Below, piece after piece: positions 1 through 64,000 of a stretch of DNA of 64,000 nt. How positions within the stretch are numbered: the first letter of the stretch is position 1; every line of letters starts with the position of its first letter. The notes beneath the pieces are model-generated. The model searched no databases. It had not been told where the DNA came from and saw only the letters and a program-made list of their open reading frames with translations. A program made the translations under genes and the position numbers. Source of the DNA: Caenorhabditis remanei (taxonomy: Eukaryota; Nematoda; Chromadorea; Rhabditida; Rhabditidae); the NCBI RefSeq assembly GCF_010183535.1, contig NC_071330.1, positions 11,823,717 through 11,887,716 of the forward strand, given 5' to 3'.

Positions 1-2215
1 AGTGTGAACTGTAGGATTCGAGTTACGGGGAAAATACAACAGGTGTCACGTGCAATGTTTGGATTATGATGTCCCAAGATTTACTCGTTTCGCTATGCGG
101 ACCTGGAGAACTGACACGTATTGAGTTCAAAGCGTGTCAGGTGTCAATTGCAGGGGACTCCATATAGACAATGTGATGAAACAAGGGGAACAACAGAGGT
201 CACGATATCGTTCACAGAAAGATCCGAGACTAATTATACAGTTTGTTGGAGAAATTTGTAAAGGTATTAATGAAATAACAAGACATGGGGACCTACGAGA
301 AGATTAAGAAAAGTGACTCAACAGTTTCAAACCCACAAATATCCTATTTTAACTAACGAAAACATCAAATTACCAAAATCTCCCGTGAACTTGTCTTCTC
401 ACACCTGACGGCTCATTTCCCCTTGTCGGCAACAATAAAGGATTTTTATGCTAAAAGACTGTAAGTGTACTCCCGACGTTTGATGTGACCGCTATACTCT
501 CCCGAGTAAACAAAGGAAGACGTTCAATCTGTCCCGAATTAGCATGGGAGTTTATAAAAATAGTATATAAAGATGGCTATGAAGTGATAAGCGATAAAAT
601 GGGAATATTGAAAAGTGAGAGAGCTTCTGAAACAATTCGATGATGATTGAAATCAGATGGTGACTGGACAGTTTCAAACTGCTCTGGATTCAAAGTACAA
701 AATAACATCCGAACGAAATCAATTATGAACAATGAACTGAACAAAGTTAGCACCCAATCGTGACTAGCGCTTCCATCCTCGTTGCAGTCTTTATTAAATT
801 CTGTATGTCTGAACAACGAGGAGTGTCGACTCCAGGATGTAACGCAATTCAGACGTTGCTCGAAAGTTAGATTCTTTCCTGAAACTTTCGAGATCCCGAC
901 TTTCATTTGTAATAATAATGTTACTGACATTATAACATTTTGAGTGTGCCAGTCGATGATGAAGTAATAACAGATTCAATCAAATGATACTGGGCCAAGA
1001 ACTTCAAAACCTTAACTCAGAAGTTCAAATCCCGAAAAACTACCAGATTTTCATATCTCAATAATCATCTCGTTTTCATTATTGTTTTCTCACTGTTTAT
1101 GTTGTGACCAAAGTGAGAGCGTGTAGCATAGTTGTACGGAATGCCATTTTCCGAAAAACCGGAATCCGGAATCCGGAACCGGAATCAAATTTTTCATTTT
1201 CCGGAATCCGGAACCGGAATAAAGTTTTTCAAATACCGGAATCCGGAATCCGGAACCGGAATGAAAATTTTCATTTTCCGGAATCCGGAACCGGAACCGG
1301 AATGTCAAAAAAAACCCGGAATTCCGGAATCCGGATTCCGGACAACTATGGCGTGTAGTATTTATGAACAAAGTAGTTTTTGGAAATGAATGAAGACAAT
1401 GAGCAGAATCCGTGCCAGGAATGAGACAAGTTCCCAAGAGATGTAGATCGAGTGCTGTTCATTGATCATGATCTAGTGTTCATGATCTAGTGTGATATTT
1501 GCAGATAAGTGCCTACGTTTCGGTTCAATGACTTTCTTCTGATGAATTCTTCATCCTGTTAAGCAACATAAAAACAGTCAATGGTTTTCAGCAGCAACCC
1601 TTAATTTTCCATAATCATTGTTGGCTTCGCCACAACATGAGACACGAGAAGAATCCGAATCAGGAGATTCCCGAGAAGACTTTGGTTGGCGGTAATTTAC
1701 TTGCCAAGAATCTGTGCCAAGAATCTGGTGTTGGGGACACGCTTCTGGCGGTGTTTCTGATGATCCAAAGCCAACCGGTTTTGTGAAAATGTATTGTCAC
1801 AAATTAGGTTTCTAATTTGAAAAGTTCTGGTGAAACCTTCATTCGAAATCCGATTTCGATACCATCAAGCTTGATGTTTCTTAGGTATTTATCATTCTTT
1901 CGTCTCATTACAAGCCCTCGTTACGAACCCATTTTATTCAGTACCATGATCTTTCTGTATTCCGGAGTATCTACATCCATAAAACATATTTTCTTGTTCT
2001 ACTTATCCCCTATATTGACTCCTCTCCGTTTGTTGTGCACTATTATACACCAATTTTCATCTACCCTTTTTACCCTAAACAGTATCCTCCTTGCTCCTGG
2101 GAAAGTTGAATCACACGCTGTCTCTCTGTGTAAGTAAGGGGGCGGACCTCCCATTTGACTGCGTATATGGGCGGAGCAACAGATGACTGCGTCGAGGGGT
2201 ACCATCTCACAGAAG
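1..2215. other. Non-coding stretch with no supported gene
   Basis: No exon with convincing splice sites or a recognisable domain was found on either strand. The short open frames here, such as one on the minus strand at 577-930, have no family resemblance and no start or splice context. The one clear structure is a CCGGAA-rich repeat at about 1148-1342. A near-direct duplication of an 11-14 base GATCATGATCTAGTGTT-type word lies near 1467-1493. The last 60 bases before the next gene hold its core promoter. Confidence 0.5.
1148..1342. repeat. GGAATCCGGAACC simple-repeat cluster
   Basis: About 195 bp are built from irregular copies of GGAATCCGGAACCGGAAT separated by short T-rich spacers. The unit is close to palindromic (CCGGAATCCGG / GGAATTCC), so both strands carry the motif and produce spurious open frames. 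It reads as a degenerate minisatellite, not coding sequence. Confidence 0.8.
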
Positions 2216-2216
2216 A

Positions 2217-2225
2217 GTATAAATA
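2217..2225 (+). promoter_or_regulatory. TATA-like core promoter of the T-box gene
   Basis: GTATAAATA lies about 70 bp upstream of the chosen ATG at 2290. This supports a short 5' UTR and argues against the upstream in-frame extension of the reading frame that begins near 2155. Confidence 0.45.
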
Positions 2226-2289
2226 CCCATCTCATTCCTTCATTCTCATCTCATTCGTCTACCCAACTCACTTACTACTTCTCCCGAAG

Positions 2290-3317
2290 ATGTCTCTCTC
2301 TAAGATGACAGACATCTCTGTGTCACTCTCTAGCTACACTGACGATCTTTGGAGGAATTGTTTCGAGCTGACCAACGAGATGAACATCACAGCTCCTGGT
2401 CGTCGTATCTTCCCTACTCTGGAGTATATCGTCGCGGGGTTGGACCCATCGAAATACTACGTGATCAGCATGCATTTCGAGTTTTTCGATGACAAGAAAT
2501 TGAGATATGTCAATGGAGTCTGGACAGAATCTCCGTCAACTGAAGAGAAAGGAGTTCCACGGATTGTATTCCATAAAGATGGAGCTCAACTTGGAAAGGA
2601 TTGGATGGATAAGCCACTCAGCTTTGACCAGATCAGAGTCACCAATCGCAAGTCAAATCAGCATAAAGGGCCATCGTTTGTAAGTTTATTTTTCAATAGT
2701 TCCAGATTTTGAATCCAATTATTTACAGGTCTACCTTCTTACTCAACACAGATACATCCCGGTTCTGACAATCTTAGAGGGAGATCAAATCGTTCACATC
2801 TCAAAAATTGACTACACTTCATTCATCACTGTGACAGCATATCATGTAAGTTTCAATGGGTCTAGACAATTAGATGATCTCTCAATATTCATCTTTTCAG
2901 GGTGATGCACTGAACCAACTCAAAACTGACAATAATCCATACGCAACGGGAAGCCGTCAGGATCGTCGTCAGAAGCGTGAAGCGGAGAGCAGCTCTCAAT
3001 CTGCGAAGAAAATGAAAAAGGAGTCGGAACCATCCACGTCAAATTCTACTGCTCCTTCCATTCCTTCTCCAGCACCAACCGCTTTCCCATTTCTGTTCCC
3101 AACTAATCTACTATCACAACCAAATGTACTCCTCCAACAGTTTCAGTTGTCCTCTCAAATGTTCACTCAACCACAGCCTATGTTTCCTAACCCACTTTTA
3201 GCTGTACTCTTCCCAACTCCACCAATCACTCCAGGTGCACCGGCTCAAATTGTGACTCCTCCAGTGAATGTTGAGCCAGTTGAGCCACCTGAGGAGGATG
3301 CCACTGTTGATGCCTAA
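2290..3317 (+). CDS. Divergent T-box transcription factor
   Basis: This is a predicted nuclear DNA-binding regulator. Three exons (2290-2679, 2729-2845, 2901-3317) join in frame to about 307 aa. The T-box fold fills residues about 18-190: WRNCFELTNEMNIT and GRRIFP near the start, then GLDPSKYY, KLRYVNGVW, the FDQIRVTNRKSNQHKG block, and the C-terminal TAYHGDALNQLKTDNNPYA that matches the family's 'VTAYQN..LKIDNNPFA' signature. After the domain comes a basic patch (RQDRRQKR) and a Pro/Thr/Phe-rich low-complexity tail. Substitutions at usually conserved positions place it with the fast-evolving nematode-specific T-box genes rather than with tbx-2 or mab-9. The ATG at 2290 is preferred because a TATA-like box lies 70 bp upstream. 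The orthologous C. elegans symbol cannot be assigned by eye. Confidence 0.9.
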
Positions 3318-3748
3318 GTCCCCTTACATCTCCACATTTTTTATTTAAATCCAGTTATCATCAACCTATCGTTTTCCATCATTTTTTCCCACGGTTATGA
3401 TCTCTTGTGTGTCATTCATTCATTCAATCATCACTTCATCTATCCATCGCTACATCGTTCAGTTAATAAATTTTCAAAAATATATAAAATTTCTCTTTGT
3501 TTTCAATTTGTAAAAAACGAATCTAATTCAGGGAATAGCCTTGTCAACGTATCGAAAAAGCACAACATTTCTTGTCCATCTAACCAATAAAAGTGAGAAT
3601 ATTCTTCTAGAAGGACCAACAAAACATGAACTACGGGAACATCTTAGATGGTTAGGTCTAGTTAGAGATAAATCAATGGAAAACGTGAACGGGTATTCAG
3701 AAAGTATTCCACTCACAAATCTTAAGATATTTCTTTTCTTGCACTCAC
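3318..3748. other. Intergenic region between T-box gene and PLB fragment
   Basis: This region holds the presumed T-box 3' UTR (AT-rich, with an AATAAA at about 3466) and about 230 bp downstream of the truncated phospholipase-like copy. No third exon resembling 7266-7345 of the full gene is visible here. Confidence 0.5.
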
Positions 3749-3992
3749 CCCGTTTGGTTGACTTCATCGTGGAAATAAGCCGTCGCAAGACGTTTTCCAC
3801 AAACATCGTCGTCTCCTGTACGTCCTTCTTTAAATGAGTGTAGACCACCGTCTTTATGTCCGCAGACAGTATACTGGAATTAGGAAGTTGACATTTTTGA
3901 ATAAACTATACATTACTGCTCACCTGTCTCTCGAATCCTGCTTCTGTTCCGATAGCCAAAGTGGCTATCAGAATCGTCAAAACCAACTTCAT
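3749..3992 (-). pseudogene. Truncated duplicate of phospholipase B-like exons 1-2
   Basis: On the minus strand, exon 1' (3924-3992) encodes a signal peptide starting MKLVLTILIATLAIG. Exon 2' (3749-3873) is nearly the same as exon 2 of the intact gene at 7602-7726, with equal exon lengths (69 and 125 nt) and intact splice sites. No later exons follow before the T-box gene, so the copy cannot encode the catalytic core. The homology continues upstream through the promoter to about 4250, where a hairpin MITE sits. It is best read as a partial tandem duplication of the 5' end. The copy has changes in the signal peptide (V to I, A to T) and a spliced product might still be made. Confidence 0.8.
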
Positions 3993-4127
3993 GATTTTCA
4001 GCGCCCCGAGATGCTAGCCGACTCGAATTCGCTGTTTCGACTGGGTGCTGATCCAACGTTTGAGCGACGATTCACGGGTCCCTTGCAATTGCAGCAGGTA
4101 CTGAATAGATGGAGAAAAAGACAGTTG

Positions 4128-4163
4128 TTATCAATTTGAGATAACGGGGAGAGAAAGAGATAA
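4128..4163. promoter_or_regulatory. GATA-site cluster, duplicated copy
   Basis: TTATCA (4128-4133) and two AGATAA sites (4139-4144, 4158-4163) lie upstream of the truncated copy. All three are conserved at the same spacing upstream of the intact gene (8014-8048). Confidence 0.5.
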
Positions 4164-4250
4164 GAGGATAGCACCACTGGCTATTTGACCCCAGACGGGG
4201 GTTGGAAAGGTGTCAGGTGGTCAAGTTTTGATAGCAAGATTGTGTTTTAT

Positions 4251-4386
4251 GGGGTTATTCACCTCCGGAAAAAACGTTTTTTCGCTCGATTCATTTACCG
4301 GAAAAAACTGTTTTTCCGTTTTTTGCCGTTTTTTCCGGCAAATGAATCGAGGGAAAAAACGTTTTTTCCGGAGGTGAATATCCCCC
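4251..4386. mobile_element. Short palindromic MITE
   Basis: The left arm starts GGGGTTATTCACCTCCGG and the right arm ends CCGGAGGTGAATATCCCC. The two halves are inverted copies through AAAAAACGTTTTTTC and GATTCATTT, with a short loop near 4315-4325. At about 136 bp with no coding capacity, it fits a foldback MITE. It lies exactly where similarity between the two copies of the phospholipase-like promoter stops. Confidence 0.8.
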
Positions 4387-4572
4387 ATTATATTGAAAAA
4401 TAGGTAAATCAGATAGATATTTCCAATACTTATTCTGGTTTTCCAACGTTTTCCAGTGCAAAAACAACCTGAAATTGATAGCAGTTGTTTTTCGTTCTGA
4501 AAATAAGTTGTCTGTCCATCTGAAGGTCTCGATGTCTGAATGTGAAATTACTTTATTGCCACTTAAAAAAAA

Positions 4573-7500
4573 TTAATAAGACTCTTGGAACAACAATTCC
4601 TTCAATCTGTCAATACGGCTTGGTGTGTAGGTCTTTCTCCATTTGTAGGTCACTGGTGCGAAGCTGAAATCAGGGAAATCATTATGTGTGTCAGATTGTC
4701 TGGCCGAAGATCGTCTGTACTCACTTCCACTTATCCGGTTGTCCGTAATGTGGAACCTTTTCTCTCAATGGGGTGGTTCTCCAATCAAAAATTGGGACAT
4801 CCTTGTTGACTCCGCCTGGTGGCCCAGAGACGGCGGTAAATTGGAGAGTGTTGATAAGACGGGAGTTGGTGACTTTGACGTCGATGGCTCCGTGATCACG
4901 GAATCCAAGAGACTGGAATGGAAACAGGGGAAATTTATTATCTGATATTTATACTTACCTTGAATGGATAAGTACCGTTGATTGGATTCAAATCGGATCT
5001 GCATGCAATAGCATTTTCAGCAGAATACGGTGGATTACAGTCACACTTTGACAATGGATCCTTTGTGTAATTATTAGATCTCATCAATGAAATCATCGAG
5101 TCCATGTCCTTGACATTCACATGATCTCTCGCGAAGATGAGTGCTCGAGGGGTCTTGTCGTAGCTGTACCAGTCACCGTACTTCTCAACCATTTTGTCAG
5201 TTTCAGAGAATCGAATAATTTGTTTGTAGTATGGTTGATTGTATCCCGGCCAGTAAGAAGTACGGAAGAGATGGGCGGTCTTGTCAGAGTGAACGATGTG
5301 ACCTCTGGAAAAGGAGGAAATTGGGATTCTGGACATCCGGATAGATAGCCACACAGACAGAAAAAACTCACGGCATCTGCTCGACGACATGAATGATTCC
5401 AGTCTCTGGCTGAACCTCTTTTCCTCTATGAAATTGCTTGTAATCGACCACAACCCATTCATTATTGTATGTTCCACTGTTATGTCTTCCGAATGCTTCA
5501 GCCCATTGCAATCCAGATGATGCAGTTCTGTGAGCAATTTCAGCACGAATCCAAGTGAGGACGGTGTTTGGAGTAATGAGGTCGAGAGATTTCTCGTTAT
5601 AGTTTCCGATGGTCGTTTCGAGAATTGCCAGTTTCGCAGAGGTGAGAATGAAGTCGTCGGTGGAGGTGATGGAGGCTGAAATATTGGAGTGAACGATGGG
5701 AAAACGGAAACTGAGGGATGAGAAAGAGGGCTTAATAAAGAGACGAAATCATCTATATGCTTGAACTGTTCTACATATTCCTCCTCACGAACAACTGTTC
5801 AAGAGCTTTGGAGATATTGAATACCGTTGAAAGCAAAATGTAAGCTAGCGACATTCAATGATCCATAACTATTTTGTACTAAACGGTATCAAACAATTTT
5901 CAACTGCAAAAATGTGGAGACTAAAATTTGCAACAACTTTGCTGTTAACATCTTTTTGATACAATCCCTCTCTCTTGTGATATATCCCCGTACCTGGATA
6001 ACTCGAAAACGAGTAAACCTGTCCTGGATCTCCAGTCTTGAATGAATATTTCTTGTTGATTCTCAACATGGCACCGTAAGATGTCCAGGTGACATGAGAG
6101 AACAAAATATCTTCGTTTTTGGGAAGAAGCTGAATTGGGATAAGTAGATTATGTTCCAGTAAAGCGAACTAATTACCTTGACAAGAGCGGAGCAATGTCC
6201 TGGTCCTGAGAAGACTTTCTTCGGATTTTCTGGCTTTTTGAACTTCATGGCGAGGTCTTCCAGGTCTCCAGCAAGTTGGATCATGCTGGAAATCAAAAGT
6301 TTCCGTCTCAATTATCATTCTCATTCAACTCACAAAATTGGGTGAACTGCAATCTCCCGATAATTGATTTGAGCTCCCAGAGTATTCTCATATCCGTGAA
6401 TCAACCCGAATAATTGATTGACTGTTAGATTCACTTGCTGCCAATACTCATCTTCCGGATGTTCTTTGATCTCCGTCTCCATCCATTTCAAGTTATCCTC
6501 GATGAACTCGGCGAGCTCATCGCAGAAATGTTTGGCACCGTCACAGTAACCAGTTACGGTATTCATGATGTGCATGTCGATCAAATCGCGAGTTGCACGA
6601 CCTGGAAGGATTTTTAAACATTGATTTCCTATATTCCTAAGTATAAGGAATCTGTTTTAATTCAGTTTTTGTAAAAGTGCTAAAACCAAGACAACGCTGG
6701 TTTTATCTGGTTTCTGCTCGTATTCACTCAATTTTCCTGCTGTACGGATGATTTTCGTTTTTTGTTTATCGATAAAGACTAGTGTATTTCTCTAAACATT
6801 AATTTTCTGCGTTTTCCTCTCTTCTTTCTTTTCACAAACTTTCAGAATTCGTATTTTTGCCAAAAGAAGTTCACAACGACACTCCGTTATTCCGCTAGTG
6901 CGTGTTGTTTATCGTAAATCCACACACACTTATTTCACTGTTTTTCTGACAACAAAGAAGGAATTGAGTCGAAAAGTAGATTTTCAATAGATTTTTGTGA
7001 TTTGTGGTTTGGTTTTTGGTATTTTTCGAGTTGAAATTACTATAATTTATCAGTTTCCGGTAAAAAATTGACCAGGAAAAGGGTTTTCGAGTAGAAAGTG
7101 TGACTCATCGCTTTGTTTTGAAATCCGCTGTAAAACTAATTTACTTTGTTCCTCAAACAGTTTCATAGACTTTCACTGGTTCAAGATCTTTGGATATACT
7201 TCAATTCACCTCATTTGAGCCTCTTTTCCTACACCTCGTTGCTAATTTCTCTTCGTTTTTCTCACCTTCAGCAAATCCAGTGGCATATCCTTGCAAGTAG
7301 TGTGGAATCTTTGGGCTGATCACGTCAACTTCAAGGAAAGCCCATCTGAAATAAATTCATTAAATAAAGTGAGAGAGCTTTCAATTTTATCCAAAACTGA
7401 ACAACTTCTGTCAAAAATAAAAATTTCTTCATAAAAACGTCTCAAGCCAATTTCACTGCTCAACATTTTCCATTTTCTTTACAAAAGTTTTGCGAAGTTA

Positions 7501-7878
7501 TTCAAAACATACTATTCTCCCTGTTTTCCCTATAGTTTTATCGATTTTCCGTGTTTAGCAAACAAAATTTGTCTCGTTCTGGTGAATCATTATGTGCTTA
7601 CCCCGTTTGGTTGACTTCATCGTGGAAATAAGCCGTCGCAAGACGTTTTCCACAAACATCGTCGTCTCCTATACGTCCTTCTTTAAATGAGTGTAGACCA
7701 CCGTCTTTATGTTCGCAGACGGTATACTGGAAATAAGATTTATAATATTTTCTAGAGAAAATTATATTTTTTGATATAATTTATTTTTCAATCTTGAATA
7801 TCTTCTCACCTTTCTCTCAAATCCTGCTTCCGCTCCGATAGCCAAAGCGGCCACCAGAATCGTCAAAACCAACTTCAT
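4573..7878 (-). CDS. Phospholipase B-like (PLBD/LAMA) lysosomal hydrolase
   Basis: Ten exons join in frame to 571 aa: 7810-7878, 7602-7726, 7266-7345, 6334-6601, 6177-6285, 5994-6129, 5372-5675, 4959-5304, 4725-4912, 4573-4663. Residues 1-18 form a signal peptide (MKLVLTILVAALAIGAEA). Family landmarks follow: YCDGAKHFCDEL, then GHCSALVK with the predicted nucleophile Cys at about residue 212, SHVTWTSYGAMLRI, TWIRAEIAHR, FGRHNSGTYNNEW, the CDCNPPYSAENAIACRSDLNP cysteine segment, and a C-terminal RWRKTY-like end (KWRKTYTPSRIDRL). PLBD proteins are lysosomal Ntn-type amide or phospholipid hydrolases activated by cleavage just before that Cys. Length and cysteines look normal, so the gene appears intact. 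Three GATA sites upstream suggest intestinal expression. The 664-bp intron 3 and the introns flanking exon 2 show nothing recognisable. Confidence 0.92.
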
Positions 7879-8013
7879 GATTTTCAGCGCCCCGAGATGC
7901 TAGCCAACGCGAATTCGCTGTTTCGACTAGGTGCCGATCCAACGTTTGAGCGACGATTCACGGGTCCCTTGCAATTGCAGCAGGTACTGAATAGATGGAG
8001 AAAAAGACAGTTG

Positions 8014-8048
8014 TTATCAATTTGAGATAACGGGAGAGAAAGAGATAA
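8014..8048. promoter_or_regulatory. Upstream GATA cluster of the PLB-like gene
   Basis: TTATCA at 8014-8019 (TGATAA on the gene's strand) and AGATAA at 8025-8030 and 8043-8048 lie 136-170 bp upstream of the start codon. TGATAA-type sites bound by the GATA factor ELT-2 are the standard intestinal element in Caenorhabditis. Conservation in the duplicated promoter at 4128-4163 supports function or recent duplication. Confidence 0.5.
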
Positions 8049-8415
8049 GAGAATAGCACCATTGGCCATTTGACCCCAGACGGGGGTTGAAAAGGTGTCA
8101 GGTGGTCATTTTGGTAGCAAGAATTTATGTTTTCTTGATGAAAATAGCTCCAAACACCGATTTTTTGAGTCAAAACATCAAAAGGCGCACGCAACGCAGT
8201 TCATAACTAAGAAGACTGAAAAGAGATTAGAAAGTACTGAAAGTTCCGAAAATCCGTCTCCATTATCCGAATTGTCATCAAAACGACAAAAAGATAGAGG
8301 GTTTGACCTCAGACACCTCTCTGTCAGGTGCTTTTTCACTTTTTCATCCTTCTGGATCGCTCCGAAGAGAACATAATCAATCTTTCTCTAGGGTCGGATG
8401 ACCCAATCAATTGGA

Positions 8416-10331
8416 ATGCTTGTTTTCTTTTTTCTGTTAGCCAGAAAATCAAAGAAAAGAGATAAATATTTTGATGGATCTGGTCTTCTGAGCATCTGCG
8501 AAGTGCTCAAAGGGCACTGATCACAATGTAGTTTGATGGAGATTTCGTAGAAGAGTTAAATTTGTGAATTTCAGTTTATTTCACACAAAACAATAAATCC
8601 GACTTGTAAATGTTAACATGATTCTCAATAATTTTTTTCCAGGATTTCCAATGGCGTGCTGGATGGGGTGTTTTGAAGGCGAATATGTTATTTGTATACA
8701 ATAAATCAGAAGAAGAGACGTCATCAACCCCTCCATTCCTTCTTCTTATCATTGAAGACTGTTTTATTGAGCTGTGTGATGAGAATAAGATTGGAAAGGA
8801 TTTTACGTTTGAAATTAAATTTAAATCGTGAGTTTTCTATGAATACTAACATCCCTTTCTAAGATGCATCACAAGGGTAGTATTTGGAGACGCGGCTTTC
8901 AAACTATCTATAAATTTGGATATAGGTATTTTCGGCTCCGGGACGTTTCGACACCAGACATTTCGACACCGCGACAACTCGACACCGCGACATTTCGACA
9001 CCAGACATCTCGACACCAGACGTTTCGACACGAGACATTTCGACACCAGACATTTCGACACCATTGAAAATCGAGTAAAATTTGACTCAAAAAGGAGATG
9101 GTTTTAGGGTTTGAAGGGTCCGGGGTTCGACCCCGGGTGCTTGAAAAAATGTTTTATTTTTATTTTTGGGTTTTTGGTACCAATCTGACAACCAGGGTTC
9201 GACCCCCACGGGTATCAATGTTTTTTGTTTTTTTATTTTTAACATTTTGGTACTACATGGTCTTGAAAAACCATTCCCTATTTTGTATGTTTGAGAAAAG
9301 TTTCTCCGTATTCCGGGAGTGGTTTTCTCGAACATTCGAATTATCATCATTTGAGTTGATGCACGCACAAGTCGTTTGATCAAGAGTTATTCCCATCTTC
9401 CTCGCAATTATACTTCTATCTAGCTTACATGAAGAAAAATGTCAGAAATCAAAGTCAAAATAACTTTGCCAGCATCAAGAGGTGAACCCCGGACGTCAGA
9501 TTAGTACCAAAATGTTAAGAATAAAAAAAACAAAAAACATTGATACCCGTGGGGGTCGAACCCTGGTTGTCAGATTGGTACCAAAAACCCAAAAATAAAA
9601 ATAAAACATTTTTTCAAGCACCCGGGTCGAACCCCGGATCCTTCAAACCCTAAAATCATCTCCTTTTTGAGACAAATTTTACTCGATTTTCAATGGTGTC
9701 GAAATGTCTGGTGTCGAAATGTCTGGTGTCGAAACGTCTGGTGTCGAGATGTCTGGTGTCGAAATGTCGCGGTGTCGAGTTGTCGCGGTGTCGAAATGTC
9801 TGGTGTCGAAACGTCCCGGAGCCGTATTTTCGACTACGGGGATTCCGTTTCTGCAGTCACAACCGGCTAAATGTCTCAGCGAGCCGAGTTATGAGCTCTC
9901 ACTCTTTTCATATGGTAAAGCTTTTTCTCATGGAATTCCAATATATGCGGCCGATTTGGAATTTCATGTGAAAAAGCCATTTGATTTTGTGAGCTCATAT
10001 CTCGGCTCGCAGAGACATTGAACAGATTTTGACTACAGAAATGGACTCCCTGTAACCGAAAGTACCTATAACCAAATTTATAGCAAGTATAAAAGCCGCG
10101 TCTCCGAAGACTTCCGTTGTTGTTAAATACCTTATTTTTCCGTCCCCAATCAAAGTTGTTGTTTTCAGAACCGCCCGTAGCTTCATATTCGCCGCCGACA
10201 ACTTCAAATCGCTCGGACAATGGGTGTCACTACTAACAATAACTCCAATCGATTATATTCAATTATCAAAACAAAGTTTCATTGAACAAATCGAACAGAC
10301 GCAGAAAAAGGCGATCGAGAACAAAAAATGA
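8416..10331 (+). CDS. Sesquipedalian/PHETA-like PH-domain protein
   Basis: The well-supported exons are 8643-8827 and 10169-10331. They join in phase 2 and end in TGA. The first carries the beta-2/3 part of a PH domain (WRAGWGVLKANMLFVYNK, then a LLLIIEDCFIELCDENK strand). The second carries its C-terminal helix (TARSFIFAADNFKSLGQWVSLL) followed by ITPIDYIQLSKQSFIEQIEQ. That helix-plus-tail layout matches sesquipedalian (FAM109/PHETA) proteins, which bind OCRL-type phosphatases and act in endosome-to-Golgi traffic. A tentative first exon, 8416-8502, supplies KYFDGSGLLSICE at the right distance before the tryptophan and keeps phase 0, but its donor (GTGCTC) is weak and the true start could be in an unseen upstream exon. 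With this start the protein is about 144 aa, shorter than vertebrate relatives. The 1.34-kb intron is mostly a foldback transposon. Confidence 0.7.
8885..10112. mobile_element. Foldback element inside the PH-gene intron
   Basis: The ends are inverted copies: TTTGGAGACGCGGCTTT near 8885 and its complement near 10095-10112. Inside, two long arms (about 8935-9256 and 9502-9826) are also inverted copies. Each arm has an array of TCGACACCAGACATT-type units and two T-arm/B-box-like words (GGTTCGACCCC). The right flank (about 9830-10112) is shared with another copy at 56395-56590. There is no transposase frame, so it is a non-autonomous foldback or composite element. Confidence 0.75.
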
Positions 10332-10673
10332 ATCAGTTTTACTCACTTTTCTGTTAGTTTTCTTTTATTTCTGTTAGATTTTCCTTGTTGTTGAGCTTTC
10401 GGTGATTTTTGTGCTTCAATTTGATTAATTGCTCCCTCAAAACATGTAATATTTTCCCCATGTAATCTTGTCACATATTGTCATCAATTTTGATTGAATA
10501 ACGGGTATTTTTTGATTTAAAAACTAACTTTTTCATGTATATTTATACATTTTTTAATGATTTTTCGAAAATTTCTTTGTCGTGATTTTTGGGTTTATGA
10601 CTCCCTTCAATTTTTGGTGTAATAACTTCTCCCGATTTTCAGAGTTAATCATTTCGAAGTTTCAGGTTTAAAA
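10332..10673. other. Intergenic spacer before arx-5
   Basis: AT-rich, with no coding signal. It holds the 3' UTR of the PH gene. The sequence GTTTCAG at about 10659-10665, eight bases before the arx-5 ATG, is a plausible spliced-leader acceptor. Confidence 0.45.
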
Positions 10674-11633
10674 ATGCCAGCGTACCACTCGAAATTCGAC
10701 ACTGAAATCCGAGTGTTGCCACTGGGTAACACAAATATGGGCAAGTTGCCGATTCGGACCAATTTTAAGGGACCGGCACCGCGTAAGTGTGAAGAAGATG
10801 TGAAATATCGAATGAAATGAAGTTTACGTTTCTGTCCGCATTTCAACATATTTCAGCTGAAAAAACCTCTGAAATATCACTGTTTAGCGGATTTTTATCT
10901 GCTAGAACCCGTAGAATTTGCCAATTGTCTATAAGCAGTAATTACGATACCACAGCTTTGAAAAATTAAATGTTTGTTGAAAAATTTCAACCGAAAACTT
11001 TGAATTTTACGATTTTCCTTTCCAGAAACCACACAAGAGGACATCATCGACGAAGCGCTCAACTACTTCAAGCCGAACATCTTTTTCCGTGAATTTGAGG
11101 TAATTTTGCGCAGGGATAGTTCTCTTCTAACACAAACACTGATTTTCGTCTGAGAAATGCAAAAAAAAATTATGCTTTAAAAAAAACGGTCTCTGTCTTC
11201 ATTTCCCGCTCAAAAATGGGTTTTTTTCTTAAAATTATTCGCACACCACATAATAATCTTTCAGATAAAAGGCCCAGCCGACCGTACGCTCATCTATCTC
11301 ATTTTCTACATCACCGAATGCCTCCGTAAACTTCAAAAAAGTCCCAACAAGATTGCCGGTCAAAAAGATCTCAATGCTCTCGCCCTCTCTCATCTTCTTC
11401 CAATTCCTGGAGAGAACGGATTCCCACTGAATAGTATGTACAAAGCACCACAATCGAAGCCAGATGAAGACGAAATGCGTGCGTATCTTCAACAAATTCG
11501 TCAAGAACTCGGTGTTCGTCTGTGTGAATTGGCATTCCCGGATCCACATGACCGCCCGTCGAAGTGGTGGCTCTGCTTCTCGAGAAGACGTTTCATGGAT
11601 AAGGGACTCGTTGGACAGGGTGTCAATCTTTAA
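10674..11633 (+). CDS. arx-5: Arp2/3 complex subunit 3 (ARPC3, p21)
   Basis: Three exons (10674-10782, about 11026-11099, 11265-11633) join in frame to 183 aa, close to the usual 178 aa. The sequence is diagnostic throughout: MPAYHSKF at the start, LPIRTNFKGPAP, the EDIIDEALNYFKPNIFFREF block, ADRTLIYLIFYITECLRKLQ, IPGENGFPLN, MRAYLQQIRQELGVRLCEL, and the C-terminal KWWLCFSRRRFMDKGL. The protein is a structural subunit of the seven-member complex that nucleates branched actin filaments in the cytoplasm. The gene looks intact and single-copy here, with small introns and a possible spliced-leader acceptor just upstream. C. elegans names this subunit arx-5. Confidence 0.96.
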
Positions 11634-11939
11634 TTTATGCGATAATTTTGTGAAATATTCAGCTAAAAAATTGCTTGGAAATCTCATTAAAATCCAGTTT
11701 CCCTCCTCATTTTTTTGCTGAAATTCTTCTATCTATCCGCATGTGATTCTGTCACTTGTTCTCTATTTCTCCATTCAGAAAATTTTCACCTCATCATTTT
11801 CTCTAAAAATATTCTCTCGCTTTCTCAAAAAATTCATCATTCAATCAATTCAAAACATGTATTTACACTATTTATGTTGTGCTTTAATTGTAAAATTTAT
11901 CAACTCTATGAATGCAATTGTATTGAAAGAAACCCTAGA
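11634..11939. other. Converging 3' ends of arx-5 and the minus-strand gene
   Basis: About 300 bp of T-rich sequence between two convergent stop codons. No further coding signal is visible. Confidence 0.5.
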
Positions 11940-13765
11940 TTACCGACGATAATTATTCTGTTTCGACCCAATCACGGATAACAAAAAGGCGACAGTGTCA
12001 TGAACGACTTCTGGAGATGTGATCTGACATCGTGCCAAATGAGTTCGCACTTCTTCGGGAAGATGATTGACGGGAAGTGTCTGGAAGAAGGGATGTGTGG
12101 GCGAATGGGCATACAAACTGACTTACCGCCAATCTCTCTAGATCTTGTGGGGTAAATGAGCCCATAGATTTACTCAATGCTGCATCTGGAGCAGTTGCAG
12201 AGAGGGCAGTGGTTAAGGACGCTTTGGCAGAGGTGAGAACAGCCAAGTCGACAGGATTTAGTTGCTGAAAAACGTATCTTGATAAGAAAAATTCATTAAA
12301 TTTGGGCAAAATGTCGATTTGCCATGCCACTTTGAAACTCCATAACTCTGCAGCCAAGCACGATATAAACAAGATGTTTAATTTGATCATGTAGCCCTTG
12401 AAATTTACTATATTTTTGTAGTTGATCACTTTTTGATAGCGCTCATGCTTGGCGAGATATAATGCTGTTTAGCTGGAAGGTGTCTATAATTACCTCTCAT
12501 TTCTTTGACTGATTATAACTCCACAACCAATTTAGCTATCAAAAAACTTTCAACTACGAAAATATAGTAAATTTCAAAAGCTACTTTTTTGTAGTTGATC
12601 ACTTTTTGATAATACTTCTGGTTAGCGAGATATGAAGCTCTAAAGCAGAGTGAAGTCGAACTTCAGTTCAAAATCGACGGGAGAGAAGAAGCGGAGCGAG
12701 ATGTCTGCGTCTCTCACAGTCGACAGTGAGCCGGCGAACTCTCTCGCCACTCTCTTCCCCCGTGAGAATAGGGATAAAACCACGGGAAAAGTGAAATTTC
12801 GTCCATTTTGAACCGAATTGGAATCGGAAAAAAGAAAATTCTATTAGAATACAAGATTCTCTATAAGAAAATTTTAAAATTTTAACAAAAATATCTAGTT
12901 TGAGTCAAATTATGGTTCATCAAACTTTTCCCGCAAATCGGAGCTTCCCTTACTGTCACGCTTCTTTGATGCTTTATAACTCTCCTAACAATCTAGATAT
13001 CACGAAACTTTCAGGTAAAAAGATATTGGAAATTTCAAGAGCTACTTTTCAACAGTAGATCATTTTTTATAAGCTCTTCTAGTTTTCGAGATATCCCCGC
13101 TTAAAACCAAAACTCACATGAAATTTATAAACAAAAAACGCTTGCTCAGCGAGTGTATCATTCAAATTCTCCATCATATTCAGTTGATCTTTCTCCGTAC
13201 TTGTCAGTTGATGTCTCACTTGATCAATTATCTCAATTGATCTATCGTATTGATGGAACAAATCTCCCACTTCTTTCTGCTGGTGCTCATCGCAGAAATA
13301 GGCGGTCCTCTCACAAACATATGCTCTCAATCTATCTATTCTCATCGAGTCGATAAATCTATTAATTTTTGAAGATATTGTTGGATCAAATGAGGCCGCC
13401 AAACGGATTCTGGAGAGACATGAACCGGCAGATGGAGATAATGGAAGGGAGGGTTCAGATGGGTAGCCATACTGGTGGGGATCCTGGAAATAGAGAATTT
13501 ACGGGGGTCGAGTGTAGACTTACGAGATTACATGATATCCATGATCCGGACCTGGCGATGGCGGTCCCGTTGGGTAACCTAAATCCTGATGATGCTGGTA
13601 CCCATTCGCCATGTCATCGTGAATATTCTGAAGCTCCTGACCCACTTCGTGATGATAGCTTCCATGGTAACCAGGTGCAGAATGGTCTTGATGATGGGAG
13701 GCTTGATAGTTACAGTAGGCCAAGTGCAGATGGAGAAAAAAGTAGAAAAGAAGGGGATGGAGCAT
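11940..13765 (-). CDS. Predicted secreted protein, unknown function
   Basis: Four exons (13532-13765, 13118-13483, 12127-12264, 11940-12080) join in phase 0 at every junction to 292 aa. Residues 1-18 are a signal peptide (MLHPLLFYFFLHLHLAYC). Residues about 19-115 are rich in His, Gly, Pro and Tyr, with repeated GYP and HHQD words. Residues about 115-200 are predicted helical, with charged coiled-coil-like stretches (KINRFIDSMRIDRLRAYV, DRSIEIIDQVRHQL) and two cysteines (YVCERTAYFCDEH). The C-terminal third (VLTSAKASLTTALSATAP, NHLPEEVRTHLARC) is also helical. The first donor used is GTAATC; the nearby GTAAGT would shift the frame. I recognise no domain. Intron 3 (853 bp) is filled by the AACTACRAAAAT repeat family. 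Confidence 0.75.
12400..13090. repeat. AACTACAAAAAT/TGTAGTTGA hairpin repeats in an intron
   Basis: Several degenerate copies of a block in which an AACTACGAAAATAT word is followed by its complement (TTTTTGTAGTTGATCACTTT) about 50 bases later, each with a 'GCGAGATAT' tail. Related copies occur near 14440-14620, 38690-38760, 39600-39640, 42390-42480, 45868-46088, 49540-49580 and 57660-57730. A GACGCAGA-type tract (about 12660-12740) is attached, as it is in several other copies. Confidence 0.7.
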
Positions 13766-14664
13766 TTTCAGACAACGTTAAGGGAGATTTCAGAACGCGT
13801 GGTGTCACAACAAAACCTTCTCACGGCTAAGCCCTACTACCAGATACCTCCATCACTCTACGGGAAAAATAGGAAAAAAAGAGGGAAAATCCGGATACTC
13901 TCTTATCCCGACGTCAAAAATATATGGATTCCGAATCGAAAGTGATTGACGATGCATGACGGTCTCTTCTTCTCTCGGTGGCAACTACTATGGGTGACAA
14001 ACAAAAAATGGGGGACTTGACACGTAATTTTATGTTTTTTCATTTGGAGAATACATAAAAATAGTGGGTTACAAATTGATGAATGGGGTGTGTTGGAACG
14101 GAGAAAAGGGAAAGTTTTGATTTTTGGTTAGCTCGTAAATCTACACGAAGCCGCGTAAATCGACACAGCCTGAATAAACATTTTTTCATATTTTTACGTG
14201 AAATTCCGCCAGAAAACTTTTTTAAAAAACCGCATAGATCAATCAAAGGGTCGTCCCATCTCATTTCCATTTATATTTATCTGTTTTTGGTTTCGCTGTT
14301 TCTGAAAACAAGCCGAGTTGACTGTGTGAACAGTATGTGCTTTTGCCGAAGGAAAACTAGTCAAAGAGTGAGTGGGTTTATCTAAACAAAGGGATGATGG
14401 ACCAAGAAGTGATCAACAAAGAAAATGTAGAGAATTTGTTGGGCTATATTTTAGTAGTTTATAACTTTTTGGTAGCGGTATTGGTTGCGGAGATATGACG
14501 CTTTGAAGTTGGAAATGCCTTACAAAGGGCGTAATTACTTTAATGCATCAGAACTCCCGAACCATAAAGGCTACCAGACAGCTGTCAATTACAGAAATAC
14601 AGCTCTTTAAATTTTTTAAAATTTAAAAGTTAGTTGTTTCTTTCTATCTCCCCTGATATTCCAG
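13766..14664. other. Mixed intergenic/possible 5' region
   Basis: No confirmed exon. It holds CGTAAATCTACACG words (about 14128-14165) and one copy of the TAGTTTATAACTTTTTGGTAGC repeat (about 14440-14510). A short in-frame candidate first exon for the next gene (ATGATGGACCAAGAAGTG, from about 14391) exists but has only a weak GTAGAG donor. Confidence 0.4.
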
Positions 14665-15488
14665 GAAGAAGCCATTGATTCCAGTCGTCGCGGTGACAAC
14701 AGTCGAAAGCAATGTCGCGACCAACCGTTGGCTGCTCCACAAAATCAAATGGGTCAACAACAATTACAACAACAGAACCAGCAACAATCCGCCCGTCACG
14801 CGAATCATAACAATAATAATAATCAGGAGAAACGAGGAGAGAAGAAAGGAAAGAAGGAGAAAACTGTTCCGAGAGGAAAGGGTTTGACGAAGAAGAGAGG
14901 CAGAAGTGAGTTGGGATAAGAGGGGGGCGTTGAGGTTATGGAGTCAGTTTGATGATATGGCACGTGACCTATATTATTAGAAAGCTGAGAATCCGCTGAT
15001 TCTAAATATTTATTCAATTTTTGTCCTCAAGGTTGATATTCAAGAAAAATGAGGTCAAAGTTTGGACCACTGACGTTCGTAAGGGAATGACATGCCAGTA
15101 TTCCAAACTTTGACCTCGTTTTTCTTGAATACCAGGATTCGAAGGCAAACATTTAATATAAATTTTTTTTGGAATCAGCGTATTCTCAAATTTCCAATGA
15201 TATAGGTCACGTCCCATAACTCCAAACTGACATCACGACCTTCCCTAGTGAGAGCAGTGTAGCTGGAGAGCAGTGAGCAAGCTAGTCAATTCAAAAAATA
15301 TATAAAGAAGTTTAGTTTTGTTTGCAGGAACACGTGAGGACGACACTATTTCGAATGTAAGTTCCTCCATTTTCTTTTTGGAATCTACTCTCTCACTTCG
15401 AATGTTCCAGATCCCCGACGAGATGCCCGATCTGGAGATCACCCGTGAGCACGCCGAGCCATTCTACACGGATGAGCAATTGATGTAG
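14665..15488 (+). CDS. Asn/Gln- and Lys-rich low-complexity protein (3' part)
   Basis: Exons 14665-14905, 15328-15356 and 15411-15488 join in frame and end in TAG. The 5' end is not resolved, because the first listed exon begins at a good acceptor (TATTCCAG) in phase 0 with no clear start before it. The visible 115 residues run from an acidic-basic start (EEAIDSSRRGDNSRK), through a Gln/Asn run (QQQLQQQNQQQ then NHNNNNNQ) and a lysine-rich segment (KRGEKKGKKEK, KGLTKKRGR), to an acidic tail (DDTISNIPDEMPDLEITREH) ending YTDEQLM. This composition suits an RNA-binding or nuclear low-complexity protein, but I do not recognise the family. The first intron shown contains a foldback MITE. Confidence 0.6.
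14929..15245. mobile_element. Foldback MITE inside an intron
   Basis: The outer arms TATGGAGTCAGTTTGATGAT (left) and ATAACTCCAAACTGACATC (right) are inverted, as are the inner words GGCACGTGACCTAT/ATAGGTCACGTCCC and TTCAAGAAAAATGAGGTCAA/TTTGACCTCGTTTTTCTTGA. At about 317 bp with no coding capacity, it sits between exons 14665-14905 and 15328-15356. Confidence 0.75.
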
Positions 15489-15611
15489 AGAAGAAATAAT
15501 CGTTATTTTAGATCTACTGATTTACTTGCCTGGGAATATTAATGAAGCGATTTATTTTATGTCTGAATGTCCACAAATTATTTATTCACAAAAAAGAGGA
15601 ATTGATGGTTG

Positions 15612-15865
15612 TTATTCTGGTCTCGGACCACAAACATCCTCCGCGTCGATCACTTCTCGATGGTATTTGCCACATTTGCTGCATTTGTAGGTGTAGATTT
15701 CTGAAACAAGAAACAATTAATAGTAGTTAGGACTACAGCATAAAATCAAAACATTTCTGAAACCCAAATATGAACCAATAACTTAATGGGCCAACCGTTC
15801 TCTTCAGATTCCGCTGGCAGGTAGACCATATCCTGACCACAACATTTTGTAGAATGGGAACCCAT
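15612..15865 (-). CDS. Cys-rich zinc-ribbon-like microprotein (copy 1)
   Basis: The last exon (15612-15700) encodes IYTYKCSKCGKYHREV and ends in VCGPRPE. The first exon starts at 15865 with MGSHSTKCCGQDMVYLPAES. The CC pair plus the later CxxC resembles a small zinc ribbon, and the layout matches the second copy at 16514-16937. The joining donor is unclear. A GTTGGC site gives an open frame, while the position equivalent to copy 2's donor has lost its GT, so this copy may be mis-spliced or decaying. The family is not one I can name. Total length would be about 55-60 aa. Confidence 0.5.
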
Positions 15866-16513
15866 CTTGAATTCAACGAATAATAACAGAGAAATGTGTT
15901 ATGCCTTCAGCTAGACTGCCTCTCTTTTATAGGAACAATATTTGCGGAAGTTCTTCGAAAATTTTGAAATTCTTCTTCAAATTTTCTTTCGGGTTGACTG
16001 ACAGATGTGCAAAAATGCACATGACAGACTACCATCGTGGTCAAAGAATGGAAATTGCGGTTGACAACAAGACAAAAATTGCTTCCCGATCGTTGTAGTT
16101 TATGACAGTGAGCAATACGAAAATGTCAAATTGCTAAGATTGTGAAATTTCCGGTTGCGTCGCCAAAGTGACAAATTTTATATTATCACCTGTGTGTTTT
16201 GAGACTTTGAATTACAGTATCTACACACTCCATAAAAATTAGCAATTTGAGATAATTAGTGAGGTCGTGGTACACACAAAGTTGACCGTTTGCAACTGAA
16301 AACTGCAAGTGGGGCATTCATTATGATCATTACTGTATTTCAGTTCAGAGGTAAAACCAATATTTTCTGAGAAAAGTTTTTTATTCAGAGAGTAATACGG
16401 TTGAAATGATGAATAATATCAATATTGTAATAAAAATTATTCATAATAATGGAAGTTTGATATTCATTGAGTCGATGATGAAGCACGGCTGAACCAAAGA
16501 AGATGATGTCATT
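15866..16513. other. Spacer between microprotein genes
   Basis: AT-rich. An inverted word pair (GATGTGCAAAAATGCACATGA, about 16003-16023) forms a short hairpin. No gene is supported. Confidence 0.4.
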
Positions 16514-16937
16514 TCAGAAGAGCTGAAAAAAAACCATTTAAAATCATCAAAAATTTATGAATCATCCTTACATCTTTAGTGTTGACAACATCTCGTTTGT
16601 AGCTTCCGCACTTGCTGCATTTGTACGTGTAGACTTCTGGAATAAAAGATTGTTAGGTCTCACCCCGAAAACTGTATAAAATTTGACTTTCAGGATCTAG
16701 ATCACATCGAAATCAGCATAAAACTACGCCTGAATGTTATCGAATCTGGATGAAAAAAATAATAAAAAAGAAAGATTTCTCCTAAATATTTTAAAAACAG
16801 ATTTCAGACTAATTATTTTGACCAATTTTGTAATTGATCTTGTAAAAAAAGCAACAAAAAAACTCACTAATATAAGAATCGGTGCTGGATTCCTCTGGAA
16901 CGTATTTCATTGTCTCTCCACAACACTTCTCAGGCAT
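16514..16937 (-). CDS. Cys-rich zinc-ribbon-like microprotein (copy 2)
   Basis: Exons 16868-16937, 16572-16636 and 16514-16522 join in frame to a 47-aa protein. It starts MPEKCCGETMKYVPEESS, has the core KVYTYKCSKCGSYKRDV and ends DLF. The CC at residues 5-6 and the CxxC near 30-33 could bind one zinc ion. The same layout occurs in copy 1 about 1 kb away on the same strand, which argues that both are real duplicated genes despite their size. The final exon is only three codons, so an alternative 3' end is possible. Function is unknown. Confidence 0.55.
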
Positions 16938-17567
16938 TTTGACAGTAGTTTGAAAATAGGAGTTAGAAATGAATAACCTAGAAGATCCCCTTTTATACAG
17001 AGACTTACACTGAGCAATTGCTATGGCATGGTAAAGATTCAAGGGATGGTGTTCGTTGTCTTGCTCATGTTAAATACATTCAGACATGTGTCAGAGCGTT
17101 GAATGACATGATACACAGACAGAAATAGATTTGAAGAAAGAGAAGAAAAAGAAGAAAAAATAAAGGTTTCAAATGAAAGGGGGATCTAACTATTGGTATA
17201 TAGGAAAACATTTTCTTGGGTTTTCGAAAGTCGAATGAAAAATCACAAACCGTAATTTGACATCAGTGGTTATAAAACTGAATTAACATTTGTAAACGAC
17301 TGTAACTAAAATCAGTTTAAATTTTCCATAAACTTTTTTGAAGGAAATCTACACAAAGTCTTCGAGAATCAACATCTCTTCGAAACAATACAGGTTAATC
17401 AGACTCCGTTACGTTTTGAAACCAGATATTTGGAAACCGTGTCATTTCGAAACCAGACGCTTCGAAACCATGACATTTCGACACTAACCGTGGAAAATAT
17501 GTATACTGACAGAGAGTTATTTCGCGATCTAATAAAAGTTAGAAGGAAATTGCACAATTTTTCATTT
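16938..17567. other. Spacer upstream of the LTR element
   Basis: No gene is seen. TTTCGAAACCAGACGCTTCG-type words (about 17410-17485) belong to the same degenerate 'GAAACCAGACATTTCGA' repeat family seen near 9000, 33880 and 54000. Confidence 0.45.
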
Positions 17568-17988
17568 TGTAAGGTATTCGGTCAATACCTTAGGCCTGCT
17601 AGCTGTCTTAACCAATCCCCCTTCCAACCCTCTATCTCTAACCATTACAATCTTACACTTTCCAGGTCGAAACTGCTCGCATTCGCTCACAGTCTCCCCC
17701 ACACATCATCCTAGGCCTGCCATTGTCATCACCAACACCGACACCACAACGACACTCCGCTGTTCCTGTCTTTCCCGCTCATCACCGGAGGCGCCACTAA
17801 TTCTCACCCATTAACTCCGCCCATTTCTCACCCTATATAAGCCATCGTTTCTCGTTATCTAGGCAGTCTTACGGGGTCCCTGCCCGAGACCAACTTCTCT
17901 CATGTTTTCCGCCTTTAACCATTTAATTGTAAACGTTAAGTCTCTTTAATAAACTAGTAGTTCAGTACAAAAGTCTTGCGTTGTTACT
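17568..17988 (+). repeat. 5' LTR
   Basis: Starts TGTAAGGTATTCGGTCAATA and ends TCTTGCGTTGTTACT. It contains a TATA box (CCTATATAAGCC, about 17831-17842) and a polyadenylation signal (AATAAA, about 17948), giving the U3-R-U5 order. It matches 25705-26125 in sequence and length. Confidence 0.92.
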
Positions 17989-18006
17989 GGTAGCAGCGAC
18001 CTAGGT
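17987..18006 (+). other. Primer-binding site
   Basis: TGGTAGCAGCGACC follows the 5' LTR directly. It starts TGG, as expected for pairing with the CCA end of a tRNA (complement ends GCTACCA). The priming tRNA cannot be named without a search. Confidence 0.6.
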
Positions 18007-18315
18007 TTTTCTTTTCTTTAGACTAACTTATAAAGACCCACCCACGCTTCCCACTCGTACTTTCTACTCTTTCTGTTTATTAGCTTTGGCTCGGGACCAT
18101 ACCCCGTTCTCTTTTCGTTTACACCCTCCCACCCACCCCTTTCTGTAGACAGCGCGCGTCTTCTTTTAGGTTCTTGTCTGGTGTAGGTTTAGGTTAGGTG
18201 TCTTGAATTCTCGATGGGAGAATTTGGCGTAAGATGCGCGTCCGTTTCTATTAGTCTCGTTTAGATCTTGTCACGCTTCTTTTCGTTTCTTAATATTTCG
18301 GTCAGCGTATTCGAA

Positions 18316-18327
18316 GGTAGTAATACC
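18316..18327 (+). other. GNRA-tetraloop hairpin motif, copy in leader
   Basis: GGTA-GTAA-TACC, flanked by TTCGAA and GACGT. It lies upstream of the Gag ATG. The same flanks and a compensated stem recur at 19549-19560 and 22078-22089. Confidence 0.5.
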
Positions 18328-18477
18328 GACGTTCTGCCGATAAAATTATCGATTTTATCCATATACCCGGCTTCGGCCAATCGCTCCTTTTCCGGCAGCA
18401 CATGGGCTGCTGGAATTAATTCGTTTCCTCTTTTGCAGGTAATTCTTAGTTCGGTTCATCAATCGGAGCGTTCAACA

Positions 18478-21471
18478 ATGTCCCGTCGTGGACATGGTGA
18501 TACCCGCCCTCCATGGGCAGTTACGGCGTCGGCTGGTAGAGTCACGGACAATTCGACAGTCACTCCGCAGCACATTTCGGCTGTCAAGAGAGCAGTGGCA
18601 TCTGATCTCACCTGGATCAAGGAGCATCTGGAGGACTCTATCGCCGAGAAAATGAGGAATCTTGAAGGAGCAATCAACATGACGCAACAACAAGTCAAGG
18701 AGGCAGAGGGCAAAGCAGTTGCCATGGAGGAGAAGCTGGAGGATGTGCTCACCCAGTTTGGGATTCTGTCCGAGAGCTTCAAGAAGCTTCAGGAGACTGC
18801 GGTTTGCGAAGGCGTTAAACCCGACGCAGCGGTTCTCCTAGGAAACTTCGTTCCTCACCCGATGTCCTTTTCTAACGTGCCTTCGGCAAATGGTTCCGCA
18901 TCGAACCTGGCTTTCAATGCTAATGAGGAGCTGCCGAGAGCGTCAACACCAATGTCAATCAATGGGATCAGCGGCAACCACGATATGCAAGTGGAGATGC
19001 CAAATGTGTACTATGACGGAGACAAGGAAATAGACATTTCCGCTATTGCGGAGGAAGTCGTGACAATGGCTGGGAATCCAGCACAGCAGGAATCTGGTCT
19101 GCAACCGGTGCAGAATGAACTGGGATCAGATGTGAACACAATGCAGTTAGCATTGGTTGGACAGGCGCAAGAAGCGTCAGTGGTCAGCGAAAGCGACGGG
19201 ACTCCAGTAGTCGGTGAGGAGGGGTGTTCCCTTGATAATCACGATAAGATGCAGTCGTCAACAGTTGGGTCGGCGACGGTTCAGACGGAACCTGTGCTTG
19301 CTTCAAGGCTGAGCAAAAGTGCCAAGAAGAAGCTGAAGAAACAAAAGAAGAGAGATGCGAAGATGATCGCACTGGACGGTTCTACACCGATTGGATCGGA
19401 TGAGAGTCGTGAGAGCACTCTGGAAAACGAGTCCTCGTTGAATATCGCTTCTGCACCGATTGGAGCTGATCAGGAACATGGTCCTGAGGGGTCTTCTGGA
19501 GTTGGAGACGCAAAGGTAAGCCCTGTTTTCACTGACACGGTATGCGAAGGTCGCAAGACCAACGTGGTGTCTAGTGATAACGTTAAGGGAGATGACAAAA
19601 ACATTTTAACCGAGCTTGGCTCAAATACTGAAACACTTCCACGTGTTATGGCAATTTCATTGGCGGATGCTGCACAGATCACGCCGTATAGTGGATCCAG
19701 CAAAGAGGATCTGAATGCTTTTATTCGGTCTTTTCAAGACAGGTTCAATCTGACGGAAGATGCTACGAAACCTGAAAATAAGGTAAGGTTTCTGCTCGCT
19801 TATCTCCGCGATGAAGCGAGGGATACTGTACAGGAAATTCTGGATAAGAAGAACGATGCCACGTTCGACGAATTGGTCGGTGAACTAAAGAAGAGATTCG
19901 CACATTCGGCGATGGGTGATCGTTATCGTGAACAACTGCGTTCAAGAAAGATGCGTCCTGATGAGACGGTGGAAGAATTTTACAGAGCTATCACACGCTT
20001 GGTGAAACAAATTCACAACAGTACAACGACGGATACTGCTAAGGACAGCATTTTCGAGCATTTCTTGTTTGGTCTACGGGACAATATGAAGATGGGTGTC
20101 AAGCTACACAAGCCGAAGAACCCTCGTGAGGCTCTGGAAGCAGCACTCGATGTTGAAGCCATGTTGCCACCAACAAATTCTGAAAGCGAGTTGTTGGCTG
20201 AGCTGAAAGCAATAGCTGCTAGTGTGCAAGGGAAGCCTTGGAACAATGGATCCTCGAGTACACAGGAAGGCGGAAGCAATCAGAATCGCTTCAACAATGG
20301 CCAAGGAAATGGTAACTACAGAAAGAAAGGAACATGTCACTACTGTAAGAAAGAAGGACACTTTGTTAGAGAATGTCTCAAGAGAGCTAGAGACCACCAG
20401 TCAAGAAACAAGATGAATCCGGTGGACAACCATCGTCAACAACAACCTCAGGTAAAGCAAGCAATGGCAAGTTCGACGGAGCTGGAATACCAGGCAAAGA
20501 TCAAGGCTCTGACCGAGCAGGTGGACTTGTTGAAGCGACGCAACGATCAGATCACAGCAGATCAATACGAAACTGATCGGATGCAGTGTTACATGTTACA
20601 ACATGCGAACGAAACAACGGTCGAGCAGGGCACATCATCTCGACCTGGACAGTATGTAACTCCGCAGATACTCGTCAGAGCGGAAGGTATACCTTGTTGG
20701 GCACTCATAGACACTGGAGCAAGCGTGTCAGTGGCTACCCGAGCTGTTGCTAAGCTTCTGGGAGTTGCCAGATTTGAACCAAACAGCGCTAATACGATTG
20801 TAGGCGTCGGGGGCAACACGGTCCCGGTTATCGGATCTGCATTGATCACATTCAGGATTGGAGCAACCTTGATTGAACACCGAATTCGTTTTATGGAGGA
20901 TTCGAGCTCGCAGACATCACATGAAGAATCCGATTTCATATTGGGAATCGACATCTTGTCGCGTTTGGCGTTTCTACAATTTGACTACCACAATCGGAGA
21001 ATTGTCATCGGTAGTAGCACATTGTCCATGAGGACTGGTCGACAAGCCGAAGTTGTTAGTACAAGATCGGAGGCGGAGAATCAAGACCTCTGCGAAATGG
21101 AGAGGAAGGAGGAAATAATTCCTTCCGATCAGGTTGCGAAGAGTGGTGTACTAAGCGAACACCCAGCCTTTGGCACCATTTGCGAATGTGGAAACACAGA
21201 CGCGGTGCGTTCGGGCAAAGAAAGAAATAACACGAAAATTTGTAACAAATTCCCACGGGAGATTAATGCAGCGAAAGAAGCGAACGGATTGGATGATCCA
21301 CACTACGGAGGTTCTTTGGAGGAGAAATGGACAGGAGAAACACGCCAAGATGAAGCAAAAATCGAGGAAAACGAGAAATTACAGGAGTTCTCTGACGAAA
21401 ACCCAACAACGAACAGTACCGAGAACATACGCGAAGATTGTCAACAAATTACGGAAGCATTCGATTGCTGA
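18478..21471 (+). CDS. Gag polyprotein with zinc knuckle and aspartic protease
   Basis: This 997-aa structural polyprotein would form the element's particle. The ATG at 18478 (MSRRGHGDTRPPWAV) is chosen because the frame before it has no ATG. Residues about 1-120 contain a helical segment (VKRAVASDLTWIKEHLEDSI, VKEAEGKAVAMEEKLEDVL). Residues about 120-400 are acidic and low-complexity, with a lysine cluster KSAKKKLKKQKKRD. The Ty3/Gypsy retrotransposon Gag domain spans about 405-555 (FIRSFQDRFNLTED, ELKKRFAHSAMGDRYREQL, VEEFYRAITRLVKQI). A CCHC knuckle (CHYCKKEGHFVREC) lies near 620. A retropepsin-like domain starts near 740 with active site ALIDTGASVSVA and later FILGIDILSRL. After the protease the frame continues about 130 charged residues and stops. 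No polymerase follows. Confidence 0.9.
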   Translation: MSRRGHGDTRPPWAVTASAGRVTDNSTVTPQHISAVKRAVASDLTWIKEHLEDSIAEKMRNLEGAINMTQQQVKEAEGKAVAMEEKLEDVLTQFGILSESFKKLQETAVCEGVKPDAAVLLGNFVPHPMSFSNVPSANGSASNLAFNANEELPRASTPMSINGISGNHDMQVEMPNVYYDGDKEIDISAIAEEVVTMAGNPAQQESGLQPVQNELGSDVNTMQLALVGQAQEASVVSESDGTPVVGEEGCSLDNHDKMQSSTVGSATVQTEPVLASRLSKSAKKKLKKQKKRDAKMIALDGSTPIGSDESRESTLENESSLNIASAPIGADQEHGPEGSSGVGDAKVSPVFTDTVCEGRKTNVVSSDNVKGDDKNILTELGSNTETLPRVMAISLADAAQITPYSGSSKEDLNAFIRSFQDRFNLTEDATKPENKVRFLLAYLRDEARDTVQEILDKKNDATFDELVGELKKRFAHSAMGDRYREQLRSRKMRPDETVEEFYRAITRLVKQIHNSTTTDTAKDSIFEHFLFGLRDNMKMGVKLHKPKNPREALEAALDVEAMLPPTNSESELLAELKAIAASVQGKPWNNGSSSTQEGGSNQNRFNNGQGNGNYRKKGTCHYCKKEGHFVRECLKRARDHQSRNKMNPVDNHRQQQPQVKQAMASSTELEYQAKIKALTEQVDLLKRRNDQITADQYETDRMQCYMLQHANETTVEQGTSSRPGQYVTPQILVRAEGIPCWALIDTGASVSVATRAVAKLLGVARFEPNSANTIVGVGGNTVPVIGSALITFRIGATLIEHRIRFMEDSSSQTSHEESDFILGIDILSRLAFLQFDYHNRRIVIGSSTLSMRTGRQAEVVSTRSEAENQDLCEMERKEEIIPSDQVAKSGVLSEHPAFGTICECGNTDAVRSGKERNNTKICNKFPREINAAKEANGLDDPHYGGSLEEKWTGETRQDEAKIEENEKLQEFSDENPTTNSTENIREDCQQITEAFDC
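19549..19560 (+). other. GNRA-tetraloop hairpin motif, copy in gag
   Basis: GGTC-GCAA-GACC with flanks TGCGAA and AACGT. It lies inside the Gag frame, where it encodes part of CEGRKTNVV. Confidence 0.5.
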
Positions 21472-21945
21472 AAATTTTTGGAGACGTGCTCAAATTAATT
21501 ACCGTCTTTTCTCTTTATTCTCGGGCCGTCGAACAGTTTAATTCACGAAGCAATACAGTAAAAACTTTTTCAACGCTGAGTACGGTATTAAAGGCGCACG
21601 CCCAAAGTCGAAATGGTCTCGCGACGCAAAGGCGGCCGAACGAATGTGGCGCGAAACGCTACGAGCTTGAATTGCAATTTTCGCGTGGCCTAACGTGTTT
21701 GTCGCCACGAAAAGAGTGTTTTCTGTATTTTGGGAGTAAAACTTCTCCAAAATTTTTATTTTCGGGTTTTTGCAAAATAAAGCCAGGCCAATCTAAGGCG
21801 TTCGTGCTCCGGTAAGCGCCTTTCCCTTCAGGAAAAGGCTGTTAAAAGTTCGCGGGGGGCGTTAAACGCTCTGGCTCTCCCTAGCATTCACTATTATCAT
21901 ATAATTGTGAGTTTTCTTGCAGAATCGCAGCTCAGCTTGGTTTTG
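21472..21945 (+). other. Structured non-coding gap before ORF2
   Basis: About 470 bp between the two element frames. It holds hairpin-forming words (GCCTTTCC..GGAAAAGGC near 21825, GGCGTTAAACGC near 21857) and ends in a strong splice acceptor, TTTTCTTGCAG, at about 21912-21922. A matching donor, CAG|GTAATT, sits in the leader at 18436-18444. Splicing between them would remove Gag and place the ORF2 ATG (21946) near the 5' end of a subgenomic mRNA. Confidence 0.5.
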
Positions 21946-24900
21946 ATGTCGATGTCGAAGAAGAGAGCAAAGAAAAGTGGAGGAGAAGAAGCCGATCCCC
22001 ACTCGGCTGCGGTCGAAAGTAAGGCTGTTTTCGCGCCTCAAGGCGATAAGGGTTCCGGAGAGGGTACAATATTCGAAGGTCGCAAGACCGACGTAGTACC
22101 GCTCTCCGGGTGCAAGCCCGCAATTTCACAAAATAACCCGCTCATTGAGCAAATTGATGAATCTAAAGATTCTATTTCGAATGGAAATTCCGTTATTGTC
22201 GAATCGTGTGATGAGGAATTGAGAAGAAAGACGCCGATGAAGAAGGAGGAGTCAACGCCAATCTTGCCTCCGGCAGACGACGAGTTCGATAACTTCATCA
22301 ACGATATCGAGGCGGACGGGTACCAGTACGATGAAGAAGAGGTTACGGACGTTTTAAATGGTCCAGACGCAGTGGAAGCCGAAGCCTTGTCACTTGATGC
22401 AGTTTCTGAGGAAGAAAAAGTGAACTCAGGTAACACTTGTTCAGAGAGTATTCCCACGTCGCCATCACCCCCACCCATGCTTTCTTCATCAGGATTTTCA
22501 GAGAGTAACAAAGGAAAAGAAGCACCGACGGCTCGTGCAAGGTCTCCAATCCGTGCACCATCACAGGAACCGGCGAAAGATCGACAGTCAGTAGAAGAAG
22601 TTCCAGAGCTGGAGGATTTGGAAGAGATTATGAGTTCGGATTATCACAAATACGCTCACTGGTATGACTGTGCTGAGGAAGGAGAAGAAAAGCCGAAAGA
22701 CCCGAGAAGAAAGGCGGTAGCTCGCGAAACCACGTTCTCGATTCAAGCGTTCAGGAAATACTCCTACAGTATTAGGAACGTTCCGTATGAGTTGCCCGAC
22801 GCTCTTCCGCAATCCCTGCAAGACAATAAATTCGTTGTTGTTCCGTCATCCAAGATATACGCGTTGTACATGGTAATGGAAACAGCGGGCGGCAGCTTCA
22901 TGTGCTGTCCCGTACACAAGGAGGTCGTAGCGGACGATCGGGCTGATCTGTTCGGAGTCTTGCTGGACGATACGGCATATGATTCAGCGTCTGGACGAAA
23001 CTTTGACATGTCAGATATCAATGTCACGGATGTCATCTTCGTGGAAGCACTCACTGTTCGCCCAAAAGCGCAAGTTGGTTCGTACATTAAGAAGATTTCG
23101 GAGGCAGGAGACCTCATGTCTCATAAGTATTGGAAGGTAGCACGGTGTTCTCGCCTGCTAAGAGATGTCCTTCATAATGAAACCGCGGTGCATGTTCCAG
23201 AATGCGATACCCGAAAGTCCAAAAGTTTCCTAGTAAACAATGTAGCAGAAACAGCGGTCGCTCACATCAAACTCTTCTCCGAAAGGGTGGATCTCTCAGG
23301 ATTTGTGGCTGTTGACGTGGTGAGACCCATCGTGCAGCCGGGACGTTGGATAGCGGGTTTTAAACCACCCTTTGAAGAGGAAGACAGAGTGATCAAAAAC
23401 GTACTATACCATCTGGACATTCCGCACGTCTTACCGGTGGTAACGCGAGTATATGCGTTAGATAAGAAAAGGTCCGATATCCTTGAGAAAGCACCGATTG
23501 TTTTCTGCAAAGAAAAAGATCCAGAACATCAAGACTTTCTGCAGTTGCAGAATCTAACGAAACTCGGAATCTACGGCGCGGAGGCCATGGCATCCGCCTA
23601 TTATGACCCGCACAAATACCACGGAAGAGTCCAGAAAGTCGTTCAAGGAAAGATAACAGAAATCTTCATCAAACTACAACTTCCAGAAAGACGAGCTTTT
23701 GCAAAGAACAAATGGAAGCAGGGAACGAGACTCTCTCTGAGATTTGAAACTTGCGCTCTAAGAGCCACGCTGTTATCTTTGACAGTAGAAAAGAAAATCG
23801 CCGATATTCGGGTGAAACCCTTACGCCGTGACGATTTCCCGTTCACATCGACTGGAGCTATTGGTCAAGCGGTCTTCACAGCCCATACACTCGAAAATCC
23901 ACGCCAGCGAGTCTTCCGTTTGTTAGGAGTAAAAAAGATCCCACGGTACCAAGAATGGATGCCTGCCATGAGAGCTCTAGCGACGATTCACGGAGCGGAA
24001 CCACCACCGGCGATTCCCAAGTTTGATGGCTCGTCAGCATACGAAGTCGGTGAATTGAAGCTAACCGAGGAGCAAGGAGCGGTCTTGAGACTTCTGGAGT
24101 CCGAGCAATACATTGCGGCCACCCTCTCGTGTGGTCCTGGATCGGGTAAGACGACTACGATCGTGTCGGCGATGGTAAAATACACCGCGAAGGTCAAAGG
24201 CGAATTCGCGGTGTTCACGGGTAATTCTAATGCGGCGATCACCCAGGGGGTCACGACTCTGCTCAGACTGGATGCCGAGCGTAAAATTCCAGCCGTTCGA
24301 CTCATCTCCAATGCTCATCGACAAGTCGTAGATGAGAGTGCGTTGACTGAAATCGACTTCCCGGCACTGTGGCCGGCGACACTGAAAAACCAAGTCATGT
24401 TCGAGGACAAGTTCGCGGGACCTCCTCGTCAGTACACGCTGTCAGCGGTGAAACATCTGAAGCGATACCAGCTGATTGCGAAGAAAGAACTGAAAAACAA
24501 ATACCTGAGGGACGCGATCACCGATGTAGCAGGCCAGAAGCCAGAACCGCCAACACATACTTTGATGGAAACATTCTTCCGAATTCTAAAACCGAAAGTG
24601 GTTCTCGGTACAGCTGACACTCTTAGACAAACGTTCAAGAACGAGCCCTGCCTCGACAACTGGAAACATTTGGTTAGAAATGTCATCATTGACGAAGCAT
24701 CGCAAGTCGGTCATCACGTCATCTCCAACCTATGTTTCACCTTCCCAAGAGGAAAGCTGTTGTTAGTGGGAGACGAGAAGCAGTTGCCACCATACAGTGA
24801 ACACTCATTTCCGGCAAAGTTGTACCGAATTCACTGCGGTCCAGTGTTTAGCCAAATTGTGAATCAAAACCTCCTGCCAAACTACACACTGAGCCGAGTC

Positions 24901-25512
24901 TATCGTTGCCCGGAGCAGTCAGTCAAGCTGATTTCAAGTCTCTATTACGGAGGAAGATTGACAGCAGCAAAAGAAGCCCAGGATCACTGTGATGTGCTGA
25001 AAACGATGGGACTTCCGGATCGAACGCCGTCTGTAGTCATAAACACCAGATCCAAGGAAAAGAAGGAGGGAACGAGTTGGTCAAACCAGCTCGAAATGGA
25101 ATACGCGGTGCGACTCGCGGAACGATTCCTAGCAGCCACAGAGTCGGAAGGAAAGACGGTGGCCATTGTGTCATTTTACTTGGCCCAAGTACAGGAAGTA
25201 GCAGCCAAGGCACCAAACGGAGTTACGGTAGCAAGCGTCGACGCTGTGCAAGGAAAGGAATTCCATCTGGTCATCCTTCTGACAACGCGCAGCCAACGTT
25301 TCTCGGGATTTTTGTGCTCACCGGAGCGGTTTACAGTAGCGGTCTCTCGCCATCAGGAAGCTCTCATCATCCTTGCCAATACGGCTTATCTTCTGGAACC
25401 ACCGAACTGGAAAGCTCTCATCGACGCAACCGCCAAGACTTCAATCCTGGAAGCATCATCGATTCCGTTTTTGCGATCGGCAAAGACAGAGGGGACACCA
25501 TTGCGAAAGTAG
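21946..25512 (+). CDS. UPF1-like superfamily-1 helicase carried by the LTR element
   Basis: A 1188-aa protein from the ATG at 21946 (MSMSKKRAKKSGGEEADP). Residues 1-230 are acidic and low-complexity; residues about 250-700 are folded-looking but unrecognised. The SF1 core then follows in order: a Q-like EEQGAVLRLLE, Walker A GPGSGKTTT (about 729), motif II IIDEASQVG (about 914), motif III LLVGDEKQLPP (about 939), motif IV region SRVYRCPEQS (about 985), motif V SVDAVQGKEFHLVIL (about 1095) and motif VI ERFTVAVSRHQEAL (about 1125). All catalytic residues are present, so ATPase and RNA/DNA unwinding activity is plausible. The layout is that of UPF1/senataxin/ZNFX1-type enzymes, many of which act on RNA or small-RNA pathways. 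No RT, RNase H or integrase is fused to it. It is not an ordinary host gene because it is flanked by LTR, PBS and PPT. Confidence 0.9.
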   Translation: MSMSKKRAKKSGGEEADPHSAAVESKAVFAPQGDKGSGEGTIFEGRKTDVVPLSGCKPAISQNNPLIEQIDESKDSISNGNSVIVESCDEELRRKTPMKKEESTPILPPADDEFDNFINDIEADGYQYDEEEVTDVLNGPDAVEAEALSLDAVSEEEKVNSGNTCSESIPTSPSPPPMLSSSGFSESNKGKEAPTARARSPIRAPSQEPAKDRQSVEEVPELEDLEEIMSSDYHKYAHWYDCAEEGEEKPKDPRRKAVARETTFSIQAFRKYSYSIRNVPYELPDALPQSLQDNKFVVVPSSKIYALYMVMETAGGSFMCCPVHKEVVADDRADLFGVLLDDTAYDSASGRNFDMSDINVTDVIFVEALTVRPKAQVGSYIKKISEAGDLMSHKYWKVARCSRLLRDVLHNETAVHVPECDTRKSKSFLVNNVAETAVAHIKLFSERVDLSGFVAVDVVRPIVQPGRWIAGFKPPFEEEDRVIKNVLYHLDIPHVLPVVTRVYALDKKRSDILEKAPIVFCKEKDPEHQDFLQLQNLTKLGIYGAEAMASAYYDPHKYHGRVQKVVQGKITEIFIKLQLPERRAFAKNKWKQGTRLSLRFETCALRATLLSLTVEKKIADIRVKPLRRDDFPFTSTGAIGQAVFTAHTLENPRQRVFRLLGVKKIPRYQEWMPAMRALATIHGAEPPPAIPKFDGSSAYEVGELKLTEEQGAVLRLLESEQYIAATLSCGPGSGKTTTIVSAMVKYTAKVKGEFAVFTGNSNAAITQGVTTLLRLDAERKIPAVRLISNAHRQVVDESALTEIDFPALWPATLKNQVMFEDKFAGPPRQYTLSAVKHLKRYQLIAKKELKNKYLRDAITDVAGQKPEPPTHTLMETFFRILKPKVVLGTADTLRQTFKNEPCLDNWKHLVRNVIIDEASQVGHHVISNLCFTFPRGKLLLVGDEKQLPPYSEHSFPAKLYRIHCGPVFSQIVNQNLLPNYTLSRVYRCPEQSVKLISSLYYGGRLTAAKEAQDHCDVLKTMGLPDRTPSVVINTRSKEKKEGTSWSNQLEMEYAVRLAERFLAATESEGKTVAIVSFYLAQVQEVAAKAPNGVTVASVDAVQGKEFHLVILLTTRSQRFSGFLCSPERFTVAVSRHQEALIILANTAYLLEPPNWKALIDATAKTSILEASSIPFLRSAKTEGTPLRK
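22078..22120 (+). other. Two GNRA-tetraloop hairpin motifs in ORF2
   Basis: GGTC-GCAA-GACC (22078-22089, flanks TTCGAA and GACGT) is followed by CGGGT-GCAA-GCCCG (22107-22120). A further possible stem, CGCC-TCAA-GGCG, lies near 22034-22045. Confidence 0.5.
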
Positions 25513-25693
25513 AAATACCGACGCGTCCCCTTCTCACATCATCATTCAACAAACCTTCAATTCACGAAACAATTCAAACACCCATTTACGAAGAAGACTT
25601 CACAAGTAATCAATAATCGCAAGTTTGAAATGGGGCTCTTTTTCACCCGGTTAGGAAAACGCTCATACACGACCGAGGGCGGTCGTTTTTCTT
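25513..25693 (+). other. Element 3' non-coding region
   Basis: About 180 bp after the helicase stop. It contains a 6-bp stem, ACGACC/GGTCGT (25669-25674 with 25681-25686), followed by TTTTT. Confidence 0.4.
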
Positions 25694-25704
25694 AAAAAGG
25701 GAGG
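25694..25704 (+). other. Polypurine tract
   Basis: AAAAAGGGAGG directly abuts the 3' LTR, as expected for the plus-strand primer of an LTR element. Confidence 0.85.
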
Positions 25705-26125
25705 TGTAAGGTATTCGGTCAATACCTTAGGCCTGCTAGCTGTCTTAACCAATCCCCCTTCCAACCCTCTATCTCTAACCATTACAATCTTACACTTTCC
25801 AGGTCGAAACTGCTCGCATTCGCTCACAGTCTCCCCCACACATCATCCTAGGCCTGCCATTGTCATCACCAACACCGACACCACAACGACACTCCGCTGT
25901 TCCTGTCTTTCCCGCTCATCACCGGAGGCGCCACTAATTCTCACCCATTAACTCCGCCCATTTCTCACCCTATATAAGCCATCGTTTCTCGTTATCTAGG
26001 CAGTCTTACGGGGTCCCTGCCCGAGACCAACTTCTCTCATGTTTTCCGCCTTTAACCATTTAATTGTAAACGTTAAGTCTCTTTAATAAACTAGTAGTTC
26101 AGTACAAAAGTCTTGCGTTGTTACT
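25705..26125 (+). repeat. 3' LTR
   Basis: 421 bp, the same length as the 5' LTR and apparently identical to it, followed by ATTTTTC host sequence. Confidence 0.92.
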
Positions 26126-26898
26126 ATTTTTCATTTTTCAGTTTTTTTTGGTTTTTGAACGTCTCGTACCTATACGTCCCGAAGCTGTTATTAATGAAAC
26201 CACTCAGCTCTAAATCCGTAAATCGACTCTTTATCTTCGTAAATCCACCCCAGATGCTGGTGCTCCCATTCTGAAATGTTCTCCAACTTTAAACTTTTCA
26301 TATTCCAAAAACCAGGAATCACTTCCTCAATTCACCACGAGATCTCTCTAATTTTCATATTTATTCCCAACATATAAACAGAAAAATTATGACTAATTGT
26401 CACATATACAAAATCAGGTGGCTCTCTCTCTCCTGCCAACTCTCCAAAGGATAAATTGATAATAAGGGGGTGAGGAAGGAGGTAGAAAAAGGAAAAATGG
26501 GAGGGGGATGTATAATAACTCCATGTTCAGAAGTAGAAACTCAGAAAAAAGAGTAATCATTTCTCTCCTGTGTAGTTTTTAATCAAAACAGAGTATTACT
26601 TATTCTTTTTGTAGCCTTCCCCTGATACTGGGGGTGGCCGGAGAGACTCTGTGATTATTTTTTCTTGCAACAAGTCTTTGGTCTTATTCCACAAACAAAA
26701 ATTTCAGACTTGACCTACAACAGATTCTGAGTTCTGGAAAAAAGGAAGATGGGTATCTGCAGATGGATCAGAGAGGTTTGTTTTTTTTATCTAGATGTTT
26801 GAATGTGTCTGTGTGATTGTCGGTTTGTCCACATGTCGTGGATCGCACTTGCACAATTTCTGTCTCAAGAAATTCCTGACCTTTTTTAATCTCTGCTA
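26126..26898. other. Spacer between LTR element and palindrome
   Basis: No confirmed gene. A possible short exon (about 26708-26776) follows an ATTTCAG acceptor and stays open, but it has a weak GTTTGT donor and no known domain. Confidence 0.35.
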
Positions 26899-28423
26899 CG
26901 TGACTTTATCCTCACTGATCCCCATTTTCATCACCAATTTAAGAAGATTTCGAATGTCTTCAGTAAGTCTTCAGTCTCTTACCCAATGTTCCTCTTCCAT
27001 CAAACACCAGAGCTCTTTTTTGATTTCAGATTTGAGTTTTCGCAAAAAAAAAAAGAATTTGTTAATTTTGGAAGCGCATAACTTCCCCAGAAAGTTTTTT
27101 GTTGATTTTTTAAGTGCATACTCTTGAAACCTGGAAATTTTGAGTTGAGTTTTTCAATTAGTTTATTTTGGAATCTCTACTCCCTACTCAGGGAATTTTA
27201 GGCGTGGGTTGCGCGCCTTGCCGGCATTTTGCCTCAATTTTCGGCGAATTGCCCTCACTTTGGGCAGGTTGCCCACTGGGCGAGGGTTGGGCAAGAGTTG
27301 GGCAAGGATGGGGTAGAAGAAATGGGAGTGTGCGTGAGGATGGAGTAGGGCAAGTTGCCCATTTGTAGGGCGATTCGCCCACTTTATAAACATGCGCTCT
27401 ACTGCACTCTGAAAATCATCAATTTTTTGCTGCGTCATTTATTATTTTAATTTATTCGTTTTAAATACACTATTCCATCAAATGCATGTTTTCAAATTAC
27501 CGGAAACGATACTATTCGATAGTAAAGGAAATGTTCGTAAGTGAAAAACTTGATCAACCCAGTATAAAATAATTTGCGACTTCAGAACACTGTTTGATGG
27601 AAATGAGAGCTGTCTCTTTTTGGAACTTCTAACGGCAGCTACTGATTTGATTGTCAGCTCTTCATCGACAATCAAATCAGTAGCTGCCGTTAGAAGTTCC
27701 AAAAAGAGACAGCTCTCATTTCCATCAAACAGTGTTCTGAAGTCGCAAATTATTTTATACTGGGTTGATCAAGTTTTTCACTTACGAACATTTCCTTTAC
27801 TATCGAATAGTATCGTTTCCGGTAATTTGAAAACATGCATTTGATGGAATAGTGTATTTAAAACGAATAAATTAAAATAATAAATGACGCAGCAAAAAAT
27901 TGATGATTTTCAGAGTGCAGTAGAGCGCATGTTTATAAAGTGGGCGAATCGCCCTACAAATGGGCAACTTGCCCTACTCCATCCTCACGCACACTCCCAT
28001 TTCTTCTACCCCATCCTTGCCCAACTCTTGCCCAACCCTCGCCCAGTGGGCAACCTGCCCAAAGTGAGGGCAATTCGCCGAAAATTGAGGCAAAATGCCG
28101 GCAAGGCGCGCAACCCACGCCTAAAATTCCCTGAGTAGGGAGTAGAGATTCCAAAATAAACTAATTGAAAAACTCAACTCAAAATTTCCAGGTTTCAAGA
28201 GTATGCACTTAAAAAATCAACAAAAAACTTTCTGGGGAAGTTATGCGCTTCCAAAATTAACAAATTCTTTTTTTTTTTGCGAAAACTCAAATCTGAAATC
28301 AAAAAAGAGCTCTGGTGTTTGATGGAAGAGGAACATTGGGTAAGAGACTGAAGACTTACTGAAGACATTCGAAATCTTCTTAAATTGGTGATGAAAATGG
28401 GGATCAGTGAGGATAAAGTCACG
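26899..28423. repeat. 1.5-kb palindrome, 757-bp arms with an 11-bp loop
   Basis: The left arm (26899-27655) and right arm (27667-28423) have the same length and appear identical when one is complemented; open frames in the two arms translate to the same peptides, apart from ends reaching the loop. The loop is AGCTCTTCATC. Each arm contains a sub-block of GGGCAA/TTGCCC words (about 27180-27370 and 27954-28140), and a related block lies outside the palindrome at about 28600-28700. There is no transposase frame. It is either a very young inverted duplication or foldback element, or an assembly artefact. Confidence 0.9.
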
Positions 28424-28599
28424 CCTTCTAACCCTTTTTTCGTTCACCAACTCTTCTCACATACATATTTTTAATTTTGATTTTGTATTTTTGAACAAAT
28501 TAATAAATTGTGATTGAATCCATAAATTTTCTTCTTTTTTTTATTACTAAAATTAACAGGTCGCGACGAGAGGAGCAAGCGAAGCGCACGCTAGAAACA

Positions 28600-28705
28600 A
28601 CATAAAATGGGCAATTCGCCCTCAATTTGGGCGGCCTTGCCGCCATCGTGGCGGCAAGCCTGCCCAATTGATGGGCAAATCGCCCAAAATTCCCTGAGTA
28701 GTGAG
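28600..28705. repeat. GGGCAATTCGCCC-type repeat
   Basis: GGGCAATTCGCCCTCAATTT, GGCGGCCTTGCCGCC and a GGGCAAATCGCCC word form a stack of small palindromes ending TTCCCTGAGTAG. It is the same family as the inner block of the adjacent palindrome. Confidence 0.6.
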
Positions 28706-28726
28706 TTGCCAACGAACTCCAGTTAC

Positions 28727-28866
28727 CTCAGTTTTCATGGGCCCCCACGACTGCGCCATTTGAACAATGTTTACCGGCAGTGAGATGTCGCTGAAAATGT
28801 TGGGAGAGAGATAGTTGATAAGGGCATGCATATACTCGTAACAAGCACAGTTCCATGAGTCAGACT
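28727..28866 (-). CDS. Orphan exon candidate
   Basis: A 140-nt open block with an AACTCAG acceptor and a GAG|GTAACT donor. It encodes a protein-like stretch, SWNCACYEYMHALINYLSPN then FSDISLPVNIVQMAQSWGPM. No partner exons were found on either side; the palindrome lies immediately downstream in its direction. It may be a remnant of a gene disrupted by the repeats. The family is not recognised. Confidence 0.3.
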
Positions 28867-28869
28867 CTG

Positions 28870-29551
28870 AGTTTATAATTAGTGGCAGGCAGAAAGTTTG
28901 AATGAAATTATGTGAAAAGAAATTTTAATTAGTAAGAAGTCAGGAGGTTGGGGTGCCTCTGACGCTTGATTTTAGTCCAGAGCCTTGTGTCATCTCCTAA
29001 TCTTATGTTTATTTGAACTGCTTAATCCATTTTCTGACTTTGTCTGGAGGAATCATCATTTTTATCACATGATTTGTTGGTTTTTCATAACGAAATATCA
29101 TATTTTCCATTTTACAAGTTTGAAGAATTTCTAGTTATGATCTGGTAATGCGAACCACATCAAAATCAGAGAACATGGTCCTAGTCCTAGGCCAATAATC
29201 CAAGAAATTCAAAATCTTGGAGATCAAACTCTTGTGAGAACTACAGTAACCCTCTATAAGATTCGTCATCTATTAGTCACTTTTCGTCAAATCCGATCCC
29301 TCACTCATTTTTTCTCAACCTCTATACAATTTCCGTACAATTTCCGCTCCCCTCTCTGTGTCCGATTCTTCTAGAATCTTCCTCCAATTAATCATATTCT
29401 CTGCTTCTTCTTCGTCTTCTTTTTCTTCTTCTTTTCTTGATCAGTTTGTCGTTGACAAACCTCACATCTCTTCTTCTCCCGTATCCGCAGTAATTTCATT
29501 ATCAATTTCAACGTCTTCCCCTCGCCTCTTCTGTATCTTCTGAATACACGG
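28870..29551. other. Intergenic, nothing recognised
   Basis: AT-rich, followed by a TTCTTCTTCTT-rich pyrimidine tract (about 29400-29440) that would suit a promoter or 5' UTR. Confidence 0.4.
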
Positions 29552-29767
29552 ATGACGACGGTGGGGTCGAAGAATAAAATGGTGACATCAGAAGACGGGT
29601 TTTGTGAATTTAAATCAAATATTCACATTTTCTGTGATCAGCATCACTATGAAGAGAGAGGAAGCTTCTTTTTTCTGAATGATAAGAAGAAAGAGGTGAA
29701 CAATGAACACAAAACTAGAAAATTGACCTATGATGAAGATCACTTTAAGATGGAGAGAGAGAGGGTG
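29552..29767 (+). CDS. Possible isolated first exon
   Basis: An open frame from ATGACGACGGTGGGGTCG encodes about 71 residues (MTTVGSKNKMVTSEDGFCEF, later DQHHYEERGSFFFLND) and ends at a GAGAG|GTGGGT site. It follows a pyrimidine-rich leader. No downstream exon could be tied to it and no domain is recognised, so this is only a candidate. Confidence 0.25.
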
Positions 29768-29937
29768 GGTCGTTGATCGGTTACACTACGAAGGGAAAAG
29801 CCCCAGATGTTTGATGGGAGATGGAGTACTGTAGAGAGGTGTAGGCTAGAAAAGTAGAGGTGGGTTACTGTAGCGGAATACACCGAATGTGTGGGCTATG
29901 GCGTGTAGTGTATGAGCTGTACCGTACAACGCCATTC

Positions 29938-30268
29938 CGGGTCGGAGACAGGGCAGTGCAAAAAATTTTTGAACAAAAATTTCTTTCGGTTTTTTCGGTG
30001 GGTTTCGAAAAATTTCAAGCCGAAAATCTTTTCGGTGCAAACTTTGAATTTTTTCTACTTTTGTACTCAAAAACCTGTTTCTGGGGGTATGACCTTGAAA
30101 TAGTTACAATTTTCTACAAATTCAATAATTTTGCCTCCGAAAAACTCTTTTTTTTTCAGACAGTTTTCTTGAATTTTTTCGAATTTCTTGTTTTTCTGTC
30201 AAACATTTTCGAAAAAAAGAAGTTTTTCGAACATTTTTCGGAAAAATTTTTGCACACCCCTGGTCGGA
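29938..30268. mobile_element. MITE with GTGCAAAAA-type inverted ends
   Basis: The left end, GGGTCGGAGACAGGGCAGTG followed by CAAAAAATTTTT, is the inverted match of the right end, GAAAAATTTTTGCACACCCC followed by TGGTCGG. The inner TTCGAAAAA words are also inverted. No transposase frame is present. Confidence 0.55.
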
Positions 30269-31198
30269 ATATACCAATGGTTGAAACCAATCCCCCACCA
30301 CAATGAATTTTTATAGATGTATCAATGTTGATACCTATATTACAAGAAAATCTTTGATCTGCCCCTATTTTGCAAAACCCAAAAAACCGTTTACATAAAA
30401 CTTGTTCAGCCAACAAATCTTTGGTCTCCTTTCATTCTTTTTTCACCCCCTAATTTCCCCCTATAATTGCAGGGTTATAAATCTTACTGCACCCAATAGA
30501 AATACATAGTAAGGCATCAGGATCACCCGTATTGAATTATTTTTTCCCAACGTGCGACTTCTTATCACTACTGACACGATCGTGATACGCTTAGTTTTTG
30601 TAGACTACGAAATACAATTGAGAAGCGTGTTGAGAGCTACAGAAATCAAGATTACTGTAGATACGAAAAAAGAATAGTCGTATCGGTATCAAAAGATCAA
30701 TTGCATGGCAGAATAGGTCGGGAAGCGCGGTGAGGTTGTAAAGGGTCGAGTGATCTATTAACTTTTTTCACCAATTTGGGTTTCGAACATGACGAATTTT
30801 AATTTTAGAACAGTGGTCAACTGCGGAAGTTTAGGATTTAAAAAATCAAGGTTGCATGATGTTGGTTACGGTTTTTGAACGGTTTTTGAAATGAACGAAT
30901 TTGTTTTTGGAATCTAAACTGCTGTAGATCAAATCGCAAGCGGTCGAATTCATAGGGACCTCAAATTTGAAGTAGAGACGCTTAAAAAGATTGAAGTTTT
31001 CAACTGAGAAGCCGAAAGTCTGAATCTGGAAAAAATCAGAAGATCATGGAACCTAGAGCCTCAGGGTGACCGAATCTAAAGAAATCAGACTTATCAAAAA
31101 TTGGGCTCCGCTCGGTCGGCCCCTAAACTCGACGTTTTCCAAAAAATACATTTCAAAAAATTTCAAAAAATTCAAACTTTGGTTCAAAATGGTCCGAA

Positions 31199-31248
31199 CT
31201 GGGCCGGGTCGAGAATAATTTTGATTTCAGTCCGGCCTGTGAAAAGTC
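31199..31248. repeat. GGCCGGG-type dispersed repeat
   Basis: GGGCCGGGTCGAG, then ATTTTGATTTCAGTCCGGCC and TGTGAAAAGTCTG. A closely similar block with more GC pairs is at 34204-34265, and a related phrase lies near 31381-31440. Confidence 0.5.
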
Positions 31249-32159
31249 TGAAAGAAATATCAACTTTTCACATAGATTTCCCCATAAACCAAAATCCGTA
31301 TGATACCGTAACTTGCCAAGAGAAATTTCGGATCAAATCTGAAAAAAATTATATTCAAATCAGACGAAAAACACCAAACTCAGATTTTGGTCTTAAAAAT
31401 GTAGGGCCGAATCGGAGCGAGATAAATTTTGAAAAAAACCACATTCTAATTTCACAGACTCCCTAAAAATTGGAGTGGACCGAATCTAGGATAGTCCTGA
31501 TTCGAGGAAGACAAAACCCAAAAAATTTGGTAAACCTCTGGCTGGGTGAACTCAAAACAATGCTCATATTCTAGTATTTTTAACATCCGGAAAAGATCTG
31601 AAATCACACCTGAAATTCCCTTTCTATCATCCCCAACGTCTTTGAAATTGCCCGCACAGTACGATCCCTGTGTACCTACTTATCTTTTTTCCTTTTTCTC
31701 ATTTTCGTATTTTTCTTTTTTCTTGCGTACTTTCCGAATTCCGTTATCTTGCCGTACAAGAGTACATCCTTCCTTTCTTCTCCGATCGTTTTTCTATCCT
31801 TTCGTATCGAATTAAACGAAAAAAGTGCGTGAGAAGAGACTCTAATCGGAAAAGTGCATGTGTGGAGGTCCATGTGACCATCAGATAAATCTTCTTTTCT
31901 CTCCGTTAAACAGTTTTTTTCTTTCCGCGGAACAGAATAAAGTCATGTGAGGAGAGAGAAAACGGTTTCGGAGGGGAGTTTTCTAGTCCTTCTGAACCTT
32001 TTTGTTGCAAAAAATTAATTTCTAACTGACAGGGCGCTAATGAGTGATGGGGAAGAACAGATAATGGGAGAACTGTCAATTTTGAGAGAATAGGTGTTTG
32101 ATGGAAGTGGTTGGAGGAACAAACACTTTGATCTTTTGATCTACGTTAAGGATAGTGAA

Positions 32160-32510
32160 ATAGCGAGTTAGGCGTAGTGCGGAAGAGCGTAAGGAGCTCG
32201 GAAGAGCGTAGGGACCTCGCAAGTGCGTAGTGAGCTCGCAGGGGCGCAGTGAACTCGCGATGGCGTAGTGAGTTCGCAATCAAGAAAAGTAAAGTATAAA
32301 AAGTTGTTTGCATGGTGAGTTCCCCATCGCGTCGTGAGCTCACTAATGTTAATCATATGGTGATGAGTTCTAAATAAAGCGCAGTGAACTCAGAATGACG
32401 CAGTGAGCTCGCTTTGATTTGGCAAGATATCCCTTGACGTATGTATAACATGGTGAGTTGAGCATAGTGAGCTCACCACAGCGAGCTCACCAAAGCGAGC
32501 TCATCACGTC
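32160..32510. repeat. GAGCTCGCRAWGGCGTAGT minisatellite
   Basis: Irregular tandem units of about 18-24 bp of the form GCGTAGTGAGCTCGCAATG. Some units have GAGCTC changed to GAGTTC, and a 60-bp interruption lies near 32280-32335. Repeated GAGCTC palindromes give the block its structure. No coding function is visible. Confidence 0.75.
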
Positions 32511-34203
32511 CACCTTTCACCCAAACTAGACCATCTGGCTAAATTCTAGTGTCATTCATTTCCAACCCAAAGATATATTTACCTTTTCACGAAACTCAAG
32601 TCAGCTGCCCCCTGGCCCATCGAATTCCTCGAGAAATCTACTTTTTGAGGGGGTTTTGTAATCCATCATTCTCTGCCCCCTTCTCAGTCTACTGATAAAA
32701 AATTCGCGATATGTGAGAATTGACAAAAGATGAAAAGTACTTCCGTGTTCACTTTTTCTGAATAGATGAGGAAGCGGAATCTTTGGACGAAACAAGAAGA
32801 AAAAGAGAGAATGAATTATGCAAACGATGGAAAGGATAAGAATAGAAACATGAGGGAAGGGGAGGGAAATTGGATTCTGGTTGGGAGCAGCTTTAGAAAA
32901 AAACTGGGCATGGATGGATAACTGGAGTCGTGGGGATTCGGAATCTCTGTTCAGATTTTGTAGAGGACCAAAAAAGTTTGGTCGTTTTCGATTTCTGGAG
33001 CCAGATTCTAAACTCCACCTGGCTATCATTCTCGCTACAAAAAATATACCGAATAAGGTCAAAAACTAAACCCTCAAAACCAAATGACTAACCAAAAATT
33101 CAAATTTATGATAATCCATTCTAAATAACCCTCATCACCCTCGCTCTGTCCATTTTATTCCATTTTATTCCATTCGACGGTCAATTCACAAACATTCAAA
33201 AAGAGACCACCCAGTCAGTTTTCTTCTCTCATTTTCCTCTCATTTTCCCAAGTTGAAGAAAAAATGAACCAATGTTTGCACATTTCCTCTCTTTTTCTCT
33301 GACCCATTTGGGATCGACCATTCGATGTAAAGTCAGTTGAGTTCTCGGTTTGTTTGCTCTATCGTTTTTGAACTTTTCGTTTTGAACGTGTGCACTCTTC
33401 TTTCGCAGAAAACTTGTATGATTTTTTGGTGTTTTTGGCAGGAAAACAGTTATTTCAACTTCTCTCTGAATATTTTCAGACATCTCAAAGTTGTATCAAC
33501 TCCTAACTAAACCGTTTTAGAATTGAGAATCTCCCAAAAGTCCATTAGTTCACTTTTTTTTAATCTGAAGTTCGCGTTTATTTGAAGGTTAACGAAACAC
33601 TTTTTCTTTGAAAATTTCCGACATTTCCCTTCTTTTTTGAGTCAATTCCGTCTTTTTTATTTGACCGTGTGTAACCGATTAACTTTCAATTTCTACGCAA
33701 TTTAAATTCGAATTCATGTACTTTCAAGGTTGAAACCAAATTCTCAGAGGATATTGAAAATTTTTTTTGGAATCCATGAATTTCACAATTCTTCATTATG
33801 AAATCAGCAGTTTTGGAGTTTTCAAATTCCGAGACGTTTCGAAATTTGGCGGGGTTTTTATATTTCAAGCTTGATACGGGTTCCGAGATGTCTGGTTTCG
33901 AAATGTCTCGCTGAAAACGTTCTTGGTTTTGTGGTTCCTAAAAAGTCTTGTTTTCGGAATTTTACCGTAAAACCTGTAGTGGAGGTCGGTAGCAAGAGTT
34001 TGGAGCCACGGATTTTCAGACCAGAATATCTGGATTGTGGAGGTCATTCAGCAATTTCTGAAAACTGACTTCTCATTTGAATTCGATTGTTTTTTGATTG
34101 TGCTAGGTCTCGCTGCTGAACTCCACGGTCAGTTTAGACAATTCTTTAGTAATTCATCTCGTTCTTCCAATTTTAGACTCTCATAACTCCAGATTTGTCA
34201 AAA

Positions 34204-34265
34204 ATCGGGCCGGGCCGAGATTTTTCCTGATTTCGGCACAGCCCGGCCCGGCCCGTGACAAGTCT
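34204..34265. repeat. GGCCGGGCC inverted dispersed repeat
   Basis: CGGGCCGGGCCGAG and GCCCGGCCCGGCCCG form an inverted pair about 20 bp apart. The block is related to 31199-31248. Confidence 0.5.
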
Positions 34266-35693
34266 GCATAGCTCTGATTTTGAAATACTTCTATTTCTAA
34301 CTATACCGAATTTTGGTAGAATTCTTCAAAATTAGAAGTCCCCATACAGCCATTCGTCAATTCTGCCTTCTTCAATGCTACAGTACTCCTCTCCTTCTAT
34401 CCCTTCTCCCCCCGTCTTTATCTGACCTTTCTTTGTATCTACTCACCAATTTTTCTCTTCTTTTTCTCCTCTCCCAAATTTCCCAGGTTTTCAAACCTCT
34501 CCCTGTCACTTTAATGATGTTTCTTTTCTCTCTTAATGACCCATCCATTCTCTCTTTTTCTTCTGATGGATCATCCTATGTTTCATTTCAAAAGTACATA
34601 CTCTCCCTCTCCCTCCTTCTTTTCTTTCCGATCATCGACTTGTTCATTTTTTCATCTTTGATCTCTTATTTCTCTTTTCTTATCTTTTTCCCTTTTTTCG
34701 TTTTAATTGTCCTTTTCTGCGATGTCCATTTGATTGTGTGACGTTGATGAGGGTCAATTTTCGAAGTGTTTCGAAACAAATCGTTTTGATATTTTTTGAA
34801 TGGACGAGGACTGTACTTTGGAGGGGGAGAAGGGGGGGTGGTGAGTCAGATGTGAGAATTGAAGATAGGAGGTTCGAATGGACTGGAAAGTAGTCACTTG
34901 GAGGGCGAACATCTGGACTAAAACGTTTGATAGCCTAACTTCCGGTTTCATGATTTCATACGGATGAGCAAAATTTTGGATCTGGAAAATCGAAAGCTTT
35001 CGTTCAAGCCATCTTGTCAGAATTCAGCATTTCCTTCAGCCGAAAGACAATCTGACATCCAGACAAACATGCCACCGAACAGATTGGCACATTGATTTAC
35101 CTGGAAGAGCAGACAGGCATCCGAGAAATTTGAAAGCCTGGAAACCTGAGGAATTGGATTGGCAACTCGGACATCCGGGCACACAGAAGTTTCAAGAAAG
35201 CTGACGACTGTGAGCATTTGGACATCCGAAAACCGAAAATAACAAGACATCTCGTCGTCCAGACAACCTTCATAAACCGAAATAAAACATTTTCGGAAAT
35301 ACTGACATTCAAAAAAGTGGACATCCGGACAAATGGATTTTCAACTGGATATCCGGTCTCGTAGAAGAATCCGAAGAACTGGATGTCCAAAAGTATGAAA
35401 AAGGAAAATTTTGGCATTTTGACAAACGGAAATCCGGAATTTCCAGCATCCGGAAATTCAGTTGACTGATAAGACAGATTTCCAGAAGTTTTAAAACTTG
35501 AGTGTCTTAAAACTTTTAAAAACTTACAACTTGGACAATCAACGGAAGATTTTGTTCAGAAAGAATGTGCGAGATATTTCTTACTTCTTAAAAATTTCCG
35601 GTTCATGAAGTTTCAATTTCACCACCCCCGAAATCCTCCAAACTCCTCCAATTCCTCATGATTCATCTCCCTCAAACTGTACAAAAAATGAAA

Positions 35694-35858
35694 TCATTCC
35701 GGTGTCATCCGCTCGTCGGAATCCAAAGCATCTCGAAGCTTCTCCTTCTTCAAAATTGCGTGGTGCAGACTGTCAGACCATCGTGCCAGACACCTCATAC
35801 GACCTAAAAATATCTCATGATTCTGAAATATCCCTTTCTGAAGTCTGATGGAAGTCAG
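35694..35858 (-). CDS. Orphan terminal-exon candidate
   Basis: A 165-nt open block preceded by a good TTTTTCAG acceptor and ending in TGA. It encodes LTSIRLQKGIFQNHEIFL, then MRCLARWSDSLHHAILKK, EKLRDAL and DSDERMTPE. The basic-amphipathic pattern and codon use look protein-like, but no upstream exon was found and the family is unknown. Confidence 0.3.
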   Translation of the reverse strand: MTSIRLQKGIFQNHEIFLGRMRCLARWSDSLHHAILKKEKLRDALDSDERMTPE

Positions 35859-38800
35859 CTGAAAAATTTGGTATATAAAAAAGAGAGATGAGCTTGAGAT
35901 GAGCTCTCCTCTCTTTTTAATCTTCTTCCGTTTTTATGATCTTGTGATTTCGTATAGTTAGAGGAAGGGGATTAGGTCTTTTTATCCGGAAAACTCTTCT
36001 GACTGATAATCCAAAATGTACTAATTTTTGGATTTCCGGTTGAGTGAATTTAATTTTTAGGACATGTACTGATCTCTGCTGGATTTCTAGAATTAGGGAT
36101 AGAGGGACATCTGAATAGGGGGATTTTAGACGGAATGAAAATCCGAAATTCATTTTTGCAGTAGCTCAAGAAACTGTTATCTCAGCACGCTCCACCGAAA
36201 TGTCCTTAAAAATGTCTCTTTGTCTCTGAATCTCTCAGTTTTGCACACAATTTTCTTCGGTTTTGGTAGAGCGCGGTTGTAAGAAGCGTGTCGTGATAAT
36301 ATTCTTAAATAAACTTATACCTCACAAGAGCTGAAAAATTGCATTAAAGACCCGGACACGGGATTTTTTCCACACCCCCAGTACCTTGACTCATACTTAT
36401 CTGTATTGACGTCTTTTGAATTAATCCGAGATTCCAGATTTCTGGGTTTAGTCATTCGGGCGCATATATTTATATATAATACATATGTGATTGGTTGGCA
36501 AGGATTAGAGAATTGAAGTCAGGAGGACTTTTCAATTTTAGAAACGATTAGCTTTTTCTTTTACGGATTTATTTTCTTCGATTAGGATTTCGGGGGATAA
36601 CGGATTACAGAAAAGACGACACACATTTTGAGCTCTAGTGTGTATTTACGGGAGAGTTGTGGAGATTTACGAAGAAACATTTTGTACATTCATAGACTAC
36701 TGAACTCCAATTTTTTCAAGCTCTTGCGGAGGAGTTTTCTCCTATACAAAATTAAGGATTCTATACAATTTTTGCACTTGCATATCTCTAAAAAGTCACG
36801 TAGAGTCACCAATGTCTATTTTTAAGACCAAAGGTTTCATGTCAGAATCTATCTCTCTCTTCTCATATAAAGTGCAGGTAGGTGTGACATGTATCCCTTA
36901 CATAATCTAATCTTCCCATTTTTTATTTCTAAGAACTCACTTCCCCTATATGTACACTTTTTCATCTGCTCACGAATTGCCGGAGGCTAGTTGAGAGAGA
37001 GAAAAAACTGCTGGGAAATGAGATATTTGAGATGCAAATGACATGTTTCGTTGGTTAGACTCGGGTAGATTTACGAGAATACCCTCTTTTTTGAAAAATG
37101 TGTTCCTTTTTCCTTCTCTTCCCGACCACCATTATTTCATCATCTATAGAAATTTCGCTTGCTTTTTCACATTTTACACGGAATGATGCAAATTACAAAA
37201 GTTTTTGCTTTTGTGTAGATTTACAAAGATCTGACACCCGTTCTTGAGCTATATCAATTCTAAGGCTTCTACATTTTTTTCTGTTTCTAGATTTTTCTGA
37301 AATTGGAATTCCAGATCAAATCCCTGCAAGAAATGTTTTGAAAACTTCCTTGCAGCAGCTAGCCGATCCTTAGTTTCCTGGAAGTTTTTGCAGACTCGAC
37401 ACAATTTCATTTTCAATTTTATTTAGAGGCTACAAAGATATATAGTATATCTATATAGCTACAGTAGGAAACTTTCGTAAATCTACACATAACTCTTGAC
37501 AGCAACTAAGGAAGATAATTTCACACTAAAAAATATACTTTTTAAAAGTTCACATGTAATTTACAGTGAATAATTACCTTGAAAAATTTTAAAGCTCAAA
37601 ATTCATAAATGTCACTTCCTATTCCTATTCCAGCTAGGCCTACCACACACTTCCTCTCTGTCTTCCCTTCTCATTTCCGCATCGAACACCTCCCTTGATT
37701 AAAATGAGTCATGATTTTATGCTTCCGGGTTAGGTGTAGATTTACGAGTCATTTTGCAGATTTACGGTCCCCCGTGTGAATTTACGAGCCTTCAAGATCG
37801 TGCGGTCTTTCAAGATTCTCTTGAAACATTAGTTTTTTCAGCTGACCAATTGTAGGTTCTCAGTTGAAAAAGTAATAGAGTGAGCTATGATCCATCAGTA
37901 GTCGAGAAGAGAAAGAGTGGAATAAGAAATTGGTTTCTATAAATAGCTCTTTTTCTCTCAATTTGTCCCCAACAAAGAGCCATAGATTAGACATTGAATT
38001 CTTAAGTTTTCTCGAGGTTTCTTACTGTTCAAATCTACAGTATCTCTATGATCTACTAGAATATATCCCGACGTAGATTATCTTTTCGCCTTAACGATTC
38101 ACTGAAATTCTAGATTTTCGAAAACCTGAAATTTTCGAAAAGGGGACAAAAAGCAAGTGGGTCATTCATCTGTAGACATAATCTATACCGGAGATCACTA
38201 GTTTTGAATTAAAACATAGATCACTGGGTGTAGATTTACGCTAGTGTCGATTTACGAGTGTGCAAAACTTCTTCCAGCATGTTCCATCCCCTTCATGTTT
38301 ACCATCGTTTGCATTCTCTATTTTTTCTCCTCCCCTTCACTTCCCGCCGTCCACAAACTAGTCACGAGTAGTGATGTTTTCCTATTCCTTCTTATTTTTA
38401 GTTTTTGTTGTCTGGTCTGGCACATTGCCAACCTAATCTCTATTCTTTTTCCTCGTTCCTCCTTTGATCATGAGTATTACGGAGACCACCGATTAAATTG
38501 TTCACTTTTTCAACTGGTTTTTGCTTTTTTGAAGGTTGGGCGAGGTGTTCACGTGAAATGAACGAGATAGGTGGAGTTAATATGTAAGATAAGAGAGACG
38601 CAGACAACGAGACTGCCTGCTTGTCTGTGTCTCTTTCCATCACCGTCTATTGAAAGTCGCATATCTCAAAACCCTGAAGCTCTATCAAAAAATTGTAAAC
38701 TACAAAAATAATCTAAATGAAATTTTCTATATTTTTGTAGTTAGTAGATTTTTAGTACAGCTATATCCTGAGAATTTACAAAGCTTAGAAGATTGAACCA

Positions 38801-40546
38801 ACGAAAAGTCAATTATCCCACAATTTGCATCATTTTCCAAAAAGGCAATTTCCCCTCTCATTCGACGTCACCTTGTCTCAATATTACCTCTCTCCTCCTC
38901 CTCCTCTTTCCACCCTTAAACCCTATTTCCTATCATTCCAGAAATAAAAATCCTATCAAACCTGAAAGAGAGTAACAGAGACAGAGAAAAAGAAGGTCAT
39001 TTATTTACTGACGCCATGAAATGACCAGTTGCCCTTTTCCCTTCTTCTTCTTGTCCTCCTCCTCCGTCTTCATACCGAGAAGAAAAACGAAGAAAAAGTG
39101 CATGTTCTGTCGTGTTCTCTAGTTCCTCTTCCCTCATCTTCATTTCCCTTCTTTTACCCTCCTCTCCGACACATTCTCATCTTCTTTCACCCGATTAGTT
39201 TCATGGCTCTTCCTTGGCGAGAAGGATGCGTTTTTTAGTATACTCGACTGGATTACATTGAGTTTTTTCTTCGAAGATTTCTAGATTTCTGGTTCTTAGG
39301 GCTCTTTCTTCTGGACATCACTTAACTTTGATTACTTCTAGGTTTCTTGGATTTCTGAAATCCTGGATTTTGAATTTGGATCTTCTTTCGACTTTAATTC
39401 TTCCGAGATTGGTTTTGCTGGGTTTCTGGATTTTTTTTTTACCTTACCAGCTTTTTCATAGCTCCGCCCACTTTTGATATGCTCCTTTAAAGGTAGGTCT
39501 GGGAGGAGAGACGCAGAGAAACGAGAGCGCCTGACTGTCTGCGTCTCTCCCTTTCCGGGCTCCTCACTTCAAATGCGCTTATCTCAAGAGAATGAATAGC
39601 TATCAAAAAGTTGTTAACTACAAAAATGGAGATCTGGATTTGGTCTACAAGAAAATTATAAATTTTAGACACCTGAGACATAATGTGAGGGGACAGAGGG
39701 GTTTTCCTTCCTTACGCTGATTTTGCCTTATTCATTCTTCATGACTCTAGAACTTCCGTTTTTTTGATGAACTTACATTTTCAAGATTACTCATTACCTA
39801 GGTTTCAGCCTCCCCGGTGTTCACACTTCGTAGACTTTGCTATGCCTCTTTACCTACTTCTCACTTTCGTTCTGTTTTTCCTTTTTTTTTTTTGAAATTT
39901 CAAATTCAATGCATTTGACACTAGCGTTCGAATTCCTGTTTCCCCTCTCTATCTCCTTCAGTCACTTTTTCGTATACCTCCCATGCCACTTGATGGACGT
40001 TCCTCTCTCTCGTTTCTCGTTTTTTTTTCAAATTTAATTCGGAATTTCCGTATTCAATTGAATTGAGAAATGACCCTGTGACGTAGGTCTTTTACTATGG
40101 TGGGAACAGAGTAACTGGTTATACTAGGTTCTTATCAAATTGATAAGATTACTCTCTTATCAAGGAATCTTTCAACTCTGCTTGCTAGCGATTCTAGCTA
40201 CAGTAAGCCCCACCCGACCTACAGTACGAAACGTGCAAATTGTAGGCGTACCTTCTCTTTTGTTCAAATGAAATTTCACCGAAATGACGTGAGATATCAT
40301 CTAAAGTTCGACCATCCCCCTTCTCTTCTCTTATCTTCATTTTTCTTCTCTTCTTCTTCTCTATCAGCTGCCCTTCTCCTTCCCACACGTGTCGGCGCAA
40401 CCCTCTCTCTTTAAGCCCCGCCCACTTTTCCCACCCCTCTTTTTCTGAATGTGGCCAAATCAGTTTCATGTAAAGTGTAGTCTTGGAGACAGTTTCGTTT
40501 CGAGCTTTTACTTTTTCTTGACTTTCAACTAACTTTTGGATTTTCA
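35859..40546. other. Gene-poor region upstream of the SH2 gene
   Basis: No exon is supported over about 4.7 kb. It contains scattered TGTAGATTTACG words (about 37057, 37213, 37480, 37735-37790, 38230), two GACGCAGA/TCTGCGTC hairpin repeats linked to AACTACAAAAAT (about 38590-38760 and 39505-39640), and long TCTCTTTT tracts. Part of it may be regulatory sequence for the downstream gene. Confidence 0.45.
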
Positions 40547-40550
40547 GAAA
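40541..40550 (+). promoter_or_regulatory. Possible spliced-leader acceptor
   Basis: TTTTCAG lies three bases before the ATG at 40551. This is the usual spacing for trans-splicing of a leader RNA in Caenorhabditis. Confidence 0.4.
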
Positions 40551-41454
40551 ATGACTCAAAGTCGCAGATTCTCCGCATTCATCGATCAGATAAGAAATTG
40601 GACTAGCGCTATCAAGTGAGTAATGGGTTACTGTACATCCTAATCAGTCCAATTTTCCAGAGACAAACAATACCGTAGTCTCTCTACTGGCGACCTGGTC
40701 TCCCCATCATCATCCTCCAAGCCATCAGAATTCGAGCCAGACTTCATGGAGATGGACTTCGGATCCACACCAACCACCTCCTCCCTTCCAGCTCACTTTG
40801 ATGACTGTGACCTCGTGCCAATGGAATTCAAGAAAAACGGTGTGAAACTTCTCCCCCAAGGATCTAAACAAGCGGAGAAGGCCATGAAAAACCACCGAAA
40901 ATTCGGAAGCAGTGAGGAGCTCTCCAAGATTAAAATGGAGGATATTCACAAGGCACAATCCTGGTTCTTTGTCGACATTGATCCGAGATCAGCCGAACGG
41001 ATTCTGATGTCCGATGGATTTAGAGAGGCATCGTTTTTGATCTCCTACTTCCAGCAGAAGTATGTGATGTCGATCTGGAGAAAGAATAAGGTGGAGCACT
41101 TGGTGATTCGTCACTACAAGAAGAAGAATGGATCGACTGGTTTCATGTTGGATATCGATAGATCATTCAAGTGAGTTTCGTCAAGAAAGGGGGGGGGGGG
41201 TGATAAGAAATTAAGAATTAGAAAAAACATGTAAATAAATCAGAAATTATTTTGTTTGTTTTTTTCCGTGAAGGTCAAAACTTCTTTATGACTATTCGAG
41301 AATCCATTTTTAACCCATCTCATTTTCCAGAAACCTCGTCGAACTCACCGAGTACTATACGAAGAACAAGAGCTACGTCTTGTGCACAAAACTCGCGAAA
41401 GGAGTCTCCCGACCACGCCGAAACAACAACCAGGATATCCGATCTCGTGCATAG
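40551..41454 (+). CDS. SH2-domain protein lacking the FLVR arginine
   Basis: Three exons (40551-40615, 40661-41170, 41331-41454) join in frame to 232 aa. Residues 1-125 are a linker-like N-terminus rich in Ser and charged residues (TQSRRFSAFIDQIRNW, SLSTGDLVSPSSSSKPS). The SH2 domain covers about 127-220: WFFVDIDPRSAERILM at the first helix, ASFLISYFQQKYVMSIW at beta-B, VEHLVIRHYKKKNG at beta-D, then FKNLVELTEYYTKNKSYV before the basic tail. In ordinary SH2 domains the beta-B strand reads FLVR and the arginine contacts phosphotyrosine; here FLIS takes its place. Binding of phosphotyrosine is therefore doubtful, and a structural or atypical role is inferred. No kinase or other domain is present. 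The ATG follows a TTTTCAG acceptor. Confidence 0.85.
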
Positions 41455-41803
41455 AAGTCCCCACTCTTCTACGAGGAATTAGAATCCCCGACTCCTTATT
41501 CTGACGTCTTCTGGAATTCATCAGAAGAAATTCCCTAACTTTTCTCCTCCTTGCTTATCTAGTCCTGATTATCTGTATGTTTAGTATATTCATCTACCGT
41601 AACCCCGTGGTTACTGTACCCCTTCGTTTATCATATACGGGTTCCCGTTTACCATACCAAATCTCGAAATCTCAACATCGAAAAATAGTATTTATTCGGA
41701 TAGAAAAAGTATATATGATAATAATAAACCAGTTTAATTTTAAAGATGTATACACGTGGCAAAACAGGAGAAATATGGGGGGAGGAGTGGGTAATTATAC
41801 TAA
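41455..41803. other. 3' regions of two convergent genes
   Basis: About 350 bp between the SH2 stop and the minus-strand stop. AT-rich, no coding signal. Confidence 0.5.
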
Positions 41804-44800
41804 TTAGGCTCTCATTTTTCTCTCCTCGTGTCTTCTGAATCGTCGTTGCATTGACTGGGAGACGCACTCAGACAGAGAAGATCTTTCGCAAGCGAATCTG
41901 AAAAATTTAGAACTTCGTAAATCCACACAATGTTTCGTAAATCTACAATGCCACGTTTTACTGAACTGATCGCATAAGTCACGGAAACATTTGATCGTTG
42001 AAGTTCTCTTACTGATCACTATGAACATATCAGTCAACGAGAATCGAAGAACACGAGGCATGACTTGACGGGCAAAAAATGGTCGTTCAAGTTTTATGAG
42101 TTTCCTTTTTTTCGACTGTCTGGGGTAGATTAGATAGGTTTCGAAACGTGCGAGAGGAGAGAATTGGAAGAAGATTCGAGAAGGTTGGTCAGGTGAAATG
42201 ATCTTGATATAAATTGAACTTTTGAAAATAAATTCAAAAAGGAAAAAGGAAATTCTGAAACATATTAGACTGAAATTTTACAAGTTTCATAAAACTGATT
42301 TGTTCAGCGAAAGAGCACAATGAGGCTTGACCCCCCAGTTTTTCTCTAAATTTCAATATTAAAGCCTTTGTAAATCTGCAGTTTGTAGAATTATCGAAAA
42401 ATTTTCAAGTACAAAAATGTAGAAAATAACATTGTGCTTTTTTTGCTGTTGACAATTTTTAGATAGCTACTCAATTTTTTGAGTTATGAACGTATAAAGT
42501 AGAGCTATCACTGCTGGAAAAAAACGCACGCCTCGTTTTTCTGTCTTGAACTTTGAAGGCTTGTATCTTACGACGCTGTAGAGTAATCAAACATTTTTCA
42601 AAAACAAAAATGTTCACCACTTTTCCATAACTTTTTACAGCGGACTATAGTACTTGAAACGTTAAAAAGTGCGTTCTCATAAACTCGGTACAAACGAAAT
42701 CTTAATCGTCTTTTTCTATTTAATCTATGTCTATTAGTACTACAGTACACCTTCCCAGAACTATAAAAACTCAACTTCAAATACCGAATTCTTTAAACCA
42801 TGTACTCAATATCAATTCAATTTTCAGACGCCCTAAAGCCTTCTTGGAAAATAACAGGAAGACAGAAGAAAGGGCACAAAAACAAGACAAAAATAAATGG
42901 CTCTCGGTTCAGTGTCGACGAGAAAATGAGAAAAAGGGAACGGGGTTCCAGGAAAACAACTAGAACATCTAGGGGGAGAGAAGCACTTGTCGGAGAACGG
43001 ACAGCTAGACTGAGAGGGGATCCGGAAAAAGAAAAGAGGAAGAGTTCTATGTATAGAGTTTCTGTTATGGGTGGGATCGGGACACTTTTTTGTTGGGAAA
43101 CTATTTTTTCACTTTTTTTCTTCGGAAAATTGACATTTTTAGACGATTTCAGAATGGAATTCATCTTTCCCGCAAAATATCCGACTGAAAACTATTTTTC
43201 TGTTCGAAACAAGCTAAGTTTCCGAGTTTTACGTTAGAAAAGTTGAAAAAAAAGTTTTTTTTTTTTGATTTTCAGTTTTTTAAATCCTGACATTTCATAC
43301 CTTTGCCATTCTTCGAACGTATGCTACAAAACTTACTTGTGATAGAATACGGTAGTGTTGACTTGATAACATCTGTGAGCCATTCCATTCATCAGAAGGT
43401 CACGTCCCAATTCGATGAAGAGTCCCTCGTCGATGCATCCTGGAAATAATCGGATTTTGGTTAATCCACATAAGCATTGCGTACTACAGTACCCCCGCAA
43501 TTCCCTAGTTTCTAGCCAAACGTCTAGCCTCTGATCAGATTACAACTGTACAGTTTCTTTGTCCTGGTCACTCCCATCTCGTGACACCGAAGTCAAATTT
43601 ATTTCCTCACGCTTTCCCATTTTTCTACGGAAAGGTTATCATGAAAAAATTCGGAAAACTCGTGTCAAGAAATAGAAAAGTGCAGATAGTTAAGCTTATC
43701 ATTATTACGCAATAATTATTGAGTGCTGACTTGTGAAGGAGACACTTCGGAGAGTTTGACGATTCGTAATTTAACACAGGGCTTCGTCCTCCGTAAATTT
43801 ATACTAAATCTACACTAGCCTCCCGTAAACCTACATCACCAACCTACACACATTATTCTGCCTACACTACAAAACTCTCATTCCCAATGATCTGTAATCT
43901 TCTAGAAAAAAAGTACGATTCCGGCCGTCAAATTTTGCACTTTTTCGTTGACAAAGGAAAGTGAAAGTTTCGAAAAGAGAGAGAGGAAAGATAAGATGGG
44001 TATTGAAATTGACAAGGAGGAAGTTCAGATGGAAATTCTAGCTTGGGAGTTCTCTCGTAAGTGCACACGAGATTTTCGTAAATCGACACAATCGTACCCA
44101 AAACCAAAAGAGTTCCATCATTCTTGCACTGATATCTGACATGTTGATGTGTCCACATTTGACCGGTACTGTACTGTTGTCCCTCGTGGTTGCACCCGAG
44201 CACTGAAATAAAATAAAATTTGAATTTCCCGCTCTTTTCTCTTTTTTTCAAATTTAAATTTTTTGCCCGAAATTTCCTCAGTGCCAGTCACAAGACCTTC
44301 CACTTTGGCCACCACTGGAGCTTTCTTATCTTTCCGATTTCTGTGCTCGATGAGTGTACACTGGTGGTGATGCATCAGAATGTGTTCTTATCATTTTGCT
44401 TCCCTTTTTATTCCTTCATATAATCAGTGAGTTGATGGTCAGGTGCTAAATCGGTAGAGGAGAGGGAAATGTAAAAATTTGCAACATTTCAAACGGGAAT
44501 TTGTAAAGAAATTGTAGACTTGGTCCATGTTTGAAAATTGTGCTCTTCAAAAAATGAGAAGATAGTGAAATTGCTTCGGGACCCTATCCGTCCCGCAGAG
44601 ATTACTGAAAAGAGCTAGAGCCAAGCATAATTGAGAAATGTGTACAGAGTAATTTTTTTCGAAAATCTTTCAACGAAAAATCCGAAAAATGTATCAAAAA
44701 ATATTCCAAGAAATCTGTCTGAAAAAAAGTGTTTTTTGGAGGCTGAAATTTGTATGAAAACTGTAAGTATTTTAAGGACAGAACACCAGAATTCTGTTTC

Positions 44801-46307
44801 TGAATATTAGAAAAAATTTCAAGGAAAATCAAAAAAAAACGCTATACATTTTTTTAACATGAGTTTTGAAATTTTCAGCAGAAGCTTCCAAACTTTTTCG
44901 TCCGAAATTTTTTTCAAAAAGTTTATAAGGGTAAGGGAATCTAAAAATTCTCTGGAGTTTGTATTCAAATTGTACTTATTTTTGAATCGTTTCATGTTTT
45001 CTCACATTCCTTAAATTTGGAAACAATTCGTGGACGCATTCTCAAAATGTTAGGCTTATAAATGGAATAGTCTTGATGCGAAAAGGCGGAAAACTTTTAA
45101 ATTTAACTGGATAGTCAAAAAACTCACTCTTCACAACATATCTGACTTTTCCTGGACCAATAATCTCACACTCGTGGCGCTTTCCACCCTCAATTCTAGA
45201 CTCTCCAGCCATGAGGAGGTCGTTGAAACTGTTTTGCATGTAGCAACCTGGAAACAACATTTTTTGTTAAACAAAAAAGTATCAGGAATATATCTACAAG
45301 AAAGTCTGTAACTTTTTCCAAGCTAGGTATTACCTTCAACATAAATTCCCTGCTCTCTACATGTCAACTTGAATGATCCATTTCGGAAGGAATCCCCAAC
45401 ATTGTAATGCATTCCGTTCTCATAACACATACTCTCTTGTTTATATGTCACATTGTCTCCTTGAATACTACAGAAATGTTTCATTCCACTTCTCACAAAG
45501 GTTCGTCCCAATTGGATGACTGATCCGTCATCGGCGAGACATGCTGGAACGTTTTTTTTCAATATCTGTCCGTCAGTCCGTTTCAGCTTACCAACTACTT
45601 CAGCGGTTCCATTGTTGCATGTGTAATGGAAGTTGTTCTTGGTGAAAGTGGAACCATGTGGATGGGTTCCAGCATTAGAGGTGACACATGGAAGTGGAGG
45701 GATACGGCCGTTGGTTACTGTAAGAATTAATGGTTGGGACATGTCAATCTGGGTGTACAGTGCCGTGCAAAAATGTAAGAACTTTGACCGCTTTCGGTTG
45801 AAATTGTCTAACTTTGAAAGGGTGTTACGGTATCACTGATTGTCAAGTAAGTTTTTAATGGTTCTTACAGATCAAGAGTAGAGCTTCATTTTTGTAGTTG
45901 ACAGTATTTTTGTACAGGCACTCCCTAGCAAGTTACATACCGACAAAGTCATTTCTCCCTCAAATCGACCAATTTCAGTGCAAAATAGTGCGATTTTGCT
46001 GGTGTCTAAAAATGACTATAACTCTCTAGGGAGTGTCCGTACAAAAAAGTTGCCAACTACAAAAATGAAGCTCTATCTTCGATCTGTATGGTCACTCCAA
46101 CAGACAACGCCCTTTTGTTATAAAACGTGGAATACCTGGAATAACCACGCGATTCACATCGTCCATTCCCATTCCGTGTGCCGTCAAAATAATCTTGTCT
46201 CCCTCCGACCGATTCGACGTCTCAAACACCGATTGACGGAATTCGCCGGAGATTAATGGACACAGGATGAGGAGAAGAAGAGGAAGGGATGATGATAGTG
46301 TCATCAT
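41804..46307 (-). CDS. Secreted MIG-18-like multi-repeat protein
   Basis: Seven exons (46136-46307, 45592-45717, 45334-45543, 45128-45247, 44098-44202, 43337-43439, 41804-41897) join in frame to 309 aa. A signal peptide (MMTLSSSLPLLLLILCPLIS) is followed by repeated Cys-containing modules with alternating phrases: GSTFTKNNFHYTCNNGTAEV, CLADDGSVIQLGRTFV, YNVGDSFRNGSFKLTC, GCNHEGQQYSTGQMW and GCIDEGLFIELGRDLLMNG. Each module has a 'Gx(hydrophobic)xxG..W/F...F.Y.C' beat typical of the fibronectin type I-like domain of nematode MIG-18, a secreted protein acting in gonadal cell migration. The protein is likely extracellular. The C-terminus is basic (SQSMQRRFRRHEERKM). Introns of 0.9-1.4 kb hold repeats, including an inverted pair at 45868-46088. 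I infer membership in the family, not a one-to-one orthologue. Confidence 0.8.
45868..46088. repeat. Inverted repeat in intron 1 of the MIG-18-like gene
   Basis: Left arm 45868-45935 (GAGCTTCATTTTTGTAGTTG, then a CACTCCCTAG word) is inverted relative to right arm 46018-46088 (CTAGGGAGTG, then CAACTACAAAAATGAAGCTC). It belongs to the window-wide AACTACAAAAAT family. Confidence 0.75.
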
Positions 46308-48160
46308 GACTCTTTCTGCAAAAATTGAATGAAACGGGAGGTCATGAATTTGTGAATATCGAGAAAAACATGAAGTGAAGAAAAGCAAACATTGAAACAC
46401 TTTGTTCAAGGACGGTTAAGGAAGAAGGTGTTGTAAATGGTCACGAATTGAGATGAATTTCTCAGAATAAAGTGTCCGTAAATTTACACAAAATCTCCGT
46501 AAATCTACACAAAGATTTTGTAAACCGACCCACAACTTTCGTAAATCTACAACGAGTTTGACAAGAAGTGTCGTAAATCTTCACAAGCCTCCGTAACTCT
46601 TTACTATCGCTACAAGTCCTTAATTTTCAATTCAGCTTGAACGTTCGTAAATCAACATGAAACTCCGTAAACCTACATCAGTCTTTGAAAACCTAAAAAA
46701 ACATTTTAAAGCGACATTGGGCATCGTAAATCTTCACAGAGAAAACCTTGGCATAATTTTGACAACCACAGACAGTCAGCTAAATAAATTTAATGTCCAA
46801 AAAACTATGCACGAGGTTCTGAAATTTTTGAATCAATATTCAGGAAATCAGGTCGCAATCCTTGTAAAGTCGGCAACTTTTTTCTCCTGTCTACCTACCT
46901 AATTTGGTAGAAAAACGGGAGAAATAAGAAATAAAGAAGAGATAGAAATTGGGTGAAACAAGGAGAAGAAGGAGTGTGTTCTAATTACTGTTTTCACAGT
47001 TGATCATCATTTGGGTTTTTATAGGAAAAGATAGTGTTGGGGATAGATAGGTGGGGTCAAATTTCGAAACGAATGGGTATTTGATGATTCTATTTTGGAG
47101 AAAAAAAGTGAAATCAAGTCTGGGGTGAGTCAGAGAAGGCGAAAAATAGAGATAGGAGTGGTTAGTGTATGTCTGAAACTGAAAATATTGTCTCAGTAAA
47201 TCCACATTAAAGCTCGTAAATCGACATATAGGTAAATTTACAGAAGCCCGCGTAAATCGACACAAGGGCCATCGTAAATTTACCTGTTCTCTTGTAAATC
47301 TACATATATGAAAACTCCTTGACCCCACATATAGGCTTGCTGGAAATCCACATGCAAACCGACATGAAAATCGACTTAAATTGTAAAAATATTTGTAAAT
47401 CAACACAAACCTACAGTAAGACAGTCAAAAACAAGACGAGAACACAAAAAGGAACAAAAGATATGGCTAATCTGCCACGAGAAGAAGAAGCATGCCCACT
47501 TCTCATCAGAATCTCATCAGAATCTCGAGAATCAATTCATCAAAAAAACTACAGAATCTGGTATCTAGCAGGCGGTTCATATCAAGATTGACCAGCGGCA
47601 TGTTCAACAACTTCATTCATTTTCTCATCGCAATAAAATCGTTCTCTCCGAAAAAGAATAGAGACATAAATGGCGCCGTTCCCCTCCCGTTCGGTCACTC
47701 GTTCGAGAGTAATAAATCTGAAGAATTGATGTTGAAAAAGGGCGTAAAACTAAGAGAATTCCTTTGAGTCTATTGACAGGTTGTACTCGAGACCTTGACG
47801 AGAATGAAGACAGTTTTTAGGGGGATTGGAGGAAAAGTAGGGCACCTCCTCTTCATTTCTCTTTTCAACACACAATTTACCCACTTCTTCTTCTTCTTTT
47901 TTCGTTCTTTTGACAGATTGCGGTCACTATTGACACTGAGAAGGAGAGGTGAAGGCGTGGAGAAGGAGATGAAGACGTGACGGATTCTGAATGTTGGTTG
48001 AGGTTAACAGAGGTCAGCAGTTCAGGTGTTCAATTCGAGAATTGTTGAAAAAAGTTTTTCAACTACATCAACTTCGAGAGCGTGTCTCGGTGTTACTTTT
48101 TGTCCCATTATGTTAACGTTTGTAGTAGATGTAGATCACACATAGAGCTTTGATCTTATA
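46308..48160. other. Repeat-rich spacer before the mariner element
   Basis: No gene is supported. Many CGTAAATCTACAC words lie at about 46475-46735 and 47195-47410, and a TTCTTCTTCTT tract lies near 47885. Confidence 0.5.
46475..47410. repeat. CGTAAATCTACAC word cluster
   Basis: More than a dozen variants of CGTAAATCTACACAA or CGTAAATCGACACAA are spaced every 20-60 bases in two groups (46475-46735 and 47195-47410), mostly in the same orientation. It is a dispersed short repeat rather than a fixed-length tandem array. Confidence 0.7.
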
Positions 48161-49411
48161 TTAGGTTGTCCCAAAAGTTTTCGAACATAGTTTTGTTATT
48201 CTGCTATAGGAAAGAGAGCAAGAATCAAACCAAATAGTGCACGTTTTCCATTATATAAGACGTCGGGTGTATTGACAATAACATTCATTTCTTCTGGCTG
48301 CCTTCTCTCAATGAACGCGGCACCAATCTTTGTCCCCGACCGAATTCATATTCGTCATGTCATTTTATTTTTGTTTCTATCTAACTCCGAAATCACTGAG
48401 ATTGAAGAACGTATGGTTGAAGTTTATAAGGATAATGACCCTCAACGGCAGACAATTAGCCGTTGGGTCCATCGTTTCAAAAATAATGATTTTTCTTTGG
48501 CCGAAGAAGCACGTTCTGGAAGACCAGTGGAGTTGGACATTGACAAGCTACGGGAGGTAGTGGAAAGTGACCCATTTCAATCCATTCGCGAACTGGCAAC
48601 AATAATGGGCTCTACCCACTCTGCGGTAGAAAGAGGACTGGGAGCTCTTGGCAAGCTAAAAAAAATGGGAAGATGGATACCACACAAATTGTCTAACTTT
48701 GACCTTGAGCGCCAAGTAGAGATGTCACTGCAACTTCTAACCCTCCATCCTAATTTCAACTGGCTGGATCATTTGGTTACGTCGGACGAGAAGTGGGTCT
48801 TATAAGAAAACCACCACAGGAGAGCCCAGTGGGTTGATGCTGATAAACAGCCAGAGGATGTCATCAAACAGGAGTTTAACCTTAAGAAAATATTGCTCTC
48901 CGTCTGGTGGTCTGTTCATGGACTGCTTTATTGGGAACTGCTTCCCGAGGGAAAAAATATCACCGCCGACTACTATTCTTCTCAATTACAAAAGGTGAAG
49001 TCCAAACTGAAAACCTCCCCTCTACACGGTCACGGAGTCCACTACCTCCATGACAACGCAAAACCACACACCGCAAAGACGATAAAGTCTCTCCTGGCTA
49101 CATTGCACTGGACAGTCCTTACTCACCCTCCGTACAGCCCTGATATCGCTCATTCGGATTACCATCTGTTCAGCGACATGCATCGATCCTTTGAAGGCCA
49201 GGACTTCAAAACAAAGTCAGAGATCGAGAAATGGTTGAAGAAGTATTTTGACTCGAAGCAGCCTGAGTTTTGGCGGAAAGGTATTGAATCTCTACCTACT
49301 AAATGGCAAACAGTCGTGGATAAAGGTGGTCACTATGTTTGATTTTTGTAATTTTCTGGCTTTGAATAATTTTGATTTCAATAATGTTCGAAAACTTATG
49401 GGACAACCTAA
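48161..49411 (+). mobile_element. Mariner-family DNA transposon
   Basis: The terminal inverted repeats are TTAGGTTGTCCCAAAAGTTT on the left and ACTTATGGGACAACCTAA on the right, flanked by TA on both sides. At 1251 bp it is a normal mariner size with a single transposase frame. It has one inactivating stop. Confidence 0.92.
48311..49342 (+). pseudogene. Mariner transposase with one nonsense codon
   Basis: The frame runs from the ATG at 48311 to TGA at 49342 and would be a normal-length mariner transposase (about 343 codons). It is broken by a TAA at 48803-48805, just after the first catalytic Asp motif (SDEKW). N-terminal landmarks are the helix-turn-helix region with SRWVHRFKNNDFSL and ARSGRP; then SIRELATIMGSTHSAV, HDNAKPHTAKT (second Asp) and SPDIAHSDYHLF (third Asp) follow. 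The D,D34D triad and both TIRs are otherwise intact and I see no frameshift, so inactivation is recent or the stop is a sequencing error. The residue lost is a normally conserved tyrosine position. Confidence 0.88.
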
Positions 49412-49967
49412 TAGTTTTCAACTTTTTGTACAAAACCTCCCTAAGAGTTACAGACGCATTTACAGAATTCCAAAATCTCCCTATTTTGAACTGACATTGG
49501 GCGATGAATAGAACAGATATCATAACTTTTCAGGAAGGTCTCGTACAAAAAAGTTGTCAACTACAAAAGTGAAGCTCTAGGGTTGATCTACTACCCCTAC
49601 AAAAATTGGCATTATGGGTCAAGAAATAGCAACGAGACGCGTTGACGCAGTTAGTCATTTTCCATTGAAAACAATTGAAATCAACGACTTTTTGATTTTC
49701 ACAGTAGCATAGCGTTTTATAACTATGACGGTTCGAAGACGTTTCATAACTAAAGATATGACAGCATTCCGAGTTGCGAAACGTCGCAGTTGCGAAATGA
49801 CGAGTTGCTGAGTGTTCTGGTATCTGAATGTTGGCTTTAAAAATACGAATCCGAACATCATCATTTTTTCTCCAAAAAAAAAAAACAAAAAATGCAAAAA
49901 ACACAATGCTTTACTCTGAACTTGCCCTCTTTTCTTATCTTTGCCCCAAATCTAAACATTTCCTGGC
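49412..49967. other. Spacer between mariner and the BI-1-like gene
   Basis: It contains a GTACAAAAAAGTTGTCAACT repeat copy (about 49540-49580), and then the promoter of the next gene. Confidence 0.4.
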
Positions 49968-50086
49968 TATATAAGATGAAGGAACCATACAGAAAGTTCA
50001 ATATTTGATTCTTACTCGACCCGAGTTGGAAAACTTCAGGTAAGACCTCCCACCCCACTCCCCTTCCAATCCTCGTCATCTTCCAG
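49968..50086 (+). promoter_or_regulatory. TATA box and 5' UTR intron of the membrane-protein gene
   Basis: TATATAAG at 49968-49975, then a short non-coding exon ending AACTTCAG|GTAAG at 50039. A small intron (50040-50086, ending CTTCCAG) follows before the coding exon. Confidence 0.5.
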
Positions 50087-50156
50087 CACTCGTTGCCGCG
50101 CACAAATCCAATACCAACCGCCAAATCGGTGAACATCGAAGAAAAAGAGGAGTAAA

Positions 50157-51264
50157 ATGGCAGAAGGAGGACAACAATCAGCCATGGAGGGAGCCAGCGT
50201 CGCTGCTCCAGAAGCTGCTCCGGCACCACAGGAGGGTGGACAATCGGTTGCACCACCAGTGGATGCAGGAGCTGGTGGTGAAGCTCCAGGAGGCGGAGTC
50301 TCGCAAATGGGAGGAGCTGTCGGAGTTGGAGGTGGACAGGAGGAAGCCTCGATTGCGATGGTTACAAGTACCTATACCAAATATGCTCAGGATATCCAGC
50401 AGGCTGCAGAAGGTGAGGTGCCCCGGGGATTTTCAGATTAAATTTTTGATTTTCCAGGAGTCCGTCAACGTGCTCTCGCTCTCCAACAAGAAGGACCTGC
50501 CCAACTTCAACAACTCCAGTCTCAACTCCAACCACAAACACAAGAGTTGATGAGTGCTCTCCAGGAGACTCAAGCCCCCATCGGTCTCGCAACATCTTCT
50601 GTCGTCGAGATTTTCGGATGGTCTTCCATCCTTCTCCTTGGTGCCGGAATTGCTTCTATCGTCGGAGGATACGTGCTCTCGCCAATCTTCGGAATCTTTA
50701 TTGGAAGAGCTGGAGCAGCGATTCTTGCCACTTTGGTGCTCCCTGGCCTCGCTGCCTACCAATTGAATGCGGAGGACGGATCCACTTCGGCCACTCGTTT
50801 CCAACTTCTTCTCCTTGCTCTCACTCAAGGAATCCTTATGGGTCACTCGATCTCATACACCTATGTGAGTGGTCAACCACTTTCATTCATCACTCCATTG
50901 GTCATTGCTTTCGCCTATCCATTGGTTGCTGGACAAGTTGGATCCGCCCGTGTTCCATTGTTGGGAGGAGCTGTTGGAGCAGCATTCGGGGTTCAACTGA
51001 TGGCTGGACTTGTCTCTGGATCCCTTTCGTTCTCCTACTTCATGTTGGCTGCCCTCTACAGTGCCGCTTCCGGAGCACTCCTTCAGGTTGCTTTCAAGAA
51101 TTTGAGCCCACCGACTAGAGTGAGTTTTTTTCTCAAAAGTTCCACCCAAGTTTTCTTTTCAGGCCCACATGTACCAAATCCTTCTCGTCGCCTCGTTCCT
51201 ATTCTCGAAGGCTTTGGTCTACGGATTGTTCGGATCGGCCGAGCCACCAAAGGCTGCCAAGTGA
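50157..51264 (+). CDS. Multi-pass membrane protein, Bax-inhibitor-1-like
   Basis: Three exons (50157-50412, 50458-51119, 51163-51264) join in frame to 339 aa. Residues 1-70 are a Gly/Ala/Pro-rich cytosolic-type tail (MAEGGQQSAMEGASVAAPE); residues about 80-120 are Gln-rich and helical. Then about seven hydrophobic segments follow, beginning SILLLGAGIASIVGGYVL and AAILATLVLPGLAA. They include RFQLLLLALTQGILMGHSI, the part most like the Bax inhibitor-1/TMBIM family, and continue through FITPLVIAFAYPLV, LLGGAVGAAFG, FSYFMLAALYSAASG and YQILLVASFLFSK. The short C-terminus is Lys/Ala-rich. Family placement rests on topology and that one block, so it is tentative. The protein would lie in the ER or another internal membrane if the assignment holds. 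The gene looks intact. Confidence 0.8.
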
Positions 51265-52711
51265 TCTCTCGAATTATAATGTCAATAAACGTTCTCTCTC
51301 TTCAGTAGTAATTATTCCGGTTGTTGCCGCTCGAGCGGAATCTGACTTTTTGCTGGCCTAGAAAACTCCTCGGCCATGATGATGATATCATTGTGATCTT
51401 TTGTATACACTTTCCAACCTGCTGACAATGCTCCTCGGTTGTTTATTCAGACGTTTTTCTTCCTGCTTTTCCCCTTTTTTTCGTCACTTTTCGCAGAAAA
51501 TTTCATACTGTTTGTTTTTCACATAGTTTTGGTCTCTTAACACTTTTCTCCCAGATTTCGCTCCGGTATTCCAGTCCCCAGGATTTCCCCAGGATCTGTC
51601 GGAATGTTAGTCCGGATGTCCTATTTTCTTAACTGAGCTAGGTAGTACTGAGCAATACACAAAAATGTCGTGTTTATCAGCTTCGTTTAGAGTGGGTGAC
51701 TGATATTTTGTGTTTACTCAAACTGGCCGAAAAGAAAGAAACATGAGTCAAGTCAGGAAAAGAGAACGGTCTTGTCATACGTCATTTATCGAAAAATTTA
51801 AGATAAGGAAGTTTTTCGTCATTTTGAAACTGAAAATGTTGCACTCGTAGTAGATTAAATAAACTAAAAAAGAGAAAAAGCTGAACTTGTTAGAGGATTA
51901 GAGAGAAAAAGAAAAAACGGATTAGGTTTCAATTCCAGGTCATTTCCTTTTACTCACTCGTCTTTTTTTTACCTTTTCGGTCTTTAGATTTTTGGGGTTT
52001 CGCAATTTTTCCTCATGTTTATCGGTAAAGGAAAATAAAACAGCTTCGATGCATTGTAAAACGACTGTCTTTGATTTTTGAACTTCCGATGAATCTCGAT
52101 TTCCGAATTTCCTGAAGCTGGGACGTTTTAAAACTAGACTTTGCCAATCAAAGATATTTCCAAACTGACGCCTTATGTTACTTTTTTTCATATCTCCCAC
52201 TTCAATCAACCCCTTCTATGTCCTAAATGAGCAATATCCTCCATCTTGAGCCAAGAATTATGTATACTCTAGTATGCAAATACCCTTCTAAATTTGGCAT
52301 TCCCCCTTTCCACTTCTATGTTTTATAATTGGATCTCCATTCCCCTTTTAGGCATTTCATGGTTCGAATGACAAATTTAAAAGTGTTTCTTTTAGTTTTT
52401 CGGTTCACTTTTTTCCAAATTAGAAGTTCAATGTCCTCCTAATAGCTTTTAGGTGAATCCACACCAACTCTTTCCTCTTTTCTCCAAAAAAACGTGACAT
52501 TGACAAGGTTTACTGAATAAATGTGTGAGAAAAAAGAGAGGAAAGTCAATGGTTCCCACGGTTCTCCATTTCACCTAAAAATGAGATGGAGAAGGGTGTT
52601 TTTCTTTTCCTTTTTTCTAGAAAAATATGAGAAGAGAATGGGGAAATCTGAATAAGGTTCTAGCAGGAAAATTTAGCTAATTTTAAAGGTTCCGTGAAAG
52701 GGAACATTAGT

Positions 52712-53235
52712 CACTCGTAAATTGGCACAAAACTTCAGAAAATCTCCATTTCCGTAAATCTACACCAACGCCGTAAATCTACAATAGACATTAAGTAAAT
52801 CTACCAACAACCTCCTGTAAGCACACAAATTAGCTCCACAAATCTACAAAAAGTTTCAATAAATGTTCTTCTGTCTATCGTAAGCCTTTACCAGCTCTCT
52901 TTTCTAATATTCCGTAAATCTATCCCCAACCTACCGTAAATCTATCCCAACCTACCGTAATCCTTCACTGATTGTTTCCCCCGTGAATCCACCTTTCACG
53001 TTGCAAATCTACGCTCGCTCTCCGTAAATTGTTCCCACTAAATCTACTCAAGCAGTTCATAAATGTATACCAACCCTTGTGAATCTACTCCCATACAGCG
53101 TCTTCAGTTTTTTGTAAACCCACAACACCTTCCCGTAAATTCACAAAAGATCTTCCGTAAACCTAAAACAAGTCTCCATAAACTTACTCCTAGAGCCCCT
53201 AAACTAAATCCACCTCAATCCTCCCGTAAATCGAC
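52712..53235. repeat. CGTAAATCTACACC word cluster
   Basis: Variants of CCGTAAATCTACACCAA recur every 25-60 bases (for example near 52755, 52775, 52915, 52935, 53135, 53225). It is the same family as 46475-47410. Confidence 0.7.
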
Positions 53236-53889
53236 AGTCACCTGTTTTCTTGATCTCGTTCCCGATTCCTCACCGTTTTTTTTCAATTTCTCCAATTTTC
53301 CCCCCATCAATTCCCGTCCTTTTCCCCCTCTCCCCTTTTTCAACCCCCTTCACCATACATATAATCTTTCGGTGGTTTGTTTCGGAATCGAATCGCCTTC
53401 TCTCTTTCATTTTCCTCCCAATTTCTTCTCTCTGTTTCCATGCGTCTCTCCATTTCTCTTTATCTCTCATCAAGACGTATCCTTTTTGATTTTCTCGCCT
53501 CTCCGTCCCCTCATGATACCCTTTCTGGAAGCCATTTAAGCCAGTTGTCCCTGGTTACCGGATGGAAACAATTTATGGGAAAGGAAATTGGATTTGGTGT
53601 CATAGACTTGTTTCAGAATAATTTTTTTTGTGTAATTGGCTAAAAGTTCTCACGAATTCTCTTGTACATTTCTTTTTCTAGATCACATTTTCAGAACCTT
53701 TATCAAAATTCGATGTGAAACATATCATTATTCATGTGACTCACTTCTATTTGGTTTATAGGCGTACTTGTCAACAGAAAGTTTTTGGTTTATCGAACTT
53801 TTGGTATCAGAATATTTCAACCGAGAGAGTACCCAATGTTCTGAAAAATAGTTTTATCATTTTGTTCTTCACTTTGTAAAATTAGCTAA

Positions 53890-54490
53890 CTGTCTGTTTG
53901 TCTGTTTATCCAGACGTCCACCTTTCCTAACCTACATGTCAATCCAAATAAACCTTTTTCGATCTCCGGGACGTTTTTAAACCGACGTAGGGGAGCCGAG
54001 ACATTTTTCAGCTATGATATTTAGACATCAGATGTTTTGAAACCAGACATTTCAAATTCATGACATTTTCATACTAAAAGTGAAAAAAACATCTAAATGT
54101 CTCGATTTCCAAACGTCTGGTTTCAAAACGTACCGGAGCTATTTTTCCTGTAGATCCGTTTTGTTTTGACCTCCCATCCTGACCATCTCTCTTTCAATTT
54201 TTATGCTGTTGATGTGTCTGTCAGTCCAGATGTCCGACTTCCTACCTTTTCTATGGTCTCGATTCCCCACTTCTCCTGCCTCTGGAATAAGACATCTCTT
54301 AGTTCACTTTTAGTGTAGATATGTCAATGTTTCAAAATGGCTGGTTTCTAAATATGAGGATTGCCAAATGTCATGGCTCCTCACGGTTTAAAAACGTCCG
54401 GGAGCCGAAAAAGGTTTATTTGGCTTAACGGACACACGTAAACCAGGAAAGCGTACGTCTGGACAAACGGACAAACAGGCGGAAACGTTG
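53890..54490. mobile_element. Foldback element with AAATAAACCTTTTTCG arms
   Basis: The left part (about 53893-53990: GTCTGTTTGTCTG, CCAAATAAACCTTTTTCG, GGGACGTTTTTAAACC) is matched in inverted order by the right part (about 54388-54480: GGTTTAAAAACGTCCGGGAG, CGAAAAAGGTTTATTTGG, GGACAAACGGACAAACAGGC). Inner words of the GAAACCAGACATTT family are also inverted. Confidence 0.75.
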
Positions 54491-54494
54491 AATC

Positions 54495-55715
54495 AGGAAA
54501 TCATAGGAAAAATAGCCACAGCGGGTGTAAGACATAAAATAATTGGGTGAGCTGGCAAGGTTTTTTCAAATGAATTCTTAGGATTCCATTTCAAAATAGC
54601 CTTTGATTCGGAATACTAGAATTCTTGTTATAAAACGAATACAAATTGAAAATTGTAACGTATCTGACTGCGTTATGACTTTTTAAATTGAGATGAGTGC
54701 AGTAGTTGCCGTGGATCAATACCACATCACAAAAACTACCCTACCACTAACTAGATATCAAGCAAAAATACACATTTTTAACATTTCTAGTTCAAAAATC
54801 AAAAAAACAGAGGGCTATCGGACTACTCCATTGTGTAACTGTACACAACCTTTGTTCTCTACTTTTCAATTCTCCATATCTCTACCATTTGTCCACATGA
54901 ACTTTAATCTCTTCCTCTCTCTCTCTCCTTTTTTTTCTGTTTTCACATCATCATGTTCTTCATTCTCTCCCTTCTTCCTCATATGAATGCCTCATCTGTT
55001 TTTCTAACCTCAACCTTGACTTTTCTTTGTTCCTAATGACATAGTTACGTGTAATGTAACAGTCAGAACAGATCAAATGTTACATTTTCGAGGTGTGACG
55101 GATAGCATCATCTAGTGGTTCATTACCAAATTTCATAAATATTTTGAGACGAAAAGTGAACGCTCTTCAAAATCTGCTTAAACTTTTTGCCAAGCCTTTT
55201 GTTTTCAGATCGAAATCAAGATATTGTGTGTTTTGTTCTTTACCTATATTTCTTGTTCCTAAATTTTTTGTGTCTCAAATTTTTTTCGCCATTTTTTTCT
55301 TTTTCCCAGCCGACCTTGAGAACAACAAAAGCGTCAAGAGGTACTCGAAGTCAGCGTTTTTCAAATTATAAATATTAAAAAGTTGTATTTTTGCTTAAGT
55401 TGTGGTACGGTAGTTTTTGTGATGTGGTATTGAGCCCATTCCCTTGATCCCAGGAAGCCTTATTTGATGAAGTGGGGTCCCGCCACGACAACTACAGTAC
55501 TCAATCTAACGTTAAAATGTCATAACACAGTCAGATACGTTACATTTTTCAATTTGAATTGTCAGCATCACAAGAATTCTAGTATCTCGAATCAAAGGCT
55601 ATTTTGGAGTGGAATTCTAAGACTTCATTTGAAAAAACCTTGCCAGCTCTCCCAATTATTTTATTTCTTTCACCCGCAGTGGCTGTTTTTCCTATTATTT
55701 ACTGATTCAGCTTCT
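54495..55715. mobile_element. Foldback element with about 250-bp arms
   Basis: Left arm about 54495-54745 (AATAATTGGGTGAGCTGGCA, TAACGTATCTGACTG, AATACCACATCACAAAAACT) is inverted in the right arm, about 55400-55715 (AGTTTTTGTGATGTGGTATT, CAGTCAGATACGTTA, GCCAGCTCTCCCAATTATTT). The roughly 650-bp spacer is T-rich with no transposase. Confidence 0.8.
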
Positions 55716-56394
55716 TCTGGAAAATGTCTATAAAAATGACGAATCTCCCCACTTTCAGAGATTTTCCTCTCGGAGATTACTGTAGTTATTTGGTATTAGC
55801 GCCCACGTAATTACAACTTTTTCCTTCCAAATTTCTAATATCACTCTAGTTTAATACCAAGTTTTCCCATAATGTCAACCGCATAAAATTGGGAAAACAA
55901 AACCAAGTCATGCGATATTTAATCATACCTCTCCCTTTCTCTCTCTCTCCTTCCATCTGATTCTATGATATCAGAAGGCGTGCTTCGGTTGCCGAGGGGA
56001 TCGTGAAACCGCCTTCTTTCAGAAAAAAAGTTGGGCTTCGAGAAGAAGTTGGAGCCAGTTGTTGACTGAGCTCATGGCTCCCTCAACTCTTTTTTGTCGT
56101 TTTTTCAGGGAATTGCCAGATGTTATAATTCACATATGTCAGATTGGAGCATTGACGCATGTGGCAAGTTCATAAGTTATGAGTAGCGTCTAGTTATTTC
56201 TAGTTTTGAAATGTTTCATTTTTGAGATGCTGAAAGCCACGTAGGCAGCTAGTGAGGGGTACTGTAGAGATGTAGTATTACTGTAGCTAGAGATTCTTCT
56301 TGAATCTGGTAACGATGGTGGCGCGGTAGGCAATGTAAAGTACTGGTGTCCAGCTAGCTTACTGTAACTATATTAGTCTGTGCAGCTAACAAGG

Positions 56395-56590
56395 AAAGTC
56401 TTTGGAGACGCGGCTTTCAAACGATTTATAAATTTGGTTATAGGTAATTTCGACAACGGGGAGTCTATTTCTGCTATCAAAACCTGCTAAATGTTTTAGC
56501 GAGCCGAGTTGTGAGCTCTCCAACTTTTCATATAATTTAGCTTTTTCACATGGAATTCCAAATCGGCCGCATATACGCCACCGCACGGTT
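56395..56590. repeat. Dispersed repeat shared with the 9.8-10.1 kb element
   Basis: GGAGACGCGGCTTTC, TTTATAAATTTGGTTATAGG, GCGAGCCGAGTTGTGAGCTC and GGAATTCCAAATCGGCCGCA appear here in one orientation. The same words in the same order appear on the opposite strand at about 9830-10112. Confidence 0.8.
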
Positions 56591-57088
56591 CTATTTGTGT
56601 TTCTCAGCGGTTTACCTGTGCTCGTACGTTGCAAAAATGAGAACATATTGCGTATACTATTTGCCGATTTGAAATCATTTCTTGTTGGGTTACGGTAGCA
56701 ACGAGTGCTAACTTACTTTTTTCAAAGAATTTTTCCTATTTCTTAAATTCTCTTCCACCGAGAATCTCCTTCCTATTCATCTTGTCTAGACACATATCTT
56801 CACCCAAAACATTTTTTCTGCTGCTTGCACTCATCCCCCAGATGGCCGAGTTCATCTGCCAGCTGTTCACCGGAAAGTAAATTCAAAAGTTTGCTCGAAA
56901 TTGAGCAGCCCAAAAGTGCACATGAACTTTTAGTCATTTCTGGACAATTCTCAGTTATGGGGGAATAGTCGGACGTGTGTAATGATCGCTAGCAGATTTT
57001 TGAGTCTCTATTTGCTTGTCGGTCCTTTTCTTTTACTCAAGTTCCCTTCATCATCCAATCTCCATCTTCTTCCAGCCTCGTCCTCACC

Positions 57089-58057
57089 ATGGACTCCAAA
57101 CCATCAGCACCAGCCTATCCACAGGCTCCTCCAGCCTACGCAGAGGCTGCTGGAGGTGCTCCAGCTCCACCAAACGTCATCTATCCACCACAACAGATGC
57201 CGAATCCACAACAACAGCAACAACCGGTAATTTGCTTTTTGTGGAATTCCTAAAAAACTTCAAATTTCCAGATCTATGTTGTTCAACAACCACAGGAGGT
57301 CATCATCGTTCATGCCAATGCTAAGATGGCGCCGTCATTCGACCCATACAACGAGTTCTGTCCGCATTGCAATGTGAGTTTGTCTGAAAATTTGAGCAGG
57401 TGTCTTGAGAATAATTAGGGGTTAGGCAGGTGGGAAGTTGTGGAAACTAACTGACAAACAAGAAAAGTTATTGATTAAGAAACGAGAGGTGAAGAGAGTG
57501 CAGAGAAGCTATCTCTGCTTTCTCTTAGTCTTCTCGTTTGGAAGATACAACGCTTGAAAGTTTAGTGGAAAGGCGGAGAGCACAGACGGTTAGCGTGTCT
57601 AGTCGTCTGCACTCTAACCTCGAAAGTTTAAGGCGGTGTATCTCCTTAGGGATGAGAGTTATCAAAACATTTTCAACTACAAAAATGTGTATAATTTCTT
57701 TATCTACATTTTTGTAGTTGACAACTTTGAATAGTGTGAAATCGAATTGAGATAAAACTCGTTAAAATTACACAGTCAGAGTGTCTGACTTCTCTGCGTC
57801 TCTCTTCCCCGTTCTAAGTTTCGAACCAACCCTTGGAGCATATGCTCAATTAAACTATACAAAACTCACGAAAATCCTTCCAGGTGAACGTGGTGACCCG
57901 TGTTGAGCGCACAATGGGATTCTGCTCTTGGACGATGCTCTTCTTGGGTCTCTTCGTCTTCTTCCCACTTCTCTGTTGCTTCTGTTTGGATGGATTCAAA
58001 GACTCGAGACACGCGTGTCCACAGTGTGGAACCATTCTTTCTTACAAGAGAAGATAA
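57089..58057 (+). CDS. LITAF-domain protein 1
   Basis: Three exons (57089-57226, 57272-57373, 57884-58057) join in frame to 137 aa. Residues 1-60 are Pro/Gln/Tyr-rich (PSAPAYPQAPPAYAE, PQQMPNPQQQQQ), with PxY-type motifs like those that recruit NEDD4 and ESCRT partners in LITAF proteins. The LITAF domain follows: FCPHC near 77-81, a hydrophobic membrane-inserting stretch (TMLFLGLFVFFPLLCCFC), and the closing HACPQCG near 124-130, so both zinc-binding halves are present. LITAF/SIMPLE proteins are monotopic membrane proteins on late endosomes and lysosomes. Intron 2 (510 bp) carries the GACGCAGA and AACTACAAAAATG repeats. A related gene follows 345 bp downstream on the same strand. Confidence 0.92.
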
Positions 58058-58074
58058 ATGTCTCTCGATTCTCA

Positions 58075-58093
58075 GCCCCCCCCCCCCCCCCCC
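58075..58093. repeat. Uninterrupted C/G homopolymer tract
   Basis: About 19 consecutive Cs (Gs on the other strand) lie 18 bases after the LITAF-1 stop, probably in its 3' UTR. Long G-tracts are unstable in Caenorhabditis and need the DOG-1/FANCJ helicase. Confidence 0.85.
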
Positions 58094-58401
58094 GGTCCTC
58101 CCCCATTTCTTGCAAATATTCTTGCAAATAATCCAAAAAGTCTGTAAATTTTGTTCTTGGCATTCCCCTCTCTTGACGACCCCACCCACTCCTTTTCCTC
58201 TACTATACTAATATTTATATATCCAATCATTTTTTGACATTTCCCAACAAAAAAACCATAAAATGGCTCCTGAAACCCATAAATTTCCCAATTTTTATTC
58301 ATTGAAACGCCCCAATTTTCTGACGTCTCTCTGTTCATTGTATCCCCTTTTCTCCGCTCTTTTTGGATAAAACATCTCTTGGCTGTGTTCTTTTCTGCAA
58401 T

Positions 58402-59421
58402 ATGTTGAGTATAGAAATTGGTAGCTCACCGGAGGAAGAGGTCAAATATGTTGGCTACAAGACTCCGTATCAGGAGTATTGTCCGGATTGCAAGGTGAGT
58501 TATTTGAAGATTTAAAACCATGAAATCCGCGGAACAAGATTAGGGAGAAGGGGGAAAAATAGAAAATTACGAATAAAAAAATCTGGGTGAATAGAAATCT
58601 CGTAATTATCATAGTTGTCAAGACCCGGCTTCAAAAAAATTAACAATTTTTTCAAAGCATTTTTTGACATTTTTTCAATTTTTCATCAAAAATGTGAGCA
58701 TTTTTAAAGATCAGTCAGAATTTTTTCTAATCCTGAATCATAGTCAAAAGTTTAACAAAAAAATTCAAAACTTCGATAAAATCGTATTCTGGTAAGTTAA
58801 ACCCAAAATTCACAAGATCCAGCATCGGAAAAGTTTAAAGAATTGTGAGGTTGAAAAAATCCAAATATCGGGAACACTTATTTTGAATTAAATAAAAAAC
58901 CGAGGTAGAGCAATTTAGTGTGAGACGGAAATTGAATACCGTAAAACTTGAAGAAAGCTGAAAATCCAAGCTAGGAAAAGACCAAACTCGCCTTTGTTCA
59001 TACTTGTCAAGGCGCAGATAATTGGCGCCAACATTCAAAATTAAATTTTTTTTGAACATTTTGAACAAAATAGTCAGAATTTCGACTATGATTCAGAATT
59101 TTAAGAAATTCTGAAAAATCATCGGAATGTTCACATTTTCAATTAAGAAGTGAATAAGTGTTTATATAAATTTTGAACAACAAGCTTATTTTTTGAAGCC
59201 GGTGCGAATCTTCTAAACTAAACCCCAAAAATTACGAAAAATTTCAGAAAACAATCATCACAAAAACCGAAAAAGTGTGTGGAATGCTGAACTTTGTCCT
59301 TTTCATCGCCTGCCTCTTCCTTCCGTGCCTTGTTGTTTGCTTCTGGTGTCGTTGTTTCATGGATATCGAACATCAATGTCCAGACTGCAAGAAGGCTCTC
59401 GGAAGACGTGATAAAATTTGA
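58402..59421 (+). CDS. LITAF-domain protein 2
   Basis: Two exons (58402-58494, 59248-59421) join in phase 0 to an 88-aa protein that is almost only a LITAF domain. It has YCPDCK at about 26-31, the membrane stretch LNFVLFIACLFLPCLVVCFW, and HQCPDCKK near 74-81. It lacks the Pro-rich N-terminal tail of its neighbour, so it probably lacks the PxY-type partner-binding motifs. The exon boundary falls at the same place in the domain as in LITAF-1 (after the first CxxC), which supports tandem duplication. The 753-bp intron has no exon; it carries loosely inverted ATAGTC/GACTAT-containing stretches. Confidence 0.9.
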
Positions 59422-59720
59422 GGCATACCAAGAAAAGTTAATTAAGTTATTTCTTACGTGACATTCCTTTCCACAATAAATATAATTATTTTCTCTTTTC
59501 ACCGTGACTTCCCAAAAACCCCCAAAATGAAAAAAGTCTTATCAAAAATAAAGATCAATACCACGTCTCCGCTTATATCGAATCTCGATTATTCCCTCTT
59601 CATCAGTTGTCCGACTTGGTTGATCTTCTCATAACTGTGAAAACAAGAAACCAACAAAATCACAGGTTTAGGTAAGTAAGTTCTCAGTGAGAAGATCTCA
59701 CTATTCCCATACTTTAAGTT
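59422..59720. other. Spacer between LITAF-2 and the membrane-protein gene
   Basis: AATAAA at about 59475 and again near 59547 are likely 3'-end signals. A short minus-strand block (YEKINQVGQLMKRE then stop, about 59595-59640) looks like a terminal exon but has no partner. Confidence 0.4.
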
Positions 59721-61695
59721 ATGAAGTTCACTCTGAGCTTGCTCCTGCTCACCCTGCTTCACTCGAAGCCCTCCGCCGGTCAGGCTCCGCCTCCTCCGTC
59801 ATCGTCTGCGGCCCCTCCGACCGTCTATCATAGTGTCTACGTTCCTGTCGGCGTCGGCGAGCCCCAAACGGATCGTAAAGAGTTCAAGCAATTTGGTCTG
59901 TTCCCATCGGAGTTCACTAAATGCGGAGGATCTACTCTGAAATTGAATGAAGCATTTCCTAAAGAAAATACGCATAATGTTGAAATTTTGGTGGATTGCG
60001 AGCCGTCACCGACACGCGTCCTTATTGGAAAAGATATGAAACTTGATGGTTTCAAGAGAGATCTCAAAACCGAATGTGAACTTTTCGCGTGCACGGATAC
60101 GGATTATGAAGACAAAGGCGCTGATTTAAAAGCTATTGGAAATTCAGTAACAGGTTCAGATGTGCCTAAAGCGCCAGAAAAAGAAAAAGTTGACATCAAT
60201 GTTTGTGGGGCAAAAAAGGCTGGGTATATGCCGGTAAGTAATTGATTTTAAAGGATTTTAAGACATGTCAACGCTTCATTTTTCCAGAACTCTGCAACCC
60301 AAGTCATTTTTGCAAACGAAGGCAATTGCTACCAAGCGGTGAAAGGTTCCGAGGCAAGCATTAAAGCACAACAAGATATCCATCAAGTGCCCAGATGGTT
60401 GAAGGCTGACAAGGATCTATATAATTTGAGGAATTTCTATTTTTCGGATGAGGTATGCGGTGGATTGAGTACACATGCATACATAACTATAATTTCAGAA
60501 ATCTGAAAACCTGAAGCGTGTTCCATACATATTCACGCATCAACCCACCCAAAACCCAACTTATCTTGCGTGTGGAACCACGTGCGATCGGGGTAAAGTA
60601 GTCAAACTCACGATGCGACCTGCCGGATATTCTACTATAATCTATGTGGATTCGAAGAAATGCTCATCGTTCCGAATCTGTTATGCTGCTGTCGACTTCT
60701 TGGATGATACGAAGACTCCGACTTGTAAAGATGACTTCACCATTGACGTTCTCTTCAAGAATGGAGTTGTCATTTGGGGAAAGAAGGGTAGATCTTCAAC
60801 GATTGAGTTCATGAGTCAGTATCATCAGGAAGCACATACAGTAGCAATTGAATTTGGATATGGAGTTAAGGTTCATGGTAATACCGTTGGAAACTTTTAC
60901 CTTGGAAATGATCATCGTGAAATCGTTACCAGTGATTCGGGAGGTTATGCGGCCAGTGAAGCTTCACAGCTCTCGTTTATTTTCCCACATGAGAACTGTT
61001 TGAAGGAAGGAGCTGGAATCTTCTCAAAGGTGAAATCTTATAGTTAGCATTACATTCAATCGTATTTCTATTTTTGCAGAACATTGAAACCGGAAAAACG
61101 TTCACAAGTCAAGCTAATAAAGTAGAGTCAAAAGGAACCAAATACGATGACAAAGGGGAAGCAATCAGCGGTACACCAGCTGAAACTGCCACCACCACCA
61201 CCAAAGAGCCCGTCCAAAATCTTGTCTATACCACTACCCCAGCTGCTGTTCGAATCATGGCCGAGCCAGGAGCATTGAGTATGATTGAGGAGAATGAGGC
61301 TGCTTCGAAGGCCCTCTTTGTCGCTGGAAAATGGTGGACTTGGGGTATTTATGCTGGATTTGTGATTGGAACTCTGGTCACGTTGGCTATCGGTGGTGGA
61401 TTGTTCTACTTGTTGAGAAGAACTGTTTTCGGTGTTTGGTGAGTTTTTGGAGGATCTGTCCTTTAAAGTTGTATTCTTGACTTTCAGGTACCGAGGAATG
61501 TACAAACGATATGGATGCGACGCTTCTGGAACCACTGGAGGTATCACTGGAGTCGGTTTTGGAAACACTACTGCTGCTGTCGAGACGGTTGCTGGAACGA
61601 CTGGAGGAACCACCGTGGGAACCAGTACTGTCGGAACAACTGGAGGAGGAGATACCACTGGAAGCACTAGTGGATCTAGTACTATTGCAATGTGA
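59721..61695 (+). CDS. Type I membrane glycoprotein, unknown function
   Basis: Five exons (59721-60233, 60288-60452, 60499-61029, 61080-61438, 61488-61695) join in frame to 591 aa. A signal peptide (MKFTLSLLLLTLLHSKPSAG) is followed by a Pro/Ser-rich stretch and a long extracellular region with about ten cysteines (for example CELFACTDTD, YLACGTTCDRGK, KKCSSFRICYAA). A single transmembrane helix lies near residues 493-518 (GIYAGFVIGTLVTLAIGGGL). The cytosolic end is basic, then Gly/Thr-rich (GTTGGTTVGTSTVGTTGGG). I know similar layouts from nematode-restricted surface proteins but cannot name the family. Start, stop and all splice sites look normal. Confidence 0.85.
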
Positions 61696-62269
61696 TTTGA
61701 TGTGTATTTTCTTTTTTTTTAAGAGCTGAATGTGAAAGAATAAAATGGAATTGTGTTTTGGTTGCTTAGTGATTAACAAGAGTTGCAGCGAGCAGCACCT
61801 TTTGCATTTCAAAGACCTGGGTGGAGTGTCACAACTGCATCAACTAGAACAAAGGATTCCATCAAGAGGTTTCCACTTGTTGTCAGAACGCGTTAATCTA
61901 CGGGAACCTCTGAGCAAGAGAAAAAGAGCTCTGGGAAATCTGGCACTGTGCCAACCTATGTATAGGGGAGTCTGCCAAATTATTGATTCTTTAAACAATT
62001 ATGTGGGAAGAACGATATACATCCCACCAATAGATTTCACCTATAGTCTATTGTCAAAACAGAGACCTCTGAGCATGGGAAAATGAGTTCTGGGAAGTCT
62101 GGCACTGTGCCAACATCTGCGTAACCTATGGCAGGGTCGATTCAGTCATTGATTTTTTCGAAGAACTGCGAAAGAACGTTATATGTTTGAAATTGTTCAT
62201 TGGCATATACAAAGTACAGGAGAGAAGAATTTCAAACACAAAAAAAGAAAACGACAAAAAATCAATTAT
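61696..62269. other. Spacer with a tandem duplication
   Basis: Two similar blocks of about 165-185 bp (about 61905-61985 and 62065-62150) share GAGCTCTGGGAAATCTGGCA, or GAGTTCTGGGAAGTCTGGCA, and CACTGTGCCAAC. Open frames here are by-products. No gene is supported. Confidence 0.5.
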
Positions 62270-62905
62270 TCAGTTGGCAGCAGCAACATCCTCGGCTCCG
62301 GCAGCAGATGGTCCAGCCTCTCCAGCTGCAGCAGCAGCAGCAGCTTTTTCAGCCTCCTTGGCTTTCTTCTTCTCAGCAGCAGCCTTCTCCGCAGCCTCAT
62401 CTTCCTCGTCAGTTGGAATCTCAAAGATTACGCGAAGCTCTTCTGGAGACTTCCCTTTAGCCATAAGAGCAACTTTCTTGCAAGCATAGTTCATGAGTTG
62501 CTTGATATCCAAATAATTGGCAGCAAGAATCAGATGGAAGAGCTCATCATTATCGATTTTGAGGAACTCCTCGTCCCATTCTGGGATAGTCACATTCTTT
62601 GGGACAGTGTCGTCGTCGACTGGGATCGGCTCCCCTTTGTGATGCTCACAAAATTCGACAACTTTGACGAGAGCGGGTTTTTTGATGTTGTCCATTGGAA
62701 TAGACTCATCCATTTCAGCTCCTCCATGAAGATTCGAGACAAGATCATTGAGAGTTTTCGATTGTTTGACGGCCTCAGACGAGATCTTCACTTCATCTCC
62801 ATCGCATGACTCCAACGTGTAATAGACAGTTGGTTCGGCTGGAGCAGCCTCAGCAACTGGAGCATCGACGGCGGGGACTTCAACTGGGGCTTGCTCAGCA
62901 GACAT
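62270..62905 (-). CDS. Skp1-related (SKR) protein, copy A
   Basis: A single exon of 211 aa from the ATG at 62905. The Skp1 POZ-like fold spans about 25-110 (YTLESCDGDEVKISSEAVKQ, DNIKKPALVKVVEFCEHH) and the cullin/F-box-facing helices span about 125-165 (NDELFHLILAANYLDIKQLM, CKKVALMAKGKSPEELRVIF). Skp1 proteins bridge F-box proteins to cullin-1 in SCF ubiquitin ligases. The usual C-terminal ENQWCEE helix that grips the F-box is replaced by an Ala/Lys/Glu-rich tail (EDEAAEKAAAEKKKAKEAEK) ending in SAAGAEDVAAAN. It pairs head-to-head with copy B and shares its promoter. It differs from B at a few residues only (for example VIFEIP against VIYGIP). Confidence 0.93.
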   Translation of the reverse strand: MSAEQAPVEVPAVDAPVAEAAPAEPTVYYTLESCDGDEVKISSEAVKQSKTLNDLVSNLHGGAEMDESIPMDNIKKPALVKVVEFCEHHKGEPIPVDDDTVPKNVTIPEWDEEFLKIDNDELFHLILAANYLDIKQLMNYACKKVALMAKGKSPEELRVIFEIPTDEEDEAAEKAAAEKKKAKEAEKAAAAAAAGEAGPSAAGAEDVAAAN

Positions 62906-62924
62906 CACGATATTGAGTACGAGT

Positions 62925-63340
62925 TCTGTAATTAAAGACGAATGAATCGATGAAGAGAAAAAGAAAGAAGGGAGAGACAGAAAACAGTATGAGCCGCAGA
63001 CAAGAGAAGGAATTAATGTAAATGGAAAATGAGATGTCTCTACGGTCCATCCATCTCCTTTTATACTAATTTTTCTTGCCAGGGACCATACGCAGCTAAG
63101 CAGATACGCAGATACGCATTCGAGAGACCTATCATGTCCCTTTAAACGCAGGAAAAGAGTAAGGTCCCTGGGAAGAAAAATTAGTATAAAAGGAGATGGA
63201 TGGACAGTAGAGACATCTCATTTTCCATTTACATTAATTCCTTCTCTTGTCTGCAGTAAACGGCTCATACTGTTTTCTCTCTCTCTTTTTCTCCTTTTTC
63301 CTTTATCGATTCATTCTCCTCTTATTACAGAACTCTTACT
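62925..63340. promoter_or_regulatory. Inverted-repeat bidirectional promoter of the SKR pair
   Basis: The two arms (about 62939-63085 and 63168-63320) are inverted copies. They share AGTATGAGCC, AGACAAGAGAAGGAATTAAT, GAAAATGAGATGTCTCTAC, CCATCCATCTCCTTTTATAC and CCAGGGACC. Each arm supplies a TATA box, CCTTTTATAC at 63057-63066 for the minus gene and GTATAAAAGG at 63184-63193 for the plus gene. The unique centre (about 63086-63167) has a CAGATACGCAGATACGCA direct repeat. Confidence 0.8.
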
Positions 63341-63350
63341 CAATATCGTG

Positions 63351-63983
63351 ATGTCTGCTGAACAAGCCCCAGTTGAAGTCCCTGCCGCTGATGCTCCAGT
63401 TGCTGAGGCTGCTCCAGCCGAGCCAACTGTCTATTACACGTTGGAGTCATGCGATGGAGATGAAGTGAAGATCTCGTCTGAGGCCGTCAAACAATCGAAA
63501 ACTCTCAATGATCTTGTGTCAAATCTTCATGGAGGAGCTGAAATGAATGAGTCTATTCCAATGGACAACATCAAAAAACCCGCTCTCGTCAAAGTTGTCG
63601 AATTTTGTGAGCATCACAAAGGGGAGCCGATCCCAGTCGACGACGACACTGTCCCGAAGAATGTGACTATCCCAGAATGGGACGAGGATTTTCTCAAAAT
63701 CGATAATGATGAGCTCTTCCATCTGATTCTTGCTGCCAATTACTTGGATATCAAGCAACTCATGAACTATGCTTGCAAGAAGGTTGCTCTGATGGCTAAA
63801 GGAAAGTCTCCAGAAGAGCTTCGTGTCATCTACGGCATTCCAACTGACGAGGAAGATGAGGCTGCTGAGAAGGCTGCTGCTGAGAAGAAGAAGGCCAAGG
63901 AGGCTGAAAAAGCTGCTGCTGCTGCTGCTGGAGAAGCTGGACCATCTGCTGCCGGAGCCGAGGATGCTGCTGCTGCCAACTGA
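63351..63983 (+). CDS. Skp1-related (SKR) protein, copy B
   Basis: A single exon of 210 aa from the ATG at 63351, which follows CAATATCGTG, to TGA at 63983. It is nearly identical to copy A through the Skp1 core, with the same missing ENQWCEE C-terminal helix and the same charged Ala-rich tail. Differences include PAADAP for PAVDAP, NESIPMDN for DESIPMDN, one fewer Ala in the tail and VIYGIP for VIFEIP. Both copies are open end to end, so both may be functional SCF adaptors or variants specialised for a subset of F-box proteins. The high identity over gene and promoter points to a recent inverted duplication or ongoing gene conversion. Confidence 0.93.
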   Translation: MSAEQAPVEVPAADAPVAEAAPAEPTVYYTLESCDGDEVKISSEAVKQSKTLNDLVSNLHGGAEMNESIPMDNIKKPALVKVVEFCEHHKGEPIPVDDDTVPKNVTIPEWDEDFLKIDNDELFHLILAANYLDIKQLMNYACKKVALMAKGKSPEELRVIYGIPTDEEDEAAEKAAAEKKKAKEAEKAAAAAAGEAGPSAAGAEDAAAAN

Positions 63984-64000
63984 ATAATTGATTTTTTGTC

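Follow-up and report, generated by a model that had tools for sequence, protein, structure and literature searches.

A Ty3/Gypsy-type LTR element of Caenorhabditis remanei that carries an SF1 helicase and probably belongs to a split gag-pol-helicase lineage

Introduction

Non-autonomous LTR elements have their LTRs, primer-binding site (PBS) and polypurine tract (PPT) in common with partners that encode reverse transcriptase (RT), while pol is absent; to our knowledge, they usually carry no non-structural enzyme that is under selection. RNA helicases of the UPF1, MOV10 and ZNFX1 type usually belong to the host, where they act in transposon silencing and the quality control of RNA, and MOV10 is an inhibitor of retrotransposition.

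The Caenorhabditis elegans Gypsy/Ty3 element Cer1 carries an extra gene at the env position, termed CERV, which is expressed from a spliced mRNA with the acceptor TTTCAG and is needed for export of the Cer1 genomic RNA. According to the same study, the main text of which does not contain the word helicase, CERV has no obvious homology outside nematodes (PMC10309623). LTR elements of bdelloid rotifers contain family-specific ORF3 types, some of them enzymatic, which are common to several retroelement types; env, GDSL, DEDDy, CC and TM are the types named there, without a helicase among them, and the non-autonomous TelKA2n retains an env-like ORF although most of pol is missing (PMC5408684). Insect retrotransposons have been described with an SF1 helicase of viral type and conserved motifs, for which silencing suppression was proposed and weak activity seen in a plant system. 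Most of these elements are LINEs, in which the helicase forms part of a fused ORF and is related to those of plus-strand RNA viruses; where LTR elements are named, they are Ty1/Copia-type fusions (PMC5563155, PMC6338049).

Here, we describe an LTR element within a window of 64,000 nucleotides of the C. remanei genome. Unlike the usual non-autonomous LTR elements, it has retained a helicase, and it differs from the insect cases in that this helicase is a separate ORF with AAA_11/AAA_12 domains in a Ty3/Gypsy-type element. Like Cer1 (PMC10309623), it is of the Gypsy/Ty3 type, comes from Caenorhabditis and has an additional gene apparently at the env position, but RT through integrase is absent and the additional gene encodes a helicase. 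A layout of this kind was not found in the literature searched.

Anatomy of the element

The element exhibits the LTRs, target-site duplication, PBS and PPT of the Ty3/Gypsy type, and its anatomy and the intact gag and helicase frames can be read directly from the sequence (Table 1). The complement of the PBS presumably resembles the 3′ end of initiator tRNA-Met. As the two LTRs are identical, the insertion is recent.

Table 1. Features of the element (window coordinates) and location of the third-family elements.
Feature	Position	Strand	Evidence or remark
Target-site duplication ATTT, left	17564..17567	.	adjoins 5′ LTR
5′ LTR, 421 bp	17568..17988	+	421/421 bp identity to 3′ LTR
Primer-binding site TGGTAGCAGCGACC	17988..18001	+	PBS-like; genome-wide pattern
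Hairpin 1, leader	18303..18332	+	R1 42.9 bits, training site; fold computed
gag: N-terminal region, capsid, CCHC, aspartyl protease, tail	18478..21471	+	Pfam; identity to L042 Gag
Hairpin-like site, weak	18798..18827	+	R1 19.2 bits, E 0.033, non-training; own lowest-energy fold differs
Hairpin-like site	19536..19565	+	R1 33.3 bits, non-training; own lowest-energy fold differs
CCHC zinc knuckle	20335..20376	+	Pfam 18.7 bits
Protease active-site motif DTGAS	20710..20724	+	Pfam, direct reading
Stretch matching 3′ tail of L042 pol	20984..21425	+	DNA alignment, tblastn
Hairpin inside pol-tail-matching stretch	21174..21203	+	R1 35.3 bits, non-training; folds as model
Splice-acceptor-like TTTTCTTGCAG (candidate)	21905..21922	+	similar in L039, L041, C161
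SF1 helicase ORF, 1188 aa, motifs I–VI at 24133–25350	21946..25512	+	Pfam, direct reading
Hairpin, helicase N-terminal coding part	22065..22094	+	R1 45.5 bits, training site
Hairpin, degenerate, spans helicase stop	25496..25524	+	R1 26.5 bits, non-training
Polypurine tract AAAAAGGGAGG	25694..25704	+	exact PPT-LTR junctions genome-wide
3′ LTR, 421 bp	25705..26125	+	421/421 bp identity to 5′ LTR
Target-site duplication ATTT, right	26126..26129	.	adjoins 3′ LTR
Third-family elements	C161:19174-31334; C6:21082420-21094560

The first frame encodes a Ty3-type Gag with a CCHC knuckle and an aspartyl protease. Pfam matches exceed the cut-off for Retrotrans_gag (E 2.7e-8, 34.3 bits) and for the protease (E 7e-7; Asp_protease_2 30.3 bits), whereas Ty3_capsid (28.6 bits, cut-off 29.1) lies slightly and the CCHC knuckle (cut-off 20.8) likewise below it. 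Compared over 943 aligned positions, this Gag and that of L042, a relative with a pol in the order RT-RNaseH-integrase, are 66% identical. No RT, RNase H or integrase was detected in either frame of the element by Pfam up to E = 1, and an RT hidden within the frames is thereby rejected; in a tblastn search, the only match of L042 Pol to the element comprised 82 residues of the Pol C-terminal tail. Because its own RT-RNaseH-integrase is absent, the element is classified as a non-autonomous Ty3/Gypsy relative and not as an autonomous Ty3/Gypsy element. The original prediction, made from the letters of the window, had thus been accurate in its coordinates, the matching LTRs, PBS and PPT (to which the flanking duplication can be added), the Gag with its CCHC and DTGAS motifs (the former sub-threshold in Pfam) and the missing RT, RNase H and integrase motifs.

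The match to the pol tail lies at the end of gag. Its DNA alignment score of 362 compares with a maximum of 245 in 200 single-base shuffles (tblastn E 1.7e-4), a modest match with one hairpin included and single-base shuffles as its control. Upstream of this stretch, the RT-RNaseH-integrase part of L042 (~3.1 kb) has no counterpart. Since the Gag tail thus matches the end of L042 Pol, the element looks like the product of an RT-integrase deletion from a gag-pol-helicase layout.

Relatives and the distribution of helicase and RT

Family 1, to which the element belongs, was defined by the PBS pattern in the genome, which yielded 16 sites as opposed to none for the reversed pattern. Four of these elements carry the helicase, four carry RT-RNaseH-integrase, eight carry neither and none carries both. 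Exact PPT-LTR junctions number 15 genome-wide, and 4-bp duplications flank all 14 members in which both LTRs are readable. The helicase relatives L039, L040 and L041 are LTR-bounded, each with two identical LTRs and a 4-bp duplication, and their helicases share 57, 57 and 45% amino acid identity, respectively, with that of the window. The element is therefore not a single-copy freak; such copies elsewhere, which the original prediction had proposed to look for, also reject a chance nested insertion. That a host gene was bracketed by LTRs by accident, or that one element was nested in another by chance, is extremely improbable given the identical LTRs, target-site duplication, PBS and PPT and the four LTR-bounded helicase copies of family 1 at unlinked sites.

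The RT-RNaseH-integrase relatives (L042, L043, L044 and C5:2285019-2292316) have LTR ends, PBS and PPT in common with the element, which itself lacks pol, as is the case for non-autonomous elements and their partners. With a Gag 66% identical to that of one of them, the proposal that the element is non-autonomous is supported, and movement in trans is plausible. In the LTR tree, the element forms a long, unplaced branch, and 121 and 127 of 500 shuffles group the labels at least as tightly as observed.

The same division recurs in a second LTR family, where six LTR pairs contain a helicase domain, two contain RNaseH and none contains both. A third family includes two 12-kb elements in which pol is followed, within one LTR pair, by a helicase domain at the env position; direct reading of C161 revealed the Pol stop, an acceptor-like sequence, an ATG and the PPT-LTR. 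The original prediction had placed the helicase where pol should be. Because the third family has pol and then the helicase, and a remnant of the pol tail persists in the window element, this is revised: by comparison with its relatives, the helicase appears to occupy the envelope position, pol having been lost. A fusion private to the third family is also possible as the source of the gag-pol-helicase layout.

Alternatively, the three families may each have gained a helicase independently, so that there was no common gag-pol-helicase ancestor and the split is only apparent. In line with this, the family 2 and 3 helicases are recognized only by AAA_12 domain, ORF size and position; the N-terminal part legible in C161 (~59 residues) bears no similarity to the window helicase; and the helicase and RT labels each need at least two changes in the LTR tree. 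Nevertheless, the helicase lies at the same place, upstream of the PPT, in the ends read, the 12 LTR-bracketed copies have open frames of 1073–1243 aa, and the window element retains its pol-tail remnant, and separate captures are considered unlikely.

The helicase and its selection

The second frame is intact and encodes an AAA_11/AAA_12 core (AAA_12, E 1e-26) with the SF1 motifs I–VI (GPGSGKT, DEAS, GDEKQL, VYRC, QGKE and VAVSR), as the original prediction had recognized, including the length of the frame. Its further designation as UPF1/ZNFX1-type holds only at the superfamily level: the UPF1_1B domain, present in L001 of the same genome, was not found by Pfam up to E 5, nor were NFX1-type zinc fingers as in ZNFX1. 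The best sequence match in the PDB is ZNFX1 (E 3.9e-12, residues 908–1160). Protein searches returned one match with the full helicase, 13 with its core and 11, all generic helicases, with a six-sequence profile; the closest non-LTR proteins found for the LTR helicases are nematode helicases, and public C. remanei records contain two L041-type proteins (93–94% identical). A single-sequence AlphaFold prediction for 22630–25509 reached a mean pLDDT of 32.6 and was set aside.

Between L039 and L040, the one pair on which the selection estimate is based, dN is 0.056 and dS 0.39 (dN/dS ~0.14), with weaker constraint in the N-terminal quarter (dN 0.168, dS 0.50). Both elements have lost gag and pol, their gag being truncated and stop-ridden. 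The helicase is thus under purifying selection even between elements without gag and pol, and is therefore not a passenger. This bears on the idea that a non-autonomous gag element recently acquired the cDNA of a host helicase, which would be cargo without function for the element. The intronless frame and the related long open helicase frames L003–L008 in the same genome (25–31% identity, E to 1e-44) would fit such a capture. However, the LTR helicases form a single clade with 100/100 support in a helicase-core tree of 12 rows, the three family-1 lineages retain every SF1 motif at 41–58% identity among themselves, L039 and L040 show the dN/dS given above, and three LTR families contain helicase domains, which makes a recent capture very unlikely.

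The candidate splice acceptor ends 23 bases upstream of the helicase ATG, and the helicase mRNA is probably derived from spliced or trans-spliced RNA. A potential donor, CAG|GTAATT, is found upstream of gag in the window element and L042–L044; its absence from L039 and L040 leaves a common cis-splice donor unsupported.

A covarying RNA hairpin

A covarying GNRA hairpin is repeated on the sense strand of the element (Table 1). Its exact genome matches all lie inside family 1 (36/36), the RT-bearing sisters carry it as well, and Rfam contains no corresponding RNA family up to E = 1 for window positions 17500–26200. A peptide repeat is disfavoured by copies in the leader, in the decayed gag of L039 and L040 and after the helicase stop of these two elements. 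The three gag copies in the window share one reading frame, which favours a peptide repeat. The hairpin may serve as a packaging or dimer signal common to the sister elements.

Discussion

We consider it probable that the window element represents the helicase part of a gag-pol-helicase lineage that has split, and that it is copied in trans by its RT-bearing sisters. An SF1 helicase would then be a lasting third gene of a Ty3/Gypsy-type lineage, at the position of retroviral env, and the element would have arisen from a gag-pol-helicase ancestor by loss of RT-RNaseH-integrase. Reverse transcription and integration would probably be provided in trans by sisters with common LTR ends, PBS and PPT, a related Gag and the hairpin, which make them likely partners. 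The most likely task of the helicase would be to act on the RNA of the element itself, in its export or stability, or in the evasion of RNA surveillance and of silencing by small RNAs. It is a more doubtful suggestion that elements with RT and elements with the helicase depend on each other as two halves of one system, each copied in trans and, as in a multipartite virus, tied together by a packaging code in their shared hairpin, with the split having occurred in more than one LTR family.

An enzyme of the UPF1/MOV10/ZNFX1 type is found here as a selected gene of a retroelement, in the genus of the best-known small-RNA model animal. Two ideas thereby become directly testable, namely that a host-like helicase serves retroelements against surveillance and that an LTR lineage can run as separate RT and helicase parts, and the covarying hairpin provides a concrete candidate for the recognition of partner RNA.

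The element and its LTR family

The LTR element at 17568–26125 has the layout originally predicted: its 421-bp LTRs are identical to one another, ATTT is present at either flank, a PBS-like sequence lies 3' of the 5' LTR and a PPT 5' of the 3' LTR, with gag followed by a helicase frame (see table). As also claimed, RT, RNase H and integrase are absent from its frames (Pfam, E up to 1), and the SF1 motif set is complete, six of six motifs being found in the window helicase and likewise in its relatives L039, L040 and L041.

The window LTR has 69 complete or partial matches in the C. remanei genome. The PPT-LTR junction pattern occurs at 15 exact places and at 30 with up to two mismatches (reversed control, 3), and the 5' LTR-PBS pattern at 16 (reversed control, 0). 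The latter places define the first family, namely the window element, L039–L051, L054 and C5:2285019-2292316, which was examined via its 3' 5 kb (L060). Six LTR-like places without a PBS match (L052, L053, L055–L058) were excluded from this count, and no similarity to the window Gag or helicase was found in them. The original prediction had proposed looking for other LTR-bounded copies of its two-frame layout and for RT-encoding elements with the same LTR or PBS. Within this family, four of the 16 members carry the helicase without RT (window, L039, L040, L041), four carry RT-RNaseH-IN (L042, as identified by Pfam, and L043, L044 and L060, which resemble L042 Pol and have an RNaseH match), eight carry neither (L045–L051, L054), and none carries both helicase and RT. 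An open RT frame of 1071 aa is present in both L042 and L043; that of L044 spans 996 aa, and pol starts there in a different frame. In L060, pol is interrupted. L045, the ends of which repeat one another across 1193 bp, appears to be a truncated second copy of the L044 5' region.

Two LTRs are readable in 14 members. Each of these is flanked by a duplication of 4 bp and has the ends TGTAAGGTATTC...ACT, GGTAGCAGC and GGGAGG, features common to helicase-bearing and RT-bearing elements. LTR pair identity is 100% in nine of these and 97.8–99.8% in the remainder. Five 6-kb members with very similar LTRs (L046–L050) have open frames of 375–424 aa and neither RT nor helicase; a CCHC knuckle is present in both of those scanned (L046, L049). 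A sister PPT-LTR junction with the end TGTAAGGTATCG is found at ten genome places and perhaps represents an additional related LTR family.

Relationship to the RT-bearing members

The window element and L042 share 66% Gag identity (943 aligned positions) and align at 76% over 3.28 kb of DNA. Past the protease, the window gag tail aligns to the L042 pol tail (tblastn E 1.7e-4), with a DNA score of 362, while 200 single-base shuffles reached 245 at most. As the alignment is collinear and leaves ~3.1 kb of L042, comprising RT-RNaseH-IN, without counterpart, this part appears to have been deleted from the window element. The pol-tail match supports but does not prove such a deletion, since the shuffles did not preserve dinucleotides and the tested stretch contains one hairpin.

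In a tree of 15 LTRs, the helicase-bearing L039 and L040 group with the RT-bearing L042–L044 (98/98). The helicase-bearing L041 is joined by the RT-bearing L060 and the 6-kb elements (100/98), and the window element stays unplaced on a long branch. A minimum of two changes is required for the helicase label and again for the RT label; equally clustered labels arose in 121 and 127 of 500 shuffles, which makes this a weak test.

Helicases in other LTR families

At locus L059, a helicase (C4:6469531) is followed by a PPT and an LTR unlike that of the window. The second-family LTR (537 bp) has 34 matches, and using each full-length match once, on the same strand and with at most 28 kb between, yields nine pairs, which were compared with at least 45 AAA_12 and at least 99 RT_RNaseH matches. 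Among the matches listed, six pairs contain AAA_12 only, two RNaseH only, one neither and none both. The C1:15581517 pair, spanning 27.8 kb, probably contains a further insertion.

In the third family, RNaseH and AAA_12 lie inside one LTR pair at two places, on contigs C161 and C6. Both domains occur at another place on C6, where AAA_12 has an internal stop and no third-family LTR was found; C102 has one third-family LTR and RNaseH and, among the matches listed, no AAA_12. Direct reading of C161 gives the Pol end, which shares 34/47 residues with L042 Pol, followed by a stop codon, ~300 bp containing TTATTTTTCAG and an ATG, with a PPT and LTR at the other end; the downstream frame is a predicted helicase, judging by an AAA_12 match of 91.7 bits, its 1100 aa and its place. 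Altogether, 12 of the at least 45 AAA_12 matches are bracketed by LTRs belonging to one or other of the three families, and their open frames measure 1073–1243 aa.

Broken or partial helicase copies on C2 and C148, each beside a lone second-family LTR or LTR piece, are likely decayed members. Separately, a third-family-like LTR stretch (~300 bp, 92–94% identical) occurs in inverted pairs ~13.7 kb apart, of which the one on C2 surrounds DNA_pol_B_2 matches in mirrored orientation. Genome-wide, DNA_pol_B_2 matches often form mirrored pairs on opposite strands, ~7–14 kb apart and with equal scores, as if these were palindromic Maverick-like elements or mirrored by assembly.

Coordinates of elements and domains (window positions, or C. 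remanei contigs C1–C161)
Feature	Location	Strand	Details
gag (ORF1)	18478-21471		Retrotrans_gag, aspartyl protease; CCHC knuckle
Helicase (ORF2)	21946-25512		1188 aa; AAA_12/AAA_11
Sister PPT-LTR junctions	C1:2695015, C3:297757, C3:426495, C3:4804752, C3:5811940, C4:5759508, C4:17959859, C4:21697964, C5:18669016, C6:2116333
Second-family pairs	C4:6468499-6477706, C1:15581517-15609364, C3:2342206-2351391, C1:2700206-2709197, C3:1890976-1900122, C3:15250827-15258756		AAA_12 only, among the matches listed
Second-family pairs	C4:16768987-16779821, C4:16807353-16818152		RNaseH only, among the matches listed
Second-family pair	C3:13852260-13858955		neither, among the matches listed
Third family, C161	LTRs 19174-19567, 30953-31334	minus	RNaseH 24933; AAA_12 19818
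Third family, C6	LTRs 21082420-21082803, 21094181-21094560	minus	AAA_12 21083051; RNaseH 21088167
Both domains	C6:21238851, C6:21245961		RNaseH; AAA_12
Partial helicases	C2:5180622-5182155, C148:199282-200299
Inverted LTR-like pairs	C2:19210082-19223831, C4:10563893-10577614, C4:20224111-20237830
Mirrored DNA_pol_B_2 (examples)	C5:8371055/8383184, C4:24907516/24920685, C1:2716438/2729504
SF1 helicase cluster	C2:15701817-15723229	alternating	L003, L004, L005, L007

Relatives of the helicase and selection

The LTR helicases form one clade in the helicase-core tree (100/100). The best matches beyond this clade are L003–L008 from this genome (25–31% identity, E to 1e-44) and four Pristionchus proteins (P0006–P0009; 27–29%), which adjoin the LTR helicases in the tree (92/87, with a long-branch warning). 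The C. remanei proteins CRE_14293 and CRE_08884 are 93 and 94% identical to the L041 helicase. Among PDB sequences, the window helicase matches ZNFX1 best (3.9e-12), then UPF1 (2.6e-10), and also a viral ORF1ab helicase (4.4e-8), and therefore sequence alone fits a cellular or a viral source. Four of the nearest non-LTR relatives in this genome (L003, L004, L005, L007) are long open SF1 helicase frames clustered within 22 kb; an unusual GCGKS P-loop is seen in L004 and, at other places, in L006 and L008.

Between the L039 and L040 helicases (1155 codons), dS is 0.39 and dN 0.056, with values of 0.50 and 0.168 in the first quarter and 0.30 and 0.010 in the last; full-length comparisons that involve the window helicase or that of L041 are saturated, leaving dS undefined. 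Most of gag is missing from both elements, where L042 Gag matches spread over several frames and end at residues 523 and 551. Due to this similar loss and an internal duplication at similar places in both, the ancestor they share was probably already without functional gag and pol; despite this, the helicase stayed constrained.

A recurrent hairpin

One peptide recurs in differing frames, and the underlying DNA is GCGAAGGTN-GNRA-NACCGACGC. The pattern GCGAAGGTNNNNNNACCGACG has 36 exact genome matches (reversed control, 3), all in element sense within 15 of the 16 first-family members, as compared by hand from coordinates; the window copies deviate at fixed bases and fall outside these 36. Across a selection of 23 copies, 22 of them distinct, 97.4% of cells are paired, and the loop-closing pair varies (C-G 8, A-U 4, G-C 3, U-G 3, U-A 2, unpaired 2). 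The covariation score is 0.210 compared to 0.073 in shuffles, with 0/500 equally high, a test which related rows inflate. Both-side pair changes (175/500) and further pair types (253/500) are level with shuffles because five of the seven pairs are invariant. A lineage variant (L041, L046–L050) has the loop CUAA or CUAC instead of GNRA, and the leader of L041, L046 and L048 holds a fully paired 9-bp hairpin at the aligned position.

A model of the 23 rows gives 52 matches in 33 sources, of which 51, including the 23 training sites, lie in family elements, all in sense; the other is marginal (L055, 14.7 bits). All six window matches are on the plus strand within the element; four are outside the training set, one of them weak, and two fold differently when alone. 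No Rfam match was found for the hairpin, a putative packaging or dimer signal.

Proposed role of the helicase

The literature surveyed yielded no Ty3/Gypsy element in which a UPF1-like helicase has a gene of its own; as subscription papers and repeat databases lay outside this survey, the layout may already be annotated somewhere. The full-length RNA would double as gag mRNA and genome, and the helicase ORF, being far downstream, would need a separate mRNA. A candidate acceptor-like TTTTCTTGCAG ends 23 bases 5' of the helicase ATG, and similar sequences precede the helicase in L039, L041 and C161. The helicase may act against surveillance or small RNAs; for insect retrotransposon helicases, weak silencing suppression has been reported (PMC6338049). 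In C. elegans Cer1, the env-position gene has the acceptor TTTCAG and encodes CERV, required for Cer1 genomic RNA export (PMC10309623). Alternatively, by analogy of position, the helicase may have a role akin to that of CERV.
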